A stretch of 64,000 nucleotides of DNA from Bdellovibrio sp. (GCA_016187935.1 JACPIU010000007.1:1-64000), one strand, 5' to 3'. Shown: positions 1 to 64,000, numbered from the stretch's first letter. A program made the numbers and translations. The notes: generated by a model from the sequence alone, not told the origin.

Positions 1-200
1 GTGAGTTTGTGAGTGCCAATGGCAAACGCTGTGAGAATCGCCAATTCCTGCAGTGTGACCACGTCACACCGCACTCAATTTGCGGAGAAACAGCGCAAAA
101 TAACATGCGCATACTTTGTTCCGAGCATAACAAACTCACCTATCAAAAATTTTCCTGTTTGCCGCTTTCGCGAAGTTCGCAGACAGACGATATCTGGTAA
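1..200 (+). CDS. HNH endonuclease, C-terminal part (5' end outside window)
   Basis: The frame is open from the window edge to the stop at 198–200. It encodes an HNH nuclease zinc finger: a KRC turn, then QCDH (the DH of the HNH core), an N about 14 residues later, and LCxEHN at the end. The order and spacing match the C-terminus of the complete HNH protein at 43466–44320 (KRC…QFDH…N…LLCPAHN), so the two are paralogues. The family cuts DNA with a beta-beta-alpha-metal active site. The N-terminal helical part lies upstream of the window. The encoded part ends about 20 residues beyond the finger, which is normal for the family. The biological target is unknown. Confidence 0.8.
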   Translation, partial: EFVSANGKRCENRQFLQCDHVTPHSICGETAQNNMRILCSEHNKLTYQKFSCLPLSRSSQTDDIW

Positions 201-327
201 CCCGGTGGCGGTATTTATGCATGCACTTTCTGAATTAAAGAATAATAATGCATTGTAGCTACCCCAGGGCGTGTGGCACCGTTTGGGTGGTTTCGCCTAC
301 TTGAAAACACCATTTGCCATTTCACTA

Positions 328-861
328 TCACCAGGGTGGTCCCATCAAGTCGATTATGCCTTCATGCGGACTTTGCGAAAGCACTCCAAGCGTCATGGGT
401 AAATTGAAAGTGAATTCGCATGGCACACCTTGCTGCAAAACGAGAAGGGTTCCAGAAAAGGTCTGCCAATCCAATTTCTTATATAATGGAACAAGATCTG
501 GCTCGCATACAAGCAAAGCAAAATCAGCACCACCATCTCTAAAAAAATCAATGGCCCTGTGTATTCCCTTTGATGCCAGACCTTGTCGGCGTGAATCCGG
601 ATGAGTAAGGATTCCTCCGACGCCACCGATTGTGACTGGGGTGCCATTGATTTGGCCTTGCCGAAGAAAAACCCCTACATGTGAAAGGGCCTTTCCCTGC
701 TCATCCCAGCAGAAAATTCTCCATTCTGCCGCGGCCCATTCGATGCTTCGACCTGGCCAATTTACAATTGATTCAGGCGGATAAACTGCTTGTGATAACG
801 TCCGAAGCGCCGCGATTTGATTCTGGGTAAGTTCAGTAGCTCGGTATAACTCAATTCGCAT
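328..861 (-). CDS. GNAT family N-acetyltransferase
   Basis: This is a cytoplasmic acetyl-CoA-dependent acetyltransferase of 177 residues. The acetyl-CoA loop is visible as HPDSRRQGLASKGI (R/QxxGxG/A-type motif A), preceded by the beta strand TIGGVGGIL and followed by a C-terminal LYKKLDW strand typical of GNAT folds. The layout and the C-terminal ID…GPPW resemble the aminoglycoside 2'-acetyltransferase/NodA-like branch, but no substrate can be assigned. The ATG at 861 was chosen because AGAGGAG lies 7–8 bases upstream. A longer frame to 894 would have no such site. It converges on the HNH gene across about 127 bases of non-coding DNA. Confidence 0.85.
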   Translation of the reverse strand: MRIELYRATELTQNQIAALRTLSQAVYPPESIVNWPGRSIEWAAAEWRIFCWDEQGKALSHVGVFLRQGQINGTPVTIGGVGGILTHPDSRRQGLASKGIHRAIDFFRDGGADFALLVCEPDLVPLYKKLDWQTFSGTLLVLQQGVPCEFTFNLPMTLGVLSQSPHEGIIDLMGPPW

Positions 862-998
862 TGTTTTTTCTCCTCTGGCTTCAGCATAAATCAAATTGGT
901 CGAATAGAAAATCTGCGCCTATTACTTATTTACATACCTCTCGTTCCTTTCAGCGAGTTAGAGTAAAATTGCTTGAAAATAGATTTTTGGAGCTGATT

Positions 999-2300
999 AT
1001 GTTGCGATTGTTTATCGCTTTTTGTTTTTTGGCCGTTTCATTTTCATCTTCATTATGGGCAAGCAGCGATGAAATTGAATCTTTTCAAACCGCCGAACAA
1101 GAGGCCACGACGGTTGCCTTTAAGATAGACGATATTCTAGAGGCCGGTGGCAAAATATCCGCTACTTTGGTTTTTGAGGCCAGAAAATATCTGCAGCAGA
1201 TCGCCGAGTTGGCAAAAGACTTAAAAAGTCAGGATGAAATTACCGAATTGTCCTTCCAAGTGCAAAAGTTGGAGACTGCTTACCGCTTGCATCGCACTTA
1301 TATGAGGATGTCGCCGAAGCTGAGAATTTTTTTTCGCGATCAATGGACCGATCCGGGAGCAGGGCTGACCCCTTTCCGCGATTTTTTACGAATCAATCTT
1401 TACCCGAATCATGCCAAGTATCTTGAAAAAAAATTGCGCCAGTACGCCAAGCAGGAACACCCTGAATCAGAGGCGCATGCTTTAATTGTTGCCTCGATGC
1501 CCTATGGACTGGTGAAAAGCAATCAATCGCTGATTGTTTTAACTCCCGGATATGTTCCGGTTGTCGCAGGATTTCGTGATGTGGGAGTTGATCTTTGGAC
1601 TACGTTCAGTAACAAGGTGAGTGGCACCTATGGCAATGTGGTAGGAAAAGTGAAATGGCGTCAAGGTTGGCTCAAAGGCAATGATAAGGCCTTAGAAATT
1701 TTTCGTTCTGTCCTAAGACCACTTGATATTATTCTAAATAAAACCGGCAACAAACTAACCGACCTCAATATTCCAGGCAACTTCGGACATGCGGCCATTT
1801 ATCTTGGGACTGAGGAACAATTAAAAGAACTAGGGCTTTGGGATCGCCCGGAATTTAAGGACTATCATGAGAAGATTCGCCAAGGTCTACTGGTCATGGA
1901 AATGACCCGTCATGGATTAGATTTTGCCTCGCTGAAAGAAACGCTTGAGGCGGACGAAGTGGCCGTGATGCGGGTTGAGGCCATTACTAAGGGGGAACGT
2001 GATTTAATGCAACTCTACATTCAGGCCCTGGCGCAAAGAGGGAAGACTTACGATTTCAATTTTGACGCCAACACGACCACACGTATTACCTGCACTGAAT
2101 TCGTGGCGCAAACTTTTGATTTTCTCCCATGGGGTTCCAATTTAATTCTCGGCCGTCACGCCATCACTCCCGACCATGTCGCCCAAATGCTGGAAGACGA
2201 AAAGACCGGCGTGAAACTCAGGCTCTATCTGCGAGGTGGTGCCAAGGGAAAAGTTCAACGTTTAGATGCGGATGCCTTCAAGCAGGCCATTCGGCAATGA
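999..2300 (+). CDS. Exported YiiX/YebB-like (permuted NlpC/P60) cysteine hydrolase
   Basis: 433 residues, starting at ATG 999 behind GGAG, with a signal peptide ending near LWA-S. After about 240 residues without a recognised domain comes a circularly permuted papain-like hydrolase: FGHAAIYLG carries the expected catalytic His (H264) and RITCTEFVAQ the catalytic Cys (C365). His before Cys is the order seen in YiiX/YaeF (DUF830) enzymes, which act on amide or ester bonds in cell-wall peptides or lipids. The residue between them that would polarise the His is not assigned. The N-terminal region has coiled-coil-like helices (residues ~60–100). The product is probably periplasmic. The substrate is unknown. 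Confidence 0.8.
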   Translation: MLRLFIAFCFLAVSFSSSLWASSDEIESFQTAEQEATTVAFKIDDILEAGGKISATLVFEARKYLQQIAELAKDLKSQDEITELSFQVQKLETAYRLHRTYMRMSPKLRIFFRDQWTDPGAGLTPFRDFLRINLYPNHAKYLEKKLRQYAKQEHPESEAHALIVASMPYGLVKSNQSLIVLTPGYVPVVAGFRDVGVDLWTTFSNKVSGTYGNVVGKVKWRQGWLKGNDKALEIFRSVLRPLDIILNKTGNKLTDLNIPGNFGHAAIYLGTEEQLKELGLWDRPEFKDYHEKIRQGLLVMEMTRHGLDFASLKETLEADEVAVMRVEAITKGERDLMQLYIQALAQRGKTYDFNFDANTTTRITCTEFVAQTFDFLPWGSNLILGRHAITPDHVAQMLEDEKTGVKLRLYLRGGAKGKVQRLDADAFKQAIRQ

Positions 2301-2353
2301 TTTTTTCAAAGAATGAAGAGGTTCTGCTTTTTCACTCATCGGCCTTCAATGCT

Positions 2354-5300
2354 TTAAAAAGGTGAAATCGCCCTTTTAATATCATCAATTCGGCGATTTA
2401 TTTCGGTTAAAATATCGGCCTTAACTTTGGCCATCACCACGTTCATGGGTGTGCCAGCAAGAAGTGGTCGCACAACCTCGCGCTTAATCGCATCCATGAT
2501 ATCGCGGCCGGTGGCATTGCGCTCAAAAATGGCCTGCATATTATTGGGCGAGACGACTCTTCTCCTGGCCTGATCTCCCAGACCAATCTCATCTGCCTTG
2601 GCGATAATTTTTTCCGCGATGTATCCCTCAATCATTGTAGTCATCAGGTCTGAGCGCACCAGTTCCTCGATAAACTGCTTATCCGTCATGGTGCTCGTGC
2701 CACTCAGACGAGAACGCATATGCACTTTAAAGTCGGTAATTCGTCTCTGGGTAGTGACTTGATCAAAGCGGGCCGAATCACCAAGGAACGTTGCCATCTG
2801 GGTAAAGGTATCGCTCAAGCTACCAATGGGATCGCTGGAGGCACTCCCAGAGGTAATGATTTTTCCATCAAAAATGGGGAGCAAAATGGTAAAGCCATCT
2901 TCTACCACAGCACGCTGACCACCATTTAAATTGGAGGGTATCTTGGTATTATAATAACGATGGACTTCTAACTTTAGATTAGGTTTTAGCGCGGTATTGG
3001 TGCATTTTTCCACTTCATCTTTGACCCAAGTGAGCCCGCGACTCAACTGGCCTTCAACAATATTTAAACAGGCCTGGAAGGCCGGCATGGCCACAGGGGA
3101 ACCTGCGCGAATTCTGGACATATAATCCAGAGTCGCTTGGGCCAATCTCTCGGCAAAATGGAGAACCGTTTTCGACATGCATTCGTTCAGTTTTGTTTCG
3201 AGTTGCGTGTCAGTCCAACCGGCATACGCGGCCACGCATCGATTAAAGAATTGGCGTGTATCGGTAAGAACCGGGCCGGTGCGAGAAGGTTCTGAACTTA
3301 AGAATCCCAGATTGCTTTCAAAACTTTCCATCAGGGCCATTTCGGCAGTTTCTACTTTGATTTTTTTAGAACAAATATCCATGGCGGCTTGAACATTAAC
3401 AGTCTCGCGTCTGGTCAATTTATCTTCAATGTTTTGAAAGCAGGCACGGGCATTGGCCTGGGCGCGCGGAACCACCCGCTCCCGAATACTTCCTGAAAGT
3501 GAGCGATAAAGCTCGCGTTCAACCAGAATAAGAGCGACTTCCCGTCCGGCACGAACTTTAAAGATCTCGCCAAGTCTTGCCACCGCTCTTGGGCCAGCGG
3601 CATTGGCCCGAGCAATTTCAGTCCACAAGCTATTGACCAACAGACGAGATTTTACCTGGCGTTGGGCGGCCCGATTACCGGAAATTTCAGCCGCAGTGCC
3701 TGTTGATACAGGAAAATATAATTCCAACGCACTGTTGAGCGATACTTGGAAAATAGAATGAGTGGCACTATTGGTGGCCTTGACAGCACATTGATCGAAT
3801 TTCTTATCAAAATCACGGGCATCATCTTTAATTTTTCCCAGACATTTACGATACTCTTGAACAACTCCTCTGGTAATGCTGGCACGCGAACTAGCACTGG
3901 AGACATGCTCACGCAAACGCTCGGGCAAAGCTGTTTCCATAATAAGCGGAGCGGCGGTCTTTTTGACTTGCGCTTGGAGGCGTTTTTGAAGGGCGTCGTC
4001 GCCTGCCGCGATGGCGGCCCTCATTTGAGCTTCCCAGGTAGGAGTGACTACTTGAGCAATGATTTGATCACTCATGGCGGTCTGTCTTTCCTCATTCCCC
4101 GGCAAGTTATCTGCAACAGACCAGCGCAAAGACTGTTTCACAATTTCAATCGTCGCATCGGCGGTAAAGGCATCGACTTGGGCCATAATATTGGCCTCAG
4201 TATCAAGTCCCTGAATGCGTGCAGTGAAATCGGCCTTCAAACGCGCCACCAATTCGCGGCGCCGGGCCTCATCCGGCACCACTGATAGCAACTTCTGATT
4301 CATGGCCATTTCGATAACTCGCGGTAGAATTTCTTTATAGAGCGAAACAGTGCAACGGGCCTGGGCCCCCTCAAGCGCAGCGCTTAAGGCATCAACGGTA
4401 TCAAATGATTTCAACTCTTCAAAAAGACAATGCTTCATTTTCTGTCCCATCTCGGTAATCATGGTGGGATCACGTAACGCTGGAATGTCTTTTAAATCCG
4501 GTTTCTCTCTTAAGGTTTTTAAATATTTCTGTCTGACCATTTCGGGGGCCAATTCCATAATGGCACGAGTGATACAATTGGCATTGGAAAAATCATCGGT
4601 GGGAATGGTGGAGCCATCGCGCGCCAGGGAGGTGAGAAGAACCGCCCGACGATCATCAAAGCATTTACGCAAATTATAGCTATAGGGACGGGGCTCCATG
4701 TTCCCCAACCCAACTTCACGTAAGGCCCAGTTGTAAGCAGGAGTATCTCGACCCATTTCTTTGGCAAGATTATCCTGTAAAATCAAAATAAATGACTCTC
4801 GCGTGGCGACGTTTTGGGCCATGGTGGTACATTTCGCCGGATCGGGAACTCCCCTCTGGCGCTCGAGACAAGGCTTAAGCCCTTCAGTCATGGTTAACTG
4901 AACAACTTGCTGGCGAAGGGCGGGATTATCGCGTGTGGCCTCCACTAAAGCATTATTAGTGGCCACTTGTCTTTCGATAACCACTTCAGCCGTTTTTACT
5001 TTAGTTGTTGCAATACACTCGCTCAGCTTCTGCTGAAATTGTTCCACTTCCAGACTCTGAAGATGCTGATGATTATATTGCCGGAAATTCTCCGCCTGAA
5101 CGAAGTATCGGGCAGAGCTTAGGCACTGGCGCATGGCCCCCAGCAATTCCTCCCGTTTTGCTGTTCTTGTGCTGGAATCGGCCATCAGTGGTCTGAGCAA
5201 ATCATCGATACTCAAGGTGGTGGCCTCATCTGTACCATCCATGACCCCTTGGAAAAGACAACTCATAATCACGTTATTAGCATTAAAAGGTAAATCATCA

Positions 5301-6832
5301 TCAACAAATCCTCGCCGCACGGCCCTTCTCTCATCGGGTGGGCGGGGTGTCCGTGCGCGCCTTCTGTTGGCCGCAAGATTCTTAATATGTTCATCATAAG
5401 GTCGAAAATAATTACTTTGCGAGCATTGATCAAAACGTTTGAGCGAAGTCGCCAATACACCTCTTTTTTGTTGGGTGGTCAAGGTCTGGTCTCTAAGCCC
5501 GGCCTCAATATGTAAAGTGAGCAGTTCTCTTCCCACACGATAAGGGGCCGAGCGGGCAAATTTGGCGACGCAGACATCAATTTCTCCTGACGAACTGGCG
5601 GCCCTTAAGCATTGCTCTAAATCACGAGTGGCGCGGATGGCCACTCCTCTTGCCATATCGGGCAGCGAACCTTCCGGTAATTTTTCTAAGGCAACTTTTT
5701 TGACCAATTCAAAAGCAAATTCCATGGCAGCACGTTTTTTAATCCCCTCAGTATCGGAAAATGGAGCAAACCATGGGAGAGAGGCATTAACGGCAATTCG
5801 ATGGGCCAAGGCACGCAACTCTTGATCAGTAAAAGTCTCGCGCATGGTCTCATTTTTCTTGGCCTCTTCATAAATACTGTTCTCTACCATTTCCCGTTTT
5901 TTTGCTCCTGAAACAAAAATATTCCAGATCAATGTTCCAAAAATCCCATCTAAAACCCCAGTCACTAAATCAACCGGTGCCTGAGCAATGGCCTGACCGA
6001 CATCGAATTCGGGGTCGCGATCATTGGAAAGTGAGATATGTCCATCGAGTTCCTGGAAAAACATCAGTGACCACACATAACTGCCATTTTGCCGACGACG
6101 CCGAACCTCGAAATCATAGGTTTTGTACAAACCTCGGGCACAGTCTGTAATCACGGAGGCGGTAAAATCCCCACCCGACTCGGAGTCGAAACTGTTCTGC
6201 CCGGAGATACGGACCAAAGTGGTCGTTTGATTCTTGATGAGGAGCTGACCGTTTTCCTTTTCCACGCGTAAAGGCAATCGGCTTCCGTTCTCTGAGACGA
6301 TGGCAAAGCGTTTAAATTTATGGTCGTGGGTAAGAATCGCTCCCAAATAGAATGCTGGGGAACCGCATGCCGGTGAGAATTTCACCAATCGTTTAATATT
6401 GAAATCTTCGCTAGGGGCCTCAAGACGGGAAACAATCTCCCGCGTTTGATCCGCCAATTGAAAAAGGTTCCCAACAGGAATGGCAAAAATAAGGGCCTGG
6501 CAATCCCTGGCATGCAGTCGATAGTATGTCTCTAATGGCCAATTCAGTTCAATCCTTTGCATCTCGGTGGTGGCGTGGGCCAATTCCTCGGAAGTATGCA
6601 AGGGATATTCTCGCTTCCAAACCAGCGTCCTCGGATTGAGATTTGTATTTGTGGCATACTTTTCAAGAATGAGAATACCGTGAGAAGAATCGAGTTTGGC
6701 CTGATAAAGAGTGCGGTCTCCGGTGAAATTGTTCCAGACAGATCCAACTTCAGAACGTGAGGCAATGACCTGGATTTCGGCCCAGGACTTGGCAGAAAAT
6801 ATCATCACCACAATTATGAAAAATAACCGCAC
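2354..6832 (-). CDS. Giant exported protein with tandem cysteine-pair helical repeats, function unknown
   Basis: 1492 residues. The GTG start at 6832 is preceded by a strong AGGGGGG. A signal peptide ends near SWA-E. Residues ~20–280 look beta-rich and hold four scattered cysteines. A hydrophobic stretch around 286–310 may be membrane-associated. From about residue 408 to 1277 the sequence is almost all helical and contains at least nine units of the form xxC[LFV]-x(12–35)-C followed by a long amphipathic helix. Cys spacings are x12, x35, x12, x28, x24, x17, x22, x18 and x21. Such pairs in an exported protein suggest disulfide-pinned helical hairpins. I do not recognise the family. Divergent from the lipoprotein at 6948. 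Confidence 0.85.
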   Translation of the reverse strand: MRLFFIIVVMIFSAKSWAEIQVIASRSEVGSVWNNFTGDRTLYQAKLDSSHGILILEKYATNTNLNPRTLVWKREYPLHTSEELAHATTEMQRIELNWPLETYYRLHARDCQALIFAIPVGNLFQLADQTREIVSRLEAPSEDFNIKRLVKFSPACGSPAFYLGAILTHDHKFKRFAIVSENGSRLPLRVEKENGQLLIKNQTTTLVRISGQNSFDSESGGDFTASVITDCARGLYKTYDFEVRRRRQNGSYVWSLMFFQELDGHISLSNDRDPEFDVGQAIAQAPVDLVTGVLDGIFGTLIWNIFVSGAKKREMVENSIYEEAKKNETMRETFTDQELRALAHRIAVNASLPWFAPFSDTEGIKKRAAMEFAFELVKKVALEKLPEGSLPDMARGVAIRATRDLEQCLRAASSSGEIDVCVAKFARSAPYRVGRELLTLHIEAGLRDQTLTTQQKRGVLATSLKRFDQCSQSNYFRPYDEHIKNLAANRRRARTPRPPDERRAVRRGFVDDDLPFNANNVIMSCLFQGVMDGTDEATTLSIDDLLRPLMADSSTRTAKREELLGAMRQCLSSARYFVQAENFRQYNHQHLQSLEVEQFQQKLSECIATTKVKTAEVVIERQVATNNALVEATRDNPALRQQVVQLTMTEGLKPCLERQRGVPDPAKCTTMAQNVATRESFILILQDNLAKEMGRDTPAYNWALREVGLGNMEPRPYSYNLRKCFDDRRAVLLTSLARDGSTIPTDDFSNANCITRAIMELAPEMVRQKYLKTLREKPDLKDIPALRDPTMITEMGQKMKHCLFEELKSFDTVDALSAALEGAQARCTVSLYKEILPRVIEMAMNQKLLSVVPDEARRRELVARLKADFTARIQGLDTEANIMAQVDAFTADATIEIVKQSLRWSVADNLPGNEERQTAMSDQIIAQVVTPTWEAQMRAAIAAGDDALQKRLQAQVKKTAAPLIMETALPERLREHVSSASSRASITRGVVQEYRKCLGKIKDDARDFDKKFDQCAVKATNSATHSIFQVSLNSALELYFPVSTGTAAEISGNRAAQRQVKSRLLVNSLWTEIARANAAGPRAVARLGEIFKVRAGREVALILVERELYRSLSGSIRERVVPRAQANARACFQNIEDKLTRRETVNVQAAMDICSKKIKVETAEMALMESFESNLGFLSSEPSRTGPVLTDTRQFFNRCVAAYAGWTDTQLETKLNECMSKTVLHFAERLAQATLDYMSRIRAGSPVAMPAFQACLNIVEGQLSRGLTWVKDEVEKCTNTALKPNLKLEVHRYYNTKIPSNLNGGQRAVVEDGFTILLPIFDGKIITSGSASSDPIGSLSDTFTQMATFLGDSARFDQVTTQRRITDFKVHMRSRLSGTSTMTDKQFIEELVRSDLMTTMIEGYIAEKIIAKADEIGLGDQARRRVVSPNNMQAIFERNATGRDIMDAIKREVVRPLLAGTPMNVVMAKVKADILTEINRRIDDIKRAISPF

Positions 6833-6947
6833 CCATGCCCCCCTGGTCTTTTCGGATATCTACGCCAAAAATGAATGGTTAATTTCCACTACCCACCGAT
6901 CAAAGTCATTGATAAGATTATGCTTTGGAAGCTCACAGTGAGGTTTT
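6833..6947. promoter_or_regulatory. Short divergent intergenic region with start sites of both flanking genes
   Basis: These 115 bases separate the divergent starts of the 1492-residue protein and the lipoprotein at 6948, so both promoters should lie here or just inside the genes. The ribosome binding sites are visible on each strand (AGGGGGG before 6832, GTGAGG before 6948). I could not fix a convincing -35/-10 pair. Confidence 0.35.
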
Positions 6948-7388
6948 GTGAAAACAATTTCGATATTTTTACTAACTTTTCTCATCTCAAGCTGCAGCTT
7001 GTTTAAGCGCGAAGTCGACTGGGTTCGATATAAGAGCGATGTCGGCTTTCATTTTACCAAAATACGAGAGGCCACCTTGGGAAGGGTTTTGATCCGTCAT
7101 TCTTTTTTCAAGGAAACCCGTACCTATTTACGTTATATAAACGAGGAAACTAGTCAATTTAAACAACAATGGCCAATTGTCCCCAATGAATGGCAGGAAC
7201 AATTTATGCTCAAAGTTCAACAAGCGTCCTTAGATCAAGATGTTTCAAAATCAGGAGAATCTTTGAGTGGTGAAAAATTTGTCGCCGATATTAATCGCGC
7301 CCTTTTGAAATACATCGAACAGCTACGCTCGCTTGCCAATCCCAAAGCACGCGACGAACGACCGCGCAGTCTCTTTTTCTTTTTTTGA
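6948..7388 (+). CDS. Putative lipoprotein, unknown function
   Basis: 146 residues starting at GTG 6948 behind GTGAGG. The N-terminus is a lipoprotein signal with lipobox ISSC (Cys16), so the mature protein should be anchored to a membrane facing the periplasm. The rest is charged and helical, with no motif I recognise. It is transcribed divergently from the 1492-residue exported protein, and the shared intergenic region hints at joint expression. Immediately after its stop lies a 123-bp palindromic element that probably ends transcription. Confidence 0.75.
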   Translation: MKTISIFLLTFLISSCSLFKREVDWVRYKSDVGFHFTKIREATLGRVLIRHSFFKETRTYLRYINEETSQFKQQWPIVPNEWQEQFMLKVQQASLDQDVSKSGESLSGEKFVADINRALLKYIEQLRSLANPKARDERPRSLFFFF

Positions 7389-7391
7389 TTT

Positions 7392-7514
7392 AGAGCCTAT
7401 CCCAAAACCTTCAGATGCTAGGCGCGATTGAGGGAGCGCGGAGGCGTACACAGAGTGTACGCCGCACAAGCGAGCGATTGCAACGTCGCAGATGGGGGTT
7501 TTGGGATAGGCTCT
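7392..7514. repeat. Palindromic intergenic element, copy 1
   Basis: Outer arms 7392–7409 and 7497–7514 form a perfect 18-bp inverted repeat (reading agagcctatcccaaaacc). A central perfect hairpin, ggcgtacac–aga–gtgtacgcc, lies at 7443–7463. The element fills the gap between the convergent lipoprotein gene and murA; its right arm ends on the first base of the murA stop codon. Copy 2 at 21805–21929 is nearly identical. In RNA from either strand it would fold into a long stem with a T-rich flank on one side, so a bidirectional terminator role is plausible. A REP/MITE-like mobile origin is equally possible. Confidence 0.85.
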
Positions 7515-8764
7515 TAGCTAATTCGAACCACTTTTACGCCTAAGGCCCGTAACTTACCATCAAGATTTTCATAGCCACGATCAAGGTGATAGACTCTCTG
7601 AATGTCAGTGGTTCCTTGAGCAGCAATGGCGGCAATAATCAGAGCGGCAGAAGCGCGTAAATCGGTACACATCACGGGAGCGGCAACAAGTGGGGTTGAT
7701 CCCTCGATAATGGCGGAATTTCCCTTTAATTCAATTCGGGCCCCCAAACGACAAAGTTCTGGCACGTGCATAAAACGGTTTTCAAAAATATGTTCTGTAA
7801 TAATCGAAGTCCCATGGATCTGGGTGCAAAGAGCGATCAATTGTGCTTGAACGTCTGTAGGAAATCCGGGAAAAGGTGCCGTGTCTATTTTAATCGCCTT
7901 CAAACTCGAAGGCATAACATGAATCCAATCCGGGCCAGTTTCAAGATTGGCACCGGCATCAACCAGAAGCGATATAACACTCTCCAAAAAAACCGGGTCG
8001 ATTCCTCGAATAAAAACATCTCCCTCCCCTGCCAGCGCGGCCATGAGGTAAGTGGCGGCTTCAATCCGATCACCAATGGCCGTATAGGTAGTCGGGTGCA
8101 GATTTTTTACGCCTGTGATGCGAATGATTTTAGTACCAAGACCAACAATGTTGGCCCCCATAGCAATAAGAAAATTTCCCAAATCATCAATTTCGGGTTC
8201 CAAAGCGGCATTTTCAATAACCGTTTCACCATCCGCCAGAACTGCCGCCATCATCAAGTTTTCCGTGGCGCCAACCGAGGGAAAAGATAAAACTAATTTT
8301 GCCCCTTTTAATCCGGTGGTCGAGGCCTCCACATATCCTCCGGTCAAATCTATTTTTGCCCCCATCTTCTCCAAATTCACCAGATGAATATCGATCGGTC
8401 GGGCACCAATGGCACAACCACCTGGCAGCGAGACTTTGGCCTTTTTGAATCTAGCGAGAAGTGGGCCTAACACTAAAATGGAAGCACGCATGGTTTTGAC
8501 TAAATCATAGGTTGCTTCCAGACTTGAAATATTGGCGGGATTAAAATAGGTTTCGGTCTGTCCTTTCCCATCAATTTTAACGCCTAAGTTTTCCAGCAAT
8601 CTAAAGACGGTATCAATGTCGCGAAGATTCGGAATCTCGCGCAACGTGATGCCATTGGGATTTAACAGAACGGCGGTTAAAATTGGAAGATAGGCATTTT
8701 TCGCTTTGGAAATTTGCACTTCACCCATTAATCTCGAAGGGCCGGTAATTCGCAATTTATCCAC
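7514..8764 (-). CDS. murA: UDP-N-acetylglucosamine 1-carboxyvinyltransferase (MurA)
   Basis: 416 residues, the usual MurA length. It transfers enolpyruvate from PEP to UDP-GlcNAc, the first committed step of peptidoglycan synthesis, in the cytoplasm. Seen in the sequence: the substrate-binding K22-N23 in SKAKNAYLP, and the active-site loop PGGCAIGARPID with catalytic Cys117 (equivalent to E. coli Cys115, the fosfomycin target). The GTG start at 8764 overlaps the end of prmC by 8 bases, so translation is probably coupled. It is the last gene of the rho–DUF1385–prfA–prmC–murA operon and runs into a palindromic element. Confidence 0.97.
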   Translation of the reverse strand: MDKLRITGPSRLMGEVQISKAKNAYLPILTAVLLNPNGITLREIPNLRDIDTVFRLLENLGVKIDGKGQTETYFNPANISSLEATYDLVKTMRASILVLGPLLARFKKAKVSLPGGCAIGARPIDIHLVNLEKMGAKIDLTGGYVEASTTGLKGAKLVLSFPSVGATENLMMAAVLADGETVIENAALEPEIDDLGNFLIAMGANIVGLGTKIIRITGVKNLHPTTYTAIGDRIEAATYLMAALAGEGDVFIRGIDPVFLESVISLLVDAGANLETGPDWIHVMPSSLKAIKIDTAPFPGFPTDVQAQLIALCTQIHGTSIITEHIFENRFMHVPELCRLGARIELKGNSAIIEGSTPLVAAPVMCTDLRASAALIIAAIAAQGTTDIQRVYHLDRGYENLDGKLRALGVKVVRIS

Positions 8765-9647
8765 AGTTCCCCCTTAAGACAAGAAAACGCTCTCTTTCAG
8801 TATAATCTCGTTTTATCTCAATACGAAATCCCAATTTAGACGCTATAGATGCAACCGACTTTAGATGGTTTTCACTTCCTTCGATCCAGGCCTCTCCTGA
8901 TATCGCCAGTTGTTTTTTGATGTGAGCAAAAAAACCTTGATACCATTTTTCATATTCTTCATCTTTCAAAAAAAGTGCCAGAGCAGGTTCGTATTTTACG
9001 ACTTGAGGATGAACAGATTCTCTCTCGCTCTCCATAATATAGGGCGGATTCGATACGATCAGGTCAAACTTCCTATCGGATAAAAAATCCCATTGCAAAC
9101 AATCTCCGCAATGCCACTTGAGACGGCAATGAGGCGAGAGGGCATAGCGAAGACGATCAGCGTTCTGCTTGGCCAAACTCAGGGCTGTTGATGAAATATC
9201 CACCGCGGTGATAGTGAGCGGTACAGTGCCTAGATAATTGATCGCGAGGGCAAGAGCGATGGCACCTGATCCTGTTCCTATATCCACCACATTGAGTCCA
9301 TCTGTCCCCTGCTTGGCCAGATCATGCAGACGGGCCAGGACACTTTCCACGAGAAGTTCAGTTTCTTTTCTGGGAATGAGGACACGCCGATCGACCCGGA
9401 GGGGAAAATTATAAAAGAAGGCTTCCTCGATGATATATTCCAACGGAATCCCTTTTTCCAATCCATCAAAAAAAAACTGCACGCGGGGATCAGCACCAGG
9501 AAAAAAGGCCGTGCACTGAAGATCAGAGTTTAAATATTGCGCTAGCTCTGATTGGAGTCGCTGAAGGGTAATACCTGGATACCATTTTTGTAACTTGTGC
9601 TGTTGACGCTTATAATACTGGTTTAGATGTGCTTTTAGGGTTTCCAA
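8757..9647 (-). CDS. prmC: Release-factor glutamine methyltransferase (PrmC/HemK)
   Basis: 296 residues. It methylates the Gln of the GGQ motif in release factors RF1 and RF2 using S-adenosylmethionine. The SAM-binding motif I is VDIGTGSGAIALA (residues ~121–133), and the Gln-binding signature NPPY lies at 200–203 in SNPPYI. The N-terminal helical domain holds the family motif VLIPRKETE (~89–97). It lies 21 bases after its substrate gene prfA, the standard arrangement, and overlaps murA by 8 bases. Confidence 0.96.
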   Translation of the reverse strand: METLKAHLNQYYKRQQHKLQKWYPGITLQRLQSELAQYLNSDLQCTAFFPGADPRVQFFFDGLEKGIPLEYIIEEAFFYNFPLRVDRRVLIPRKETELLVESVLARLHDLAKQGTDGLNVVDIGTGSGAIALALAINYLGTVPLTITAVDISSTALSLAKQNADRLRYALSPHCRLKWHCGDCLQWDFLSDRKFDLIVSNPPYIMESERESVHPQVVKYEPALALFLKDEEYEKWYQGFFAHIKKQLAISGEAWIEGSENHLKSVASIASKLGFRIEIKRDYTERERFLVLRGNCG

Positions 9648-9668
9648 AATACGTCACTCTATTTCTAT

Positions 9669-10742
9669 TTACTCTTCCTGCCCTTTCAAGATTTCCGCCT
9701 GATAATGGGTCATGAGCGCATCAGTGATTTCTCCCATCTCTCCCTCCATCACTCGATCAAGAGTATAGAGAGTGAAACCAATGCGATGATCCGTCAGACG
9801 GCCTTGGGGGTAATTGTAGGTTCTAATTCGCTCGGAACGGTCCCCTGTTCCTATCTGACTGCGACGTGTGGCCGCTTCAGCGGCATTCTTTTCCTGAACC
9901 ATGGAATCGTAAATTCGGGTGCGCAGAATTTGTAATGCCTTGGCCTTATTTTTTATCTGAGATTTCTGATCCATATTGACGACCACTGTTCCAGTCGGAA
10001 TATGAGTCACTCGAACAGCGGAATCAGTGGTGTTAACGCTCTGACCGCCGGCACCTGAAGCACGAAAAACCTCAATCTTGACTTCATTCATATTGAGGAC
10101 AAATTCAACTTCTTCAGGCTCGGGCATCACTGCAACGGTAATGGTTGAAGTGTGAATCCTCCCCTGGGCCTCAGTTTTAGGCACACGTTGAACGCGGTGG
10201 ACTCCCGATTCAAATTTAAGTTTGGAGTAAACTTTATCTCCTGTGACGGAAAAAATGATTTCCTTGTATCCTTGATCTCCTTCGGAGAGCGAGATCACTT
10301 CCGAACGAAAACCCAACGTTCTAAAATAGTTTTGATACATGCGATAGACATCCGCCACAAAAATAGAGGCCTCATCACCACCAGTTCCTGCACGGATTTC
10401 CACGATGACGTTTTTCTCATCCAGAGGATCTTTGGGTAATAATAGAATCTTTAATCGTTGCTCTATTTCAGGTATTTTTTTCTCTAATAGAGCCAGCTCT
10501 TCTTTGGCCATGGCACGCAATTCTTCGTCGCTTTCTTTTTTTAAAATTTCTTGCGCCTCATTCAATTGTTGCTTACTCGCCTTATATTCCCGATAGGTCA
10601 TGACCAGTTCTTCAATTTGCGCTCGCTCACTGGTAATGGCGCGATATTCAGCCTGTCTTTCATACAGGGTCGGATCGGCCATCTTTTCAGTCAGCTCTTC
10701 GTATCGTTTGGCGACTTTTTCTAATTTATCGTAAATGCTCAT
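9669..10742 (-). CDS. prfA: Peptide chain release factor 1
   Basis: 357 residues, full length for RF1. It recognises UAA and UAG stop codons and triggers release of the finished protein. Residues 232–234 are the universal GGQ (GAGGQSVNTT), whose Gln is methylated by the product of the next gene, prmC. The stop-codon-reading PxT motif is PKT at 188–190 (RVPKTEAQGRIHTS), which marks RF1 and not RF2. The ATG start at 10742 lies 45 bases downstream of the DUF1385 gene in the same operon. Confidence 0.97.
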   Translation of the reverse strand: MSIYDKLEKVAKRYEELTEKMADPTLYERQAEYRAITSERAQIEELVMTYREYKASKQQLNEAQEILKKESDEELRAMAKEELALLEKKIPEIEQRLKILLLPKDPLDEKNVIVEIRAGTGGDEASIFVADVYRMYQNYFRTLGFRSEVISLSEGDQGYKEIIFSVTGDKVYSKLKFESGVHRVQRVPKTEAQGRIHTSTITVAVMPEPEEVEFVLNMNEVKIEVFRASGAGGQSVNTTDSAVRVTHIPTGTVVVNMDQKSQIKNKAKALQILRTRIYDSMVQEKNAAEAATRRSQIGTGDRSERIRTYNYPQGRLTDHRIGFTLYTLDRVMEGEMGEITDALMTHYQAEILKGQEE

Positions 10743-10787
10743 AGTGTACTCACTTAAGTAATTAATTAAAGTTGTATACTTGGGACT

Positions 10788-11903
10788 TTAAAGCTCAAGA
10801 AAGTCTTTTAGCTTTAGGTTTGACTCGGACAGATCAGTTAAATTATCGATTTCAATTTCATCGAGAGCAACGACGCGCTGTTGAGCTTCTTTTAAATTAT
10901 ATTTTTCTTCCAAAAGTAACACCGCACGAATAGAGGCCAGGGCGACCTCTAATTGCTTCTCATCCGGCTCACGGGTGGTGAGCTTCTGTAAAAGCTGGCC
11001 GGGGTAAGAAAGCACTTGTCCCCAGCGAGTTTTGCCGTATTTTCCCATTAATTTAATGAATTCATAAGCGATACCGGCAATGGGAAAAGTGAGTAATATT
11101 TTACAAACGATCGCCACCCCGTGGCCCGCGATCACCGGCAATCCTTTGCCAATTGGGAAAATTGCAAACACGATACTGAACAAAATGATTGAAATGAAAA
11201 GGAGAAAAAAGACAAAAGTGGTGCCACAACGAGGATGAAAAGTGGGATATTTTTTGGCGTAGTCCACCAACATGCTCTCACCGGCCTCAAATGTTGAAAT
11301 CGATTTATGCTCGGCCCCATGATATTGGAAAACACGTTTGACATCGGGAAAAAGACCAATCAGCATGACGTACAAAAGAAAAATGCAGGCCTTGATGACT
11401 CCATCAACCGCATGGAATTCAAAACTTTGCAATCCCCACACTTGCCCGAAGAATTTCTCGATCAAGGCGGTAATAGCGTGGGGTAAAAAAACAAATAATC
11501 CAATCCCAAAAATAAAGGACAGAGCGATCGAGATGTAAGTGCTCCAGGATACTTTCTCTTGGGACTTTCTCTTTTTCTCGTAATCCTCCATATTCATGCC
11601 TTTTTTTAAGGCATCCTTCTTTTGCTCCTCGGCCAAAGCAATATTGGCCGAATAATTGAGAGAAACTATTCCATTGGCCATGGTTTCAATCAACACAAGC
11701 ACGCCGCGGACAAAAGATCGCTTAAAAAGCGGGATTCTGTTTGCCAACCCATACCATTGATCACGTCGTAGGCGAATTTTACCTTCGGGGGTACGCACCG
11801 CTACCACGAAAGCATGAGGAGAGCGCATCATCACGCCCTCAATCACGGCTTGTCCGCCAATGGCAGCGTATTCCTTGCCCTTTGCCTGGCGATCAGACTG
11901 CAT
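10788..11903 (-). CDS. DUF1385 family membrane protein
   Basis: 371 residues. The family signature is clear: AIGGQAVIEGVMMRSP near the N-terminus, then YHGAEHKSISTFE and HPRCGTTFVFF between hydrophobic segments. Four or so membrane spans lie between residues ~110 and 280. The clustered His, Glu and Cys in the loops could bind a metal, but the biochemical function of DUF1385 is unsettled. The gene lies 4 bases after rho and 45 before prfA, a conserved neighbourhood in several phyla, so it is probably housekeeping. The C-terminal 80 residues are cytoplasmic and charged. Confidence 0.9.
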   Translation of the reverse strand: MQSDRQAKGKEYAAIGGQAVIEGVMMRSPHAFVVAVRTPEGKIRLRRDQWYGLANRIPLFKRSFVRGVLVLIETMANGIVSLNYSANIALAEEQKKDALKKGMNMEDYEKKRKSQEKVSWSTYISIALSFIFGIGLFVFLPHAITALIEKFFGQVWGLQSFEFHAVDGVIKACIFLLYVMLIGLFPDVKRVFQYHGAEHKSISTFEAGESMLVDYAKKYPTFHPRCGTTFVFFLLFISIILFSIVFAIFPIGKGLPVIAGHGVAIVCKILLTFPIAGIAYEFIKLMGKYGKTRWGQVLSYPGQLLQKLTTREPDEKQLEVALASIRAVLLLEEKYNLKEAQQRVVALDEIEIDNLTDLSESNLKLKDFLEL

Positions 11904-11907
11904 AATT

Positions 11908-13155
11908 TTATCCGTTCATGGAGTTCAGAAATTCATCGTTGGTTTTGCTTTTGGTAATACGACTGAGCATGAACTCCATAGCATCGATGGTACTCATGGG
12001 ATGGAGAACTCGGCGCAGTACCACGATTCTCTGCAGGTCCTTCTCATCCATCAAGAATTCTTCCTTACGAGTGGATGATTTGTTGATATCAAGACATGGG
12101 AAAATACGTTTTTCAAGTAATTTACGATCAAGCTGAATTTCCGAGTTACCTGTACCTTTGAATTCTTCAAAGATAACTTCATCCATTCTTGAACCGGTAT
12201 CAATCAAGCTAGTGGCAATGATCGTGAGAGAACCGCCATGCTCAATATTTCTGGCCGCGCCAAAGAAACGTTTTGGACGATGGAGCGCATTGGAATCTAC
12301 ACCACCTGACAGGATTTTTCCCGAAGGCGGAACAACAGTATTGTATGCTCGAGCTAGACGCGTAATTGAGTCAAGCAGAATAACGACATCCTTGCCGGCC
12401 TCGGTCAAACGTTTGGCCTTTTCCAAAACCATCTCAGCAACCTGGACGTGGCGAGTTGCGGGTTCATCAAAGGTTGAAGAAACTACTTCTGCCTTCACAC
12501 CTCGTTTCATATCTGTAACTTCTTCGGGGCGTTCATCAATCAATAACACAATAAGTACAACATCGGGATGATTGTGAGCGATAGCATTGGCCATATCCAT
12601 AAGTAGCATTGTCTTTCCGGCCTTTGGTGGGGCAACAATAAGACAACGTTGGCCAAACCCCTGCGGAACAAAAAGGTCTATGATCCGAGTTGAATAATTG
12701 GTCGGATGATATTCCAAATCAATCTTTTTTTGGGGATAAAGTGGCGTTAAATTGTCGAAGAGAACGGTATTTTTATGATTTTCCGGAGATTGGAAGTTGA
12801 TGTGATTTACTTTTAAAAGAGCAAAATATCTTTCCCCGTCCTTTGGTGGCCGGATCTGCCCATCAACAGAGTCACCTTTGCGCAAACCAAAACGTCTAAT
12901 TTGGCTTGGACTTACATAGATGTCATCGGCACCGGGTAAGTAGTTATACTCAGGGGAACGTAAAAAACCAAAACCATCCGGCAAAATTTCCAGCACACCA
13001 TTACCGTTGATTTCTTGGTCATTTTTGGCATGGGCCTTAAGCAAGGCAAAAATCAATTCATGACGTTTTAACGCACCTGGGTTTTCTACCTCTTGTGCGT
13101 TGGCGAGGTTAATAAGTTCTTCCATGCTTTTTTCGCGAAGGTCATTTAAGTGCAT
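11908..13155 (-). CDS. rho: Transcription termination factor Rho
   Basis: 415 residues. Rho is a hexameric RNA-dependent ATPase that ends transcription at C-rich rut sites. Order of parts: an N-terminal helical Rho-N domain (~1–45), the cold-shock-like RNA-binding domain with DGFGFLRSP (~60–68), Walker A APPKAGKT (175–182), and the RecA-type core with [12 protein letters not shown] and the Q/R-loop regions. The ATG at 13155 is preceded by a strong CAGGAG. It is the first gene of the operon. A promoter about 220 bases upstream leaves a long leader, in line with the autogenous control known for rho in other bacteria. Confidence 0.97.
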
Positions 13156-13408
13156 GTGCTGAATCTCCTGAATTTTAGTTGGGAATTATAAAAATTAATA
13201 TTTGTATCATTTAGTTTGGAACCATTTGACTCTCAGAACTCTCAACGCTGAAACACAAGCGGTGAGATTGCGTAATCACATTAACCGTTCTTATCTCTTC
13301 TTTTAATTTTAATCTCTTAAAAGAAAGTGGAATATTGTTCTGAATTATTAACGATTAAATAAAGTTTGAAATTAATGACGATTTTAATATATCTTTTTTA
13401 TCTGTCAA
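13156..13408 (-). promoter_or_regulatory. rho promoter and long untranslated leader
   Basis: On the minus strand TTGACA (13403–13408) is followed after 16 bases by TAAAAT (13381–13386), a near-consensus sigma-70 promoter pointing at rho. Transcription should begin near 13374, giving a leader of roughly 220 bases that is A/T-rich with C-containing stretches and no ORF. Long rho leaders elsewhere mediate autogenous attenuation; that role here is inference. The same interval contains the upstream region of the divergent ruvX gene. Confidence 0.65.
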
Positions 13409-13481
13409 GCACGAACAATTTAAAAACAACACTGTGAACGTCCTATACAGAGACCTTTTGGGCCAGTATATAAGAAAAATC

Positions 13482-13964
13482 ATGTCTTCAAATAATGATT
13501 CTCCATCCCTTTGTTCACTCGGGCTTGAGAGCGGAGATACCTTACTTGCCATCGATTACGGCCAGAAACGAGTCGGACTCGCCACTTTTACCTTGAAGAG
13601 TGACCCATATCCTTTACCTTATCGCTGCTTATTGGTGAAAGATAACCCATCACTTATTTCGGAGCTAAAAGCGATTATACAAGCGGAAAACATTCGAGCA
13701 TTGGTTTTGGGCATTCCCCATTTAACTGATGGTAAAACCACTGCTATGACGACTAAGATCGGCCAATTTGGTCGACAATTAACCAAAATTTTTCCCCATT
13801 TACTCTACTTTGAGCAAGATGAAACTTTATCGAGCTTTGAAGCGGAAGACCGCATGAAAAAGTCGGCCCGTTATAATTTTAAAATTAAGCGTGATGAGTT
13901 AGATGCCTTGGCCGCTAGTATTATTTTAGAAGATTTTTTAAAAAGATTTCCCAACTCGCGTTAA
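13482..13964 (+). CDS. ruvX: Putative pre-16S rRNA nuclease / Holliday-junction resolvase homologue (RuvX/YqgF)
   Basis: 160 residues from ATG 13482. The RNase-H-like fold starts with LAIDYGQKRVGLAT, where D carries metal binding. It continues with LVLGIPHLTDG and ends with the acidic motif DETLSSFEAEDR and KRDELDALAASIIL, all family landmarks. The protein matures the 5' end of 16S rRNA in E. coli. The start is uncertain: an in-frame start at 13434 would add 16 residues, and no strong ribosome binding site is visible before either. It is followed about 100 bases later by mltG, a common pairing. Confidence 0.88.
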   Translation: MSSNNDSPSLCSLGLESGDTLLAIDYGQKRVGLATFTLKSDPYPLPYRCLLVKDNPSLISELKAIIQAENIRALVLGIPHLTDGKTTAMTTKIGQFGRQLTKIFPHLLYFEQDETLSSFEAEDRMKKSARYNFKIKRDELDALAASIILEDFLKRFPNSR

Positions 13965-14065
13965 AATAGTGAGATGAAAAAGTGTTTTTTGAAGGAAATC
14001 AATAAAGGATGCACGGGCGGAAGGGTTGTGGCCCTTGATCCTATCATTTTGGACAGGAAGCCAAG

Positions 14066-15100
14066 ATGAAGCGAAATATCGTCGTTTTTGTCATTATCGC
14101 ACCTCTCATGGCCGTAATGCTCAGCCTTGCCAAGGCCTATTATTACTTTGATGTTTGGCAGTATGAGGGAGAAGATGTGGTCTTTCAGGTGCAACCGGGG
14201 GAAGGATTTTCTTCCATTAATCACCGTCTCGATCGTGCCGGACTCATTGGCTCAACTAAAGTTTTCTATCGTTACTGTCAATTGAAGAACCTCATGACCA
14301 AGTTCAAGTCAGGTCATTATGAGATTCCAACCGGCTCTACCATGCGGGACATTATCAACCTTCTTCTTTACGGTCGACCGATTACTGTTGAGCTGACCAT
14401 TCCTGAGGGAAAAAATTTCTATGAAATTGCCGCCCTTTTAGAAGCGAATGGATTTATTTCCAAGGCCCAAGACTTTGTCAAATTGGCCCGTGACCCGGCC
14501 ATGCTACGCCAGCTTAACATTACCAATGAAACAGTTGAGGGATATCTTTATCCCGACACTTACAAATTCGATCCTCATCAATCGGCGGCCCAAATCATGC
14601 GCGTGATGGTGGAGGAATTTCGTCAAAAAACCAAGTCACTCGATTACAGCAAAAGTACACTCACACCGGAACAAGTGCTCATCTTGGCCAGCGTGGTAGA
14701 AAAAGAAACAGGGGCCAGGGCCGAACGGTCACGGATTGCAGGCGTCTTCTTTAATAGATTAAAAAAGAAAATGCGTTTGCAATCCGACCCAACCACGATT
14801 TACGGGATTTGGGAGCAATTCAAAGGCAATTTAAAAAAAGAGCATTTGCAGGAGGTGACTCCCTACAATACCTATCGAATAAATGGCCTTCCCAAAGGAC
14901 CGATTTGTAATCCGGGATTGGATGCGATACGAGCAGTTCTGACGCCTGAACGCCATGATTACCTCTATTTTGTCAGTAAAAACGATGGCACTCATGTTTT
15001 CACCAAAACCTATGCTGAGCACCTCCAAGCGGTAGAAATCTGGCAGGTGACACGCCAAAATCGCGAAGGGAAAAGTTGGCGACAAATGAAACAGAACTGA
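14066..15100 (+). CDS. mltG: Endolytic murein transglycosylase MltG (YceG)
   Basis: 344 residues, ATG preceded by CAGGAAG. One N-terminal membrane anchor (residues ~5–27) holds a periplasmic catalytic region. A LysM-like segment (QVQPGEGFSSINHRL) is followed by EGYLYPDTY and the YceG core LASVVEKETGARAERSRIAGVFFNRL with catalytic Glu212. SDPTTIYG and YNTYRINGLPKGPICNPG follow as in the family. MltG cuts nascent glycan strands and so sets peptidoglycan chain length. It follows ruvX on the same strand. Confidence 0.95.
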   Translation: MKRNIVVFVIIAPLMAVMLSLAKAYYYFDVWQYEGEDVVFQVQPGEGFSSINHRLDRAGLIGSTKVFYRYCQLKNLMTKFKSGHYEIPTGSTMRDIINLLLYGRPITVELTIPEGKNFYEIAALLEANGFISKAQDFVKLARDPAMLRQLNITNETVEGYLYPDTYKFDPHQSAAQIMRVMVEEFRQKTKSLDYSKSTLTPEQVLILASVVEKETGARAERSRIAGVFFNRLKKKMRLQSDPTTIYGIWEQFKGNLKKEHLQEVTPYNTYRINGLPKGPICNPGLDAIRAVLTPERHDYLYFVSKNDGTHVFTKTYAEHLQAVEIWQVTRQNREGKSWRQMKQN

Positions 15101-15256
15101 GCGAAGAAGTATCAGATCCCACCTTCGTATGACTTTTTGACAGAAGTGTCGAAGAATCCAACGTTTATGACTTGTATGAACCTGAAATAAAGGTGTTGGC
15201 CAGGCCTTCTTTGGAATTACTTTTGCATCTATCGCATTAGGGTTGTGGGGTTAAAA

Positions 15257-16015
15257 ATGCAAAAAATAAATCTGATTTTGGCATTGTTATGCTTTTGTGC
15301 AAGCTCTGTTGGGTTGGCCGATGAATTTAAACAATCTGCCGTTCTCGCCAATCGCTTATTGAAGATTAGTAAATTGGCCGGTGAGGTCGAGGGTGCCAAT
15401 TGCTTAACTTTTGAGCACACCATGCTTGCCGATGCGGCACTGGCCTTCAAAGGTCCCTCTGGCAAGAAAGAGATTCTAAAAACCGACGCCAATCATGACA
15501 TTAGTGTTAGTGTGGTAAGCCCCACCAGAGTGCAACAACTTTTCGCCGCCATGGCATCACAATCACACATTCCATTCAGGTACCCCGATGACGGTTGCTA
15601 TGCCCGGGCCCATGAGATGTCTAGACTTCTAGAGAGGCATTATGGAGTGATTACCGCCAAGGCCTTTATTGAGGGGGACTTGCAAGTGCAAACCGCCAAT
15701 CACCCCAGCGGACAAGTGGGCTGGTGGTATCATGTGGCCCCGGTTGTGTTAGTTAAAGTCAATGACCGACATGTTCCCTATATCATTGACCCTTCCATTT
15801 TCAACAGGGCAGTTCCGTTAGAGGAATGGTATAATATCCAAACACGGCACACCAATGCCAGGAGAGATCGCGTGTACTTCACCAATCGCTTTGGTTACAC
15901 ACCATCTGACCGATTAAACACTTTATCTAGTTATAATGATGACGATAACTACACTGATGCAGTAAATACCATGCGTGAGTATCGTGACGAGCAAAAGAAA
16001 AGACACGGACGATAA
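15257..16015 (+). CDS. Exported protein-glutamine deamidase (protein-glutaminase)-like enzyme
   Basis: 252 residues from ATG 15257 behind GTGGGG. The signal peptide ends near VGLA. Residues ~25–100 may be a pro-region. The catalytic core matches protein-glutaminases: DGCYARAHEM with Cys114, WWYHVAPVV with His159, and IIDPSIFNRAVPLEEW with Asp178. This is the Cys-His-Asp triad of enzymes that turn protein-bound Gln into Glu. Spacings (45 and 19) are close to those of the Chryseobacterium enzyme (41 and 20, from memory). It lies just upstream of a small exported protein and a subtilase, which could process the pro-region; that link is inference. Targets are unknown. Confidence 0.75.
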   Translation: MQKINLILALLCFCASSVGLADEFKQSAVLANRLLKISKLAGEVEGANCLTFEHTMLADAALAFKGPSGKKEILKTDANHDISVSVVSPTRVQQLFAAMASQSHIPFRYPDDGCYARAHEMSRLLERHYGVITAKAFIEGDLQVQTANHPSGQVGWWYHVAPVVLVKVNDRHVPYIIDPSIFNRAVPLEEWYNIQTRHTNARRDRVYFTNRFGYTPSDRLNTLSSYNDDDNYTDAVNTMREYRDEQKKRHGR

Positions 16016-16043
16016 ATTTTAGTTCTTTTATTCGGAGTGCAGA

Positions 16044-16337
16044 ATGAAAAAAATATTGATAGGATTGGCCATCCTGGGAAATCTGATAAACGGCGCTATG
16101 GCACAAACACAAAATATCCTGATCTTTGAAGACAAAGTTCTAAAAGTTAACGAAAGAGCAGATGGTGCTGAAGTCCTGTTTAAAAAACATGCCGCTCGAT
16201 ACAAAGTCGTTAAGGATAATGATCACTCTTTGCAATTGATTGAGGATTTAAAAGCATCAATTGGGAATAAACAGATCATCAAGGTAGAAGTCGAAGCCGA
16301 TAGCAAGATTATCCTCAAAATCAAAAAAGACGAATAA
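16044..16337 (+). CDS. Small exported protein, unknown function
   Basis: 97 residues, ATG behind GGAG. A signal peptide ends near GAMA-Q, leaving about 77 mature residues of alternating charged beta-strand-like sequence with a Lys-rich tail (LKIKKDE). No domain is recognised. It begins 28 bases after the deamidase-like gene and is probably cotranscribed. A small periplasmic partner or inhibitor of the enzyme is possible, but nothing in the sequence proves it. Confidence 0.7.
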   Translation: MKKILIGLAILGNLINGAMAQTQNILIFEDKVLKVNERADGAEVLFKKHAARYKVVKDNDHSLQLIEDLKASIGNKQIIKVEVEADSKIILKIKKDE

Positions 16338-16656
16338 GGTAAGTTCCCTTCCTCTCTTTTTACCACTCATCGCAATGAGCTTTTCTTCTCATCTCAATTT
16401 TCAATTCCCTGGGCCTATTGTTCCGAACGAGACCTGTCTTTTTCCTCTCATCTTTCTCTTGCGGGAACCTCCTGATTCTGTTCCGTGTCTATAATTTAGA
16501 CGGCCCATCTAAAAACTGACTTTTATTTTTACAAACCCGGACTTAACTCCATGGAATTGCACCATTCCCGCCATTCCCAGACTGGCAGCACTTTTGCTTT
16601 ATTAGGTTCAGCTTGAGGCTTCTGCCTCAGGATGCCTAGATTTGGAAGGATTTTCC
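16338..16656. other. Non-coding interval with inverted repeats upstream of the subtilase gene
   Basis: About 320 bases without a gene. The first half is pyrimidine-rich on the plus strand. Two overlapping inverted repeats lie at 16487–16501 (gtcta…tagac) and 16495–16513 (tttaga…tctaaa). The first contains a TATAAT (16490–16495), which may be a -10 box, but no good -35 is seen. A tgaggc–ttct–gcctca hairpin at 16614–16629 lies about 15 bases before the subtilase ribosome binding site and could affect its translation. Confidence 0.4.
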
Positions 16657-17829
16657 ATGATCGTGCTAAAAACATCAACCCGCCAGTTACTTCATAGAAG
16701 ATGGGCCTTGTTGGCAGTTGTGCTCTTGCTCTTGCCAATTTACGGACACGGCCAGAGTTATCCCCTCGAATATTTAGATTCTCCTTATGTCAGTTGGGGT
16801 ATATCGAAAGATCAAACCAACTCGATCAATCTGGCCAATGCTTGGAAAATTTTTAAAAAGAAAAAAGAAATTATTGTTGCCGTTGTCGACACCGGGATTG
16901 ACCCGCTTCACCCTTTTATTAAGGATAACCTTTGGGTTCCTAGTGAAAGTAAACGTAGTCAGTCCACAACAGATAACTTCGGTATGGACTTCGCTAAGGG
17001 GCGCGCTCATGCCAATCGGCCTTATGATTCCCACGGGCATGGAACCCACGTTGCAGGAATTGTTAAATCAATTTTTCCGGAGGTTAAAATCCTTGTCCTT
17101 AAGTACTATAATCCCGAGGCTTCGGGACAGGACAATTTAAATTCCACCATCGAGGCCCTTCGTTTCGCTGTCAAAGCAGGCGTCGATATCATCAACTACT
17201 CCGGTGGTGGGCCTGAGGCCTCTAATGAGGAACTGGCGGTTCTAAAAGAAGCAGAAAAAAAAGGTATCCTGGTGGTCGCCGCTTCAGGTAACGATGAACA
17301 AAATATCGATAAGGGAAGTTTCCGTTACTATCCGGCATCCTACGGTCTCTCGAACATCTTGACAGTAACCACACATGATGAAAATTTGAAAATGCTCTCT
17401 TCCTCAAATTACGGCCCATACTCAGTGGATATAGCCGCTCCGGGTAATCGTATTAAGTCTTCGCTGCCCTACGAACGCGCCGGTTTTTTAACAGGAACAT
17501 CTCAGGCCACGGCCTTCGTATCAGGAGTGGCAGCATTGCTAAAGGCCCAATATCCCGATCTGGATTACCATGCTATCAAAAACATTATTTTGAAATCCGC
17601 CAGGAAGGAACCAACTTTGAAGGGGATGTGCAATTCTGAAGGTCGCTTGGATGCATTTTTGGCCTTAGGTTTCGCCGCCCAGATAAAAAATATTCCTGAT
17701 TTTAACGTCAAAGTGGCCCAACGTATGCCAAACTCACGCAATTTGAAGCAAAAAACTTCCAGCTACTTGATCAGAGACAACAGACGAATCCACAATTCTG
17801 TAACCACTTCTAAACGTATCAACCAATAA
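16657..17829 (+). CDS. Exported subtilisin-like serine protease (S8)
   Basis: 390 residues from ATG 16657 behind GGAAGGA. The signal peptide ends near GHGQ. There is no long I9-type propeptide; the catalytic domain begins about 40 residues in. The triad is visible: Asp78 in VVDTGID, His128 in SHGHGTHVAG and Ser282 in GTSQATAFVSG, with the oxyanion Asn212 in ASGND. The last ~55 residues are basic and hydrophilic. The 3' end overlaps the convergent gene at 17763 by 67 bases. It probably acts outside the cytoplasm on proteins. Confidence 0.95.
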   Translation: MIVLKTSTRQLLHRRWALLAVVLLLLPIYGHGQSYPLEYLDSPYVSWGISKDQTNSINLANAWKIFKKKKEIIVAVVDTGIDPLHPFIKDNLWVPSESKRSQSTTDNFGMDFAKGRAHANRPYDSHGHGTHVAGIVKSIFPEVKILVLKYYNPEASGQDNLNSTIEALRFAVKAGVDIINYSGGGPEASNEELAVLKEAEKKGILVVAASGNDEQNIDKGSFRYYPASYGLSNILTVTTHDENLKMLSSSNYGPYSVDIAAPGNRIKSSLPYERAGFLTGTSQATAFVSGVAALLKAQYPDLDYHAIKNIILKSARKEPTLKGMCNSEGRLDAFLALGFAAQIKNIPDFNVKVAQRMPNSRNLKQKTSSYLIRDNRRIHNSVTTSKRINQ

Positions 17830-18350
17830 GTCACATAGACACCCCAACCAATAGCAAAAAAGACCGAAACAATCTGTGCCAGTCTTCTCATGGATGGCCA
17901 GGGGCTCATCGGAACTGGCCTGAATTTTTCGCGATCGCGCAAAAAAAGCTTTTGATCAACCCCCGCTTGCTCGATCATCCGCAAAGCATCGGGCCCAAGC
18001 TCTCGCCTGGTTATCTCATCCCAAATCCATTCTATTTCCAGCTTCTGGAGTGGTGCCTGTCCGGGAGATGCCCCGTACACTATCTGAACCAGGTAGCGCA
18101 GTCGATACATCATGGACTTCTCAAATTGTCGAGCATCGGCTGATGCCCAGCGCTCGATTTGAGGAAAATATCGAAGTAATGACGGCTCCCAAAAAAGATA
18201 TTCGTCTTGGATTTCCAAAAAACTGGCGAGTCCAAAGATCTTTTCTTCCTTCTCCTCTACCTGGCGGCCAGAATCTTCAAGCATGACAGGTTTGGGGATC
18301 GGAGGAATAGTGACATGAACATAATATTGTGACGTCTCGATTTCGTTCAT
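17763..18350 (-). CDS. Uncharacterised protein with C-terminal membrane segment
   Basis: 195 residues. There is no signal peptide. The N-terminal ~150 residues are charged and predicted soluble, with aromatic-rich EYLFWEPSLLRYF. Two hydrophobic stretches near the C-terminus (~153–172 and ~177–193) suggest a tail anchor or hairpin. The ATG at 18350 has only a weak AGGAT site. The last 67 bases overlap the 3' end of the convergent subtilase gene. No family is recognised. Frame length and the conserved-looking amphipathic pattern support it as real. Confidence 0.6.
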   Translation of the reverse strand: MNEIETSQYYVHVTIPPIPKPVMLEDSGRQVEEKEEKIFGLASFLEIQDEYLFWEPSLLRYFPQIERWASADARQFEKSMMYRLRYLVQIVYGASPGQAPLQKLEIEWIWDEITRRELGPDALRMIEQAGVDQKLFLRDREKFRPVPMSPWPSMRRLAQIVSVFFAIGWGVYVTYWLIRLEVVTELWIRLLSLIK

Positions 18351-18483
18351 ATCCTAATCTTACCGGCAATATCTCTCAGGTGCAAACAACCTGTTATAGG
18401 AAAATCAAAATCCGAAGGGTATAATAGACTATAAAATTTACTCAAAACAACCGCCTCCTTTGCCTATCATTTATAATTGTTGC

Positions 18484-19251
18484 ATGCCTATTTTACGCGC
18501 CAGCTTTATAATGGCACTTTTAATCTCCACTTGGGCCTGGGCGGCCGAAGGGCCGACTCCACTGGCGCGATCTTACGTTCAAAAAATCAAAAATTCTTCT
18601 CATGCGTTAGTTGAATTCAATAATGCTGTCGATAGTTCTCAACAGGATACCATTTATTTATTTGTTCAAGGGATCGAGATAGGGAACGGAGAACAATGGG
18701 CCGCCGCCTTTGATGTTGCCATCAGAAGAAAGGCCAGTTTTTACTTTCACAAAATATACAATAGAAAATCGCTCAAACGAAATGTCTCTCTCATCAAAAA
18801 ATCTATTAGGGAAGTTCAGCGTCGCCACCCTAACCAGAAAATAGAAATCTTGGCCTATTCCGCAGGCGGTGCCGCCACATTAGTGGCCTGGCGCGATCTG
18901 GAATCAAAGCGTTCTAACTATCATGATATTCATCTCACTACCATCGCTTCTCCCCTGAGTGGTTATGGTGCCCCCATCATTGCAGTCCCTTTTGTATCAC
19001 TCTTTTTTGGTGCCTATAATGGGAAATTGGCGCGGGGAGTGGCGGATGAATTACGTGGACAACAACTCTCCCTTTGCCGTCATTTCGTAAATATGGATTG
19101 CAGACTCGATCGACATAGTTGTCCACGTCGCGGAACCAGCAATACTCAACTGCTCCCGGAAATGCCGTGTGGAACAGACAACATTACTGAATTTTATAAT
19201 GAAACGCATGAAAGTATTATCGCCAGGGCGGCCGAGATGCTTGTTCAGTAG
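18484..19251 (+). CDS. Exported alpha/beta-hydrolase-like protein
   Basis: 255 residues. The signal peptide ends near AWAA. An alpha/beta hydrolase core is suggested by the strand TIYLFVQGIEIG, the nucleophile elbow LAYSAGGAA (A-Y-S-A-G, not the classical G-x-S-x-G) and TTIASPLSGYG. A possible catalytic His lies in NETHES near the C-terminus. Five cysteines near the end (CRHF, DCRL, SCPR, PCGT) suggest disulfides in an exported protein. The start could also be at 18460, eight codons earlier. The fold resembles the exported protein at 30258–30944. Confidence 0.65.
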   Translation: MPILRASFIMALLISTWAWAAEGPTPLARSYVQKIKNSSHALVEFNNAVDSSQQDTIYLFVQGIEIGNGEQWAAAFDVAIRRKASFYFHKIYNRKSLKRNVSLIKKSIREVQRRHPNQKIEILAYSAGGAATLVAWRDLESKRSNYHDIHLTTIASPLSGYGAPIIAVPFVSLFFGAYNGKLARGVADELRGQQLSLCRHFVNMDCRLDRHSCPRRGTSNTQLLPEMPCGTDNITEFYNETHESIIARAAEMLVQ

Positions 19252-19381
19252 GCAAGGAATTCCCCAGCGCTCAATTTATCGTCACTAACTTCTCGCAACT
19301 ACTCATGTAACCTATTGATATTCAAAATTTTCTGCCCGCAGAGGCGAACGTTGCGTATAATTTTAAAAGGGTGAGGGTGCT

Positions 19382-19885
19382 ATGAGATCGTTTTTCTTAC
19401 TTCCAATGTTTTTGCTTGGTTTACATCTTCAAACAAATGAGGTGAGTGCAGAAACAGCAAAAAAAACCGCACCACTAAAAAACATTACCACCCGAGCGCT
19501 CGACTCTCATCCGACGGAAATTGATAGCGATGGCGATGGCAAGACCGATATCTGGCAAACTTTTTCCTGGAACGGCAAGCTGGAATCCGCCACTTACGAC
19601 AATGATTTCGACGGCAAAGCCGATGAGTGGTTAAAAATCGAGGCAAGCAAAAAAGAGCGCATTCAGCTTTCCGACTCCAACAAGAATTTACGTCAAAAAA
19701 TTACCGAACTCATGGATGACGCTGGCATCACTCAGCAAATAATTACTGAAAGCGAAACCTCCAAGGACCAGTGGGAACTACGTAAACGCCAAACTTATTT
19801 GGCGGCCAAAAAGATTTATAAAATTGAAATTTTTCAGAATGGAAAATTGAAGGAAGAATATACTACTCCGGCCGAGGTTCATTAA
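19382..19885 (+). CDS. Exported protein with calcium-binding-type Asp repeats
   Basis: 167 residues, ATG behind GAGGG. The signal peptide ends near VSAE. Two short acidic loops, DSDGDGKTD (~57–65) and DNDFDGKAD (~81–89), follow the DxDxDG pattern of EF-hand/thrombospondin-type-3 calcium sites, each followed by an aromatic strand (IWQTFSW, EWLKIE). The rest is charged and helical. Its stop is one base before the start of the HExxH protein, so the two form an operon and may work together. Confidence 0.7.
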   Translation: MRSFFLLPMFLLGLHLQTNEVSAETAKKTAPLKNITTRALDSHPTEIDSDGDGKTDIWQTFSWNGKLESATYDNDFDGKADEWLKIEASKKERIQLSDSNKNLRQKITELMDDAGITQQIITESETSKDQWELRKRQTYLAAKKIYKIEIFQNGKLKEEYTTPAEVH

Positions 19886-19886
19886 T

Positions 19887-21806
19887 ATGATTATTCGAGC
19901 TGTAACCCTTTTGTTCCTTGCAGGGCCTATTATTCCTTGCGCACAGGCGGATTATTGGAGCGATTACAAAACCTGTCTCTCCACTATTTTTACAGGCGAT
20001 CGTGCCGTTTGCGCCGAACTCATCTCATCGAGACAAAAGACCGCCGTATCGAAGTTGGCCACCTCACTGGCAGGTCTCTCGGGAGGTATTCCTTGCACGG
20101 ACACCGCCAATAATAAAGTTTATCTCGGCAATGGTTTTATCGTGGATCGCGTGAGCTGCGGCCCCCGGGGAGAGAATATTCCAGGTTGCTCTTCCTTTTT
20201 TGGCCCGAGCACTCCCTCCCAGGACACCAGCACCGTCTGTGCTTCCCCTCTACCCGCGACATCCGGCGATGGTGGAGCGGTGATTGAATGGTGTTTTGAG
20301 TGTGCACCCGATGGATGCGCGGCCTGCGGATCGCGGGGAAATATGGTGGATCAGGCCGCCAAGTCTGTTACAAATTCTGTTGATAAACTGCTGAATTGCT
20401 TTAAACCCGGTGGGCGCTATCCTCAACCTAAAATGCGCAGCAAAATTATCAAATCATATACCGAGTTGTCGGCGAGCGGAACGACCTTGAGTTGCCCCAA
20501 CCAAGATACTAGCAACGCCAGTTCAGGCGGGCTCACAGCTGGTCGCGCCAATCTGGCCGAGCGAACCATTAAAGTCTTTCCAGTCGGAATGGGTGATACC
20601 GCCACCTTTGGGCATGAATTTCTTCACATGTGTGGCAATGTCGATAATCAAGACGTTCACACTCACAATCATCCTTTTAACAATCATAAACATACGGGAA
20701 GCGGAAGCGGTTTCTCCCCAGCAACCAGCACCAATCAATATGGACTTCCCAACCAGTACTTTGATCGCGTTTACAGTTGTGAATCCCTTTGTTTTGAAAA
20801 GGAACTTATTAGTAAGGAACAATGCGAGTTATGTTTGGAGTATGGAGCAACCAATAATTCACAAAAAAAGCTCTATAAAAAACCTTGCCAAAAAATGCTG
20901 ACACTTGAGCAATTGGCCGACTTAAAAAAACTTCAGCGTTACGCTGACGAGGAAATTCGTGACATGTGTCGTTTCCAAACATCTCAACTTTTTTCTCAGT
21001 GGAACGCCCCGATCACTCAGGCAATCAGCAATATACGTTCTGCCTCTGTTGAGATTCCTGATGTCTACTTCATTAATTTCCGCAGAACAGGCGCAATCGA
21101 ATTGCGCACTTCCATCTCGGGAATGCCTCAATCCGGAACAACCAGCACCAGTTTGGTGGGTGCCAAAACACCGGAGCAAAGAGAGACCACTCCAACCGAA
21201 CTGGGGGGACCAGTTGTCACGACTGATCGTGCCCCCACTTGGTCGACGGTGACAAGTCGTTGTCAAAATGGAATTGAGAATGCCATAGACCAGTTAGACA
21301 GCATGATCACTGCCGAAACGTCGAGAGATGATACCTCTTCAAACCGCAACTTAAGCGAGCTGAGGAATACCAAGAGAAAATATGAAATGGAAAAGCGTAT
21401 TTTTGAATTTAAACGAATCTGCCAGAGAATCAAAGTTTATAAGATGGCTTCAACCGCTTGTTTGACGGCCGCCGGGCTGTCTACGGAAGCAGCCGCGCAT
21501 CGGGGTTTTTGCCGTAATTCATTTAGTCTAACCAGTAATTCACGATATCCGGAAATCAAGGGAGCGCTCGATTCTCTCAAAAACAACATTGTTGGAAATG
21601 ATAGTATCAATGGTTGGAATCAATTTTCCTCAGAAAACTCCCTGGCCAAAATCGATGCACAAGGAACCCCTTATAGTGATCAGCTATATGTTCCAGAGGC
21701 GATCACTATGCCCGCTTCGTTAGATCTCAATACCGCTTCCAGCTTGTGTAATACTCTCCCCTCCCAGGCGACTCTTATTACCCGTGTGGTAGGCACATTG
21801 CCTTAG
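19887..21806 (+). CDS. Exported Cys-rich protein with HExxH motif (putative metalloprotease)
   Basis: 639 residues. The signal peptide ends near AQA-D. The N-terminal third is Cys-rich (WCFECAPDGCAACG). Residues ~239–270 read ATFGHEFLHMCGN then a His-rich stretch with seven His. His243-Glu244-x2-His247 is the zinc-binding and catalytic signature of many metallopeptidases, and Asp253 or a His downstream could be the third ligand. The C-terminal half is helical with further cysteines. I do not recognise the family. The gene follows the Ca-loop protein by one base and ends inside a palindromic element; its TAG stop overlaps the left arm. Confidence 0.7.
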   Translation: MIIRAVTLLFLAGPIIPCAQADYWSDYKTCLSTIFTGDRAVCAELISSRQKTAVSKLATSLAGLSGGIPCTDTANNKVYLGNGFIVDRVSCGPRGENIPGCSSFFGPSTPSQDTSTVCASPLPATSGDGGAVIEWCFECAPDGCAACGSRGNMVDQAAKSVTNSVDKLLNCFKPGGRYPQPKMRSKIIKSYTELSASGTTLSCPNQDTSNASSGGLTAGRANLAERTIKVFPVGMGDTATFGHEFLHMCGNVDNQDVHTHNHPFNNHKHTGSGSGFSPATSTNQYGLPNQYFDRVYSCESLCFEKELISKEQCELCLEYGATNNSQKKLYKKPCQKMLTLEQLADLKKLQRYADEEIRDMCRFQTSQLFSQWNAPITQAISNIRSASVEIPDVYFINFRRTGAIELRTSISGMPQSGTTSTSLVGAKTPEQRETTPTELGGPVVTTDRAPTWSTVTSRCQNGIENAIDQLDSMITAETSRDDTSSNRNLSELRNTKRKYEMEKRIFEFKRICQRIKVYKMASTACLTAAGLSTEAAAHRGFCRNSFSLTSNSRYPEIKGALDSLKNNIVGNDSINGWNQFSSENSLAKIDAQGTPYSDQLYVPEAITMPASLDLNTASSLCNTLPSQATLITRVVGTLP

Positions 21807-21929
21807 GGCCTATCCCAAAACCTTCAGATGCTAGGCGCGATTGAGGGAGCGCGGAGGCGTACACAGAGTGTACGCCGCACAAGCGAGCGATTGAGCAACG
21901 TCGCAGATGAGGGTTTTGGGATAGGCCCT
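21805..21929. repeat. Palindromic intergenic element, copy 2
   Basis: 125 bases with 18-bp perfect outer arms at 21805–21822 and 21912–21929 (agggcctatcccaaaacc) and the same central ggcgtacac–aga–gtgtacgcc hairpin as copy 1. Relative to copy 1 there is an a→g change in the left arm matched by t→c in the right arm, a gggg/gagg difference and a 2-base insertion. It lies between convergent genes and overlaps both stop codons. A bidirectional terminator or domesticated palindromic mobile unit is likely. Confidence 0.85.
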
Positions 21930-23095
21930 TAGTATTGCAATTCGAGCATGACCCCGAAATGATCTGATAAGTGGGTTTCAATCATGCGCTTATCCCTCTC
22001 AACAGAAACTCTTTCTGTCATGAAAAGTGAGGTTTTCAGCACCCGTTCTTGGTCAATGTTTTTCAATAAGATATGATCGATAATATTGTTACCATCCGTC
22101 GGCTTATTGAGCGAGTTTGAATTGCAATAGGTACAGGCGCGATATTGCGGCCAGACGATTGGGTCGAGATAGCGAGTATCGACGAAATCCCAATAGTTTT
22201 TTTCAAACTCTCCAACGATATTTTGCTCAGGAAAGCTTGGGCCAAAATTAAAATCGCCCAAGATTGCCATCGGTTTTCCTGCCGCCAACAACGATATCTT
22301 CTCATCGATGAATTTCATCTGTTGAGCATTCTCTTCCTCCCAATCCCGAAAGGGACCGGTATAGGGCGCGGACTGAGCGAGATTAGCACTTGGGTGAGTA
22401 CAACCGACGAACAGCGCACCACCAGGTAAGTCCACTTCAGCGTAGAGAAAATCTCGCCTGGTTAAAGTGGAAAGTTCACGCATGCTGGTCAGTCCCTGCT
22501 TCCCAAAAGGATATTTGGAAAAAAGCATCAATCCGTTACTTCCCTTGTAAGTGAAGAGATCGACCTTTTTCAATGGGGATAAAAGTTGCAGCATTGCAAG
22601 AGTGGGATTTTTCCCGACTTGGGCCATGAGGGCCTGGGCGCATTGACGTTTGGACTGTTTCAAATTCTCCAGTGAAGCACGGCAATCATTGATGACACAG
22701 GAGGTGAAGGCCTGGCCTTGAAGCCCTTTGCATTTGGTTTGGAAGCAAGTCACGATTTTGGGTTCGCCACCTGTATCCTTGCCAAACAAATCTGAAATCT
22801 TACAAACTGGCGCACGATTTGCTTTGGTTTTTTCAATCTTCGGCACAATTGAAAAGGGATATTGTTTCGCCATGGCGCGAGTAATGGCCTTGCGATCTTT
22901 CTTGGACCAGACTTCCTGCATACAGAAAATATCTGCCGGCACTTTGGGCAGTATCTTTTCCTGTTCCACTCGCCGCTCTTTTGCCAGGTCCACAAACCCA
23001 TGGGCCAACCCTAAGTTATAGGTGACCAGGGTGATAGGGGGTGAGATGGTTTGAGCGGAGAGATTCAAAGCAAAAGCAAGAAGAAATATCAGCAT
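21929..23095 (-). CDS. Exported endonuclease/exonuclease/phosphatase (EEP) family protein
   Basis: About 388 residues with a signal peptide ending near NLSAQ. EEP landmarks are in order: VTYNLG, the metal-binding CMQEVW, THPSAN, GDFNFG (catalytic Asp and Asn), IDHILL and the terminal SDHFGVMLEL. The superfamily includes DNases, sphingomyelinases and inositol phosphatases. An insert with six cysteines (CKISDLF…CFQTKCKG…CVINDC…CAQAL) between the second and third motifs is unusual and suits a disulfide-bonded exported enzyme. The start may instead be GTG 23155, which would add 20 residues. Substrate (DNA, RNA or lipid) cannot be decided. Confidence 0.82.
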   Translation of the reverse strand: MLIFLLAFALNLSAQTISPPITLVTYNLGLAHGFVDLAKERRVEQEKILPKVPADIFCMQEVWSKKDRKAITRAMAKQYPFSIVPKIEKTKANRAPVCKISDLFGKDTGGEPKIVTCFQTKCKGLQGQAFTSCVINDCRASLENLKQSKRQCAQALMAQVGKNPTLAMLQLLSPLKKVDLFTYKGSNGLMLFSKYPFGKQGLTSMRELSTLTRRDFLYAEVDLPGGALFVGCTHPSANLAQSAPYTGPFRDWEEENAQQMKFIDEKISLLAAGKPMAILGDFNFGPSFPEQNIVGEFEKNYWDFVDTRYLDPIVWPQYRACTYCNSNSLNKPTDGNNIIDHILLKNIDQERVLKTSLFMTERVSVERDKRMIETHLSDHFGVMLELQY

Positions 23096-23261
23096 AGTAA
23101 AACCCAGTTTAATTTTAAAAATGCATGCATAAAACGAAGGGGCGAGAAAAGCCACAGGTTTGTATTATTTACGCAACTTAGAGGTGACATTATCATGCTT
23201 TTTTTGGTAACAATCTAGGTTTTGGATTTCTTTTTTGAATTTTTAATAAAAGGGCAAGCAA

Positions 23262-24020
23262 ATGAAAGGAACGGTATTTCAAGGCAATTTGCAATTTCAT
23301 GTAGATATACAGGGTGAGGCCTGGACCCCAGGCCAGATGCTGCGAGGCCAGCTTAATGTCAATAATCAAGGTTCGGCCCCCATAAACTTGGCCCAGGTCG
23401 GTATCACCTTGGCCCATGGCCTTTATAAGAAAGTCAAGGCCAGCGATCCCAAGGCCTTTACCGCTTTTACCACTCAAACATTTGGGTCAGATGCTGAACT
23501 TCCTCCTGGGCAAGCAAACCAACTGACATGGTCTATCCCCTTAGAGGAAACAGCTCCCATTACCGACAAGGCAGGATCACTCTTTTTGGTATTTGGAAAT
23601 TTGGCGGATAAAACCAAAGGCGGGCACCTGCTCATCACTGTCGGACCAGGTTTCATCATTCAAGAATACTTGAAAATTTTTGAAAATTTTTTCCGCTTCA
23701 AAGCAAAAGAATTACGCCAAAGTAAAGATATGATTCAGATCAAAATGACTCCTCCTACCTCCAAAGAGTTTTCCAGTACAGAGGGCCTGCTTTTGTTCAT
23801 CAAAAACCAGGCTGGTAAATTAGACCTCAAATATGAATTTACGATAAAAAAGCTGGGATACACTCAAGGTTCAGTGGCGATGGAAAAAAAAGAATTGATT
23901 TTTTCTTATTCGCTGGCACAGAAGGATTTTATGTTGGGTAAAGATATGATCGATCAAGATAAAATGCTGGCCCACTTCAATGAAGTGCTCAACCAAGTCA
24001 AAATGAAAGCTAATTACTAA
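23262..24020 (+). CDS. Uncharacterised protein with arrestin/Spo0M-like beta-sandwich features
   Basis: 252 residues, ATG behind AAAGGGC. There is no signal peptide. The N-terminal half has the pattern of arrestin-like folds: a short strand with alternating residues, PGQMLRGQLNVNNQGSAPINL, then a later LPPGQANQLTWSIPL strand. This resembles Spo0M-type proteins, but the match is by pattern only. The C-terminal half is Lys-rich and helical. It was probably acquired or conserved as a single gene. It overlaps the convergent gene at 24010 by 11 bases. Function unknown. Confidence 0.6.
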   Translation: MKGTVFQGNLQFHVDIQGEAWTPGQMLRGQLNVNNQGSAPINLAQVGITLAHGLYKKVKASDPKAFTAFTTQTFGSDAELPPGQANQLTWSIPLEETAPITDKAGSLFLVFGNLADKTKGGHLLITVGPGFIIQEYLKIFENFFRFKAKELRQSKDMIQIKMTPPTSKEFSSTEGLLLFIKNQAGKLDLKYEFTIKKLGYTQGSVAMEKKELIFSYSLAQKDFMLGKDMIDQDKMLAHFNEVLNQVKMKANY

Positions 24021-24786
24021 TAATTTTACGTACATCAATCGGTCCTTCGTCACTGACTAAGCGAGAGAGGACAGGGTGGCGCAAGACGGCTTCCATAGAC
24101 ATTTCCTGCCCATCCACCACTGCAGTGGCAGATACCGCACGAAATCCATGAGAGTAATCAACCCAGCGATCATCATGGGCAAGACTCAAAGGTTGGATGA
24201 CGGTACCATCCTTTTTAAACCAACCATAAATTGCTTCACGATTTGGCCGTTCAAGCAAACGTTTGGTCAGAACATAATCTTTCTTATGTCCTGCGCTCAA
24301 ACAATGGCAAGGGTAGAATAGATTCCTCTCTGCCAGTTGTTGGATGAGTAAATCTGTGTGCTCTAAAAAAATTGGCGAGGTTGTCATTTCCGGTCCGGAT
24401 GACATGGTTTTAGACCAAATTTTAAGTTCTGCCTGTTGATAAATTATGTTTACCATTTTCGCAGTTGGAATGAGAATTCCCAATGAAGTCATAAGCTTTT
24501 TGACGGTGAAGAACTGCACAGGCGACCAAAAAAATTCATGTTCGTCTCCCAATTGCAAATAATCGGGAGAAACATAAAAGGTTAAGCTGTGATTTTTTGA
24601 ATGGATGGTAATTGGTACAAACGAATACCAATCCGGAAAGGCCTGGTGATCACGAACAGCTTGCAGAACAAAACTCTCTCGCGCCTCCCCATCTAGTTGT
24701 AAAAACTGATCTCGCTGACCCGACTTGACGGTGGGAGCGAAGAGCATAAATGTAAGAACTAAAAGGCCAATTTTTATCACTTGCAC
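24010..24786 (-). CDS. Exported protein of unknown function
   Basis: 258 residues, GTG start at 24786 behind AAGGGG (another in-frame GTG lies two codons in). The signal peptide ends near VKSG. Notable conserved-looking stretches are FYVSPDYLQLGDEHEFFWSP, a helix LGILIPTAKMVNIIY, HKKDYVLTKRL and VDYSHGFRAVSATAVVDG near the end. The His residues in SAGHKKDY and DYSHG and the Asp-rich loop could form an active site. I recall similar sequences among hypothetical secreted proteins of Bdellovibrionota and Myxococcota but know no function. It overlaps the convergent gene by 11 bases. Confidence 0.65.
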   Translation of the reverse strand: MQVIKIGLLVLTFMLFAPTVKSGQRDQFLQLDGEARESFVLQAVRDHQAFPDWYSFVPITIHSKNHSLTFYVSPDYLQLGDEHEFFWSPVQFFTVKKLMTSLGILIPTAKMVNIIYQQAELKIWSKTMSSGPEMTTSPIFLEHTDLLIQQLAERNLFYPCHCLSAGHKKDYVLTKRLLERPNREAIYGWFKKDGTVIQPLSLAHDDRWVDYSHGFRAVSATAVVDGQEMSMEAVLRHPVLSRLVSDEGPIDVRKIISN

Positions 24787-24847
24787 GAATGCCCCTTAGA
24801 CAGTATGAATTGCCCATTAATCAAACGTAATTTGAAGGAGTCCGTCA

Positions 24848-26134
24848 ATGACCTTCAGACAAATCAGCATGGGCCTTTGCATGCTTCTGGCCTTAGATTC
24901 GACTTATGCTCAAAATATTGATTGCGTGGAAGAAGAAGCGCAAGATTTCTTAAAACGGGAAGTGATTAAGCGTAGTCTTGATCCGGATGGTGCGCTTAAA
25001 GCTTCAATTCAATATCGTATCTTGAACTACGGCCACTTCCCTAATGGGCCTTACCGCGAAATTAATCCCGTGCCTGTAGGGAACAATGTTCAGAAGGTGA
25101 TTTTTCTTGGTCTGCCGGCAACCATTCACAAAAAAATCATGCGCCCTCTGGCGTGCGTTGAAAAGGCCATCCAAGAGGATTGTCAGCTAACGCCTTATTT
25201 TGCCCAACACCTGAGCACCTTTCGCACCGTGAACTCTTATCGCGGAGGTGAATTGTCGAATCATTTGTTCGGTCTGGCGATCGATATTGATCCCTCCCTC
25301 AACCCCTGCTGTGGCTGTGTTAAACCATGGAGTGACGATCCCTCCTGTCGACTTCCCGACCTAACCGCCTGGGAACGCACCAAGCTTCCCGCCTGCTATA
25401 TCACGGCCTTTGAACGCTTTGGATTCTATTGGCTGGGAAGAGACCCGGATCTACAGGATACCATGCATTTTGAATACCTCGGTCGACCGCAGGAAACCAA
25501 AGCGACTGAAGAGATCTGCCCTTCCGATATGATTCAAATCAAGAAAGAAAATGGCAGTTTTTGTATTGATCAATATGAAGCGCCCAATCGCTTGGGTGAA
25601 CGCCCCTTCGTGGCCCGCACCGCTCTCGAAGGGGAAACCTATTGTAAGTCCCAAGGAAAAGAACTATGTAGCGATGTGGCCTGGGAACGCGCCTGTCAGG
25701 GCATGCAAAATACTCCTTTCCCTTATGGCGCGACCTATAAGGAAGGGGTTTGTAATGATGATAAAATATGGCGTTCACCTTCATGGCCCCTGGTGGCGCG
25801 CTATAATCCCGCCAATCCGAACTCAAACCCGGCGGCGCGAGACCATGTCAATTACCTTAATCAATCTGAGCCCAGTGGCAAACGATCGAGTTGTAAAAGT
25901 GACGAAAACGTCTTTGATATGACGGGCAATGCCGCCGAATGGGTGAAAAATACCCGCAAAATTCCAAGCTCGGTGGATGGCAAGGTCAATGGCCACACTA
26001 TCAAAGGGTGCTTTTGGTCAAAATGTTATAAAAACGATCGGCCATCCTGCGGCTTTAATAATCCCAATCATGCCAGTGGTTTTCGATCTTATGAGACAGG
26101 TTTCCGTTGTTGTTTAACACCGTGTTATTATTAG
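24848..26134 (+). CDS. Exported fusion of M15 (VanY-type) carboxypeptidase and FGE/sulfatase-modifying-factor-like domain
   Basis: 428 residues, ATG behind AAGGAG, signal peptide ending near TYAQ. Residues ~45–212 form an M15 zinc peptidase: FRTVNSYRGG, SNHLFGLAIDID with His139 and Asp146, and TMHFEYLG with His207, the usual zinc ligands. Such enzymes cut D-Ala-D-Ala or L-Ala-D-Glu bonds of peptidoglycan. Residues ~224–425 form an FGE-like domain: FCIDQYEAPN, the ELCSDVAWERACQG helix, FDMTGNAAEWV and the closing GFRCC. A Cys388-x4-Cys393 pair lies where formylglycine-generating enzymes carry their active-site pair, but alignment there is uncertain. The domain may only serve binding. Confidence 0.85.
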   Translation: MTFRQISMGLCMLLALDSTYAQNIDCVEEEAQDFLKREVIKRSLDPDGALKASIQYRILNYGHFPNGPYREINPVPVGNNVQKVIFLGLPATIHKKIMRPLACVEKAIQEDCQLTPYFAQHLSTFRTVNSYRGGELSNHLFGLAIDIDPSLNPCCGCVKPWSDDPSCRLPDLTAWERTKLPACYITAFERFGFYWLGRDPDLQDTMHFEYLGRPQETKATEEICPSDMIQIKKENGSFCIDQYEAPNRLGERPFVARTALEGETYCKSQGKELCSDVAWERACQGMQNTPFPYGATYKEGVCNDDKIWRSPSWPLVARYNPANPNSNPAARDHVNYLNQSEPSGKRSSCKSDENVFDMTGNAAEWVKNTRKIPSSVDGKVNGHTIKGCFWSKCYKNDRPSCGFNNPNHASGFRSYETGFRCCLTPCYY

Positions 26135-26144
26135 GATTGATTAC

Positions 26145-26187
26145 AAGAACACTCGAACTGACGATAGTACCTCGAGTGTTCTTTTTT
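26145..26187 (+). terminator. Intrinsic terminator after the M15–FGE gene
   Basis: A perfect 12-bp stem, aagaacactcga (26145–26156) with tcgagtgttctt (26172–26183), is followed by a run of T. This is the clearest Rho-independent terminator in the window. It lies 10 bases after the stop at 26134 and separates this gene from the Cys-rich gene at 26210. Confidence 0.85.
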
Positions 26188-26209
26188 ATTCTTTCGTTGG
26201 GGTTTGACG

Positions 26210-27172
26210 ATGAAGCGCATATTACTTCTATTTTTGGCGGCCGGAAGCTTTCTCCCCTACTATGCATTCAGCGATGAGGTGAATGTAAGTGATTATAAGT
26301 GGAAAGGGAGTCCCGTTATTTTAAAAACCTCCCAAGTTTTTTCTGATAACGGGGAAAAGAAAAATTGTGGATCTCAAAATTATGAAATTTGTGTAGGAGC
26401 AGCTGAACTGAAAACGCCTGCGGCCGAAGGTCCCAATCCTGCCATCGTCGTCAAATGCTTTATCCCAAAAAATCAAACCGCTTGCCCTTCCGAGATAAAG
26501 ACAACTGAACAATGCTATGTGGCCACGGTAGGCGCGCCGGCAAATCCAGGAGCAAGGCCAAAATGTAAAATCGGACAACCGCAAAACGACAACCTCACTT
26601 TTGGTTGCAACTGCCATCACTATGGCAGGCCCAATGACATCCGTCCCACCGCTGCTCAATGTAAAGCAGACAAGGACCAACGTGATCGAGAATATCGAGA
26701 TTATCTCGTTCGTCTTTGCCCATCCCCATACACTCAGGCATGCAAAGACCATTGCGCCCCCACAGCAAGAATATCCAGTATTTGCGTGGCCGTGCGGGCA
26801 GCGGTTGTTGATGCCAATGCGGCGGCACATAGAGCAGAGATTAATACAGCGGCAGCAGCTTGCGGCCCGAATGGTACTCCGCTTAATTCCGATGGAGTTT
26901 GCCAGTGCAATACCCACTATGTGCAAGTAGACGGTGTTGGTCCATGCGTTCTACGCAACTATCCTCCTTGCATCGTGGGGTCATGCAGCGGAATTACCTG
27001 CATGTGTAATGGCGCACCCATCACCAATGGATATTGCCCTTCTACCGATGCAACAGCACCAAGTGCAGATGTCTCGGATAATGCTCCCTGCCTTTTCCCA
27101 ACGAGCGATGGCTGTGCTGTGGCCATCAATGATTGCAGTCATCCAGACGCCGGACCTCCATGCGCCCCCTAA
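26210..27172 (+). CDS. Exported Cys-rich protein, unknown function
   Basis: 320 residues from ATG 26210. The signal peptide ends near AFSD. More than 30 cysteines are spread along the chain, often in short pairs such as GCNCHHYG, CQCNTHYV and GSCSGITCMCNG. The spacing recalls small EGF-like or knottin modules, but no canonical EGF pattern can be fixed. An Ala-rich helical stretch lies about two thirds along. The mature protein would need extensive disulfide formation, so it is probably a surface or secreted factor. It is followed 26 bases later by another Cys-rich exported protein, and the two are probably cotranscribed. Confidence 0.7.
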   Translation: MKRILLLFLAAGSFLPYYAFSDEVNVSDYKWKGSPVILKTSQVFSDNGEKKNCGSQNYEICVGAAELKTPAAEGPNPAIVVKCFIPKNQTACPSEIKTTEQCYVATVGAPANPGARPKCKIGQPQNDNLTFGCNCHHYGRPNDIRPTAAQCKADKDQRDREYRDYLVRLCPSPYTQACKDHCAPTARISSICVAVRAAVVDANAAAHRAEINTAAAACGPNGTPLNSDGVCQCNTHYVQVDGVGPCVLRNYPPCIVGSCSGITCMCNGAPITNGYCPSTDATAPSADVSDNAPCLFPTSDGCAVAINDCSHPDAGPPCAP

Positions 27173-27198
27173 TAGACTATTTTGAAATGAGGTAGATT

Positions 27199-28509
27199 AT
27201 GAAAAAATATTTGTTAACAATTCTCTTCTCTATCACCTTCGCCTCGGTTTCCCACGCCCTGATGTTGGAAACCAGCATCCTCCAAGGAAAGGTGAAAAGC
27301 TTTGATGCCAATCAAGTTGTGATTATTGATGGTCAAGGAATAATCCATAAGATCAAACGTTCTGAAATTCCCAGCACAATCAGACTTGAACAAGGGAAAG
27401 AAATTTCCATTCATAAAAAAATCGACGCCCAGATGTTTAAGTTTTCTCACCTACCTTACAAGCTGGACAATGTTAACAAAATGCCCCTCTGGGCAATCGA
27501 ACAGGTTCATCGTGCCTATACCATCTTTCTGATTAACATGGATAATCAGTTAAAGGCCGATGGAACTATGGATAAAAATCAGCGCGATAAAAAAAATCGT
27601 TTTACAAAAGTTTTTCAATGCCTGATGGATTCCGCTCAAGCCACGGATGAAGCGACAACCGCTCCCGCCAATTTCAACTGCTTTTATGCCGGTTGGCCGA
27701 CGCCCAGAAATAGCTTGAACCAATGTCGCCCGCCATGGGAACAATCCGTCATGGATTCTCAAACAGGCGAGAATGCCAGCTTCCAATATACCCGTTGCGG
27801 GCCGGATGGAACCTTTCGATGTAACCCGGTTCTGTTTGGGCCTGGGACTCAACATAGCGGCACGAGCGGAGTGGGTGCGCCTGTCGCCCCTTACCCCAGA
27901 GCTACCGTGCGCGTAAGACCTACCACAAACCCTGACAAGGGCATCTGTGTGGTGGCAACCTATAGCACCATTGTGCAAAATTGCTTGGCGGCAACCTCAC
28001 GTGATTTAGGTAAAATCATTCAACGTCTGAAAGATAATGCCACGACTCTGGCAGAATTTAACCGTTTCACCGCTTCTGTAGATAGTTTCTGCCGGGAGAG
28101 CATGCATAAAGCAAATCCTGCTTGCGTCCATTTAGGCGAGCGCTTGGCCTCCATCCAGTTCGGCTTGCGTCCGAATGCCACAGGTCGAACAGTCGCAAAT
28201 AGCTCGGCCTGCACCAGCCTCCCGGGTTCTTACGGTAAATTTGGTGAAACTATGAATGGAGTGGCCGATGTCGCTTGCCCTGGAGAAACTTGCTTTGTCA
28301 AGGCCAGCTGTCCGACCACAGGCGGGGAGCCTCTCGAAATAACCTCAGTATGTTCTTGCTCTAAATTAATGGGTTCAGGCGCAACAATGCCAGAGAGATT
28401 AGAGTCGGGACAAGTAGTGGCCTGTATTAATGACGAAAGTATCAGTGTCATTAATCCTGCTCCTGTCACGGAAGGAAACAATCCGGCCAATACAACTATT
28501 TCTCATTAA
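27199..28509 (+). CDS. Exported Cys-containing protein, unknown function
   Basis: 436 residues, ATG behind GAGG. The signal peptide ends near SHAL. Residues ~25–80 look like a small beta barrel (GKVKSFDANQVVIID, KRSEIPSTI). The middle contains CFYAGWPTPRNSLNQC, TRCGPDGTFRCNPVLFG and a Pro/Thr-rich linker. The C-terminal quarter is again Cys-rich (VACPGETCFVKASCPTTGG, SVCSCSKLMG), recalling the preceding protein. No known family. It lies directly upstream of corA with a 5-base gap, perhaps by chance. It probably functions with the Cys-rich protein before it. Confidence 0.7.
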   Translation: MKKYLLTILFSITFASVSHALMLETSILQGKVKSFDANQVVIIDGQGIIHKIKRSEIPSTIRLEQGKEISIHKKIDAQMFKFSHLPYKLDNVNKMPLWAIEQVHRAYTIFLINMDNQLKADGTMDKNQRDKKNRFTKVFQCLMDSAQATDEATTAPANFNCFYAGWPTPRNSLNQCRPPWEQSVMDSQTGENASFQYTRCGPDGTFRCNPVLFGPGTQHSGTSGVGAPVAPYPRATVRVRPTTNPDKGICVVATYSTIVQNCLAATSRDLGKIIQRLKDNATTLAEFNRFTASVDSFCRESMHKANPACVHLGERLASIQFGLRPNATGRTVANSSACTSLPGSYGKFGETMNGVADVACPGETCFVKASCPTTGGEPLEITSVCSCSKLMGSGATMPERLESGQVVACINDESISVINPAPVTEGNNPANTTISH

Positions 28510-28514
28510 AATGC

Positions 28515-29606
28515 ATGAAAAAACAGCGTACTCCCATACAGAAAGTTGGTCTGGCCCCAGGTTCGCTGGTTTATACTGGCAAAACATATAACCGACCTGT
28601 TGAGATCAACCTCATCAGTATTCAAGAGCAGGGAGTGGAAAGCAGAGTCCTTACCATTAAAGACTTCCCATTGGTTCTACCCCAAAGCGGCCATCATTGG
28701 ATTAGCGTTCAAGGTCTTAATGACGTACAAATCATTGAAGAAATTGGAAAGAATTTCTCTATTGATATGCTTATTCTCGAAGATATCGTCAATGTCCATC
28801 AACGGCCTAAATTTGAAGATGGCCCAGATTACAGCTATGTGGTTTTGAAAGAACCAAGCTTTAAACAAGACAATGGTGGTCTGGCCTTTAATCAAACCTG
28901 CCTATTCATAAAAAGTAATGTGGTCTTGTCTTTTCAAGAAGAATATTCCGAGATTTTTCGCAAATTCACCGAGCAGCTAAAAACGCCAAAAAGCAAAGGT
29001 AAACGCATCAATTCAGAAAAACTCTTTCATCACCTTCTCGATTGTGTTGTTGATCACTATTTCCCCGCGATGGCCATCGTCGAAGCTCGTCTCTACCAGA
29101 TTGATTCCGAATTAGAAGAACTCCTACACAAAAAAAGTTTGTATAATAAAACTCGTAAAAAAATCTTTCAACAGCTTTTCCAGATTCACGAGGTGAGACA
29201 GGATCTCCATCAGCTCTTGCATTATACCACTCCTTTGATTGAACTAATTTTAAATTTGATTCAGAGTGAATATTTTGAAGAAGAACTGCGCCTGTATCTG
29301 AATGATATTCGTGATCACATTCTGCAAATCAATGACAATATTAAAGTTTTAAACGATCAGACTACCTCCATGCTGGAAATCACCTTATCCCTAAATAGCT
29401 TCAAGCTCAATGATGTCATGCGCACTCTCACTCTCTTTACCGCCTTTTTCATGCCTCTGACTTTTTTAACCTCTGTCTATGGAATGAATTTTAAGCAGAT
29501 GCCCTTTTTAGATCACCCCTATGGGTTTGCCTTGATCGTCACGGTTATGCTGCTAATTCTTATTGGTCTAATCATCTTTGTGCGAAGAAAAAATTGGATT
29601 GCCTAA
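28515..29606 (+). CDS. corA: CorA family magnesium/cobalt channel
   Basis: 363 residues. CorA forms a pentameric Mg2+ channel in the inner membrane. A large cytoplasmic N-terminal domain (residues 1–~300) with long helices leads to two C-terminal membrane spans. The selectivity signature YGMNF lies at the end of the first span (VYGMNFKQMP), followed by the second span and a basic RRKNW tail. The ATG at 28515 comes 5 bases after the previous stop and has no good ribosome binding site of its own. Its stop abuts that of the convergent exported HNH gene. Confidence 0.95.
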   Translation: MKKQRTPIQKVGLAPGSLVYTGKTYNRPVEINLISIQEQGVESRVLTIKDFPLVLPQSGHHWISVQGLNDVQIIEEIGKNFSIDMLILEDIVNVHQRPKFEDGPDYSYVVLKEPSFKQDNGGLAFNQTCLFIKSNVVLSFQEEYSEIFRKFTEQLKTPKSKGKRINSEKLFHHLLDCVVDHYFPAMAIVEARLYQIDSELEELLHKKSLYNKTRKKIFQQLFQIHEVRQDLHQLLHYTTPLIELILNLIQSEYFEEELRLYLNDIRDHILQINDNIKVLNDQTTSMLEITLSLNSFKLNDVMRTLTLFTAFFMPLTFLTSVYGMNFKQMPFLDHPYGFALIVTVMLLILIGLIIFVRRKNWIA

Positions 29607-30227
29607 TTATCTGTCGATCTTGTTGCAATGACGGGATTTCACTTCAGCAATCTTTTGGGCCTCGGGCCGGGGTATGGCAAGTCCCCATTTCTTTTTGACA
29701 AATTCCCAACGCTGCACATACTCACAACGGAAACTCTCTCGCGGTGGAAGATATTCGAGAGGGCCTTTATCCCCTTTACTGCGATTCTCACTCTTGCCCA
29801 CCAAGATGAGATTGTCCCAATCATTATAAAAAGTGCGTCGTCTGGTCTTCGTCCAACGGGAAGCTCCTGCATTCCAAGCATGATTAAGCGGAACCACATG
29901 ATCAACGTCGAGATCATTTGCCAGACGAATAATATTACCGGTGTATGGATCAAACCATTCACCCCGGGTGACATTGCAAAAACTTTTCCCTGGCATAGCG
30001 CGGTTACCTTGGTTGGCATCCTCTCGGTCGTAAAGCCCAGAGACACGCTTAAATTTGATCTTATCTTTGGAAGTTTTGATTAATATTTCCGCACGCGTAT
30101 CTTGGCAGTCTTTATCGTCGTCACTCCAACCCTTCCCCCAGCGTTCGCTGCGCGTGGTTGCGCCCGCATCCTGACCAAGGCCAACGATGAGCGCCAGAAA
30201 TGATAAACCCAAAAAAAGGCCAGACAA
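29607..30227 (-). CDS. Exported HNH nuclease (DUF1524/GmrSD C-terminal type)
   Basis: 206 residues from TTG 30227 behind AGGGG. The N-terminus is a signal peptide ending near AGA. The active-site region DLDVDHVVPLNHAWNAGA carries the DH of the HNH core, followed by DWDNLILV and ENRSKGDKGPLEYLPP with the conserved N and K/G residues of DUF1524 proteins. Unlike restriction-related relatives, this one stands alone and is exported, so it is likely a periplasmic or secreted DNase. Use on foreign or prey DNA for nucleotide gain is plausible. Its stop abuts that of corA with no gap. Confidence 0.85.
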   Translation of the reverse strand: MSGLFLGLSFLALIVGLGQDAGATTRSERWGKGWSDDDKDCQDTRAEILIKTSKDKIKFKRVSGLYDREDANQGNRAMPGKSFCNVTRGEWFDPYTGNIIRLANDLDVDHVVPLNHAWNAGASRWTKTRRRTFYNDWDNLILVGKSENRSKGDKGPLEYLPPRESFRCEYVQRWEFVKKKWGLAIPRPEAQKIAEVKSRHCNKIDR

Positions 30228-30257
30228 AATCAGTCCCCTATTTTAGCATTTCTCTCT

Positions 30258-30944
30258 ATGTTTAATTGTCATCGAGTTGCGCCATTAATCAAAGTTAGTT
30301 TTTTTTGGGGCCTTTTTATCCCCTTTTTGGCCATCGCCCAGCACTCTGACCAATGTGTTGCTTTTCGGGATATGGGCAAGTTTTGTTTTCCTCATGAGGG
30401 GCCCTCCTCGCGCCCGCTTCTGGTATTTATACGCGGTCTTTACCAGGGAAGCGGCCGGATTGAATCAACCACAACGCGAATGACTGCTGCGAGTTCCGCA
30501 CTTAGAGACTATCATTTGGATAGTTTTGACCGTCCCGTATTGGTTATGGGTTCGTCACATTTGGGCCTTGATTCTGGTTCAATTGAGGAAATTGAAATGC
30601 TCTATCGAAAATTCAATTTGGGCGAATTCAACCACTATGACCTTGCTTCTCATAGTGGCGGTTATGCCGGACTTTTCGAAACTCTGCGTGAGGCCTTGGC
30701 CACTCACATCCGAATGCCCAAGACCATCCTTATGTTGGACAATTTTTATAGCGTGCAAGCCGTTAACATTGAAACATATCAAAAAGTGCTTGCACAAGAA
30801 GTGGCATGCGGGGGATTTCTGACTACCCATAATCACGATCGTTATCAACGCCTGTATAAGAATGCTAAGTGTACTGTGACCGGCCCTGAAGGCCAAAATC
30901 ACAATTTAAGCGTTATTCCCACGCTTAAAAAGTTTTTAGAGTGA
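30258..30944 (+). CDS. Exported alpha/beta-hydrolase-like protein
   Basis: 228 residues. The signal peptide ends near AIAQ. The core shows LLVFIRGLYQG, then a strand VLVMGSSHLG, the nucleophile elbow LASHSGGYAGL (Ser in S-x-S-G-G context), and a C-terminal TTHNHDR and GQNHNLS that could supply the catalytic His. The elbow differs from the strict G-x-S-x-G, so activity is not certain. Divergent from the HNH nuclease gene 30 bases away. It overlaps the convergent radical-SAM gene by 9 bases. Confidence 0.65.
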   Translation: MFNCHRVAPLIKVSFFWGLFIPFLAIAQHSDQCVAFRDMGKFCFPHEGPSSRPLLVFIRGLYQGSGRIESTTTRMTAASSALRDYHLDSFDRPVLVMGSSHLGLDSGSIEEIEMLYRKFNLGEFNHYDLASHSGGYAGLFETLREALATHIRMPKTILMLDNFYSVQAVNIETYQKVLAQEVACGGFLTTHNHDRYQRLYKNAKCTVTGPEGQNHNLSVIPTLKKFLE

Positions 30945-32810
30945 TTTTAGCCAATTTTTTGGAAGAGTGGTTTTAGGCATCTTATCTTCAAACCATTCAC
31001 GCACATCAAAATCAAGACCGATTCCCAACATATAGTTATAGAGGGCCAGCCGCAATCCCTCACCCGCTCTCCCATGATCAATGCCTGTATCATCCTGAAA
31101 AGGAATTTCATTAAAAGCAAACAAACCTTGTTTTGGATGTCTTACGGGAAGAAGCTGAATGCCAAACTTGTCAGGACTTTTTCCCACCGGACTATGCGCG
31201 GTACAGGCGAAACGATGCCAATGGGCGGATTGGATATACTGGTGTTTGAAAAGTTGCCGTACCACTTCCAAACTATCGATGGTCTCTTGCTCTGTTTGTG
31301 TTGGAAAGCCGTACATGAGATAGGCGTGGACATAAATTTTCGCCATGGAAAAATTTTTACTCACGCAGGCAACCTGTTCGAGTGTGATCCCCTTATTGAT
31401 CATTTCTAAAATCCGCTCACTGGCCACTTCCACTCCACCTGTTACGGCAACACATCCTGCATCGGCCATGAGTTCACACATCTCAAGCGTAAATTGGGGA
31501 TCAAAACGCAAGTTTCCCCACCAGGTCACTTTGAGACCCCGTCGCAGGATTTCAGTACACAGTGCTTTGAGTAAGGCCGGCGGGGCGGCTTCATCGACGA
31601 AATGAAAACCGCTTTGCCCGGTTTCATTCATGATTCGCTCCATCTGATCAACCAAACGTTCCGCATTGGCCGGTTCGAAACGTTCGATATAGGCGAGAGA
31701 GACATCACAAAAGGTGCATTTCTTCCAGTAACAACCATGGGCCAGCATCATTTTGTTCCAGCGAAAATCACTCCATAATCGATGCATTGGGTTGGGCATT
31801 TCACACATCGACATATAATGCGGTATGGGAAGACCTTGGAAGGTTGGGCCTGGATGATGCTTGAAAAGCAAATCTGATTTCCCATCCATATTTACCCGAA
31901 TAATTTTGCCCTGGTCAAAGTACCATGTTCTAAGTAAATCTTTTGCTGGCAAGTTACCTTGAAAATGGCCCAAGAGCTTTTCCAGTGGTCGTTCACCATC
32001 ATCAAAAACTAAATAATCAAAAAATGAAAAAGGTCGCACGTCTTCCATCTGACGAAGTTCCGTATTAACGTAACCACCTCCAAGTATAATTTTGATAAGA
32101 GGAAACTCTTTCTTCACCAGAGCCCCTATCCTCAAGGCCCCCAGCACATTTCCGGGAAAAGGCACTGACAATCCAAGCACTTCAGGAGTACAGGTTTTTA
32201 AATCTTCTCGAACTATCTCTTCTAAAATCTCATCTACCACCGTTTTATTTTTCAATTTCTCAAAAAGAGGCGCAAATGAAGTCATGGAAGATGCCAAATT
32301 TTCTCCGTAACGTGCGAAGGCAAAATCTTGATCAATACCTTCGCGAATGACATCCGCAATATCATCAATATACAGACTGGCCATGTACTTGGCCTTATCT
32401 TGAATCCCCATGCTTCCAAAGAGGTGCATCAGATCATTTTTTTCATTCTGATCCAAAACCAGAAAGCGCGGGCCTTCGGGTACAAAATTACGGGCGGCCA
32501 AACGTAAAGCCAAGCTAGGATCTTTCCCCTGAAGAAAATGAACAACGGATTCAATGGTTTGTTTATAATCGACAAAACAATCAAGAAAAAAATTGACCGC
32601 ATCTGTTCGATTCTTTTTAGGTCGATTTAATAGAACTTGCTTAATTCGAGTCAGCCCTTCCTTGGATAAAAGTTTGCGCAAGAGTTCGACACTCCAGTCT
32701 CGCTGCATCGCCGAATGCCCAACACTCAAAAGATATGAGGTCAGATAGGCCGTGGAAGGATAAGGCATGTTGAATTGGGCCATGGGAGGCAAGGCCAAAA
32801 GAATTTTCAA
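30936..32810 (-). CDS. B12-binding-type radical SAM protein
   Basis: 624 residues from TTG 32810 behind GAGG, giving an N-terminus MKILLALPPMAQ typical of B12-binding domains of this class. A Rossmann-like region (LGLSVPFPGNVLGALRIGALVKK, IILGGGYVN) leads to the radical SAM core. The cluster motif is GCYWKKCTFC, i.e. Cys-x4-Cys-x2-Cys, not the commoner Cys-x3-Cys-x2-Cys. FVDEAAPP, VTGGVEVASERIL and YLMYGFPTQTEQE follow as in the SAM barrel. The enzyme probably catalyses a methylation or rearrangement. No obvious substrate gene is nearby. An upstream in-frame extension to 33050 runs through a palindromic repeat and is unlikely to be coding. Confidence 0.88.
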   Translation of the reverse strand: MKILLALPPMAQFNMPYPSTAYLTSYLLSVGHSAMQRDWSVELLRKLLSKEGLTRIKQVLLNRPKKNRTDAVNFFLDCFVDYKQTIESVVHFLQGKDPSLALRLAARNFVPEGPRFLVLDQNEKNDLMHLFGSMGIQDKAKYMASLYIDDIADVIREGIDQDFAFARYGENLASSMTSFAPLFEKLKNKTVVDEILEEIVREDLKTCTPEVLGLSVPFPGNVLGALRIGALVKKEFPLIKIILGGGYVNTELRQMEDVRPFSFFDYLVFDDGERPLEKLLGHFQGNLPAKDLLRTWYFDQGKIIRVNMDGKSDLLFKHHPGPTFQGLPIPHYMSMCEMPNPMHRLWSDFRWNKMMLAHGCYWKKCTFCDVSLAYIERFEPANAERLVDQMERIMNETGQSGFHFVDEAAPPALLKALCTEILRRGLKVTWWGNLRFDPQFTLEMCELMADAGCVAVTGGVEVASERILEMINKGITLEQVACVSKNFSMAKIYVHAYLMYGFPTQTEQETIDSLEVVRQLFKHQYIQSAHWHRFACTAHSPVGKSPDKFGIQLLPVRHPKQGLFAFNEIPFQDDTGIDHGRAGEGLRLALYNYMLGIGLDFDVREWFEDKMPKTTLPKNWLKSL

Positions 32811-32827
32811 TTTTACCTCGCATGAGC

Positions 32828-32924
32828 AGGTTGTTGAAAAAGGCCCAGATGCTAAGCGCGGCGAACAGACTAAGGAAACATCGACGATGTCGCAATAACG
32901 CAGCTGGGCCTTTTTTAACAACCT
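32828..32924. repeat. Palindromic intergenic element, divergent third member
   Basis: Outer arms 32828–32847 (aggttgttgaaaaaggccca) and 32905–32924 pair over 20 positions with one G·T-type mismatch. The interior begins cagatgctaagcgcg, close to cagatgctaggcgcg in copies 1 and 2, has a central acatcg–a–cgatgt palindrome and a gtcgca word as in those copies. It therefore shares the architecture but has a different outer stem. It lies just upstream of the radical SAM start, so in that mRNA it would be part of, or precede, the leader. Confidence 0.7.
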
Positions 32925-33259
32925 GTTAGTCTGATACCAGAATAAACTCGAACGCTTGGCCTGCCTAGAACACCCAATTTGCCGAGGCGCTATACCGAAG
33001 ATGATGCGACAACAATGATCAAAACCAAAACCCAAAAACATCCCATCCAATGAACCACCGTCATAACCCCCTCCGCGAATGCACTAACTCCCCAGTGCCT
33101 GTATCGGGCATTAAGCAATCTCCATGCCAATAAAATCTATGTTTAAAAGGCCCAAATGGGGTCAAATGAATCCCAAAATGGGGTACAGCGAGCATTTTGT
33201 CTCTACTATGGTATAAATTTATTTCCCGAATACCAATTAATTGATTAGATTTATCGCGT
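32925..33259. other. Non-coding interval between divergent radical-SAM and PHP-lipoprotein genes
   Basis: About 335 bases with no gene I can support. A minus-strand reading frame stays open to 33050 but lacks coding character and a ribosome binding site. Near 33150–33186 the motif ccaaa(a)tggggt occurs twice, a possible short direct-repeat operator. A TATAAA at about 33210 is the best -10 candidate for the lipoprotein gene, without a matching -35. Confidence 0.35.
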
Positions 33260-35683
33260 ATGTTTCAACCTAGTTCCTTTGTCATTTTAACTACCTTACT
33301 CGCCATGCTGTCCGCTTGTGGTAGCTTTCACTCCCAACCAACAGTCATAACGTTGGGACCACTCCAATTAGAACGCTCGGCCCCTATTAAAATTGGTCCC
33401 CCACTCCTTGCTAAGCAGGCCCAAGTGATGGAAGTGGCCGATACCCTTATGCTGGGGTTTATTGAATTTAATGAAAATAAAAAGACTGAGTTATTCAAGA
33501 TCGGCACTTGTACAACCGATCTGGCCTCTGAGTCATGCCCTAATTTTATAACGCTTTTTGAAGGCACTTTTGCTTTTCATCCCCGTTTTCATAGAAGGCC
33601 GGTGCGAGCTGAAAAACCAGAAGAAGTCTGGGCCACCTGGTGCGGGCTTAAAGAAATTCCTATTCCCGATGACAATAAGTTTTCCTATCCCACAACTCTC
33701 TACATTCAAAAAATCTGGCCTTCTCTGGGTGCCGTAACCGAATTGAACGAACCTGAAGGTTATATCTGTGGCCAAGCGGGTGCTTTCGACGAATCCCTGT
33801 TTCATTTCGTCTATGAGCGGGCGGACAAACAGGGAATGTCCATTTTTTATCGCACTATGGATGTAGAATCCGGGTTGATCAGTGATGAAATTCGCTTAAG
33901 TCGTTCTCTCTTAAGCCGCCGTCCTGATTTAAAACGAGTAGGGCCCAACCTTCTCGTGGCCGCCTGGGATGAATGGGTTCCTGTACGCAAAAATAGACCG
34001 GTGGCGCCTGATTACGATGTTTACCTGACTTGGATAGGGCCGGAAGGCCCAGGCAAACGATCCCTGGTCCTGGACGAAAATAATAACGATTCCTTGGCGC
34101 AAGCACCTCAGCTTTTTGTCGATGGCACCAGCGTGTGGGTGGCCTACCATAAAAATACCGATGGTATTTTAAAACACTGGGGCTTAAAAAAAATCGAGAA
34201 TGGCCCTCTTCATCCCAAAGTCTTAGACCTCAAGCTGGCAACCCCCTTTCGCAATGCCAATCCTAAAGAAGAAAATCAAGGGGCGGAGTTTCCCCAAATT
34301 TGGGGCATTAAGGATGGTTCGCCCATTTTCACTTCTCGCCCCTCACATGATGCCTTTTTACATTTTATAAATGGAGACGAAGTCGAGACATTAAGTTTGG
34401 ACAAAGACGGATGGGGCGCACGGGATTTGTGGATGAGTGGCAGTTATCGTGATTCAAAACTGACCCTGATTCGCCGAGGACACAAAAACCTTCAGCTTGA
34501 GCAGTTCTCTTTTAAAGGAAAATTGCCGCCCGTTAATTTTGAAACGAGTATGGCTTCCCAAAACAAGAATATTCTTGCACCTGTACCTCATCGCCTTTCA
34601 TATCCCAATACTCTCATGGGTGATGTACATATGCACAGCGGATACAGTGATGCCACCGGAGCACCCGACGAGATTTACGCCAGGGCCTATGAACTTGGGC
34701 ATGATTTTGCCATCCTCACTGATCATGACAATATCGTTGGCTCACGACTCTTTCCTTCTCAATATTACGAGATACTGATGATCACCGATCTCTTCGATAC
34801 CCTTCCCGACTTCACAACTCTCCAGGCTTATGAATGGACCACTCCGCCTCTTCCAAAAGGTTTTGGCCACAAAAATGTTTACTTCAAAGGCAAGGCACCT
34901 GTTCCTGTTTATAGTTATAAATTTGAATTTGAAACAACCGAGAAACTTTACGATGCCCTGAGTTCTTTGGGACGTAAAAAGGCGGTCTTCACCGCTCCTC
35001 ATCACACCGCCTGGACCGGCACTGATTGGGATAAGGCCGATCCGCAAATCCAAAGACACTTCGAAATCGCCTCTGCCCATGGAGTTTTTGAAGATAAGAA
35101 CGATAACCCCCTCAAGGCCTTCACCCGTGGTGATTTGGAAGGCCATTACGCCAGGGATGGAATCAAATTGGGAAAACAATTTGGTTTTTTAAGCGGCTCC
35201 GATGCCCACGGCCTCCTCTCTCATCATGGGCACGCCCGACACTTGGACCCTTGGGCACAGGGCCTGACAGGAGTATACGGGGCCCGACCTGACCGCGACT
35301 CCCTCTTCACCGCTCTCTACAACCTGCAAACGTGGGCCACCACCGGACCACGGGGTTTTATCCGCATTTGGACCACACCAAACATGAAGAAGAAAAAATT
35401 TCACAAACTCGATTTACACTACAGTGTCATCGCTACCAAACCCTTGAAGGAGATAAACCTGATTTGGAATGGGGAAAGCGCATGGACAAAAACTTTCGCA
35501 GACAATGCTTCCGCCCCCTTAAAAATCCAAGGTGTTATTCCTTTGCGCTCCCTGGGAAAACCCAAACAGGCCGGTCTTCAGAATGTTTACATGCGGGCGA
35601 TCCAAAAAAGTGAAATGGGAATTGAAAACCAAGTTGACATGCTTTTCACTTCACCCTTGGGAATTCCGCAAGGCCCGAATTAA
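33260..35683 (+). CDS. Lipoprotein with C-terminal PHP-type (DUF3604-like) metal-dependent hydrolase domain
   Basis: 807 residues. The lipobox LSAC (Cys20) predicts membrane anchoring. Residues ~30–440 look like a beta-propeller or sandwich of repeated strands. From ~450 a PHP/amidohydrolase-like domain begins: GDVHMHSGYSD (two metal His), ILTDHDN, AYEWTT, APHHTAW and LSGSDAHG. These are the ligands expected for two or three metal ions in PHP phosphoesterases and DUF3604 proteins. The last ~120 residues form another beta domain. It presumably hydrolyses a phosphoester outside the cytoplasm; the substrate is unknown. Its 3' end overlaps the MFS gene by 33 bases. Confidence 0.82.
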   Translation: MFQPSSFVILTTLLAMLSACGSFHSQPTVITLGPLQLERSAPIKIGPPLLAKQAQVMEVADTLMLGFIEFNENKKTELFKIGTCTTDLASESCPNFITLFEGTFAFHPRFHRRPVRAEKPEEVWATWCGLKEIPIPDDNKFSYPTTLYIQKIWPSLGAVTELNEPEGYICGQAGAFDESLFHFVYERADKQGMSIFYRTMDVESGLISDEIRLSRSLLSRRPDLKRVGPNLLVAAWDEWVPVRKNRPVAPDYDVYLTWIGPEGPGKRSLVLDENNNDSLAQAPQLFVDGTSVWVAYHKNTDGILKHWGLKKIENGPLHPKVLDLKLATPFRNANPKEENQGAEFPQIWGIKDGSPIFTSRPSHDAFLHFINGDEVETLSLDKDGWGARDLWMSGSYRDSKLTLIRRGHKNLQLEQFSFKGKLPPVNFETSMASQNKNILAPVPHRLSYPNTLMGDVHMHSGYSDATGAPDEIYARAYELGHDFAILTDHDNIVGSRLFPSQYYEILMITDLFDTLPDFTTLQAYEWTTPPLPKGFGHKNVYFKGKAPVPVYSYKFEFETTEKLYDALSSLGRKKAVFTAPHHTAWTGTDWDKADPQIQRHFEIASAHGVFEDKNDNPLKAFTRGDLEGHYARDGIKLGKQFGFLSGSDAHGLLSHHGHARHLDPWAQGLTGVYGARPDRDSLFTALYNLQTWATTGPRGFIRIWTTPNMKKKKFHKLDLHYSVIATKPLKEINLIWNGESAWTKTFADNASAPLKIQGVIPLRSLGKPKQAGLQNVYMRAIQKSEMGIENQVDMLFTSPLGIPQGPN

Positions 35684-36820
35684 CGGTCTTAAAACCAAAA
35701 TTGCCAACACTCCAAAAACTAAGCCAAGCACATTCAAAGTGGTACGCATTCCACCATGATCTAAGCTATATCCCACCAGCGGGCCAAAAAGGGCAAAGCC
35801 TAAACGAAAGCAAAAACTTTGGGCCGAGTTCACGGTGGAACGAAATTTGGCCGGCGTTCGCCAGTTAAGGGCATCGCGAAGAAGAACTTGGGTAATTCCT
35901 CTAATAAAGGGAAAGAATAGAGCACAGGCGACACCGATAAAACCACTCGCCATTCCCATCCCAAAATAGCCAAAAAAGGCACACAGGGACAGCCCCCAAA
36001 GTAAGGTGATCGCACCTAGGAATTGCTCCAAACGATATATAAGCTTACCAATGAGTCCAACAAGCAAACTATGAATGGCCCAGAGGATTCCGAAATAGCG
36101 CAACTCAACACCTTGAACTTCCCAATATTTTTGATAGATCCAAACGGCAAAATAGGTGGCAAGCGACCACATGACCATATTAATAAAAGTGAGGCGCAAG
36201 ATATGATCATCAGAGCGGAAAACGTGAATAAACATTTCTTTAAAATTCTGCCAATGGGTGTGTCGATCCATGACCTCTGTTTGTGTTTCTTCAAGCGTGA
36301 GTGAGATAAAAAAAGGCATCCATAAACCGATTGCCGTGGCCCATAAGACATAGTCGAAAGACCACATCACCAAAATGCCACCCAAGATGGAAGAGCTGGC
36401 TTCACCTAACACCATGGCCATTTGCAAGTTGGCCAAACCTCGAGTAGCAAGATGGCGTTCATCACTTCGATAGGAATCATAAATTAGGGATACGTCCGAT
36501 CCTGAAATTAAGCTGAAGGCCAGGGATAAGATCAACTCATAGATGGCCAGTTGAATAAAGGAATGGGCAAAAATTAAATAGGTAAAACCTACGCCAGCAA
36601 AAAACGATCCCAGTATCAAGGCCTTCTTTCGACCAAAGAGGTCTGCTATATAACCGGTAGGAATTTCCAGCAGCAAAATTCCTATCCCAAAAATCGCCTG
36701 GAGTTGGAATACTTGAGTCATGGATAATCCCAGACTTTGGAAAAAGGGTACCATAACCGGGATAATGGCCATCGACATACGAAAAAAGCTAAAGAGAAAA
36801 ATTTTATTGTGATTGCTCAA
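35651..36820 (-). CDS. Major facilitator superfamily transporter
   Basis: 389 residues from TTG 36820 behind GAGG. Twelve hydrophobic segments are visible. The A-type loop between spans 2 and 3 reads GYIADLFGRKKALILG, the typical G-x-x-x-D-x-x-G-R-x-x signature. The second half has RGITQVLLRDALN and RSTVNSAQSF, common in drug- or metabolite-efflux MFS proteins. The substrate cannot be read from sequence. It is the last gene of a minus-strand set (small ORF, Gdt1-like, lipoprotein, MFS) with gaps of 8–17 bases, so it is likely in an operon. Confidence 0.88.
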   Translation of the reverse strand: MSNHNKIFLFSFFRMSMAIIPVMVPFFQSLGLSMTQVFQLQAIFGIGILLLEIPTGYIADLFGRKKALILGSFFAGVGFTYLIFAHSFIQLAIYELILSLAFSLISGSDVSLIYDSYRSDERHLATRGLANLQMAMVLGEASSSILGGILVMWSFDYVLWATAIGLWMPFFISLTLEETQTEVMDRHTHWQNFKEMFIHVFRSDDHILRLTFINMVMWSLATYFAVWIYQKYWEVQGVELRYFGILWAIHSLLVGLIGKLIYRLEQFLGAITLLWGLSLCAFFGYFGMGMASGFIGVACALFFPFIRGITQVLLRDALNWRTPAKFRSTVNSAQSFCFRLGFALFGPLVGYSLDHGGMRTTLNVLGLVFGVLAILVLRPLIRALRNSQG

Positions 36821-36832
36821 AGATGATCCTCG

Positions 36833-37579
36833 CTACCAGGCCAAGCCGCTGTTTAATCCAAAGCTCAGTTCGGATGAGGAAACAGCACCTAATGTAAGCT
36901 GTGATTTAGCGATATCTATCCCTAATAGAAAAATGCTGTATTTTAAATTGGTTCCTAAATGCAAGATGGTTAAAGTTCCCATATGCTGATAGACATCCCT
37001 AATGCCTTCATCAAAGGTAACGGCATAGCTTATTTTGGAGCGATAGTATCCTAAGTTGACCAAGAGAATATCCAAGGGCCTAAATCCGAAAGATAATTCA
37101 CCATGGGGAGCAGCATACTCCGTAACAAAACCTCGTCGCTCAGTAGACGAACTTCCTTGAACTGATTCTGAAGGAATGGCACCACTGGCGACATACAGAC
37201 CCGAGCCGAGGGCCAAAGCGAGAGAAAAATTTCCGCGTTTACTGGCACGCAAGCTCTCGCCCCATAATTGGAATTTTAGGCCAGCGGTGTTCGGTCCACC
37301 CGGAACCCAACCCCAGTAGAATTCCAGCGCGTTCAAAAATCCCAAAGTTCCTTGAAAGCCTAAGGCCAAAGTATCATTCATACTAGGTGTATTATCAATA
37401 GGGGTGGCGCGATAGTCCTGCGCTGCCTGAAGACGCCTCCCTTGAGTCACAAAAGTTTCTATCGACGCCCCGGCCTGCCCGATGTTTTCCGATTTTATAA
37501 AAGAATTTGTTGGAACACGGATAGTGCTGGCACAACCTGTAAACGTTAGAACAACAATAGTATGAATAAAAAGTTTCAT
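36833..37579 (-). CDS. Putative lipoprotein with beta-barrel-like sequence
   Basis: 248 residues from ATG 37579. Lipobox FTGC follows a short hydrophobic signal. The mature part is Gly- and aromatic-rich with alternating hydrophobic residues (GNFSLALALGSGLYVA, LSFGFRPLDILLVNLGYY, TNLKYSIFLLGIDIA) and ends in LNSGLAW. That pattern recalls outer-membrane beta strands, odd for a lipoprotein but known for some surface proteins. It lies between the Gdt1-like and MFS genes in an apparent operon. No family is recognised. Confidence 0.7.
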   Translation of the reverse strand: MKLFIHTIVVLTFTGCASTIRVPTNSFIKSENIGQAGASIETFVTQGRRLQAAQDYRATPIDNTPSMNDTLALGFQGTLGFLNALEFYWGWVPGGPNTAGLKFQLWGESLRASKRGNFSLALALGSGLYVASGAIPSESVQGSSSTERRGFVTEYAAPHGELSFGFRPLDILLVNLGYYRSKISYAVTFDEGIRDVYQHMGTLTILHLGTNLKYSIFLLGIDIAKSQLTLGAVSSSELSFGLNSGLAW

Positions 37580-37587
37580 TTTAATTT

Positions 37588-37860
37588 CTAACCGCGAAAA
37601 AGAATCCAAATACCCATCAACACAAATAATGGGCCAGAAACATACTTCATCTTGGCAGGATCGAAGAAGTTACCCAATAAGCTTCCTCCTAGAACTCCCA
37701 AGGTGCCGGCCAATGATAGTGCCAATACCGTGGCCAAAAGCACGCTCAAGGTTGCCTTCGTCTGTGAAGCTGCAGCGAGGGCGGCGAATTGAGTTTTATC
37801 GCCAATCTCTGCAACAAAAATTGTGCTAAAAGTGGCAAGAAAAATTTTCCAATCCATCAT
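37588..37860 (-). CDS. Single-domain Gdt1/UPF0016 (TMEM165-like) cation transporter
   Basis: 90 residues with three hydrophobic segments and the family signature E-x-G-D-K-T in FVAEIGDKTQFAALA. UPF0016 proteins move Mn2+ or Ca2+ across membranes. Most have two copies of this domain; this gene encodes one, so the protein should act as a homodimer or pair with another half, which is not seen nearby. The ATG at 37860 is preceded by GGGAG. A 35-codon ORF with its own ribosome binding site lies immediately upstream. Confidence 0.9.
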   Translation of the reverse strand: MMDWKIFLATFSTIFVAEIGDKTQFAALAAASQTKATLSVLLATVLALSLAGTLGVLGGSLLGNFFDPAKMKYVSGPLFVLMGIWILFRG

Positions 37861-37877
37861 CGAAATCTCCCAGTAAA

Positions 37878-37985
37878 CTACTCAAAAATACAATTTGCAA
37901 AACAAAAGGTTTGATCCATCTCAACACATATGGCTTCGCCAAGAGTTCCCGGCACATAAAACACGGTGTTTAATTTTTTCGCCAT
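37878..37985 (-). CDS. Small ORF (35 aa) upstream of the Gdt1-like gene
   Basis: On the minus strand ATG 37985 follows TGGAG by about 5 bases and opens a 35-residue frame ending at TAG 37878–37880. It begins MAKKLNTVFYVPGT and ends CFANCIFE, with Cys at positions 20, 28 and 32. The stop lies 17 bases before the start of the Gdt1-like gene. It may be a regulatory leader peptide or a small partner protein; three Cys and three acidic residues could sense metal. It is too short to judge by composition, so it remains a candidate. Confidence 0.5.
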   Translation of the reverse strand: MAKKLNTVFYVPGTLGEAICVEMDQTFCFANCIFE

Positions 37986-38035
37986 AGCGACTCCATAATT
38001 CTTAAGTATAATATTGCAATAGTCAGGAGAGAAAC

Positions 38036-39142
38036 ATGTTTCGATCAATTTTGGCCATTGCGTTGGTATTTACTATGAGTTTTATCTCCCTTGTTCATGC
38101 GAGCATTGGAAAAGTCACTCTTTTGAAAGGCCAGTCTGAAGTTGAACGAAATGGCGCCAAAACCCCACTCCATCAAAATGACGAGCTGTTTGAATTGGAT
38201 ATTGTCCACACGGCGGCATCATCCTTCATTAAAATGACTTTAAATGACGACACCATTATTCAGTTGGGACCTGAAGCCAGTTTTAAATTCTCCCAACATT
38301 CCACGGGAAATGGTCTGCGACAAGAAGTGTTCGAGCTCATCAAGGGGAAGCTGCGTACGGCCGTGCATAAGGAGGCCAAGGATGGCGAAAGCATAAAATT
38401 TGGTACCACCTCCATCGCCCTGGGAGTGCGGGGAACAGAATTTTTAACTAACACCTATATGGTTAAAGGTAAAATGACAACCGATGTGCTCCTACTTAAG
38501 GGCAAAATCGCTGCCGATGCATCACAACTTGGAACGTCAGTTAAAACTTTTGATGTAAGTGCCGGACAATATTTCAATACCCATCAAATTGCCCAAGATC
38601 AAGGGTTACAATCAATTAAAACACTTTCACCTGAGGCCCTTCAAAAGATACTTGATACCAAAGATGCCTTCTTACCCGACTTGATCGATGCCAAGGGAGT
38701 ATTACAAGATTTAGGTTCTGCTCTTTCTTCAACACTCGGCCAAGTGGGGGCGGGAACCCTTGCCGGAGTTGGAGCAGGAATTGGAGCGGGTGTCGGACTT
38801 CTTGCAGGGACAACTACTGGCGTCTTAGCTGCGGCAGCTTCAAAAGATGACGATCGAAGTTCACCTTCTAAGGCCCAAGCGCAAACTCCGGATCAGGTTA
38901 AGCCACCAGTTCAAGCCCCATCCGTGGCCCCCACAATTGTTACAAAAGAAACTGTTACCATTGTCTATAAGGAAAAAGAAACACCTGACCCGGTCGATAT
39001 TCGCGAGGCCAAGGAACAACGAAAACGGATGCGCAAAGAAAACCGCTGCTATTTTTGGTTTTACAAAATCATTCCTGGTTCCTTTACACCAGAACGTTTT
39101 AGAAGGGAGCGTGATTGTGATGAATACGAATTCGATTTATAA
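38036..39142 (+). CDS. Exported FecR-domain protein
   Basis: 368 residues, ATG behind AGGAG. The signal peptide ends near VHAS. Residues ~25–190 form a FecR-type beta domain: IGKVTLLKGQSEVERNG, LFELDIVHTAASSF, TIIQLGPEASF, LIKGKLRTAV and the hallmark TSIALGVRGTEF. A Gly/Ala-rich hydrophobic segment (~238–270, GAGIGAGVGLLAG) may insert in a membrane. The C-terminal 100 residues are Pro/Lys/Glu-rich and end in an Arg-rich, Cys-containing tail. Stand-alone FecR proteins are thought to bind glycans or sense signals at the envelope. The 3' end overlaps the small lipoprotein gene by 23 bases. Confidence 0.85.
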   Translation: MFRSILAIALVFTMSFISLVHASIGKVTLLKGQSEVERNGAKTPLHQNDELFELDIVHTAASSFIKMTLNDDTIIQLGPEASFKFSQHSTGNGLRQEVFELIKGKLRTAVHKEAKDGESIKFGTTSIALGVRGTEFLTNTYMVKGKMTTDVLLLKGKIAADASQLGTSVKTFDVSAGQYFNTHQIAQDQGLQSIKTLSPEALQKILDTKDAFLPDLIDAKGVLQDLGSALSSTLGQVGAGTLAGVGAGIGAGVGLLAGTTTGVLAAAASKDDDRSSPSKAQAQTPDQVKPPVQAPSVAPTIVTKETVTIVYKEKETPDPVDIREAKEQRKRMRKENRCYFWFYKIIPGSFTPERFRRERDCDEYEFDL

Positions 39143-39374
39143 ATGCGGTTGGACCGCCATGATCTTTTTGTTGGCAAGTTGCAGTAGTGGACCATTTGTT
39201 CAAAGCAAGGATGTGTGCGACCTTAAACGTCATCATCAGGACGATTTATATCAGGTCACTGTTAACGACGAAGCGATTAATAAGCACTATTATCTTAAGG
39301 ACGACGCCATCGAGATAGCCAACCATCTAGCTTCACGTGAAATTAACAAGTGTGCCCCTCGCAGCTTCAATTAA
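39120..39374 (+). CDS. Small lipoprotein, unknown function
   Basis: 84 residues starting at ATG 39120, inside the end of the FecR-domain gene in another frame (23-base overlap), which suggests translational coupling. The N-terminus carries a hydrophobic signal and lipobox LASC (Cys21). The mature part is short, charged and holds two more cysteines (KDVCDLK, NKCAPR) that could form a disulfide. No family is recognised. Its link to the FecR-domain protein suggests a shared envelope function. Confidence 0.7.
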   Translation: MNTNSIYKCGWTAMIFLLASCSSGPFVQSKDVCDLKRHHQDDLYQVTVNDEAINKHYYLKDDAIEIANHLASREINKCAPRSFN

Positions 39375-39445
39375 TTCTTTGCATTTTCTAGAAATAGGGA
39401 TAAAAATTAGCGATCTTTATCTACGTTCTATTCCGGAGAATTTTT

Positions 39446-40258
39446 ATGCTGTTTTACAATCGTATACTGTCATTTGTTATATTCACTTTTTTATCGACAG
39501 CACTTTGTGCTGCCACTCCCAAAGACAAGGCCTTTGAGCAAGTAAAAAAGAGCGGGAAACTTCGCGTCGCTATTGATGTCACCTATCCCCCAATGGAATA
39601 TGAAACTCCGGATGGAAAGCCGGTGGGATTTGACGTTGATCTGGCCGAAGAATTGGCCAAAAAACTTGGCGTTAGTGTGGAATTCGTGGTGATGAGTTGG
39701 GATGGTATCTTGGCCGGTCTTGTCTCAAATCGTTACGATGTCATCATTTCTTCCATGAGCATTACCCCTGAACGTGCAGCAAAAGTCGATTTTGTGGAAT
39801 ATATGCAAATGGGCCAAGTCTTTGTTGCTCGTAAAAAAGATGCCCCTATCACCAATGAATCACAACTGGCCGGGAAAATTGTTGCCGTTCAGGTCGATAC
39901 TACCTCTATGGCAGCGGTTCAAGACATGCAAAAAAAAGGTATCGCAATTAAAGATCTCAAGGCCTTTAAAGGGGCCACCGATACCTTTAGCGCTCTAAAG
40001 GCTTACCAAGCCGACGTCATTGTTACCGACGAACCTGTCGGCCGGTATTATGCGGGAAAAGATACCAACACTTTCGCCGTGACGGGACAAGCGGTTGTGC
40101 CAGAGCCAATCGGTATGGCCGTTCGCAAAGACAACCAAAGTCTGACCCAAGAAATTTCCAAGGCACTCTCTGCTGTAAAAAAAGATGGTGCCTTCAGCAA
40201 GATCTCCATGAAATGGTTTAATACCGATATTTCAAAGAAACCTACTCTGAAAAAGTGA
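39446..40258 (+). CDS. Polar amino-acid ABC transporter substrate-binding protein (SBP family 3)
   Basis: 270 residues, ATG behind CCGGAG. The signal peptide ends near LCAA. Family-3 landmarks: LRVAIDVTYPPMEY, GFDVDLAEELAKKLG, ISSMSITPERAAKVDF and later GATDTFSALKAYQADVIVTDE. It should bind a polar amino acid in the periplasm and deliver it to the permease encoded 9 bases downstream. Residues of the binding pocket do not allow a clear choice between Gln, Arg, Cys or other ligands. Confidence 0.93.
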   Translation: MLFYNRILSFVIFTFLSTALCAATPKDKAFEQVKKSGKLRVAIDVTYPPMEYETPDGKPVGFDVDLAEELAKKLGVSVEFVVMSWDGILAGLVSNRYDVIISSMSITPERAAKVDFVEYMQMGQVFVARKKDAPITNESQLAGKIVAVQVDTTSMAAVQDMQKKGIAIKDLKAFKGATDTFSALKAYQADVIVTDEPVGRYYAGKDTNTFAVTGQAVVPEPIGMAVRKDNQSLTQEISKALSAVKKDGAFSKISMKWFNTDISKKPTLKK

Positions 40259-40266
40259 TTTAAGAT

Positions 40267-40944
40267 ATGGACAGTGCCGAGCTGAGTTTCTGGCAATTTT
40301 CAGTTCAGATCGTCCCGCGCTTACTTGTGGGAATGAAAATTACTCTCGAACTCACAGTCATTAGCGGTTTTTTTGGGCTTCTCTTGGGAATGATTGGTGC
40401 TCTTTTTCGTATTTCCCCCGTGAAACCGTTGCGTATACTCGCCACTGTTTACATCACGATGTTTCGCGGAACTCCATTGCTTTTACAGATTCTCTTTATT
40501 TACTTTGCTCTTCCTCCCTTGCTTGATCTGCGTTTGGATTCTTTCCCGGCCGGTGTCCTGGCCCTTTCTCTCAATGCCGCTGCCTATTTTACCGAAATTT
40601 TCCGAGCAGGCATTGAGTCCATTCCCAAGGGACAAATGGAAGCAGCACGGGCCTTAGGTATAAGTTATGGTACGGCCATGCGAAGAGTTATTATTCCTCA
40701 AACCTATAAACGACTCATCCCACCTATCGTAAATGAATTAGCGGCCCTCTCCAAAGACACTTCGCTGGTATCGGTGGTGGCCTTAAGTGAGCTTCTCTAC
40801 GTCACCCAGCGAATTGGTGCCACCTATCTACGCCCTTGGGAAGTATATTTCTGGGCGGCCCTGGGATATCTGTTTGTCGTTGTGCTGCTTACTTTTGTCG
40901 CCAGCACTTTAGAGACCCGCCTTTCAACCAAGGGAGGGCATTAG
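40267..40944 (+). CDS. Polar amino-acid ABC transporter permease
   Basis: 225 residues with about five membrane spans. The EAA loop that contacts the ATPase reads [24 protein letters not shown], and the N-terminal [15 protein letters not shown] and [16 protein letters not shown] are typical of HisM/GlnP-type permeases. It probably acts as a homodimer in the inner membrane. The stop TAG overlaps the GTG start of the ATPase gene (TAGTG), indicating coupled translation in the SBP–permease–ATPase operon. Confidence 0.94.
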
Positions 40945-41717
40945 TGATTAACTCGAAAGTCATTATGGAGATTACCAATCTCCACAAAAGTTTTGGACAA
41001 AACCATGTTTTAAAAGGCATAGATTTAAATGTTCACCAAGGGGAAGTTGTGGTGGTTATTGGCCCGAGCGGTTCGGGAAAATCCACGTTGCTCCGATGCC
41101 TGAACTATCTTGAAACACCAACCCAAGGTCTCATCTCTTTTCAAGGAGAGATGATTGGGGCCACTTTAGATGGTGATAGACTCAAACCTGTGACCGAAAA
41201 AACATTGAATGAGCAGCGTGCAAAAATCGGAATGGTGTTCCAACAATTTAATTTATTTCCCCACCTTACAGTGATCCAGAATCTTCTTGAAGCCCCCGTG
41301 CGAGTCAAAAAATTATCACTTGATGAAGCTCGTCCTCTGGCGATCAAATTGCTTGAACGTGTGGGGCTCTCAGATAAAGTAAATGCCTTTCCTAAAAGTC
41401 TCTCTGGAGGTCAGCAACAACGTGTGGCCATTGCTCGCGCCTTGGCCATGAATCCTCAGATGATGCTTTTTGATGAAGCTACCAGCGCTCTCGACCCTGA
41501 ACTAGTCGGGGAAGTATTGAAAGTAATGAAAGACTTGGTGAAAGAAGGAATGACCATGATGGTAGTCACCCATGAGATGGGGTTTGCCCGCGAAGTCGCC
41601 GACCGGGTGGTCTTTATGGATGGCGGTCGCATTATCGAGCAAGGTCCTCCCTCGGAAATATTCAAAAATCCCAAAGAAACGCGTACTAACGAATTTTTAA
41701 AAGTCGTTTTAAACTAA
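40944..41717 (+). CDS. Polar amino-acid ABC transporter ATP-binding protein
   Basis: 257 residues. GTG 40944 is chosen because AGGGAGG lies just upstream and the start overlaps the permease stop. Walker A GPSGSGKS (40–47), signature [15 protein letters not shown] (153–), Walker B MMLFDE (173–178), D-loop SALDPE and the switch His in [11 protein letters not shown] are all present. The EMGFA stretch is typical of GlnQ/HisP-type amino-acid transporters. It drives import with the two preceding gene products. Confidence 0.95.
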
Positions 41718-41829
41718 AATATGACCGAACGCCGCAATCCTATAATTTTTAGTACCACTCTTGTAAGTTTTCTTGCTCTGGCGTACACCTAAGGGTTGAA
41801 CACTACGAATCTTTAGCTGGCGGGAAACT

Positions 41830-43254
41830 ATGAAATTTGCATGGCTAATTATGGCCTTATCCGTGAACTTATGTTGGGCCTTTAGTGATATTTCTATCCC
41901 ATCTAAGGACAAGTTTTTTTTCGGTGTCTCCAATGCTCCCGCCCAAGTTGAAGATCAACTCTCTGATATTTGGATGGACTTTGCTCAAAATGGCCATATT
42001 CCGGCCTTCGACAATTATGCCTTTCCTGAGGACCGCATTCGCTTTTGGACCCAACCAGAAGTCGAAATTGCCCTTGCGAGGAATCTGGGCACCGAAGTGT
42101 TTCGCCTTGGGGTGGATTGGCAAAGAATTTTTCCCGCCAGAGGTCAAATTAACTGGCAAGCAGTCGAACGCTATAAGTACATTCTTCAGTTGATTAAGCA
42201 AAATGGTATGAAGGTCATGCTTAGTCTCTTTCATCATAGTGAGCCTCGTTGGACTTTTCGCCAGGGAAGCTGGAAAAATAAAAAAATGGTGGATGATTTT
42301 CGATCTTTTTGGACTTTAGTTTTAACAGAACTTGGACCATCTATCGACTATCTCGTGACGTTTAATGAAGGCCAAATCTATATTATGATGACTCAGGTTG
42401 CAGGAATTTGGCCGCAAGTTAGTAAACCCTTTGCTCTCGGACTTTTTAACTTTGGACCTTTTAAAGGGCGCTTTGAAACAAGTTTAAAAAACATGGCCCG
42501 TGCGCATAAAGAAATCTATGCCTGGGCCCGCTCTAAAGGTGCCAGTTATCCCATAGGCATTGCCCACAACGTCGGTTACTACTATGGAAAGAAAAGTTTC
42601 TCAAAGCTAAGTGCTAGAGTGAGCTGGCAAAAACTGAATTTTAGATTTCCTGATCTTTTGGCCAAGAGTTTGGATTATATAGGTATCAACTACTATGGCA
42701 TTGAGGTGGTAAAAGGTCTGGGTGTTCCTTTCGATAAAGACTACGAATACAGTGACAGCGGACGTGGCATTTATCCTGAAGGTCTTTACAAAATTCTTAC
42801 GGTTTTCAACAAGCGCTACAACAAGATTCCATTTATTATCACAGAAAATGGTATCGCCGATGGCAATGACTGGTTTCGTCCGCTCTATATCACGGAGCAT
42901 TTGGCTGCTATCTCTAAGGCCATGAATGAAGGTGTAAATGTGTTAGGTTATATCCACTGGACGCTGTCGGATAATTTTGAATGGGGAGATGGCTATTGTC
43001 CTAAATTCGGATTTGTAGATGTGGACCGTCAAAGTCCAAACTTCACACGCACGTTAAAACCCAGTTTTGACTTTTATAAAAAAGTCATTGAAACAAGATT
43101 GATTACAAGTGAGGAGCGGCAGAATCTCGTTTTAACATTCAGAACAAAAATTGGCCAACTTCGGCCCATGTGCCGTCTCGATAATGGCACTACAGCACTC
43201 AAAGAGCCACGCCTTGTGCCAGTGAAAAATATTGATTGGACTTTTAAATTATAA
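41830..43254 (+). CDS. Exported glycoside hydrolase family 1 (beta-glucosidase-like)
   Basis: 474 residues, ATG behind GGCGGG, signal peptide ending near CWAF. GH1 signatures: GVSNAPAQVED near the start, FRLGVDWQRIFP, the acid/base Glu180 in VTFNEG, YIGINYYG, the nucleophile Glu339 in IITENGIAD and the closing HWTLSDNFEW. The usual acid/base context is T-x-N-E-P; here Pro is replaced by Gly. Most bacterial GH1 enzymes are cytoplasmic, so an exported one is less common. About 70 residues follow the barrel. A TATAAT at 41741–41746 may belong to its own promoter. It probably releases glucose or related sugars from beta-glycosides. Confidence 0.92.
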   Translation: MKFAWLIMALSVNLCWAFSDISIPSKDKFFFGVSNAPAQVEDQLSDIWMDFAQNGHIPAFDNYAFPEDRIRFWTQPEVEIALARNLGTEVFRLGVDWQRIFPARGQINWQAVERYKYILQLIKQNGMKVMLSLFHHSEPRWTFRQGSWKNKKMVDDFRSFWTLVLTELGPSIDYLVTFNEGQIYIMMTQVAGIWPQVSKPFALGLFNFGPFKGRFETSLKNMARAHKEIYAWARSKGASYPIGIAHNVGYYYGKKSFSKLSARVSWQKLNFRFPDLLAKSLDYIGINYYGIEVVKGLGVPFDKDYEYSDSGRGIYPEGLYKILTVFNKRYNKIPFIITENGIADGNDWFRPLYITEHLAAISKAMNEGVNVLGYIHWTLSDNFEWGDGYCPKFGFVDVDRQSPNFTRTLKPSFDFYKKVIETRLITSEERQNLVLTFRTKIGQLRPMCRLDNGTTALKEPRLVPVKNIDWTFKL

Positions 43255-43465
43255 CTATCAAGCAACAATAACTTATCTAAAAAAGCCTTTTCTTCCTATC
43301 TCTATAAGCACTTCGTCTTAAAAAATAGACTTGGACGTCCTAGAAATCACGGTACGTTCTCTGGTGATGTTTTGTTTGTGAAAAAAAATCATTATTTTCA
43401 AATTTTCACATGCAAAATTCCACAAAAAATAGCATGTTAGGCGACCACATTTCAGAGGAGGGCGC
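43255..43465. promoter_or_regulatory. Upstream region of the HNH gene with inverted repeat
   Basis: An A/T-rich interval with an 8-bp inverted repeat tgtgaaaa (43377–43384) and ttttcaca (43403–43410) separated by 18 bases, a possible operator. The palindromic word ggacgtcctag at 43333–43343 recurs inverted (ctaggacgtcc) inside the following gene near 44030. No convincing -35/-10 pair is seen. Confidence 0.35.
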
Positions 43466-44320
43466 ATGAATCTAATAAAAATAAGCGATCATGACTTGCA
43501 CGAACGAACTCGAACTGCAGCAAGTAAAGAAAAATTGAGCACGCTGGAATTGCTCCGCCATCTGGCAGAAGTACAGAGACGAATTCTCTACGCTGAATAT
43601 GGATATTCGACATTGCAAAAATATGTCATGCAAGAACTTGGATATTCAGAGTCGGAAAGTTGGACGCGTATTCAGGCCATGAAACTGATTCGCACTTCCG
43701 AATTTGCCGAGAAGAAAATTGCAGAAGGTTCACTTTCGCTTTCCAACGCTGCTGAAGTGCAGAAATATATTCAAGAATTTAATTTCACGAGCACAAAGGA
43801 AATTGAAGAAACGATTAATCTCGCGAGTCAAAAATCCCATCGCGCACTGGTACAAGAGCTCGACCGCCAGGCTTGTCGTGAAAGAACCGAAAAGAAAATT
43901 ATTTTACAAAAACGACTTTTAGAGAAAATCGCAAAATTGAATAAACTTCTCGATGCCGAAATGACGGAGTTAGAAATAATTGAAGCACTTCTAGATAAAG
44001 AAATTCGAGAAAATGAATTAAAACATTCTAGGACGTCCCAGGCAGATGACCTAAAACCCTCTCGATATCTCCCCATACAAGTCCGACGTACTGTTGTCAC
44101 TCGATCAGGTCATCAATGTGAATATAGAGATAAGAATGCAAAACGATGTAGTGAACGCCGTAATCTACAATTTGATCACATTAAACCGTTTGGCTTAGGG
44201 GGAGATCGAAGTCATAAAAATATTCAACTCCTGTGCCCGGCCCACAATCAGAGGAGAATGCTAAAAACATTTGGAATCATTGATCGGTTGTCAAAAAAAC
44301 ATAGAACAATCAAACCGTAG
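43466..44320 (+). CDS. HNH endonuclease family protein
   Basis: 284 residues, ATG behind GAGGAGGG. The N-terminal ~190 residues are helical: LELLRHLAEVQRRILYAEYGYSTLQKYVMQELGYSESE, then a coiled coil (~135–190). The C-terminal HNH finger includes Cys218, Cys228 (KRCSERR), Asp237-His238 (QFDHIKP), Asn252 and Cys257-x2-His260. It is paralogous to the fragment at 1–200. Multi-copy proteins of this design are, from memory, frequent in Bdellovibrio genomes. A homing-like or DNA-damage role is possible, but nothing here decides it. The last 11 bases overlap the convergent TolC-like gene. Confidence 0.9.
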   Translation: MNLIKISDHDLHERTRTAASKEKLSTLELLRHLAEVQRRILYAEYGYSTLQKYVMQELGYSESESWTRIQAMKLIRTSEFAEKKIAEGSLSLSNAAEVQKYIQEFNFTSTKEIEETINLASQKSHRALVQELDRQACRERTEKKIILQKRLLEKIAKLNKLLDAEMTELEIIEALLDKEIRENELKHSRTSQADDLKPSRYLPIQVRRTVVTRSGHQCEYRDKNAKRCSERRNLQFDHIKPFGLGGDRSHKNIQLLCPAHNQRRMLKTFGIIDRLSKKHRTIKP

Positions 44321-45665
44321 GACGGCAAAGTTTATCTACATCAAGCCGGATATGGCGAAATAGCTTTAGTAACCAACGAACAAACGCCGTTTTCTTTTGA
44401 TCCACAGGCATCTGAGCATGGCATCCATGAATTTCCTGAAATTGGTCAGTCAACATCTGCCGATGCAGCGAAATTCGTAAATTATCCAGCTCAACTTGGG
44501 CCTTGATTTTGGCTGCCCTAGACTCGGTAACCTGGAATCTTGTTTGAAGAAGCGTCATAATTGAGATCATTCCAAGATCATACTTAGTCTTTTTAATCTC
44601 ATACACCTTTTTCATATTCGATTCGGCCAAGGAAGCTAATTCAAGCTGATCCTTGACCTGTGCTACGGCTTTTAGGCTGCCTTCAATGATTTGGGTAAGA
44701 TCATGGAACAGTGCCAATTTTTGTAGTTTAATCTGCTCGATATTGTCATTGGACAAACTATATCCTGGGATCATTTCGAGGCCTAAATTAATCGAAACAT
44801 TAGATGTCATATTGGCAAAGGAAACACCAGAAGAAGATGCAGATGACATACGACTTCCCAAAGTAGCACCACCGATAAATCCGAAGAGTTGCTTCCATTT
44901 ACCAAATTTACTGGCCTTCATCAGGAAATCAAGCTGTGTATTCTCGGGAGATAACGCAAAAGCTTCAGCCGCTACAACTTCAATGGTTTCATCTTCGGCC
45001 GCAGATGGAGCAACTTCAAACTCATCAAAAATAATTTCCCTATCCAATGAAGCTCCAATGAGATTTCGAACTGCGGCAGTTTCTTCCGCTAGAAGTTGAT
45101 CCATCTGGGAAACCCGCAACTCCGCCATCTTGGTCTGGGAAGTGGCATGAGCGAGATTCTCCAAAGAGATCATGCCGAGTGAATACTGACGAGCAAGCAC
45201 TGAGGTGATTAAGGACAGGTCTTGATAATGGTTATAGAGGACATCTCGCAGAGCAATATCACCTCGGATAGTTTGATATAAAGCAAAAGCTGATGCATAC
45301 TGATTTAACTGAAGTAGATAGTAAGAAATCTTTTCCGCTTCAAAAAGATTTTTAGAAACACCAACATTAAACCACTTCGCTGGCATGAGAAAAGATAACA
45401 ACATTTCCACTGCAGCCAAGGCAAAAGTTGGTCCAGAAGAAATAACGGTACCAATATTAAGGTTGGGGAGCAATTGAGCGCGCGCGATACTAACTCTATG
45501 CTTGGCCTGTCGAACAGCATTCATGCCCAAAAGAATGGATGAGTTTTCTTCCAAAATATATTTGCGAAGGATCTCAGGATTGAGATGGAGAGGTGTAGTC
45601 TCGGCCAACACCATTTTGGAAACGAAAAAACACAAAATTATAATTAACGGTTTTACACTATTCAT
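44310..45665 (-). CDS. TolC-family outer-membrane efflux protein
   Basis: 451 residues from ATG 45665 behind GAGG. The signal peptide ends near VLAE. Two long-helix repeats typical of outer membrane factors: RQAKHRVSIARAQLLPNLNIGTVIS in the first half, and ESNMKKVYEIKKTKYDLGMISIMTLLQTRFQVTESRAAKIKAQVELDNLRISLHR in the second. The start overlaps the stop of the lipoprotein gene (ATGAATAG), so the two are coupled. This pair is divergent from a second TolC-like gene and an RND pump, and may supply an extra exit channel. Confidence 0.85.
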   Translation of the reverse strand: MNSVKPLIIILCFFVSKMVLAETTPLHLNPEILRKYILEENSSILLGMNAVRQAKHRVSIARAQLLPNLNIGTVISSGPTFALAAVEMLLSFLMPAKWFNVGVSKNLFEAEKISYYLLQLNQYASAFALYQTIRGDIALRDVLYNHYQDLSLITSVLARQYSLGMISLENLAHATSQTKMAELRVSQMDQLLAEETAAVRNLIGASLDREIIFDEFEVAPSAAEDETIEVVAAEAFALSPENTQLDFLMKASKFGKWKQLFGFIGGATLGSRMSSASSSGVSFANMTSNVSINLGLEMIPGYSLSNDNIEQIKLQKLALFHDLTQIIEGSLKAVAQVKDQLELASLAESNMKKVYEIKKTKYDLGMISIMTLLQTRFQVTESRAAKIKAQVELDNLRISLHRQMLTDQFQEIHGCHAQMPVDQKKTAFVRWLLKLFRHIRLDVDKLCRPTV

Positions 45666-46611
45666 TAACGGCCTCGAAGAATCCCGCCAAAATTGGGCCT
45701 CGGGCAGAGTTGGTAATGCGACAATTCCAACCATTCACCCTGGCTTCGGCCTGTCTCAGACAATCTAGGGTGGTGGTGAAAGTATCACCACTATCTTGAA
45801 AGGAAGTCTTCCCTCGCAATGAAGCTATGCGGTCATCATAGAAGGTTTCTGGCATCGACATTGTGACCTCGCGACCCATACTGTCACCACTCCAAAAAGT
45901 AATCGTCACAAGGGGGCTTCGAATGGGGGAAAATAATCCAAGAAAGGTTTCCTCAGAGGTGATAAAGCTCGAATCAATTGCCAGTTTAACTTTGCTCGTC
46001 TCGATTTTGACATTGCCTTGACCATCCGTCACTTTCAGCTGTCGAGTCATGACAAAATATTCAATTTTATTCGCAAAAGTTGTGGCAGGTCCCTGGTTCA
46101 CATTCCCATCACGTGCTAAATTGAATTTTCCACCATAATCGGGATAATCAAGAGCGGCAATTTCCCCCTCTATGGTATCGCCATGAACAGACCCCGAAAT
46201 CTCCATTTTTTGGGTGCCGCCATTGAGTGTGGGAACGGCCGTAATGATCTTAAAAAAACTGCTTTCAGAATTATAAAAGCCTCCCTGGAAAGTAATCGAA
46301 CTTCGTTCATTGCCATTTAAAGAAACGATAGCACGTAAGGCCGGGCTCAAGGCAGTGCCAGTGCGATCAGAGTTATCTTGAATGCGCACGTCAGAAGAGA
46401 GCTTCACCGTCATCGATCCCATATCAGTGCCATTTTTCTCTGAAATAAGATTCCCATTATATGTACCTGAGATGGCCGAAATTTGGGCCAGTTTTTCCGC
46501 CACTCGTTCATTTTGCCAAGACTCAACGGTACGATCTTTAGCGCATGAACATGTGACAATCATGAGAGTCAAAAAAAGAGAAGTCCCAGCAATTCTATGA
46601 ACGTTTTTCAT
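45658..46611 (-). CDS. Putative lipoprotein, unknown function
   Basis: 317 residues from ATG 46611 behind AAGG. Lipobox TCSC (Cys24) predicts a lipoprotein. The mature part is beta-rich with repeated short strands (ISGTYNGNLIS, SGSVHGDTIEGEIAALDYPDYGGKFN). No helical hairpin or lipoyl domain of a membrane fusion protein is visible, so it does not look like a classical efflux adaptor. It is translationally coupled to the TolC-like gene after it and divergent from the second TolC–RND pair. Confidence 0.75.
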   Translation of the reverse strand: MKNVHRIAGTSLFLTLMIVTCSCAKDRTVESWQNERVAEKLAQISAISGTYNGNLISEKNGTDMGSMTVKLSSDVRIQDNSDRTGTALSPALRAIVSLNGNERSSITFQGGFYNSESSFFKIITAVPTLNGGTQKMEISGSVHGDTIEGEIAALDYPDYGGKFNLARDGNVNQGPATTFANKIEYFVMTRQLKVTDGQGNVKIETSKVKLAIDSSFITSEETFLGLFSPIRSPLVTITFWSGDSMGREVTMSMPETFYDDRIASLRGKTSFQDSGDTFTTTLDCLRQAEARVNGWNCRITNSARGPILAGFFEAVNE

Positions 46612-46685
46612 AATACGACCTTCTAAAAAAACTATATTTCCCTGTACCGCGCAACGCAACAAGGTGTCAACATTTGCAAAAAACG

Positions 46686-46714
46686 TTGACGGTCTAAAAG
46701 TTAGTTAACATACT
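46686..46714 (+). promoter_or_regulatory. Putative sigma-70 promoter for the TolC–RND operon
   Basis: TTGACG (46686–46691) and CATACT (46709–46714) are separated by 17 bases, 39 bases before the ATG at 46753. The -35 is five of six to consensus and the -10 four of six. On the opposite strand a TTGACA (46665–46670) points at the divergent lipoprotein gene but lacks a clear -10. Confidence 0.4.
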
Positions 46715-46752
46715 GAAAACTGAAAAATTAGCTAATATTTCAAGAGTCAATT

Positions 46753-48123
46753 ATGCTTAAGGCATTCTCGCGATTTGCAGCATGGCCGATTATGCTTGCC
46801 CTGGTCAGCAGCATTGCTTCTGGTGTCGAACAGAAATCAGTTTCTTCGATAGAGGTCTTTACTATTGCCAGAGCGGTCCAAAGGGCTTTCGAACGCAATC
46901 CAGAGATCCAAAATCAGCGCGAGCGAATTACGGAAAGTCAGTCGTCTGCTAATTATGCCGTGTCCACAGTCTTTCCTAATATTAGCGCTAAACTTACCGC
47001 CAATGAAAAGAAGGCCTCCGTAAATACTGGCACTGCCACTTTCGGTGGCGAACCTTATAATCAGTACATCGGACAAGTTGATCTCTCCCAACCTATCTAT
47101 GTTGCAGGGGCTCTCACTTCGGCGATTGATGCTGCCAAAAAGAACATTCAAATTCGTGAATTCGATCTTGAAATTACTAAACGAGACTTAACTTTAAATG
47201 TACTCCAGGCCTTTTATAATATTTTGCTCAATGAAAAGCTGGTGGCGATCTATCGAGAGGCACAGGAAATTCAGAAAGAATCACTGGCGATTAGTCGGCG
47301 TTACCATAAATCTGGGCGTGGGCAACTCATCGATGTCTATCAAAATGAAACTCAGCTCGCACTGATTGAACCGAAAATTGTTCATGCAGAAAACCAAGTG
47401 AAGGCCGGGGAACATCTTCTCGCCACTCTTCTTCATTCCACAGACCTCTCCAAAATTCAAGCGCAAGGTGAACTTACAATCATCAACCGTGCCCAGATCA
47501 ACCACATCTTTGAGCAAAGTAAAAAAGAGCGTTTTGAACTTACTCGTCACTCACTGACACTGGAAGAATTCCGTTTTAAACGAACTCTCGAGCTATCCTC
47601 CAATTACCCTAACCTCTACCTTATTGGGAATATCGCGCGAACTTCCACCGATAAAAGCGAACTCATGGATAGTAACTCCACCAGTTGGAGCATAGGTCTC
47701 CAATTAACTATTCCTATCTTCACAGGACTTTCTTCCATGCATCAGCGAAGCATACTGAGCGCTCAAGAGGCGCAGCTTAAACATCAAGAAGTGAGACTGA
47801 GAGATCAGCTTTCGCTGGAGGAAATTCAAGCCATTACCAATTTGAATAATGCCGAAACGGTGCTTCAGGCTTCGCAAAGAGCAGCGGATTTTTCCAGGAA
47901 GGCCCTGCTCGAAGCTAAAAAGAGTTACCGTCTTCAGACCATCAGCCCATTTCAGTTTTTACTTATTTCACAGAGTTATCTGGATGCTCAATCTGAATAT
48001 CTCACGGCAAAATATAATTATCTCATTTCATTGGAACAATCCTTTGTGGCATTGGGAGTCCCTCTGTTGTTGTTGGTGGATTTATTGGAAAATTATCAGT
48101 CCTCTGAGACCCTGGAGAAATAA
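46753..48123 (+). CDS. TolC-family outer-membrane efflux protein
   Basis: 456 residues with a signal peptide ending near ASGV. The family repeat is seen twice: FERNPEIQNQRERITESQSSANYAVSTVFPNIS and LTIPIFTGLSSMHQRSILSAQEAQLKHQEV, plus the coupling helices LLEAKKSYRLQTISPFQFLLISQSYLDAQSEYL. Outer membrane factors form a trimeric channel through the outer membrane and periplasm. It is encoded 5 bases upstream of the RND pump, so it should be the pump's exit duct. Confidence 0.92.
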   Translation: MLKAFSRFAAWPIMLALVSSIASGVEQKSVSSIEVFTIARAVQRAFERNPEIQNQRERITESQSSANYAVSTVFPNISAKLTANEKKASVNTGTATFGGEPYNQYIGQVDLSQPIYVAGALTSAIDAAKKNIQIREFDLEITKRDLTLNVLQAFYNILLNEKLVAIYREAQEIQKESLAISRRYHKSGRGQLIDVYQNETQLALIEPKIVHAENQVKAGEHLLATLLHSTDLSKIQAQGELTIINRAQINHIFEQSKKERFELTRHSLTLEEFRFKRTLELSSNYPNLYLIGNIARTSTDKSELMDSNSTSWSIGLQLTIPIFTGLSSMHQRSILSAQEAQLKHQEVRLRDQLSLEEIQAITNLNNAETVLQASQRAADFSRKALLEAKKSYRLQTISPFQFLLISQSYLDAQSEYLTAKYNYLISLEQSFVALGVPLLLLVDLLENYQSSETLEK

Positions 48124-48128
48124 CGATT

Positions 48129-51100
48129 ATGACTTTAAGTGAACTCTCCATAAAAAAACCCGTCTTCGCCTGGATGCTCATGGCAGGTCTGATTATTTTT
48201 GGCGTACTGTGCTTCTTGCGTATGGGAGTGAGCCAGCTCCCAGATGTTGATTTCCCAGTGGTTACTGTCCAGGTTTCCTTGGAAGGGGCTTCACCAAATG
48301 TTATGGAAGTGGATGTGGTAGATCCACTTGAAAGTGCTCTCATGGGAGTACAAGGAATAATCGGCATAACCTCATCGGCGGAATTAGGTCAAGCCAAGGT
48401 CACATTAGAGTTCGACATTGGCAAAAATATTGATACTGCCGTTCAGGAAATCCAAACGGTCGTATCTCGAGCCACTCGAACACTCCCCAAAGACATTAAT
48501 CCCCCTATAATCACCAAAAGTAACCCTGAAGACCAGCCCATTCTGTGGCTGTCAGTTTCTTCTTCTAAAATGAGCAAGAATGAATTGATGGCCTATGTTC
48601 GGGATAATATCCAAGATAAGTTTTCCACAGTAGAAGGGGTAGGAGAAATACACCTTGGAGGCTTTGTCGACCCCAATCTCAGAGTTTGGGTCTCGGGCGG
48701 TAAATTGGCGGAAAAGGACCTTGCCATTACCGATATTATTAACGCCATTCAATCGGAACACTCCGAGCAACCCTCTGGCCTTTTAGAGGGACGTGAAAAA
48801 ATCTTTAACGTTCGCACCATGGGAGAAGCCCCGACCCCTGAAGAATTTGGAAAAATCATTATTGGCCGTCGTGGCGGTAGTATCAATTATAATCCGATTA
48901 AGCTTTCGGAGGTTGCTACAGTCGAAGATGGTTTGGCCGATCAATTCCGCATTACCCGAGTCAATAATGCGCCTGCGGTAGGAATTGGAATAAAAAAACA
49001 ACGTGGTGCCAATTCTGTCGAGATCGCCAAGGCGGTGAAGGCCAAAATAACGGCGCTTAAACCAACATTACCCCCGGGAACTGAAATAGGCATTCGCTTC
49101 GATACCACCAAATTTATCGAAGAATCCATTCATGAATTAAATTTCACTCTAGTTCTCTCAGCGATTCTCACGGCCCTAGTATGCTGGGTGTTTTTAGGCT
49201 CTTTCACTGCCACAATAAACGTTATTCTGGCCATCCCAACCTCCATAGTCGGAAGTTTTATCTGCCTCTATGCATTTGGCTTCACCCTCAACTCATTCAC
49301 TCTGCTCGGTCTGGCCTTAGCGATTGGTATTGTTGTGGATGATGCTATCATGGTGTTGGAAAACATTGTTCGTCATCGAGAATCGGGTAAAAAGCGCCGT
49401 CTTGCCGCGCTGGAAGGGTCAGTGGAAATTACCTTTGCAGCTTTGGCAGCCACTGCAGCCATCATTGCTATTTTTCTACCGATTGCTTTTATGAAAGGTA
49501 TTATTGGAAAATTTTTCTATCAATTTGGTGTAACCATTTCCGTAGCTGTTGTCTTGTCACTGCTAGAAGCACTGACACTAACCCCCATGCGCTGCTCTCG
49601 ATTTCTGGAAATTTCCGAGCATAGGACATTTTTTGGCAAATGGATTGAGAGAAGCTTCTTGGGAATGGCTTCTTACTATAAAAAAATAATCCCTTACCTA
49701 ATTAAATTTCGTTGGGTTACGATCATACTGGCGCTAGTCATCTTTAGCTCTTCCATGCTTTTTATAAAAATACTTCCAAAAGAGTTTGCTCCGGCGCAAG
49801 ACCAAGGCAGAATCATGCTTAGGTTGCAAACGGCCGTCGGATCGGCTTTGGATTTTACTGATACAAAAGTTCGCGAAGTGGAGAACTTGCTCAAATCCAA
49901 ACATGATGTCGAGCAATTTTTCACTAATATTGGAGGCGGGAGCAGTGGCGATTCAAATAGCAGCATGATTTTTGTGACCCTCAAACCTCTTCTTGAGAGA
50001 GAAATCGATTCAACCACACACAAAAGGCTCACCCAGCAAGAATTTGCGGCAAAATTGAGAAAAGAATTAAAAGAAATTAAAGGAATTAAGGTCTCAATCA
50101 TCGACCCATCTCTTGCGGTTTTTTCTTCACGCGGTGGATACCCCATCACCTTTTCGGTCAAAGGTCCTAGATGGAATAACCTGATTAAGTATTCTGAACT
50201 CATTATGAAAGAAATGTCCGAGAGTAGTCTCATGGCCGATGTTGATTCAAATTATAAAAGTGGCATGCCCGAAATCCATATTATTCCCAATCGGGTCCAG
50301 GCCAAAGAGCATGGCATCAGTGTGGCGGACATTTCGAGTACCATTAAGGCCCTGGTAGGCGGTGAGGTTCCCGGAAAATTTTCAAAAGCAGGACATCGAT
50401 ACGATATTCGAGTTAGCTTGATCGATGCCGAAAGATCTAACCCCTCTGATCTTATGAAATTGAAGGTTAGAAATAATCGTGGTGAGCTGATTCCCTTGGC
50501 AAAGGTCGTGACCTTAAAAGAAGAAGTGGCGATGCAATCTATCTCTCGTGAAGACAGAACGCGCGCCATCACCGTGCGCGCCAATCTCGGACTAAATTCT
50601 TCACAAGAACTCGCCATGAAGAGAGTTCATGAAATTGCGGCAAAAATTCTGCCGGAAAATTATTACATCTCCATGAGTGGCAGTTCAAAGACTTTTAACG
50701 AATCAAAACAGAATTTAATCTTTGCTCTTCTCTTGGGAGTCGTGATCGCCTATATGATTCTGGCTTCACAATTTAACAGTTTTATTCATCCCATCACTGT
50801 TCTTGTGGCACTCCCCTTCAGTCTTACTGGTGCCTTCATCGGACTTTACTTTTTCCACCAATCTCTCAATATTTACAGCATGATCGGAATTATCCTCCTC
50901 ATGGGAATTGTGAAGAAAAATTCCATTCTCCTGGTCGATTTCACCAATCAACTTCGCGCCAGCGGTCTTCCCATTAAAGAAGCTTTGACGGAGGCCTGTC
51001 CAGTACGTCTTCGACCTATTCTCATGACCTCAATCTCAACTATCGCGGCGGCGGTTCCTCCCGCTTTGGCCATAGGCCCCGGCGCTGAAAGCCGAATCCC

Positions 51101-51212
51101 TATGGCGATAGCTGTTCTCGGTGGTGTCGCTCTTTCCACGCTCCTTACCCTGTTTGTGGTACCTTGTGTTTACAGTGTCTTGTCGTTTTTTGAAAGACCG
51201 GATAAGGAATAG
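48129..51212 (+). CDS. RND-family multidrug efflux pump (AcrB/MdtBC-like)
   Basis: 1027 residues, the normal length. It starts with SIKKPVFAWMLMAGLII (span 1). Span 4 carries the proton-relay pair in IGIVVDDAIMVLEN, and span 10 the relay Lys in MGIVKKNSILLVDF. Large periplasmic loops follow spans 1 and 7. The hydrophobe/amphiphile-efflux signature LPDVDFPVVTVQVSLEGASP is present. It pumps toxic or waste compounds out using the proton gradient. The operon holds only the outer membrane factor and this pump; no HlyD-type adaptor gene is next to it. The 3' end overlaps the EamA gene by 43 bases. Confidence 0.96.
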   Translation: MTLSELSIKKPVFAWMLMAGLIIFGVLCFLRMGVSQLPDVDFPVVTVQVSLEGASPNVMEVDVVDPLESALMGVQGIIGITSSAELGQAKVTLEFDIGKNIDTAVQEIQTVVSRATRTLPKDINPPIITKSNPEDQPILWLSVSSSKMSKNELMAYVRDNIQDKFSTVEGVGEIHLGGFVDPNLRVWVSGGKLAEKDLAITDIINAIQSEHSEQPSGLLEGREKIFNVRTMGEAPTPEEFGKIIIGRRGGSINYNPIKLSEVATVEDGLADQFRITRVNNAPAVGIGIKKQRGANSVEIAKAVKAKITALKPTLPPGTEIGIRFDTTKFIEESIHELNFTLVLSAILTALVCWVFLGSFTATINVILAIPTSIVGSFICLYAFGFTLNSFTLLGLALAIGIVVDDAIMVLENIVRHRESGKKRRLAALEGSVEITFAALAATAAIIAIFLPIAFMKGIIGKFFYQFGVTISVAVVLSLLEALTLTPMRCSRFLEISEHRTFFGKWIERSFLGMASYYKKIIPYLIKFRWVTIILALVIFSSSMLFIKILPKEFAPAQDQGRIMLRLQTAVGSALDFTDTKVREVENLLKSKHDVEQFFTNIGGGSSGDSNSSMIFVTLKPLLEREIDSTTHKRLTQQEFAAKLRKELKEIKGIKVSIIDPSLAVFSSRGGYPITFSVKGPRWNNLIKYSELIMKEMSESSLMADVDSNYKSGMPEIHIIPNRVQAKEHGISVADISSTIKALVGGEVPGKFSKAGHRYDIRVSLIDAERSNPSDLMKLKVRNNRGELIPLAKVVTLKEEVAMQSISREDRTRAITVRANLGLNSSQELAMKRVHEIAAKILPENYYISMSGSSKTFNESKQNLIFALLLGVVIAYMILASQFNSFIHPITVLVALPFSLTGAFIGLYFFHQSLNIYSMIGIILLMGIVKKNSILLVDFTNQLRASGLPIKEALTEACPVRLRPILMTSISTIAAAVPPALAIGPGAESRIPMAIAVLGGVALSTLLTLFVVPCVYSVLSFFERPDKE

Positions 51213-52096
51213 GAAGCAGGTAAGGAAATAAAGATAAAGGCAGCAATGACCAATACCCCTCCAATAACCTGAATCAAACTAAGTTTTTCTCCCAAAAATA
51301 AAACTGCTAATGAGATTCCCATAAGAGGTTCCGAAGTGCTGAGGATCGAGGCTTCCCAACTTTTTAATTTTTGTAAACCGCTTTGGAACAAGGTCATTGC
51401 TCCAATTGAACAGATGATTGCCATGCCTAAAATGATCGGCCAAATATTTTTATAAACCATTACAGCGCGCGAATAACTCTCCAAACCAAGAACGCAAAGA
51501 ATTACGCCGGCAGAGAGTTGAATATAGGACACAGAGATCAGGGGATTTATCTTCGAAAGTGATCGGCTGGAGATTAAAATATAAATGGCATAAAAGATGG
51601 CGGAACCAAGTCCACAGGCAAAAGAATAATAATGGCCAATTGAAAATTCTCCCCAAACTAAAAAAGTTATCCCAACCATACTCAGTGGAATTGTAAATTT
51701 GCGCCCCTTTGGAATTTTGTCTCCAAAAAACATTCTGGCCCCGAGGGCCACCCAGATCGGAAAGGTATATAGCAGTAAAACCGCCAGAGAGATCGAAAGG
51801 CCTTTAATAGCGAAGAAATAGAAGCTGGAAAAAAGAGCGTAGCCAAAAATTCCTAGAAGATTGCAGATAAAAAAATTTTTCCAAGAGAGCTTCAGAAATC
51901 GAGGACCATAAATGAGAGAGAGTATCGCCTGTAAAAGTAATCCACTGGTTATAAAACGTAGCCCTAATAACTCCAGTGGAGAAGCACCTTGGGCATAAGC
52001 ATTTTTTCCAAAAAGGCCGAGAAATCCAAAACAAATGCCTGCCGCGATGACTTGAAGAATGCCTACGCTTCTCTGGTCAAAGGAAAATTTAAACAT
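51170..52096 (-). CDS. EamA/DMT-family transporter
   Basis: 308 residues with ten hydrophobic segments, arranged as two EamA repeats of five spans. Span 1 region VIAAGICFGFLGLFGKNAYAQGASPLELLGLRF and the later STSEPLMGISLAVLFLGEKLSLIQVIGGVLVIAAF are typical for the first and second repeats. The family exports metabolites or takes up small molecules; the substrate is not readable. The gene's 3' end lies inside the convergent RND gene by 43 bases. Confidence 0.9.
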   Translation of the reverse strand: MFKFSFDQRSVGILQVIAAGICFGFLGLFGKNAYAQGASPLELLGLRFITSGLLLQAILSLIYGPRFLKLSWKNFFICNLLGIFGYALFSSFYFFAIKGLSISLAVLLLYTFPIWVALGARMFFGDKIPKGRKFTIPLSMVGITFLVWGEFSIGHYYSFACGLGSAIFYAIYILISSRSLSKINPLISVSYIQLSAGVILCVLGLESYSRAVMVYKNIWPIILGMAIICSIGAMTLFQSGLQKLKSWEASILSTSEPLMGISLAVLFLGEKLSLIQVIGGVLVIAAFIFISLPASYSLSGLSKNDKTL

Positions 52097-52202
52097 GTTC
52101 GAACTTAGTCATCGGTCTTTCCATGTTTATCTCCGTGCGAAGCATGGGTGGAATGGAGGACCTTTTCAGTATAGACATAAAATGCAGTCAGTATATCCTA
52201 AC

Positions 52203-52979
52203 TTATATCTTTAAACGAGAGCGAATTGGGGCCTGAGGGAAAGCCGCTTTGAGTTCTTCCAGAGAAATTACACGGTACTCGCCCACCGCCAGGGTACCCA
52301 AAGTCAGGCCTCCGAAGGCCACTCTTTTGAGTTTTGTCACCTCATGGCCGATCGCCTGAAAGATGCGACGAATTTCCCGATTTTTTCCCTCCGTTAGCTC
52401 CACAGTGAGATGGGATTCTTTTTGGCTTAATTTGCGCAAAATGACATTGTTCACCTGGAGAAGCTGGTCTTTGTCACGAATACCATTTTTGAGCATGAGA
52501 AGCTCTTCCTCTTTCACAGGACCTCTTACGGTTACCAGATAGGTTCTTATAATTTCATTATCTGGATCTGTAAGCCATGCCGCCAAGCGAGTGTCATTAG
52601 TCAGAAGCAAGAGACCCGAGGTGGCAAAATCCAATCTGCCCACAGCACTCAGATGAGTACTGACTTCTGAGATCAGAGAAAAAACTGTCGGACGTCCTTT
52701 TTCATCAGAGCGCGAAGTAATAATACCTTTTGGTTTATTCAGGAGCAGCATCATTGCCTCAACTTGGCCGACAGGTTGTCCATCAAGAGCAAATTCAGCT
52801 TTTTCAGGTGTAACTAAATATTCCGGATTCTTTTGTACAATTCTGTTGACTTGCAGGCGTCCCTGAATAATCCATTTACGGGCCTGTGATCGAGAAGCAA
52901 TGCCTAGTTTAGATAAGGCCCTCTCAAGCGCCACTTTCCCGGGAGGAAATTTGGATTTTTTTTGATTTCGGACTACCAT
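52203..52979 (-). CDS. RsuA/RluB/E/F-family pseudouridine synthase
   Basis: 258 residues. An N-terminal S4 RNA-binding domain (LERALSKLGIASRSQARKWIIQGRLQVNR, ~18–46) precedes the catalytic domain with GRLDFATSGLLLLTND, where the Asp is the nucleophile of pseudouridine formation. GKNREIRRIFQAIGHEVTKLKRVAFGGL completes the family pattern. The enzyme isomerises a uridine in rRNA. RluB-type 23S modification is most likely from the S4 domain and length, but RsuA (16S) cannot be excluded. Confidence 0.93.
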   Translation of the reverse strand: MVVRNQKKSKFPPGKVALERALSKLGIASRSQARKWIIQGRLQVNRIVQKNPEYLVTPEKAEFALDGQPVGQVEAMMLLLNKPKGIITSRSDEKGRPTVFSLISEVSTHLSAVGRLDFATSGLLLLTNDTRLAAWLTDPDNEIIRTYLVTVRGPVKEEELLMLKNGIRDKDQLLQVNNVILRKLSQKESHLTVELTEGKNREIRRIFQAIGHEVTKLKRVAFGGLTLGTLAVGEYRVISLEELKAAFPQAPIRSRLKI

Positions 52980-53064
52980 TTTGTTTGCATTCCCCGCTTG
53001 AACAGCTTGCGCCAGTTGGGCCTAAACTGCCTTACACTTCTGGCCAGACTCTGGGCCAGGACCC

Positions 53065-54900
53065 TCAAGGCAGCTCTCTCCAAAAACGTTTGGGATTCTG
53101 AGAATCATGAGCATCCAAGACAAGTTCCCGTCGTTTACGGGGATTTCTTATAGTGATTATCCCCTGGCTTGGAACACTGAGAATATCTCCCCAAAAAAGC
53201 GGCCAATCTTTTATCCGCCGCTGCTTTTTCTTACCGGCAATTCGTCCTATTTCCCATTCTCCCAGTGGGGTTGAAAAATCAAACTCAATGGCCAATCCCC
53301 GAGATGTGACATACAAGTTGGACCGATTCAATGTGTATTTCTCATTCTTATTTCTTTTCAAAATATTGGTTTGGAAATTTTGAAAAGAAATATTGTCACT
53401 CGCTTCGACTTCCATAATGCCAAAATTATCCGTTTTCCATTTGCATAATAAATTGTTACAAGGCCCAGACCATACCGCAAGATGCAGCCCCCAGTTGAGG
53501 GAGCAATACTGATCTAAGTGATAAAAACTCCATGCGCCTCTCTTTTCCATGCAGGCAGACGGCAATGAAGCAGGCAGTTTGAGATTCAGGCCACAAGCGA
53601 AGTTGCCATAAACGCAGGTATTTTGTCGTCTCATCCGTTGTTTATGGCCGTCAAATCTGGGCCAATTTGTATAGTCGCTACGACTATCCCTACTTGGCAT
53701 GATCGTTGTCGGCCTGGCCCAACCATCTTGTTCCTTGGTGGCCATGTCGAATTTATTCACATACATGCCTCCAGCACTGATTGTATACAGAGGAGCTTGG
53801 GCATAAATCTCCACACCACCATGATGAATGGCCTGAAAAAATTCTTGCTTACTGTCTTTAAGGATTAAATCTAAAAGTTCATGCTCCGGCCTATACTCAC
53901 TAACTGCCGCGGCCATCATATAATGGTCACCGTAGGGAGGAACGTAAGGGCTTTTGAGATGGGCCAGATAATCATACTGCCCCGCCAGTAGATTAAAACG
54001 TGGAATCTCACCATCGCCTCGCAAAATCCCTGATTCACCGTCGTACTCTGGTTGACGTCTGAAAGGAACACTTCGTCTCCCGCCATTACTTTGCACGGCA
54101 AAGACACCACTTAACACATCCAAAATCATGTGGGCCTTAGTTTTGACTTTTTCATCCAAGGAAAAACTGTGCAGATTGTTCAAGGCCATTACGGTATAAC
54201 CTTGATACGGTCTGGAATTATATTCCTCAAAATAAGTCTCAAAAAAATACTGTAGAAAATCCAGCATCCAAGTGCTCATGCCATTCTTTTGATTGTCATA
54301 TCGTTCTTTCTGAGTCACATCTGGATGTCGATGCATGAGTTGATTGGCGAGAAAGCGAGTCGTCTCAGTCATGAGAATATGATTTTCAGTATCGCGATGA
54401 ACGCCACATAATCCCAAACTAAAGTGAGTATAAGGTTGATTGCCCTTGGGGGTTATCAGAGTAAAAAGTGTTTTATCGAAGGCGGCTTGAGAGAGCGAGA
54501 TAGGGGCCATGAGATGCGAAACGTACAGCATGCGAACCAGTCCCTGCAAGGTAAAATCGTAATCCCCCACTCTCTTGCATAGGCCACCTAAAATCACAAT
54601 ATCGGTACCATATTTGGCCCAAGGCAGGGCCTTCGGGTCCAGAATGCTTGCTTCTATTTGCGGTACATCTATACCTTTCAGCAAACGCGCCACACTTTTC
54701 ATACCAAAGCTTAGACCATCTTCTCTGGTAAAAGCGGGAACTTTACCTTTAAGCCAATCCTCTATTACACGCTCATTGCGTTCACGAAAAAGCGCCTGTG
54801 ATTGTGCCACTGTTTTGGATGAAGGAATATTGGAAAAATCCACGGCCTGCGCCTTCAAGACCCATAAAAAAAGAAGCAACGATCTAACAATCATTATCAT
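53065..54900 (-). CDS. Large exported protein of unknown function
   Basis: 611 residues from ATG 54900 behind CGGGG. The signal peptide ends near AQAV. The first ~380 residues are helical and repetitive in hydrophobic pattern, then comes a beta-rich C-terminal half with aromatic stretches (WGLHLAVWSG, GEWEIGRIAG). This helical-barrel-then-sandwich order recalls polysaccharide lyases of the heparinase/alginate-lyase type, but none of their signature motifs is certain. Residues YGDHYMMAAAVSEYRPEHE and HHGGVEIYAQAP may line an active site. It neighbours a large lipoprotein upstream on the same strand, 97 bases away. Confidence 0.7.
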   Translation of the reverse strand: MIMIVRSLLLFLWVLKAQAVDFSNIPSSKTVAQSQALFRERNERVIEDWLKGKVPAFTREDGLSFGMKSVARLLKGIDVPQIEASILDPKALPWAKYGTDIVILGGLCKRVGDYDFTLQGLVRMLYVSHLMAPISLSQAAFDKTLFTLITPKGNQPYTHFSLGLCGVHRDTENHILMTETTRFLANQLMHRHPDVTQKERYDNQKNGMSTWMLDFLQYFFETYFEEYNSRPYQGYTVMALNNLHSFSLDEKVKTKAHMILDVLSGVFAVQSNGGRRSVPFRRQPEYDGESGILRGDGEIPRFNLLAGQYDYLAHLKSPYVPPYGDHYMMAAAVSEYRPEHELLDLILKDSKQEFFQAIHHGGVEIYAQAPLYTISAGGMYVNKFDMATKEQDGWARPTTIMPSRDSRSDYTNWPRFDGHKQRMRRQNTCVYGNFACGLNLKLPASLPSACMEKRGAWSFYHLDQYCSLNWGLHLAVWSGPCNNLLCKWKTDNFGIMEVEASDNISFQNFQTNILKRNKNEKYTLNRSNLYVTSRGLAIEFDFSTPLGEWEIGRIAGKKKQRRIKDWPLFWGDILSVPSQGIITIRNPRKRRELVLDAHDSQNPKRFWRELP

Positions 54901-54997
54901 TGTTACCCCGATGCCATTATATTGAGGAATGAGTATTTGTGAAAGAAAAGAAGATACTTGAAAGATAATTACAGAATGTATATTGGAAATTAATGAC

Positions 54998-57900
54998 TTA
55001 AGGACAAGATGCAGGTGCTGGAGAAGGCCCAAAACCAGCGCTTCCTGAGATCGGAGCTATAGTCCCACCAGTACCAGGTGACACTCCTCCCGAGACATCA
55101 AGAATCAAAGAGCCATTGCTGGAAGTGCAATAATACAGTTCAGCCGCGCCACCGCCCCCGCCACCACCAGCGAAGGAAGCGGAACCACCTGCTCCACCTT
55201 TGGCCCGCGCTGTCCAGGCACCCGACCCAAGACTGTTGGCCTTAATAAAAATTGATCCACCACCGCCACCACCACCGCCTGACCAGGGATCAGTGACCCC
55301 AAGATCACCATAGGCCTTGACTAATCCGGTGCCATCAATGGTGTTAGCGATAATATAAACAATACCACCACCTCTGCCGCCGATTGCAGTTGCTGAAGTG
55401 GCCCCACCGCCGCCACCCATAAAAAGGCGCTGACTGGGCAAGCATGGTCCAGTACAATAATTTTGGGGCGCCCCCCCCATGCCTCCAGTGCTTGTTCCAC
55501 CGCCATGACCACCGATCGCATATCCCCCGCCGCCAGCGGCTCCATTCGAAGTCTTGACACCATTGGCGCCGCCCATTGAGTTATTGGCAGCATCGATCGA
55601 ATTATTAATAACACCAACACCTATTTCACTGTGACCTTTTGCACCGGAAGAACTATTACCACTTCCTTCAGCATAACCCTTGCCGGTCATATTAATTTGT
55701 CCGTTGAGGGTGAGCACACCCGCCACTCTCACGGCAAAAACACCGCCCACCCCAAGCGAATGATCAAAGGCCGGCACAAAGGCATCAGAAGCTGCATTGA
55801 TAGTTAAATTGTTCAAGTTCGGAACTTTCACCGCTTGCATGCTACAAAATGTCGTCGTGCTACTTGCCTGCGTAAGCTCTGTAGGGTTTGGACTAAATCC
55901 TAAAGACACATCAAGCGTAATTGATGTGCTGGTTCTTGCGGTCACATTGGCAAAATTATAACTCCCCTGAAGGCCACCGCATGAGGTGCTGCTTGCCCCC
56001 GCCTGAGAGACAATCCACATGATCTCATCTCCAACATCAAATTGATTGACAGTGAATGTGCCTGATAAGTTTAAGACATTTCCCGATACGCTTACTATTT
56101 TTGCAACGGTCGTGGCATTTTTTCCATTGGTCAAACCGGTGGTGGTGAAATTTGTATCGGCAGTACTGATCGTCACATTACCATCAGCGGCCGAGCCAAA
56201 AAATGGTCGTAAACCATTTCCGTCTAAAGTCCCATTGGCCGACTGTCCACTCACACCATTATTGTAATTGAGAGTAATAGTACCGGTGTTGTACTTTACC
56301 TGTGTAGGTGAAAAGGCAACTTGCAGAGTACAACTCGCACCCATGGCCAGGGTTGTCCCACAGGTTCCTGAACTGCCAGGGAAAATACCACTGATGTTAT
56401 AGTTGAAAACAGCATCTCCCCCGAAACTAGCATGAGAAATGCTCGTTGCCGTGACTCCTCCTGAATTTGTGACGGTCATCGGCAACGCACCACTGACTGA
56501 TCCAACAGTCATAGGAGAAAAATTGGCCGATGAGATTGTCAGGAAGGCCGGCAAGGCACCTGTGCCTTGAATATTTCTCGTGGCCATCTGGATTCCGGCG
56601 CCATCGTTATAAGATAATTCGATGGTATCACTAGCAAGTCCGGTTGAAGCAGGAGAGAAAGTAACCACGATAATACATGAAGCATTGATATTCGTACTAC
56701 TGCATGTTCCGCCCGTTCCAGGGTAGCTACCTCCCTTGAATATAAAAGGTGCGGCCAAACCTGCCCCGCTTATACTTGTAGCATCGACTCCACCTGTATG
56801 GGTGACGGTAAAAGTATAATCGACCGAGGAACCACTAAGTGCGGAGCCAAAATCATAGGTCGGCCCGTCGCTGATCGTAAGAGTGGCCGCGACAACACCT
56901 GTTCCTGTGACATTTCTTGTCGCATTTTGAATTGCAACTCCGTCGTGATAACTGATGGTGATCGTGTCAGGATAAGGGCCGGTGGAAAGAGGAGTATAGC
57001 TAACCACGATGGTACAACTGCTTCCTGAAGATAAATTAGTTGTGCATGTACCACCAGTCCCTGGATAGACCCCTCCCTTAAATGAGTAAGGGGAGCTCAG
57101 ACCACCACCGTCCATTAGAGTTGTGGCAACGGCAGAACCAGCGGCATTACTGATGGTGAAGGTCACATCTGTGATCGAACCAAATGCCTTAATTCCATAA
57201 TCATAAGTAGGCCCTCGATCAATGCTTAAGACCGCTGGGGCAAGCACTTCAATATCAATATTGCTTTGCTGGCCACTTCCCCCTGAATTTGAAGCCGTGA
57301 CAGTGTAAGACACGCTGGCACTTGTCACTGTGGGGGTTCCAGAAATCACCCCGGTTGACGTATTAAATAATAATCCTGCAGGCAGGGCAGGTGAAATAGA
57401 AAAACTAGTCGCAGCACCACCTGTGATACTCGGAGTAATCGGACTAATTCCCAAGCCTTGAATGAAAATTGCAGGGTCAGTGTATCCCGAAACCGTAGGA
57501 GGTTCTACTAAGACACTAAGAACGAGATCAAAGGTATCTGAACCGGAACTATTCGTAGCAGTAATAGTATATGTGGTCGAGGCAGATGTTACCAAGGGTG
57601 TTCCAGTGATTTCACCTAAGGAAGTGTCGAAGAATAGACCAGACGGTAAGGAGGGTGAAATGGTCCAGGAACTTGCCGCTCCACCGCTGTTCACAGGTCT
57701 ATTATTGCTGATGCAAACATTTTGATTGTAGATTGCTGGATCTGCTGAATAGCCTGTTAGCACGGGAGGCGGGAGCGCCACTTGAAGGAACAGTTCGGCG
57801 TACCCCACATTGCTGAAAAGTAGAGCATTGGTGGCACCAATAATCAATCCTTTCTCAAAGTTAAAAGCGGTTTTCATTCCAGTGCACTGACTTTGTGAAA

Positions 57901-58570
57901 AGACCTCAATCGATACCCCAATAGGGACGACGGGAATTAAGAAAGAGGTGGGGGTCATCGAAGTCGAATCCGACAATTCATCGAGACATGCCGAGATCAG
58001 CCCTGGGCCTAGCACTTCATCTTTTTGTATATCGTTGAAGATAATCTGGTACGATTTTGCTCCCCCCTTAGCTGTGCCATCGCAATTTTGTCCGGCCGTT
58101 TTGCCGGTGATATCCAGACATGCAATAAACTTCAAGGGAAGAAATGAAGCAGTAGAGACGTAACCCGCAGTTGTAAAATCTGAGTGACCACAATTGGCAT
58201 CATTAAGATTCAGGGCGACACTCGTCTGTGCCTCACTTAAAACTTGATCCGAACTGCCACATTTCACGCCCCCATCCAAAGGCGTTGCCCCTAACCAGCC
58301 AGCACCAAAGAAGTGCCATGATTCCGCTGAAAGCTCGATTGACTTGCTAACTGTTTCATTCGCCATGGATAAGGCAAAAGTTTTTCCACTCGCGGATTTT
58401 CCCCAAACCATGACTCCACCGGTGAAGGTACTTCCTCCCATGAAACCCACAATACTTATCGAAGTTTTTGAAGTGGCCTGCTGTTTTGAACAAGAAGTGA
58501 AAATACTGAAGATACTTATGATCAAAACAAGCAAAACGATATGGGTACAATATCTAAACATTTTCACCAT
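54998..58570 (-). CDS. Large lipoprotein with Ig-like and choice-of-anchor-D-type repeats and Gly-rich C-terminus
   Basis: 1190 residues. Lipobox FTSC near residue 27 (the start could also be ATG 58561). Domain order: a unique N-terminal region (~30–290), two putative-Ig repeats (each with SISPALPAGLLFNTSTGVISGTP-like text; He_PIG type), three HYDIN/choice-of-anchor-D repeats each with YPGTGGTC…SC…V, a beta region, and a final ~300 residues very rich in Gly (GGGGGGGGSIFIKA, GGRGGGIVYIIA) resembling a parallel beta-helix. Such proteins are usually surface adhesins. The repeats differ in DNA, so they are old duplications. Confidence 0.82.
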   Translation of the reverse strand: MVKMFRYCTHIVLLVLIISIFSIFTSCSKQQATSKTSISIVGFMGGSTFTGGVMVWGKSASGKTFALSMANETVSKSIELSAESWHFFGAGWLGATPLDGGVKCGSSDQVLSEAQTSVALNLNDANCGHSDFTTAGYVSTASFLPLKFIACLDITGKTAGQNCDGTAKGGAKSYQIIFNDIQKDEVLGPGLISACLDELSDSTSMTPTSFLIPVVPIGVSIEVFSQSQCTGMKTAFNFEKGLIIGATNALLFSNVGYAELFLQVALPPPVLTGYSADPAIYNQNVCISNNRPVNSGGAASSWTISPSLPSGLFFDTSLGEITGTPLVTSASTTYTITATNSSGSDTFDLVLSVLVEPPTVSGYTDPAIFIQGLGISPITPSITGGAATSFSISPALPAGLLFNTSTGVISGTPTVTSASVSYTVTASNSGGSGQQSNIDIEVLAPAVLSIDRGPTYDYGIKAFGSITDVTFTISNAAGSAVATTLMDGGGLSSPYSFKGGVYPGTGGTCTTNLSSGSSCTIVVSYTPLSTGPYPDTITISYHDGVAIQNATRNVTGTGVVAATLTISDGPTYDFGSALSGSSVDYTFTVTHTGGVDATSISGAGLAAPFIFKGGSYPGTGGTCSSTNINASCIIVVTFSPASTGLASDTIELSYNDGAGIQMATRNIQGTGALPAFLTISSANFSPMTVGSVSGALPMTVTNSGGVTATSISHASFGGDAVFNYNISGIFPGSSGTCGTTLAMGASCTLQVAFSPTQVKYNTGTITLNYNNGVSGQSANGTLDGNGLRPFFGSAADGNVTISTADTNFTTTGLTNGKNATTVAKIVSVSGNVLNLSGTFTVNQFDVGDEIMWIVSQAGASSTSCGGLQGSYNFANVTARTSTSITLDVSLGFSPNPTELTQASSTTTFCSMQAVKVPNLNNLTINAASDAFVPAFDHSLGVGGVFAVRVAGVLTLNGQINMTGKGYAEGSGNSSSGAKGHSEIGVGVINNSIDAANNSMGGANGVKTSNGAAGGGGYAIGGHGGGTSTGGMGGAPQNYCTGPCLPSQRLFMGGGGGATSATAIGGRGGGIVYIIANTIDGTGLVKAYGDLGVTDPWSGGGGGGGGSIFIKANSLGSGAWTARAKGGAGGSASFAGGGGGGGAAELYYCTSSNGSLILDVSGGVSPGTGGTIAPISGSAGFGPSPAPASCP

Positions 58571-58956
58571 ATTAATTCTTGTCGGTTATATATTTCGAAA
58601 GCTAAATTGCTTTGTACTTATCTTAAAAGCCATTGAAACAAGGTCGCAGCGGAATCGTAGGACCATGATTCTACAGCGGCTTCAAATGGATCATTTTAGT
58701 AGGTCGCCAATAATAATTGCCAGTATCATAAGAAATTCTTAAGGATTGGAGCACCAAGACTGATATTGCCATCTTGATTTATTTTATGAATTAAGTTAAA
58801 TTCACAGCATGATTTGTTTGATCTATCCTCACATTGTCTGCATCACTATCACCACCCCTTAGGGGTCATTACATCTTTTATGACCCTTCTGGGTCAACAT
58901 TTGAAACATTTTATTAATTTTTAATTCAAAACTCGAAAGAGTTTTATGAGGTTTTT
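58571..58956 (+). promoter_or_regulatory. Structured leader of the ThrRS-like gene with competing hairpins
   Basis: No ORF is seen in these 386 bases. Four short segments can pair in exclusive ways: acccc (58854–58858) with ggggt (58862–58866); gggtcat (58863–58869) with atgaccc (58880–58886); and tgaccc (58881–58886) with gggtca (58891–58896). Further on, aaaactc–gaaa–gagtttt (58928–58945) forms a 7-bp stem with a GAAA tetraloop directly before the ATGAGG ribosome binding site (58946–58951). The layout is that of an RNA switch or a protein-bound operator. The trigger is unknown. No T-box consensus is present. Confidence 0.55.
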
Positions 58957-60141
58957 ATGATAAATGAATTCGACCATCGAGTTCTTGGGGCGAAGTATAA
59001 TCTATTCTCTTTTTTTGAAGAAGGGCCTGGTTTTCCCGTATGGCATGAAGGTGGGCTTAGAATAAAAAATGCACTCATTGAGTATTGGCGCAAGGTCCAT
59101 CAAGCTCATGGGTATAAGGAAATCCAAAGTCCGATTTTGTTGGATAAGGAACTTTGGCAGCGGTCGGGACATTGCGATTATTTTGAAGAAAATATGTATT
59201 TTTCTTCTATTGATAAACGCGATTTTGCTATTAAGCCAATGAGCTGTCCCGGGGCAATTTTGGTTTTTAAGCAAAAGAAACGTTCCCATGTTGAACTCCC
59301 CCTGAGATTGTGTGAAATGGGTTATGTCCATCGAAATGAAAATTCAGGTTCCCTGCATGGACTGATGCGAGCGCGCGCCTTTGTTCAGGATGATGCCCAT
59401 ATTTTCTGTAGTGAGTATGATTTGCTATCGGAAATTAAAAACATCATCCAACTTATACATGTGATTATGGAACATTGTGGTCTCAAGCAATATCACTTTG
59501 AACTTTCTTTGAAGGCCGAAGGCAAGAAGCAGTACCTAGGCAGTGATGATGATTGGGACTTTGCTCAACAGAAACTTGAAGAGGCCCTGATAGAATCCGG
59601 ATTGCCGATCGTAAAACGGCTTGGTGAAGCTAAATTCTATGGTCCATCCCTTGACCTGCAAATCAAAGATGTTCATGGGCGCTCATGGCAGTGTTCATCC
59701 ATTCAACTGGATTTCAATTTACCTTCACGGTTTCAGCTTCATTACTTCGATGAGAAAGGGGAACGCAAAATTCCCTATATGCTTCATCGTGCGATCTACG
59801 GTTCTTTAGAACGCTTTATCGGGATCATGCTGGAAAACTATGGAAAGGATTTACCTTTCTGGATGCATCCCATGCAGTATAAAATTCTAAGCATCGAGTC
59901 CGCGGTGAATGAGTACGCTGAAGAGATCGCCAAAGAATTACAGAGCAAAGGATATTTCGCCGCTTTAGATTTAAGCAACAGACCGCTCAAGGAAAAGATC
60001 AGACGATCTCATGAAGAAATCGTTCACTCGCTTATTATCGTTGGCAAACGAGAAATGGAAGAGAGAAAAATAGTCATCAAGGAAATGAGAGGGTCAGGTC
60101 AGAAAGAGTTGAATTGGGAGGAGTTTTCTGGGAAATCCTGA
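58957..60141 (+). CDS. Short threonyl-tRNA synthetase-like protein (catalytic and anticodon-binding domains only)
   Basis: 394 residues against about 640 for normal bacterial ThrRS. The TGS and editing domains are absent. The class II core is intact: PGFPVWHEGG, KPMSCPG, RNENSGSLHGLMRARAFVQDDAHIF, WQCSSIQLDF and MLHRAIYGSLERFIGI. The zinc ligands correspond to Cys97, His148 and His277. The His that normally follows CPG is Ala100. An anticodon-binding domain (~290–390) follows. It may be an editing-deficient second ThrRS or a paralogue with a special role. The ATG has a strong ATGAGG site behind a tetraloop hairpin. Confidence 0.9.
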   Translation: MINEFDHRVLGAKYNLFSFFEEGPGFPVWHEGGLRIKNALIEYWRKVHQAHGYKEIQSPILLDKELWQRSGHCDYFEENMYFSSIDKRDFAIKPMSCPGAILVFKQKKRSHVELPLRLCEMGYVHRNENSGSLHGLMRARAFVQDDAHIFCSEYDLLSEIKNIIQLIHVIMEHCGLKQYHFELSLKAEGKKQYLGSDDDWDFAQQKLEEALIESGLPIVKRLGEAKFYGPSLDLQIKDVHGRSWQCSSIQLDFNLPSRFQLHYFDEKGERKIPYMLHRAIYGSLERFIGIMLENYGKDLPFWMHPMQYKILSIESAVNEYAEEIAKELQSKGYFAALDLSNRPLKEKIRRSHEEIVHSLIIVGKREMEERKIVIKEMRGSGQKELNWEEFSGKS

Positions 60142-60145
60142 TTTT

Positions 60146-62338
60146 TCAAAAGACGACTCGTAGCGATGCCATAATTTGCACCGGATTTGTGGAGTATCGA
60201 GAATCTTCTCCCATGGCCATGCTGGCATCAAGCGCTAGGACGATAAAATCGGCCGATTTCCATTCAGCAATGATACCGGCCCGTCTTTCTCCACCATCTT
60301 GGATGTTCATAGTGGTATTGGTTAAACGACCTTCCATATTGGCAAGTATCTTGACTCGTCCGGTTTGGATCCCCCCCTGGACGCGACCACGCAGGCCCAA
60401 TTCATCTACCAAAACCATGGTGGAGGCAACCAGATAGGCCCTGCCGGCAGCCGATTGCGACAAGAGATAACGTCCTTCCGCAGTTAAAAAGAAATGGTTG
60501 ATGACTGGCACAGGGGCCTGGATGGCGTAATTATCGCGAACATCTCTGATACCCGGAGACAGTTGCACTCCTGCACGATAAATGACGTCATACTTTCCAG
60601 AAGCTGATGATTGGTCCACGCGAATTCCAAATTGGGCATAAAGATCGGCCTGAAAGGAAAGTTTGCCTTCATAATATCCATTTCGCGCCCGTGAACCCAT
60701 AAATATAATTCCCGCCATGGATTCAATTTTAGCGCGAACATGTTCGCTGACTCTGAGAGATTTAGAATCAAAGTGTTGCTCGATTTGAGCATAGATCATA
60801 TCCAGATTTTTAGTGGAATCCTCATTCATCTGAAAAGTATTTTGATTGCGCTCTTGCGAGGCCATCGTGATGGATACTTGTCCAGAATTCCATTTATAAG
60901 AAGCTCCCCCATAATAATAATTGGCATTATTGTTATCTGTTGCTGTTCCCGCTCGAAGCGTGAGCCCTTTCACCACTTCCATGTTCGCCTGAGTAAACTG
61001 TGGTGCCGATCTGGCCATGGGATCAAGCGGAGTAAAACCGGAAGCCTCGGCCAGCATTTTGCCAAGAGAACTTTGGATATTATCCACCATCCGGCCACCG
61101 GGAATGAACACTCGGTAATTAATGGCGTTATCCTTGGCATCTTGTAACATGGATTCAGAAGTACCGCCGATGCGATCGCGGCGTCCATTGTAATCCAGCC
61201 CGTAAACTATTTGTGAATGCTCAGGGTCCTGTGCCAAGGTCGTGACGTGATATGAGCCCCCTAATTTAGAATAAGACCCTGAAAATTGGGCCGCTGATAA
61301 CGCTTCAGAACTGCCTGTGGAACCTCTTGTCCAATCGTCACCATAATAGCGGGCATAGTTGTTATTGCGTGCGGTATTCAGCAGGTCGTCCATAGACCGG
61401 ATTCCCTCGGCCTGTCCGCCGGCATCGTTGCGCACATCTTCGTAGTTATCAAGGAATTGTCCACCCCACATTTGTACCAATGTTAGTTTTTCATCGGTAG
61501 AAAGAGAGCCTTTTACATTATTTAAATAACTCAAAACAGACTCTTGATTTCCGGCATTGAGCATATTGTGATAATGCCTCATCAGAACAATATCCCGAGA
61601 GTTGAGTTCCTCTCCTGTCGCATTGGCCATTAGGCCTACAAATTCATCACTGGCGCTATCAAAGAGTTTTTTGAATTCCTCATAACTTTCTTTACCGTTA
61701 CGCAAACGACACTCATTAATCTTCTGAATTGCCTCGGGAGACATAGTGCCTGTTAGAGTATCGCATCCACTGACGGACGGAACCATACTCCGATAAGATC
61801 GCAAGATGGCATCCGGCCTGGTTGACGATAACGACATGGCCTGAAAATTGGCGGTTGAACCACGCAAATAAATTTCCAGTTTAGGAAATTTTCCAAGAGG
61901 TAAAATACGGTCGGCATTTTGAATTCGATCCCACCATGAAACGGTGGAACCTTGGTTACTCTGAACACTCTCGTTGTTCAGATCATAGTGCAATAAACTT
62001 CGATCTGTTCGCGCCACGGCCGGCTTGGAGTAAATTTCAGCATTGACGGGCGTTTCGAGTTCTCGATCAAAATTGATAATTCCTTGCTTGGCCCATTCTT
62101 CTCGGCAGCTAACGGGCACCGAGACCATGGCATCGCCTCGATCAAGTTCTGCCTCTTTTCTTTGACTGGCAGTCAGTCCGCCGAGATCAACGGTGAACTT
62201 ATTATCGGTAGTAAGATTGCGTTCTTCTAACCAGAAGTAATAATACAGACAATTTTTTCCACTTTCTAAGGCGTAGGCCTTTCCCAGCAACAAGAAGGCA
62301 CACAAGGATATCATGCCCCATCCACAAAATGATTTCAT
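60146..62338 (-). CDS. Exported outer-membrane-type protein of unknown function
   Basis: 730 residues, ATG behind GGGAAGGGAG, signal peptide ending near AYAL. The N-terminal ~400 residues are mixed helix and loop with a Cys pair (SGCDTL…NECRL). From ~430 to the end alternating strands dominate (GGASYKWNSGQVSITMASQ, YEGKLSFQADLYAQFGIRV, GRYLLSQSAAGRAYLVASTMVLV), and the final residue is Phe after SLRVV, the usual BAM recognition signal of outer-membrane beta barrels. The natural reading is an outer-membrane protein with a large periplasmic or surface domain. It converges on the ThrRS-like gene with a 4-base gap. Confidence 0.72.
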   Translation of the reverse strand: MKSFCGWGMISLCAFLLLGKAYALESGKNCLYYYFWLEERNLTTDNKFTVDLGGLTASQRKEAELDRGDAMVSVPVSCREEWAKQGIINFDRELETPVNAEIYSKPAVARTDRSLLHYDLNNESVQSNQGSTVSWWDRIQNADRILPLGKFPKLEIYLRGSTANFQAMSLSSTRPDAILRSYRSMVPSVSGCDTLTGTMSPEAIQKINECRLRNGKESYEEFKKLFDSASDEFVGLMANATGEELNSRDIVLMRHYHNMLNAGNQESVLSYLNNVKGSLSTDEKLTLVQMWGGQFLDNYEDVRNDAGGQAEGIRSMDDLLNTARNNNYARYYGDDWTRGSTGSSEALSAAQFSGSYSKLGGSYHVTTLAQDPEHSQIVYGLDYNGRRDRIGGTSESMLQDAKDNAINYRVFIPGGRMVDNIQSSLGKMLAEASGFTPLDPMARSAPQFTQANMEVVKGLTLRAGTATDNNNANYYYGGASYKWNSGQVSITMASQERNQNTFQMNEDSTKNLDMIYAQIEQHFDSKSLRVSEHVRAKIESMAGIIFMGSRARNGYYEGKLSFQADLYAQFGIRVDQSSASGKYDVIYRAGVQLSPGIRDVRDNYAIQAPVPVINHFFLTAEGRYLLSQSAAGRAYLVASTMVLVDELGLRGRVQGGIQTGRVKILANMEGRLTNTTMNIQDGGERRAGIIAEWKSADFIVLALDASMAMGEDSRYSTNPVQIMASLRVVF

Positions 62339-62377
62339 TGCTTACTCCCTTCCCCACCCTGAACTTCAATTGTCGAT

Positions 62378-62405
62378 ATAATAATGGAGCAGGTTGAAAG
62401 CTCAA
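62378..62405 (-). promoter_or_regulatory. Putative promoter of the outer-membrane-type protein gene
   Basis: On the minus strand TTGAGC (62400–62405) and TATTAT (62378–62383) are 16 bases apart, about 40 bases before the ATG at 62338. The -10 matches consensus at five of six positions, the -35 at four of six. Confidence 0.4.
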
Positions 62406-62440
62406 TTCATCCTGTAAAATCTTCCCGCTTATAGCGTACT

Positions 62441-63094
62441 CTATAGATAATGCGTGATGAGTTCTTGGGATAGAAAACGAACTTTCTTTGCACGGGCATA
62501 ATTATCATCAGCGGATCTAAAACCGGCGCAACAGGCGACAATGGTTTTCCACCCGCTGTCTTTCAAGGCCAAAATCTCATCATACTTTGCCGGTACAATT
62601 CCGCCCAAAGGACACGTATCAATGCCTAAAACGGCTGCTGCTGTCATGAAATTCCCCAGGGCGATATACCCCTGACAGGTGGCCCACGTGAGATTCTCCG
62701 GACTTTTGGGGTTCATTACCAAAGCCCCCATCATAATCTTTTTGTATCCCTCAAGGCCCGCCCTATCGATGGACCTCACTTGGGCGATACGTTCAATATA
62801 ATGCGAAATAAATTCGCCATCAGTTTTTTCTTTCACCGCTATCACGAGATAGTGAGAACAGTCAGTAACCTGTGACTGATTCATGGAAGCTTCACGTAAT
62901 TTTTCTTTTACTGCCTGATTTTGAATCACGATAAATTTCCAGGGTTGGAGACCAAACGATGACGGTGTCAACACCAGGGCCCTTTCTAAGGCCTCCCAGG
63001 CCTGTGGATCGATTTTTTTTGTATTATCAAATTTTTTAGTGGCATATCGCCACTCAAGACAATCTATGAGCTGCTCCGTAGTCATCTTTAACAT
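62441..63094 (-). CDS. Nitroreductase-family NAD(P)H oxidoreductase (NfsB-like)
   Basis: 217 residues from ATG 63094 behind GGAGG. The family start motif is WRYATKKFDNTKKI, followed by LTPSSFGLQPWKFIVI for FMN binding and LGNFMTAAAVLGIDTCPLGG. These are the FMN-contact segments of NfsB/dihydropteridine-reductase-like enzymes, which reduce nitro groups, quinones or flavins as cytoplasmic homodimers. The physiological substrate is unknown. The closing VACCAGFRSADDNYARAKKVR is also typical. Confidence 0.93.
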   Translation of the reverse strand: MLKMTTEQLIDCLEWRYATKKFDNTKKIDPQAWEALERALVLTPSSFGLQPWKFIVIQNQAVKEKLREASMNQSQVTDCSHYLVIAVKEKTDGEFISHYIERIAQVRSIDRAGLEGYKKIMMGALVMNPKSPENLTWATCQGYIALGNFMTAAAVLGIDTCPLGGIVPAKYDEILALKDSGWKTIVACCAGFRSADDNYARAKKVRFLSQELITHYL

Positions 63095-63251
63095 TGTTTC
63101 CTCCAAATACCTTGGTATTTGTTCTCATCAGACATTTATACCCTTCGCACTTTGCTTTTCAAGCAAACCGCTACGGGTATACCACTCTTGCTTTGCATTT
63201 TCACTCACGTGAAAATCTAATCGTGAGGAGTATAATTATGAGTAGTATAAT
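63095..63251. other. Intergenic hairpins upstream of the nitroreductase gene
   Basis: The interval holds two hairpins: tttgctt–ttc–aagcaaa inside an imperfect longer palindrome (ataccc…gggtat, about 63138–63181), and ttttcac–tcac–gtgaaaa at 63198–63215. Neither has a strong T-run. They could terminate the upstream beta-propeller-like gene (minus strand) or bind a regulator of the nitroreductase gene. Confidence 0.4.
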
Positions 63252-64000
63252 TTAGAAGTCATAATGCTTCAAATAAACATCATCACCATTGACATCATTG
63301 TCTAGCATCAGAAGATGAATAGCGCCTTCAACTCCATCAGAATTATGTTCGTTTTTCCGCCAGATGGTAATGCCTTCTAATTCCTCATAATGGGGAAACC
63401 CGGGCCTATAATCTACCCGATGGGAAAACTTGAAATTACCAGTGTCCATATCAAACCCCAGAATGCCACCAGAACTTGTGTCGGAAACCAGCATCAATGT
63501 TCTGGTTTGTAAATCAAATTCTCCCCCCTGAATATTGCGAACTTTAAGCAGCTTATCGCCCGTTTTGTTTTTGAGCACCAATCTGGTGGCATGTTCCAGT
63601 CTGAAACCCTTTTCATCATCGATCATTTTATAGGCATAGAGGCCAATCTTTTTTGCCGGCGTAAAATCCGAACTATAGAGAATGCCGGTTTCAGGGTTGA
63701 TGGCAACATAGGGAGCATGATGTTGATGGGCCCAAAAATCTGCCACACCCTTTAACTGCATGGTTTGAGCGTCAAATTTTAAAAGTTTATAAGGACGATG
63801 ATGACCTTCCACCGGGACATAGATGTGTCCCTGATAATGGTCGATGTCTCCCATATGGTAATAACCTTGCTTGCGCAAATTGGCAGGTATTTCAACTCGC
63901 GCAATTCCAATGGATTTCTCACGGCCGGAAAAAGAATGATTGAGATTCAGATCGGCAGGGATTCTCCATAAAGCATTTTTCTGAGAGATAAACCAATTAT
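63252..64000 (-). CDS. Beta-propeller-like protein, C-terminal part (5' end outside window)
   Basis: The frame is open from the window's right edge (…ISQKNALWRIPAD) to the stop at 63252, about 249 residues. Repeated blade-like strands are seen: GDIDHYQGHIYVPVEG, YVAINPETGILYSSDF, GGEFDLQTRTLMLVSD and GILGFDMDTGNFKFSHRV. This matches YncE/NHL-type propellers by pattern, with several His and Asp residues that might bind metal. No catalytic motif is recognised. The N-terminus, and so any signal peptide, is outside the window. Confidence 0.7.
   Translation of the reverse strand, partial: NWFISQKNALWRIPADLNLNHSFSGREKSIGIARVEIPANLRKQGYYHMGDIDHYQGHIYVPVEGHHRPYKLLKFDAQTMQLKGVADFWAHQHHAPYVAINPETGILYSSDFTPAKKIGLYAYKMIDDEKGFRLEHATRLVLKNKTGDKLLKVRNIQGGEFDLQTRTLMLVSDTSSGGILGFDMDTGNFKFSHRVDYRPGFPHYEELEGITIWRKNEHNSDGVEGAIHLLMLDNDVNGDDVYLKHYDF

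Follow-up and report, generated by a model that had tools for sequence, protein, structure and literature searches.

A large exported Bdellovibrio sp. protein with ten cysteine-pair helical units and its putative family

The window analyzed here is a stretch of 64,000 nucleotides from Bdellovibrio sp. (GCA_016187935.1, JACPIU010000007.1:1-64000), in which a large gene encodes a protein of 1492 amino acids (Table 1). A G-rich stretch resembling a ribosome-binding site lies immediately 5' of the GTG start codon. The protein begins with a Sec-type signal peptide, MRLFFIIVVMIFSAKSWA, which was read by eye from the sequence, in agreement with the initial annotation of the protein as exported. The following N-terminal domain (residues 20-370) has no Pfam match. 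A long array of cysteine-containing units comes next, and the protein ends with a C-terminal domain that is shared with its relatives but here lacks the last part, which carries a DFxWxxLR motif. The overall dN/dS against the orthologue in genome G002 is about 0.05, an approximate value because synonymous sites are near saturation. The large gene is under strong purifying selection.

Table 1. Features of the large gene and its divergent neighbor, with positions in the window.
Feature	Residues or cysteines	Position	Strand	Remarks
Whole gene	1492 aa, GTG start	2354..6832	-	ORF; orthologue at 85%
Sec signal peptide	1-19	6776..6832	-	R, hydrophobic core and SWA; by eye
N-terminal domain	20-370	5723..6775	-	Lone conserved Cys111; genus-specific Cys156 and Cys231
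Cys111 codon	C111	6500..6502	-	One extra N-terminal cysteine typical of groups 1 and 2
Unit 1	C408/C421	5492..5710	-	12 residues between cysteines
Unit 2	C470/C525	5177..5491	-	54 between
Unit 3	C570/C606	4922..5176	-	35 between; both cysteines lost together in G022
Unit 4	C655/C668	4709..4921	-	12 between
Unit 5	C724/C753	4478..4708	-	28 between
Unit 6	C802/C827	4235..4477	-	24 between
Cysteine-less segment	867-979	3896..4234	-	Probable degenerate unit, similar to unit 1
Unit 7	C997/C1015	3647..3895	-	17 between; AlphaFold2 helices 2-24 and 29-40 of the fragment, cysteines at 18 and 36
Unit 8	C1131/C1154	3293..3499	-	22 between; AlphaFold2 helices 135-161 and 168-195, cysteines at 152 and 175
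Unit 9	C1199/C1218	3113..3292	-	18 between; AlphaFold2 helices 203-220 and 229-260, cysteines at 220 and 239
Unit 10	C1255/C1277	2873..3112	-	21 between; not resolved by AlphaFold2
C-terminal domain	1321-1492	2357..2872	-	First part of the C-terminal domain common to groups 1, 2 and 3
Divergent lipoprotein		6948..7388	+	Lipobox LISSC; neighbor, restricted to the genus

The protein contains 23 cysteines, three of them N-terminal (111, 156 and 231) and the other 20 arranged in ten pairs. The initial annotation had counted nine pairs with spacings of 12 to 35; all nine are correct, but the pair 470/525 had been omitted. Because 54 residues separate this pair, the earlier count was right for the spacing named and one short overall. 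The units are 60-105 residues long in this protein, and their consensus reads aromatic/Leu-x-x-C-Leu, a loop, Leu/Ile-x-x-x-x-C-Leu/Val-x-x-Ala, and then Val and Leu at helical spacing. The amphipathic helix previously noted after the second cysteine was borne out by a mean helical hydrophobic moment of 1.10, compared with 0.86 ± 0.08 for shuffled sequences (p ~0.001), and the family-averaged hydrophobic spectrum after this cysteine peaks at 90-100 degrees. In an hhalign comparison among the ten unit profiles, the best pair reached 93% probability, and the mean profile-profile score was 16.0 for unit against unit versus 5.8 for units against other segments of the protein. Starting from nothing but unit 7, an iterated HMM found 174 units that scored above 15 bits in the family, and 0 units in five cysteine-preserving shuffles. 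Judged by these profiles, the units are true repeats.

Residues 900-979 of the cysteine-less segment matched unit 1 with an hhalign probability of 79%, so this stretch probably represents a unit from which the cysteines have been lost, and the array would then probably include an eleventh, cysteine-less unit between the sixth and seventh pairs. A similar gap is present in groups 1 and 2 of the relatives described below. The spacing within pairs varies widely in several units (17-55 in unit 2, 12-50 in unit 4 and 19-122 in unit 10), whereas successive pairs follow at much more constant steps, with medians of 37-49 except across the cysteine-less segments before units 7 and 8. This is as expected for hairpins with variable tip loops.

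A search of 59 related genomes returned the orthologue at 85%, a paralogue in the same genome and distant relatives; a scan of genome contigs returned the 85% orthologue as its sole match. This orthologue, which is also the closest named homologue, belongs to the MAG Bdellovibrionales bacterium GWA2_49_15. The paralogue (G000:C7:47231-50464, 1094 aa, 33% identity) and the window protein represent a duplication within the genus lineage. The paralogue has the same unit plan in a shorter array, its last unit being unit 7, followed by the tail ETFVFW, and is kept in three genomes. Profile searches within the same taxonomic family found members in 57 and then 62 of 129 genomes, and the three profiles pooled gave relatives in about 65 of the 129. 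Relatives also occur in a few genomes from three other families of the phylum. We infer that the carrier family is Bacteriovoracaceae, and the carriers very likely represent the lineage of Bacteriovorax and Halobacteriovorax. In what appears to be the family of Bdellovibrio itself, no profile-level relative was found in 65 of 66 genomes, and the remaining genome has one. No relatives were found among plasmids, nor among viral contigs in two single-protein scans.

The family members are about 950-2055 aa long and often occur in two copies per genome. They form three groups: group 1 (1.1-2.06 kaa), to which the window protein belongs; group 2 (1.15-1.46 kaa), whose genes adjoin that of a conserved exported protein of about 1570 aa at most of the loci fetched; and group 3 (0.95-1.23 kaa), which is very regular, with 7-12 pairs at steps of about 62 residues. 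The units and the C-terminal domain are common to all three groups, and one genome (G004) encodes members of both group 1 and group 2. The window protein itself combines an export signal, an N-terminal domain, the helical array of cysteine pairs and the shared C-terminal domain. On sequence grounds, the 1492-residue protein founds a putative, hitherto undescribed protein family comprising groups 1-3. In four relatives (L078, L079, L080 and L025), the N-terminal 300 residues contain motifs that recall the trypsin fold without the catalytic His; a degenerate trypsin-like N-terminal domain was considered for these four and set aside, as Pfam gave no confirmation.

The cysteines were followed in an alignment of 30 group-1 homologues with a median core pairwise identity of 19%. 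Each of the 14 cysteines from 408 to 1015 is present in 29-30 of the 30. Those from 1131 to 1277, six in number, occur in 22-26, nearly all the other sequences having gaps at these positions. In all, 34 columns are at least 80% identical, and 19 of them are cysteines. By this alignment, it is confirmed that the cysteine-pair pattern is not due to chance. Cysteine losses are mostly pairwise: 570 and 606 are lost together in G022, 1131-1277 in the shorter paralogues, and 1131 and 1154 in four others. However, G022 also lacks 1015 and 1131 through an apparent deletion between units 7 and 8, which counts against the stapled-hairpin reading; a few divergent members (G024 and L081) align uncleanly in the last units. 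In group 2, 16 unit cysteines are each kept in 19-20 of 20 members. Long members of group 1 as a rule have exactly 20 cysteines in the units and, a few signal-peptide cysteines apart, one in the N-terminal domain that matches Cys111, and most group-2 members have 16 unit cysteines and one near residue 110. In the group-3 members L127, L128 and L130, an odd cysteine lies near the C-terminal end of the array, and none lies N-terminally in its place.

The suggestion that the protein belongs to no named family was upheld by searches of Pfam, NCBIfam, PHROGs, PADLOC and the PDB, none of which gave a significant match; a match was counted when it scored above the curated cut-off or, where no cut-off is given, had a significant E-value. 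No catalytic or toxin domain was recognized in the large protein in the family-library searches. No Sel1 (PF08238) or TPR signature was detected by hmmscan in the window protein, the paralogue or the relatives from groups 1-3 at E-values up to 0.5-1. HMMER searches of the PDB revealed no significant match for either the large protein or the unit profile, the best match of the latter being TIM13 (E 0.045, not significant). Small Tim proteins consist of a single hairpin with a twin CX3C motif. The likeness would lie in a helical hairpin held by disulfides, but TIM13 has no tandem array.

AlphaFold2 was run on two-sequence alignments. The model of units 7-10 is almost all helix (pLDDT 70.7, pTM 0.64), and when it was compared with the PDB by Foldseek, no match had an E-value below 0.05, the highest-ranking ones being designed helical proteins. 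Structure prediction had been suggested at the outset as a check on the pairing, and it placed three of the four pairs of units 7-10 on successive helices. Units 1-6 gave no reliable model (pLDDT 44). In units 7 and 8, the paired cysteines are about equally far from the loop. Those of unit 9 are placed asymmetrically about it, which counts against the stapled-hairpin reading, and unit 10 was modeled as one low-confidence helix.

A single ORF with VKOR and Thioredoxin_4 domains, i.e., a VKOR-DsbA fusion, is encoded in the same genome (G000:C31:9069-10115), where no DsbB was found. Disulfide formation outside the cytoplasm is therefore available. We infer that disulfides very probably form and that they pair within the units. 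It is most improbable that the cysteine pairs instead bind a metal or cofactor and form no disulfides. Paired cysteines on facing helices could each supply two ligands, but neither CxxC nor CxxCH spacing occurs, no conserved His or Asp is found among the columns with at least 80% identity, and the variable pair spacing, the export signal and the VKOR-DsbA oxidase all argue against metal binding.

The explanation that we favor, with rather better than even confidence, is an extracytoplasmic alpha/alpha solenoid of disulfide-stapled hairpins that acts as a binding scaffold in the envelope. The initial annotation had pictured a flexible rod stapled by disulfides; the staples are plausible, but an alpha/alpha solenoid with staples inside each hairpin reads better than a flexible rod. 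In the proposed mechanism, the protein would be exported by Sec and would work in the periplasm or at the cell surface as a string of some eleven helical hairpins, of which ten have two cysteines each. Each repeat would consist of helix A, a tip loop and helix B. The first cysteine would sit on helix A, some two helical turns down from the tip, and its partner at about the same level of helix B. The VKOR-DsbA system would introduce a disulfide between them that locks the hairpin, whereas the length of the tip loop could still vary. The stable rod or superhelix so formed, held by the N- and C-terminal domains, would most likely be a binding scaffold of the envelope. The solenoid superstructure and the periplasmic or surface location are presumed, and the scaffold role is suggested by analogy with other stapled solenoids that are secreted.

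Several known proteins are built on comparable principles. HcpB and HcpC are secreted alpha/alpha solenoids of Sel1-like repeats locked by disulfides (PMC3851747, PMC12904459), with repeats of 36-38 aa and, in mature HcpC, 267 residues (PMC3851747). The plan proposed for the large protein is likewise a secreted alpha/alpha solenoid. However, no member scanned has a Sel1 match, the repeat is about 62 aa or more rather than 36-38 residues, and ten pairs with a variable spacing of 12-54 are spread over 1492 aa, compared with the 267 residues of mature HcpC. Csep1 of Campylobacter concisus is a secreted alpha/alpha solenoid that lacks a Sel1 signature and in which every hairpin contains a disulfide (PMC12904459). 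It has three hairpins with C-x8-C, whereas the large protein has ten with spacings varying from 12 to 54, and it was not matched significantly in the PDB sequence or Foldseek searches. COA7 of the mitochondrial intermembrane space contains disulfide-stabilized helix-turn-helix repeats (PMC6505684), and so resembles the plan proposed for the large protein, an array of disulfide-stabilized repeats in an oxidizing compartment. COA7, however, is eukaryotic and consists of Sel1 repeats with five disulfides, whose cysteines are nine or eleven residues apart (PMC6505684). Because of the missing Sel1 signature, the longer repeats, the variable spacing and the lack of a significant structural match, the family would be analogous by anatomy to Hcp, Csep1 and COA7 but not a member of their families; it is far larger than Hcp and Csep1 and shows no detectable sequence relationship to them. 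To our knowledge, the protein would be among the longest disulfide-stapled alpha-solenoids. If this explanation is true, stapled alpha-solenoid scaffolds arise outside Sel1 and TPR repeats, and the units could serve as robust extracellular repeat scaffolds. The family is absent from the curated libraries searched and is conserved under strong selection.

Other readings concern what the array is for. The lone N-terminal cysteine (Cys111) might link chains into disulfide-linked dimers or fibers in which the stapled array is the shaft. This is unlikely, although it is compatible with the stapled-solenoid explanation and the single extra cysteine recurs in most long group-1 and most group-2 members; G022 has no N-terminal cysteine, and in group 3 the odd cysteine is found toward the C-terminal end of the array. 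A further extension, which we regard as an improbable speculation, is a new class of envelope fiber, in which 7-12 stapled hairpins would make a stiff rod and the conserved odd cysteine would connect rods either pairwise or end to end; Bacteriovoracaceae would then possess a covalently cross-linked filament, in the periplasm or on the surface, for prey contact or survival inside prey. The lineage, with the closest named homologue coming from a Bdellovibrionales MAG, suggests a predation factor secreted onto or into prey, such as an adhesin or invasion rod. We consider this quite unlikely, since the family is absent at the profile level from nearly all genomes of the presumed Bdellovibrio family and from about half of those of its own family, the group-1 genes sit mostly among housekeeping genes, and no catalytic or toxin domain was recognized.

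The initial annotation had also joined the large protein with the divergent lipoprotein in a surface machine. The lipoprotein gene does adjoin the large gene divergently in all three genomes of the genus, but promoter-like sites in the region between the two, taken earlier as a shared promoter region, are no more frequent than by chance. Beyond these three genomes, the lipoprotein was found in one other of the 129 family genomes, as a weak match full of stops, whereas the large family is widespread, and the second paralogue of the genus has no such neighbor. The lipoprotein being restricted to the genus, adjacency is all that speaks for the two-component idea, and a rod assembled with the lipoprotein is very improbable.

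In most fetched group-2 loci, a conserved exported protein of 1.5-1.6 kaa with a DPGVVEIM-like end is encoded about 1.1 kb from the group-2 gene (L083:11815-16584 and 10829-11779; L082-L101). It has no Pfam match and is present in 52 of the 129 family genomes. Deriving a function from this neighbor was considered and rejected, as the genus of the window lacks it and its distribution does not track the family strictly. In the window, a gene for an exported Peptidase_C92 protein of the YaeF/YiiX type (924-2298) adjoins the large gene. In both other genomes of the genus, this gene comes after the large one in the same orientation; here it shows an inversion at its site compared with both congeners, aligning with L021 on the same strand while the flanking DNA aligns inverted. 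Another exported protein in the window (15245-16015) contains a Gln_deamidase_2 (glutaminase) domain (E 1e-32).
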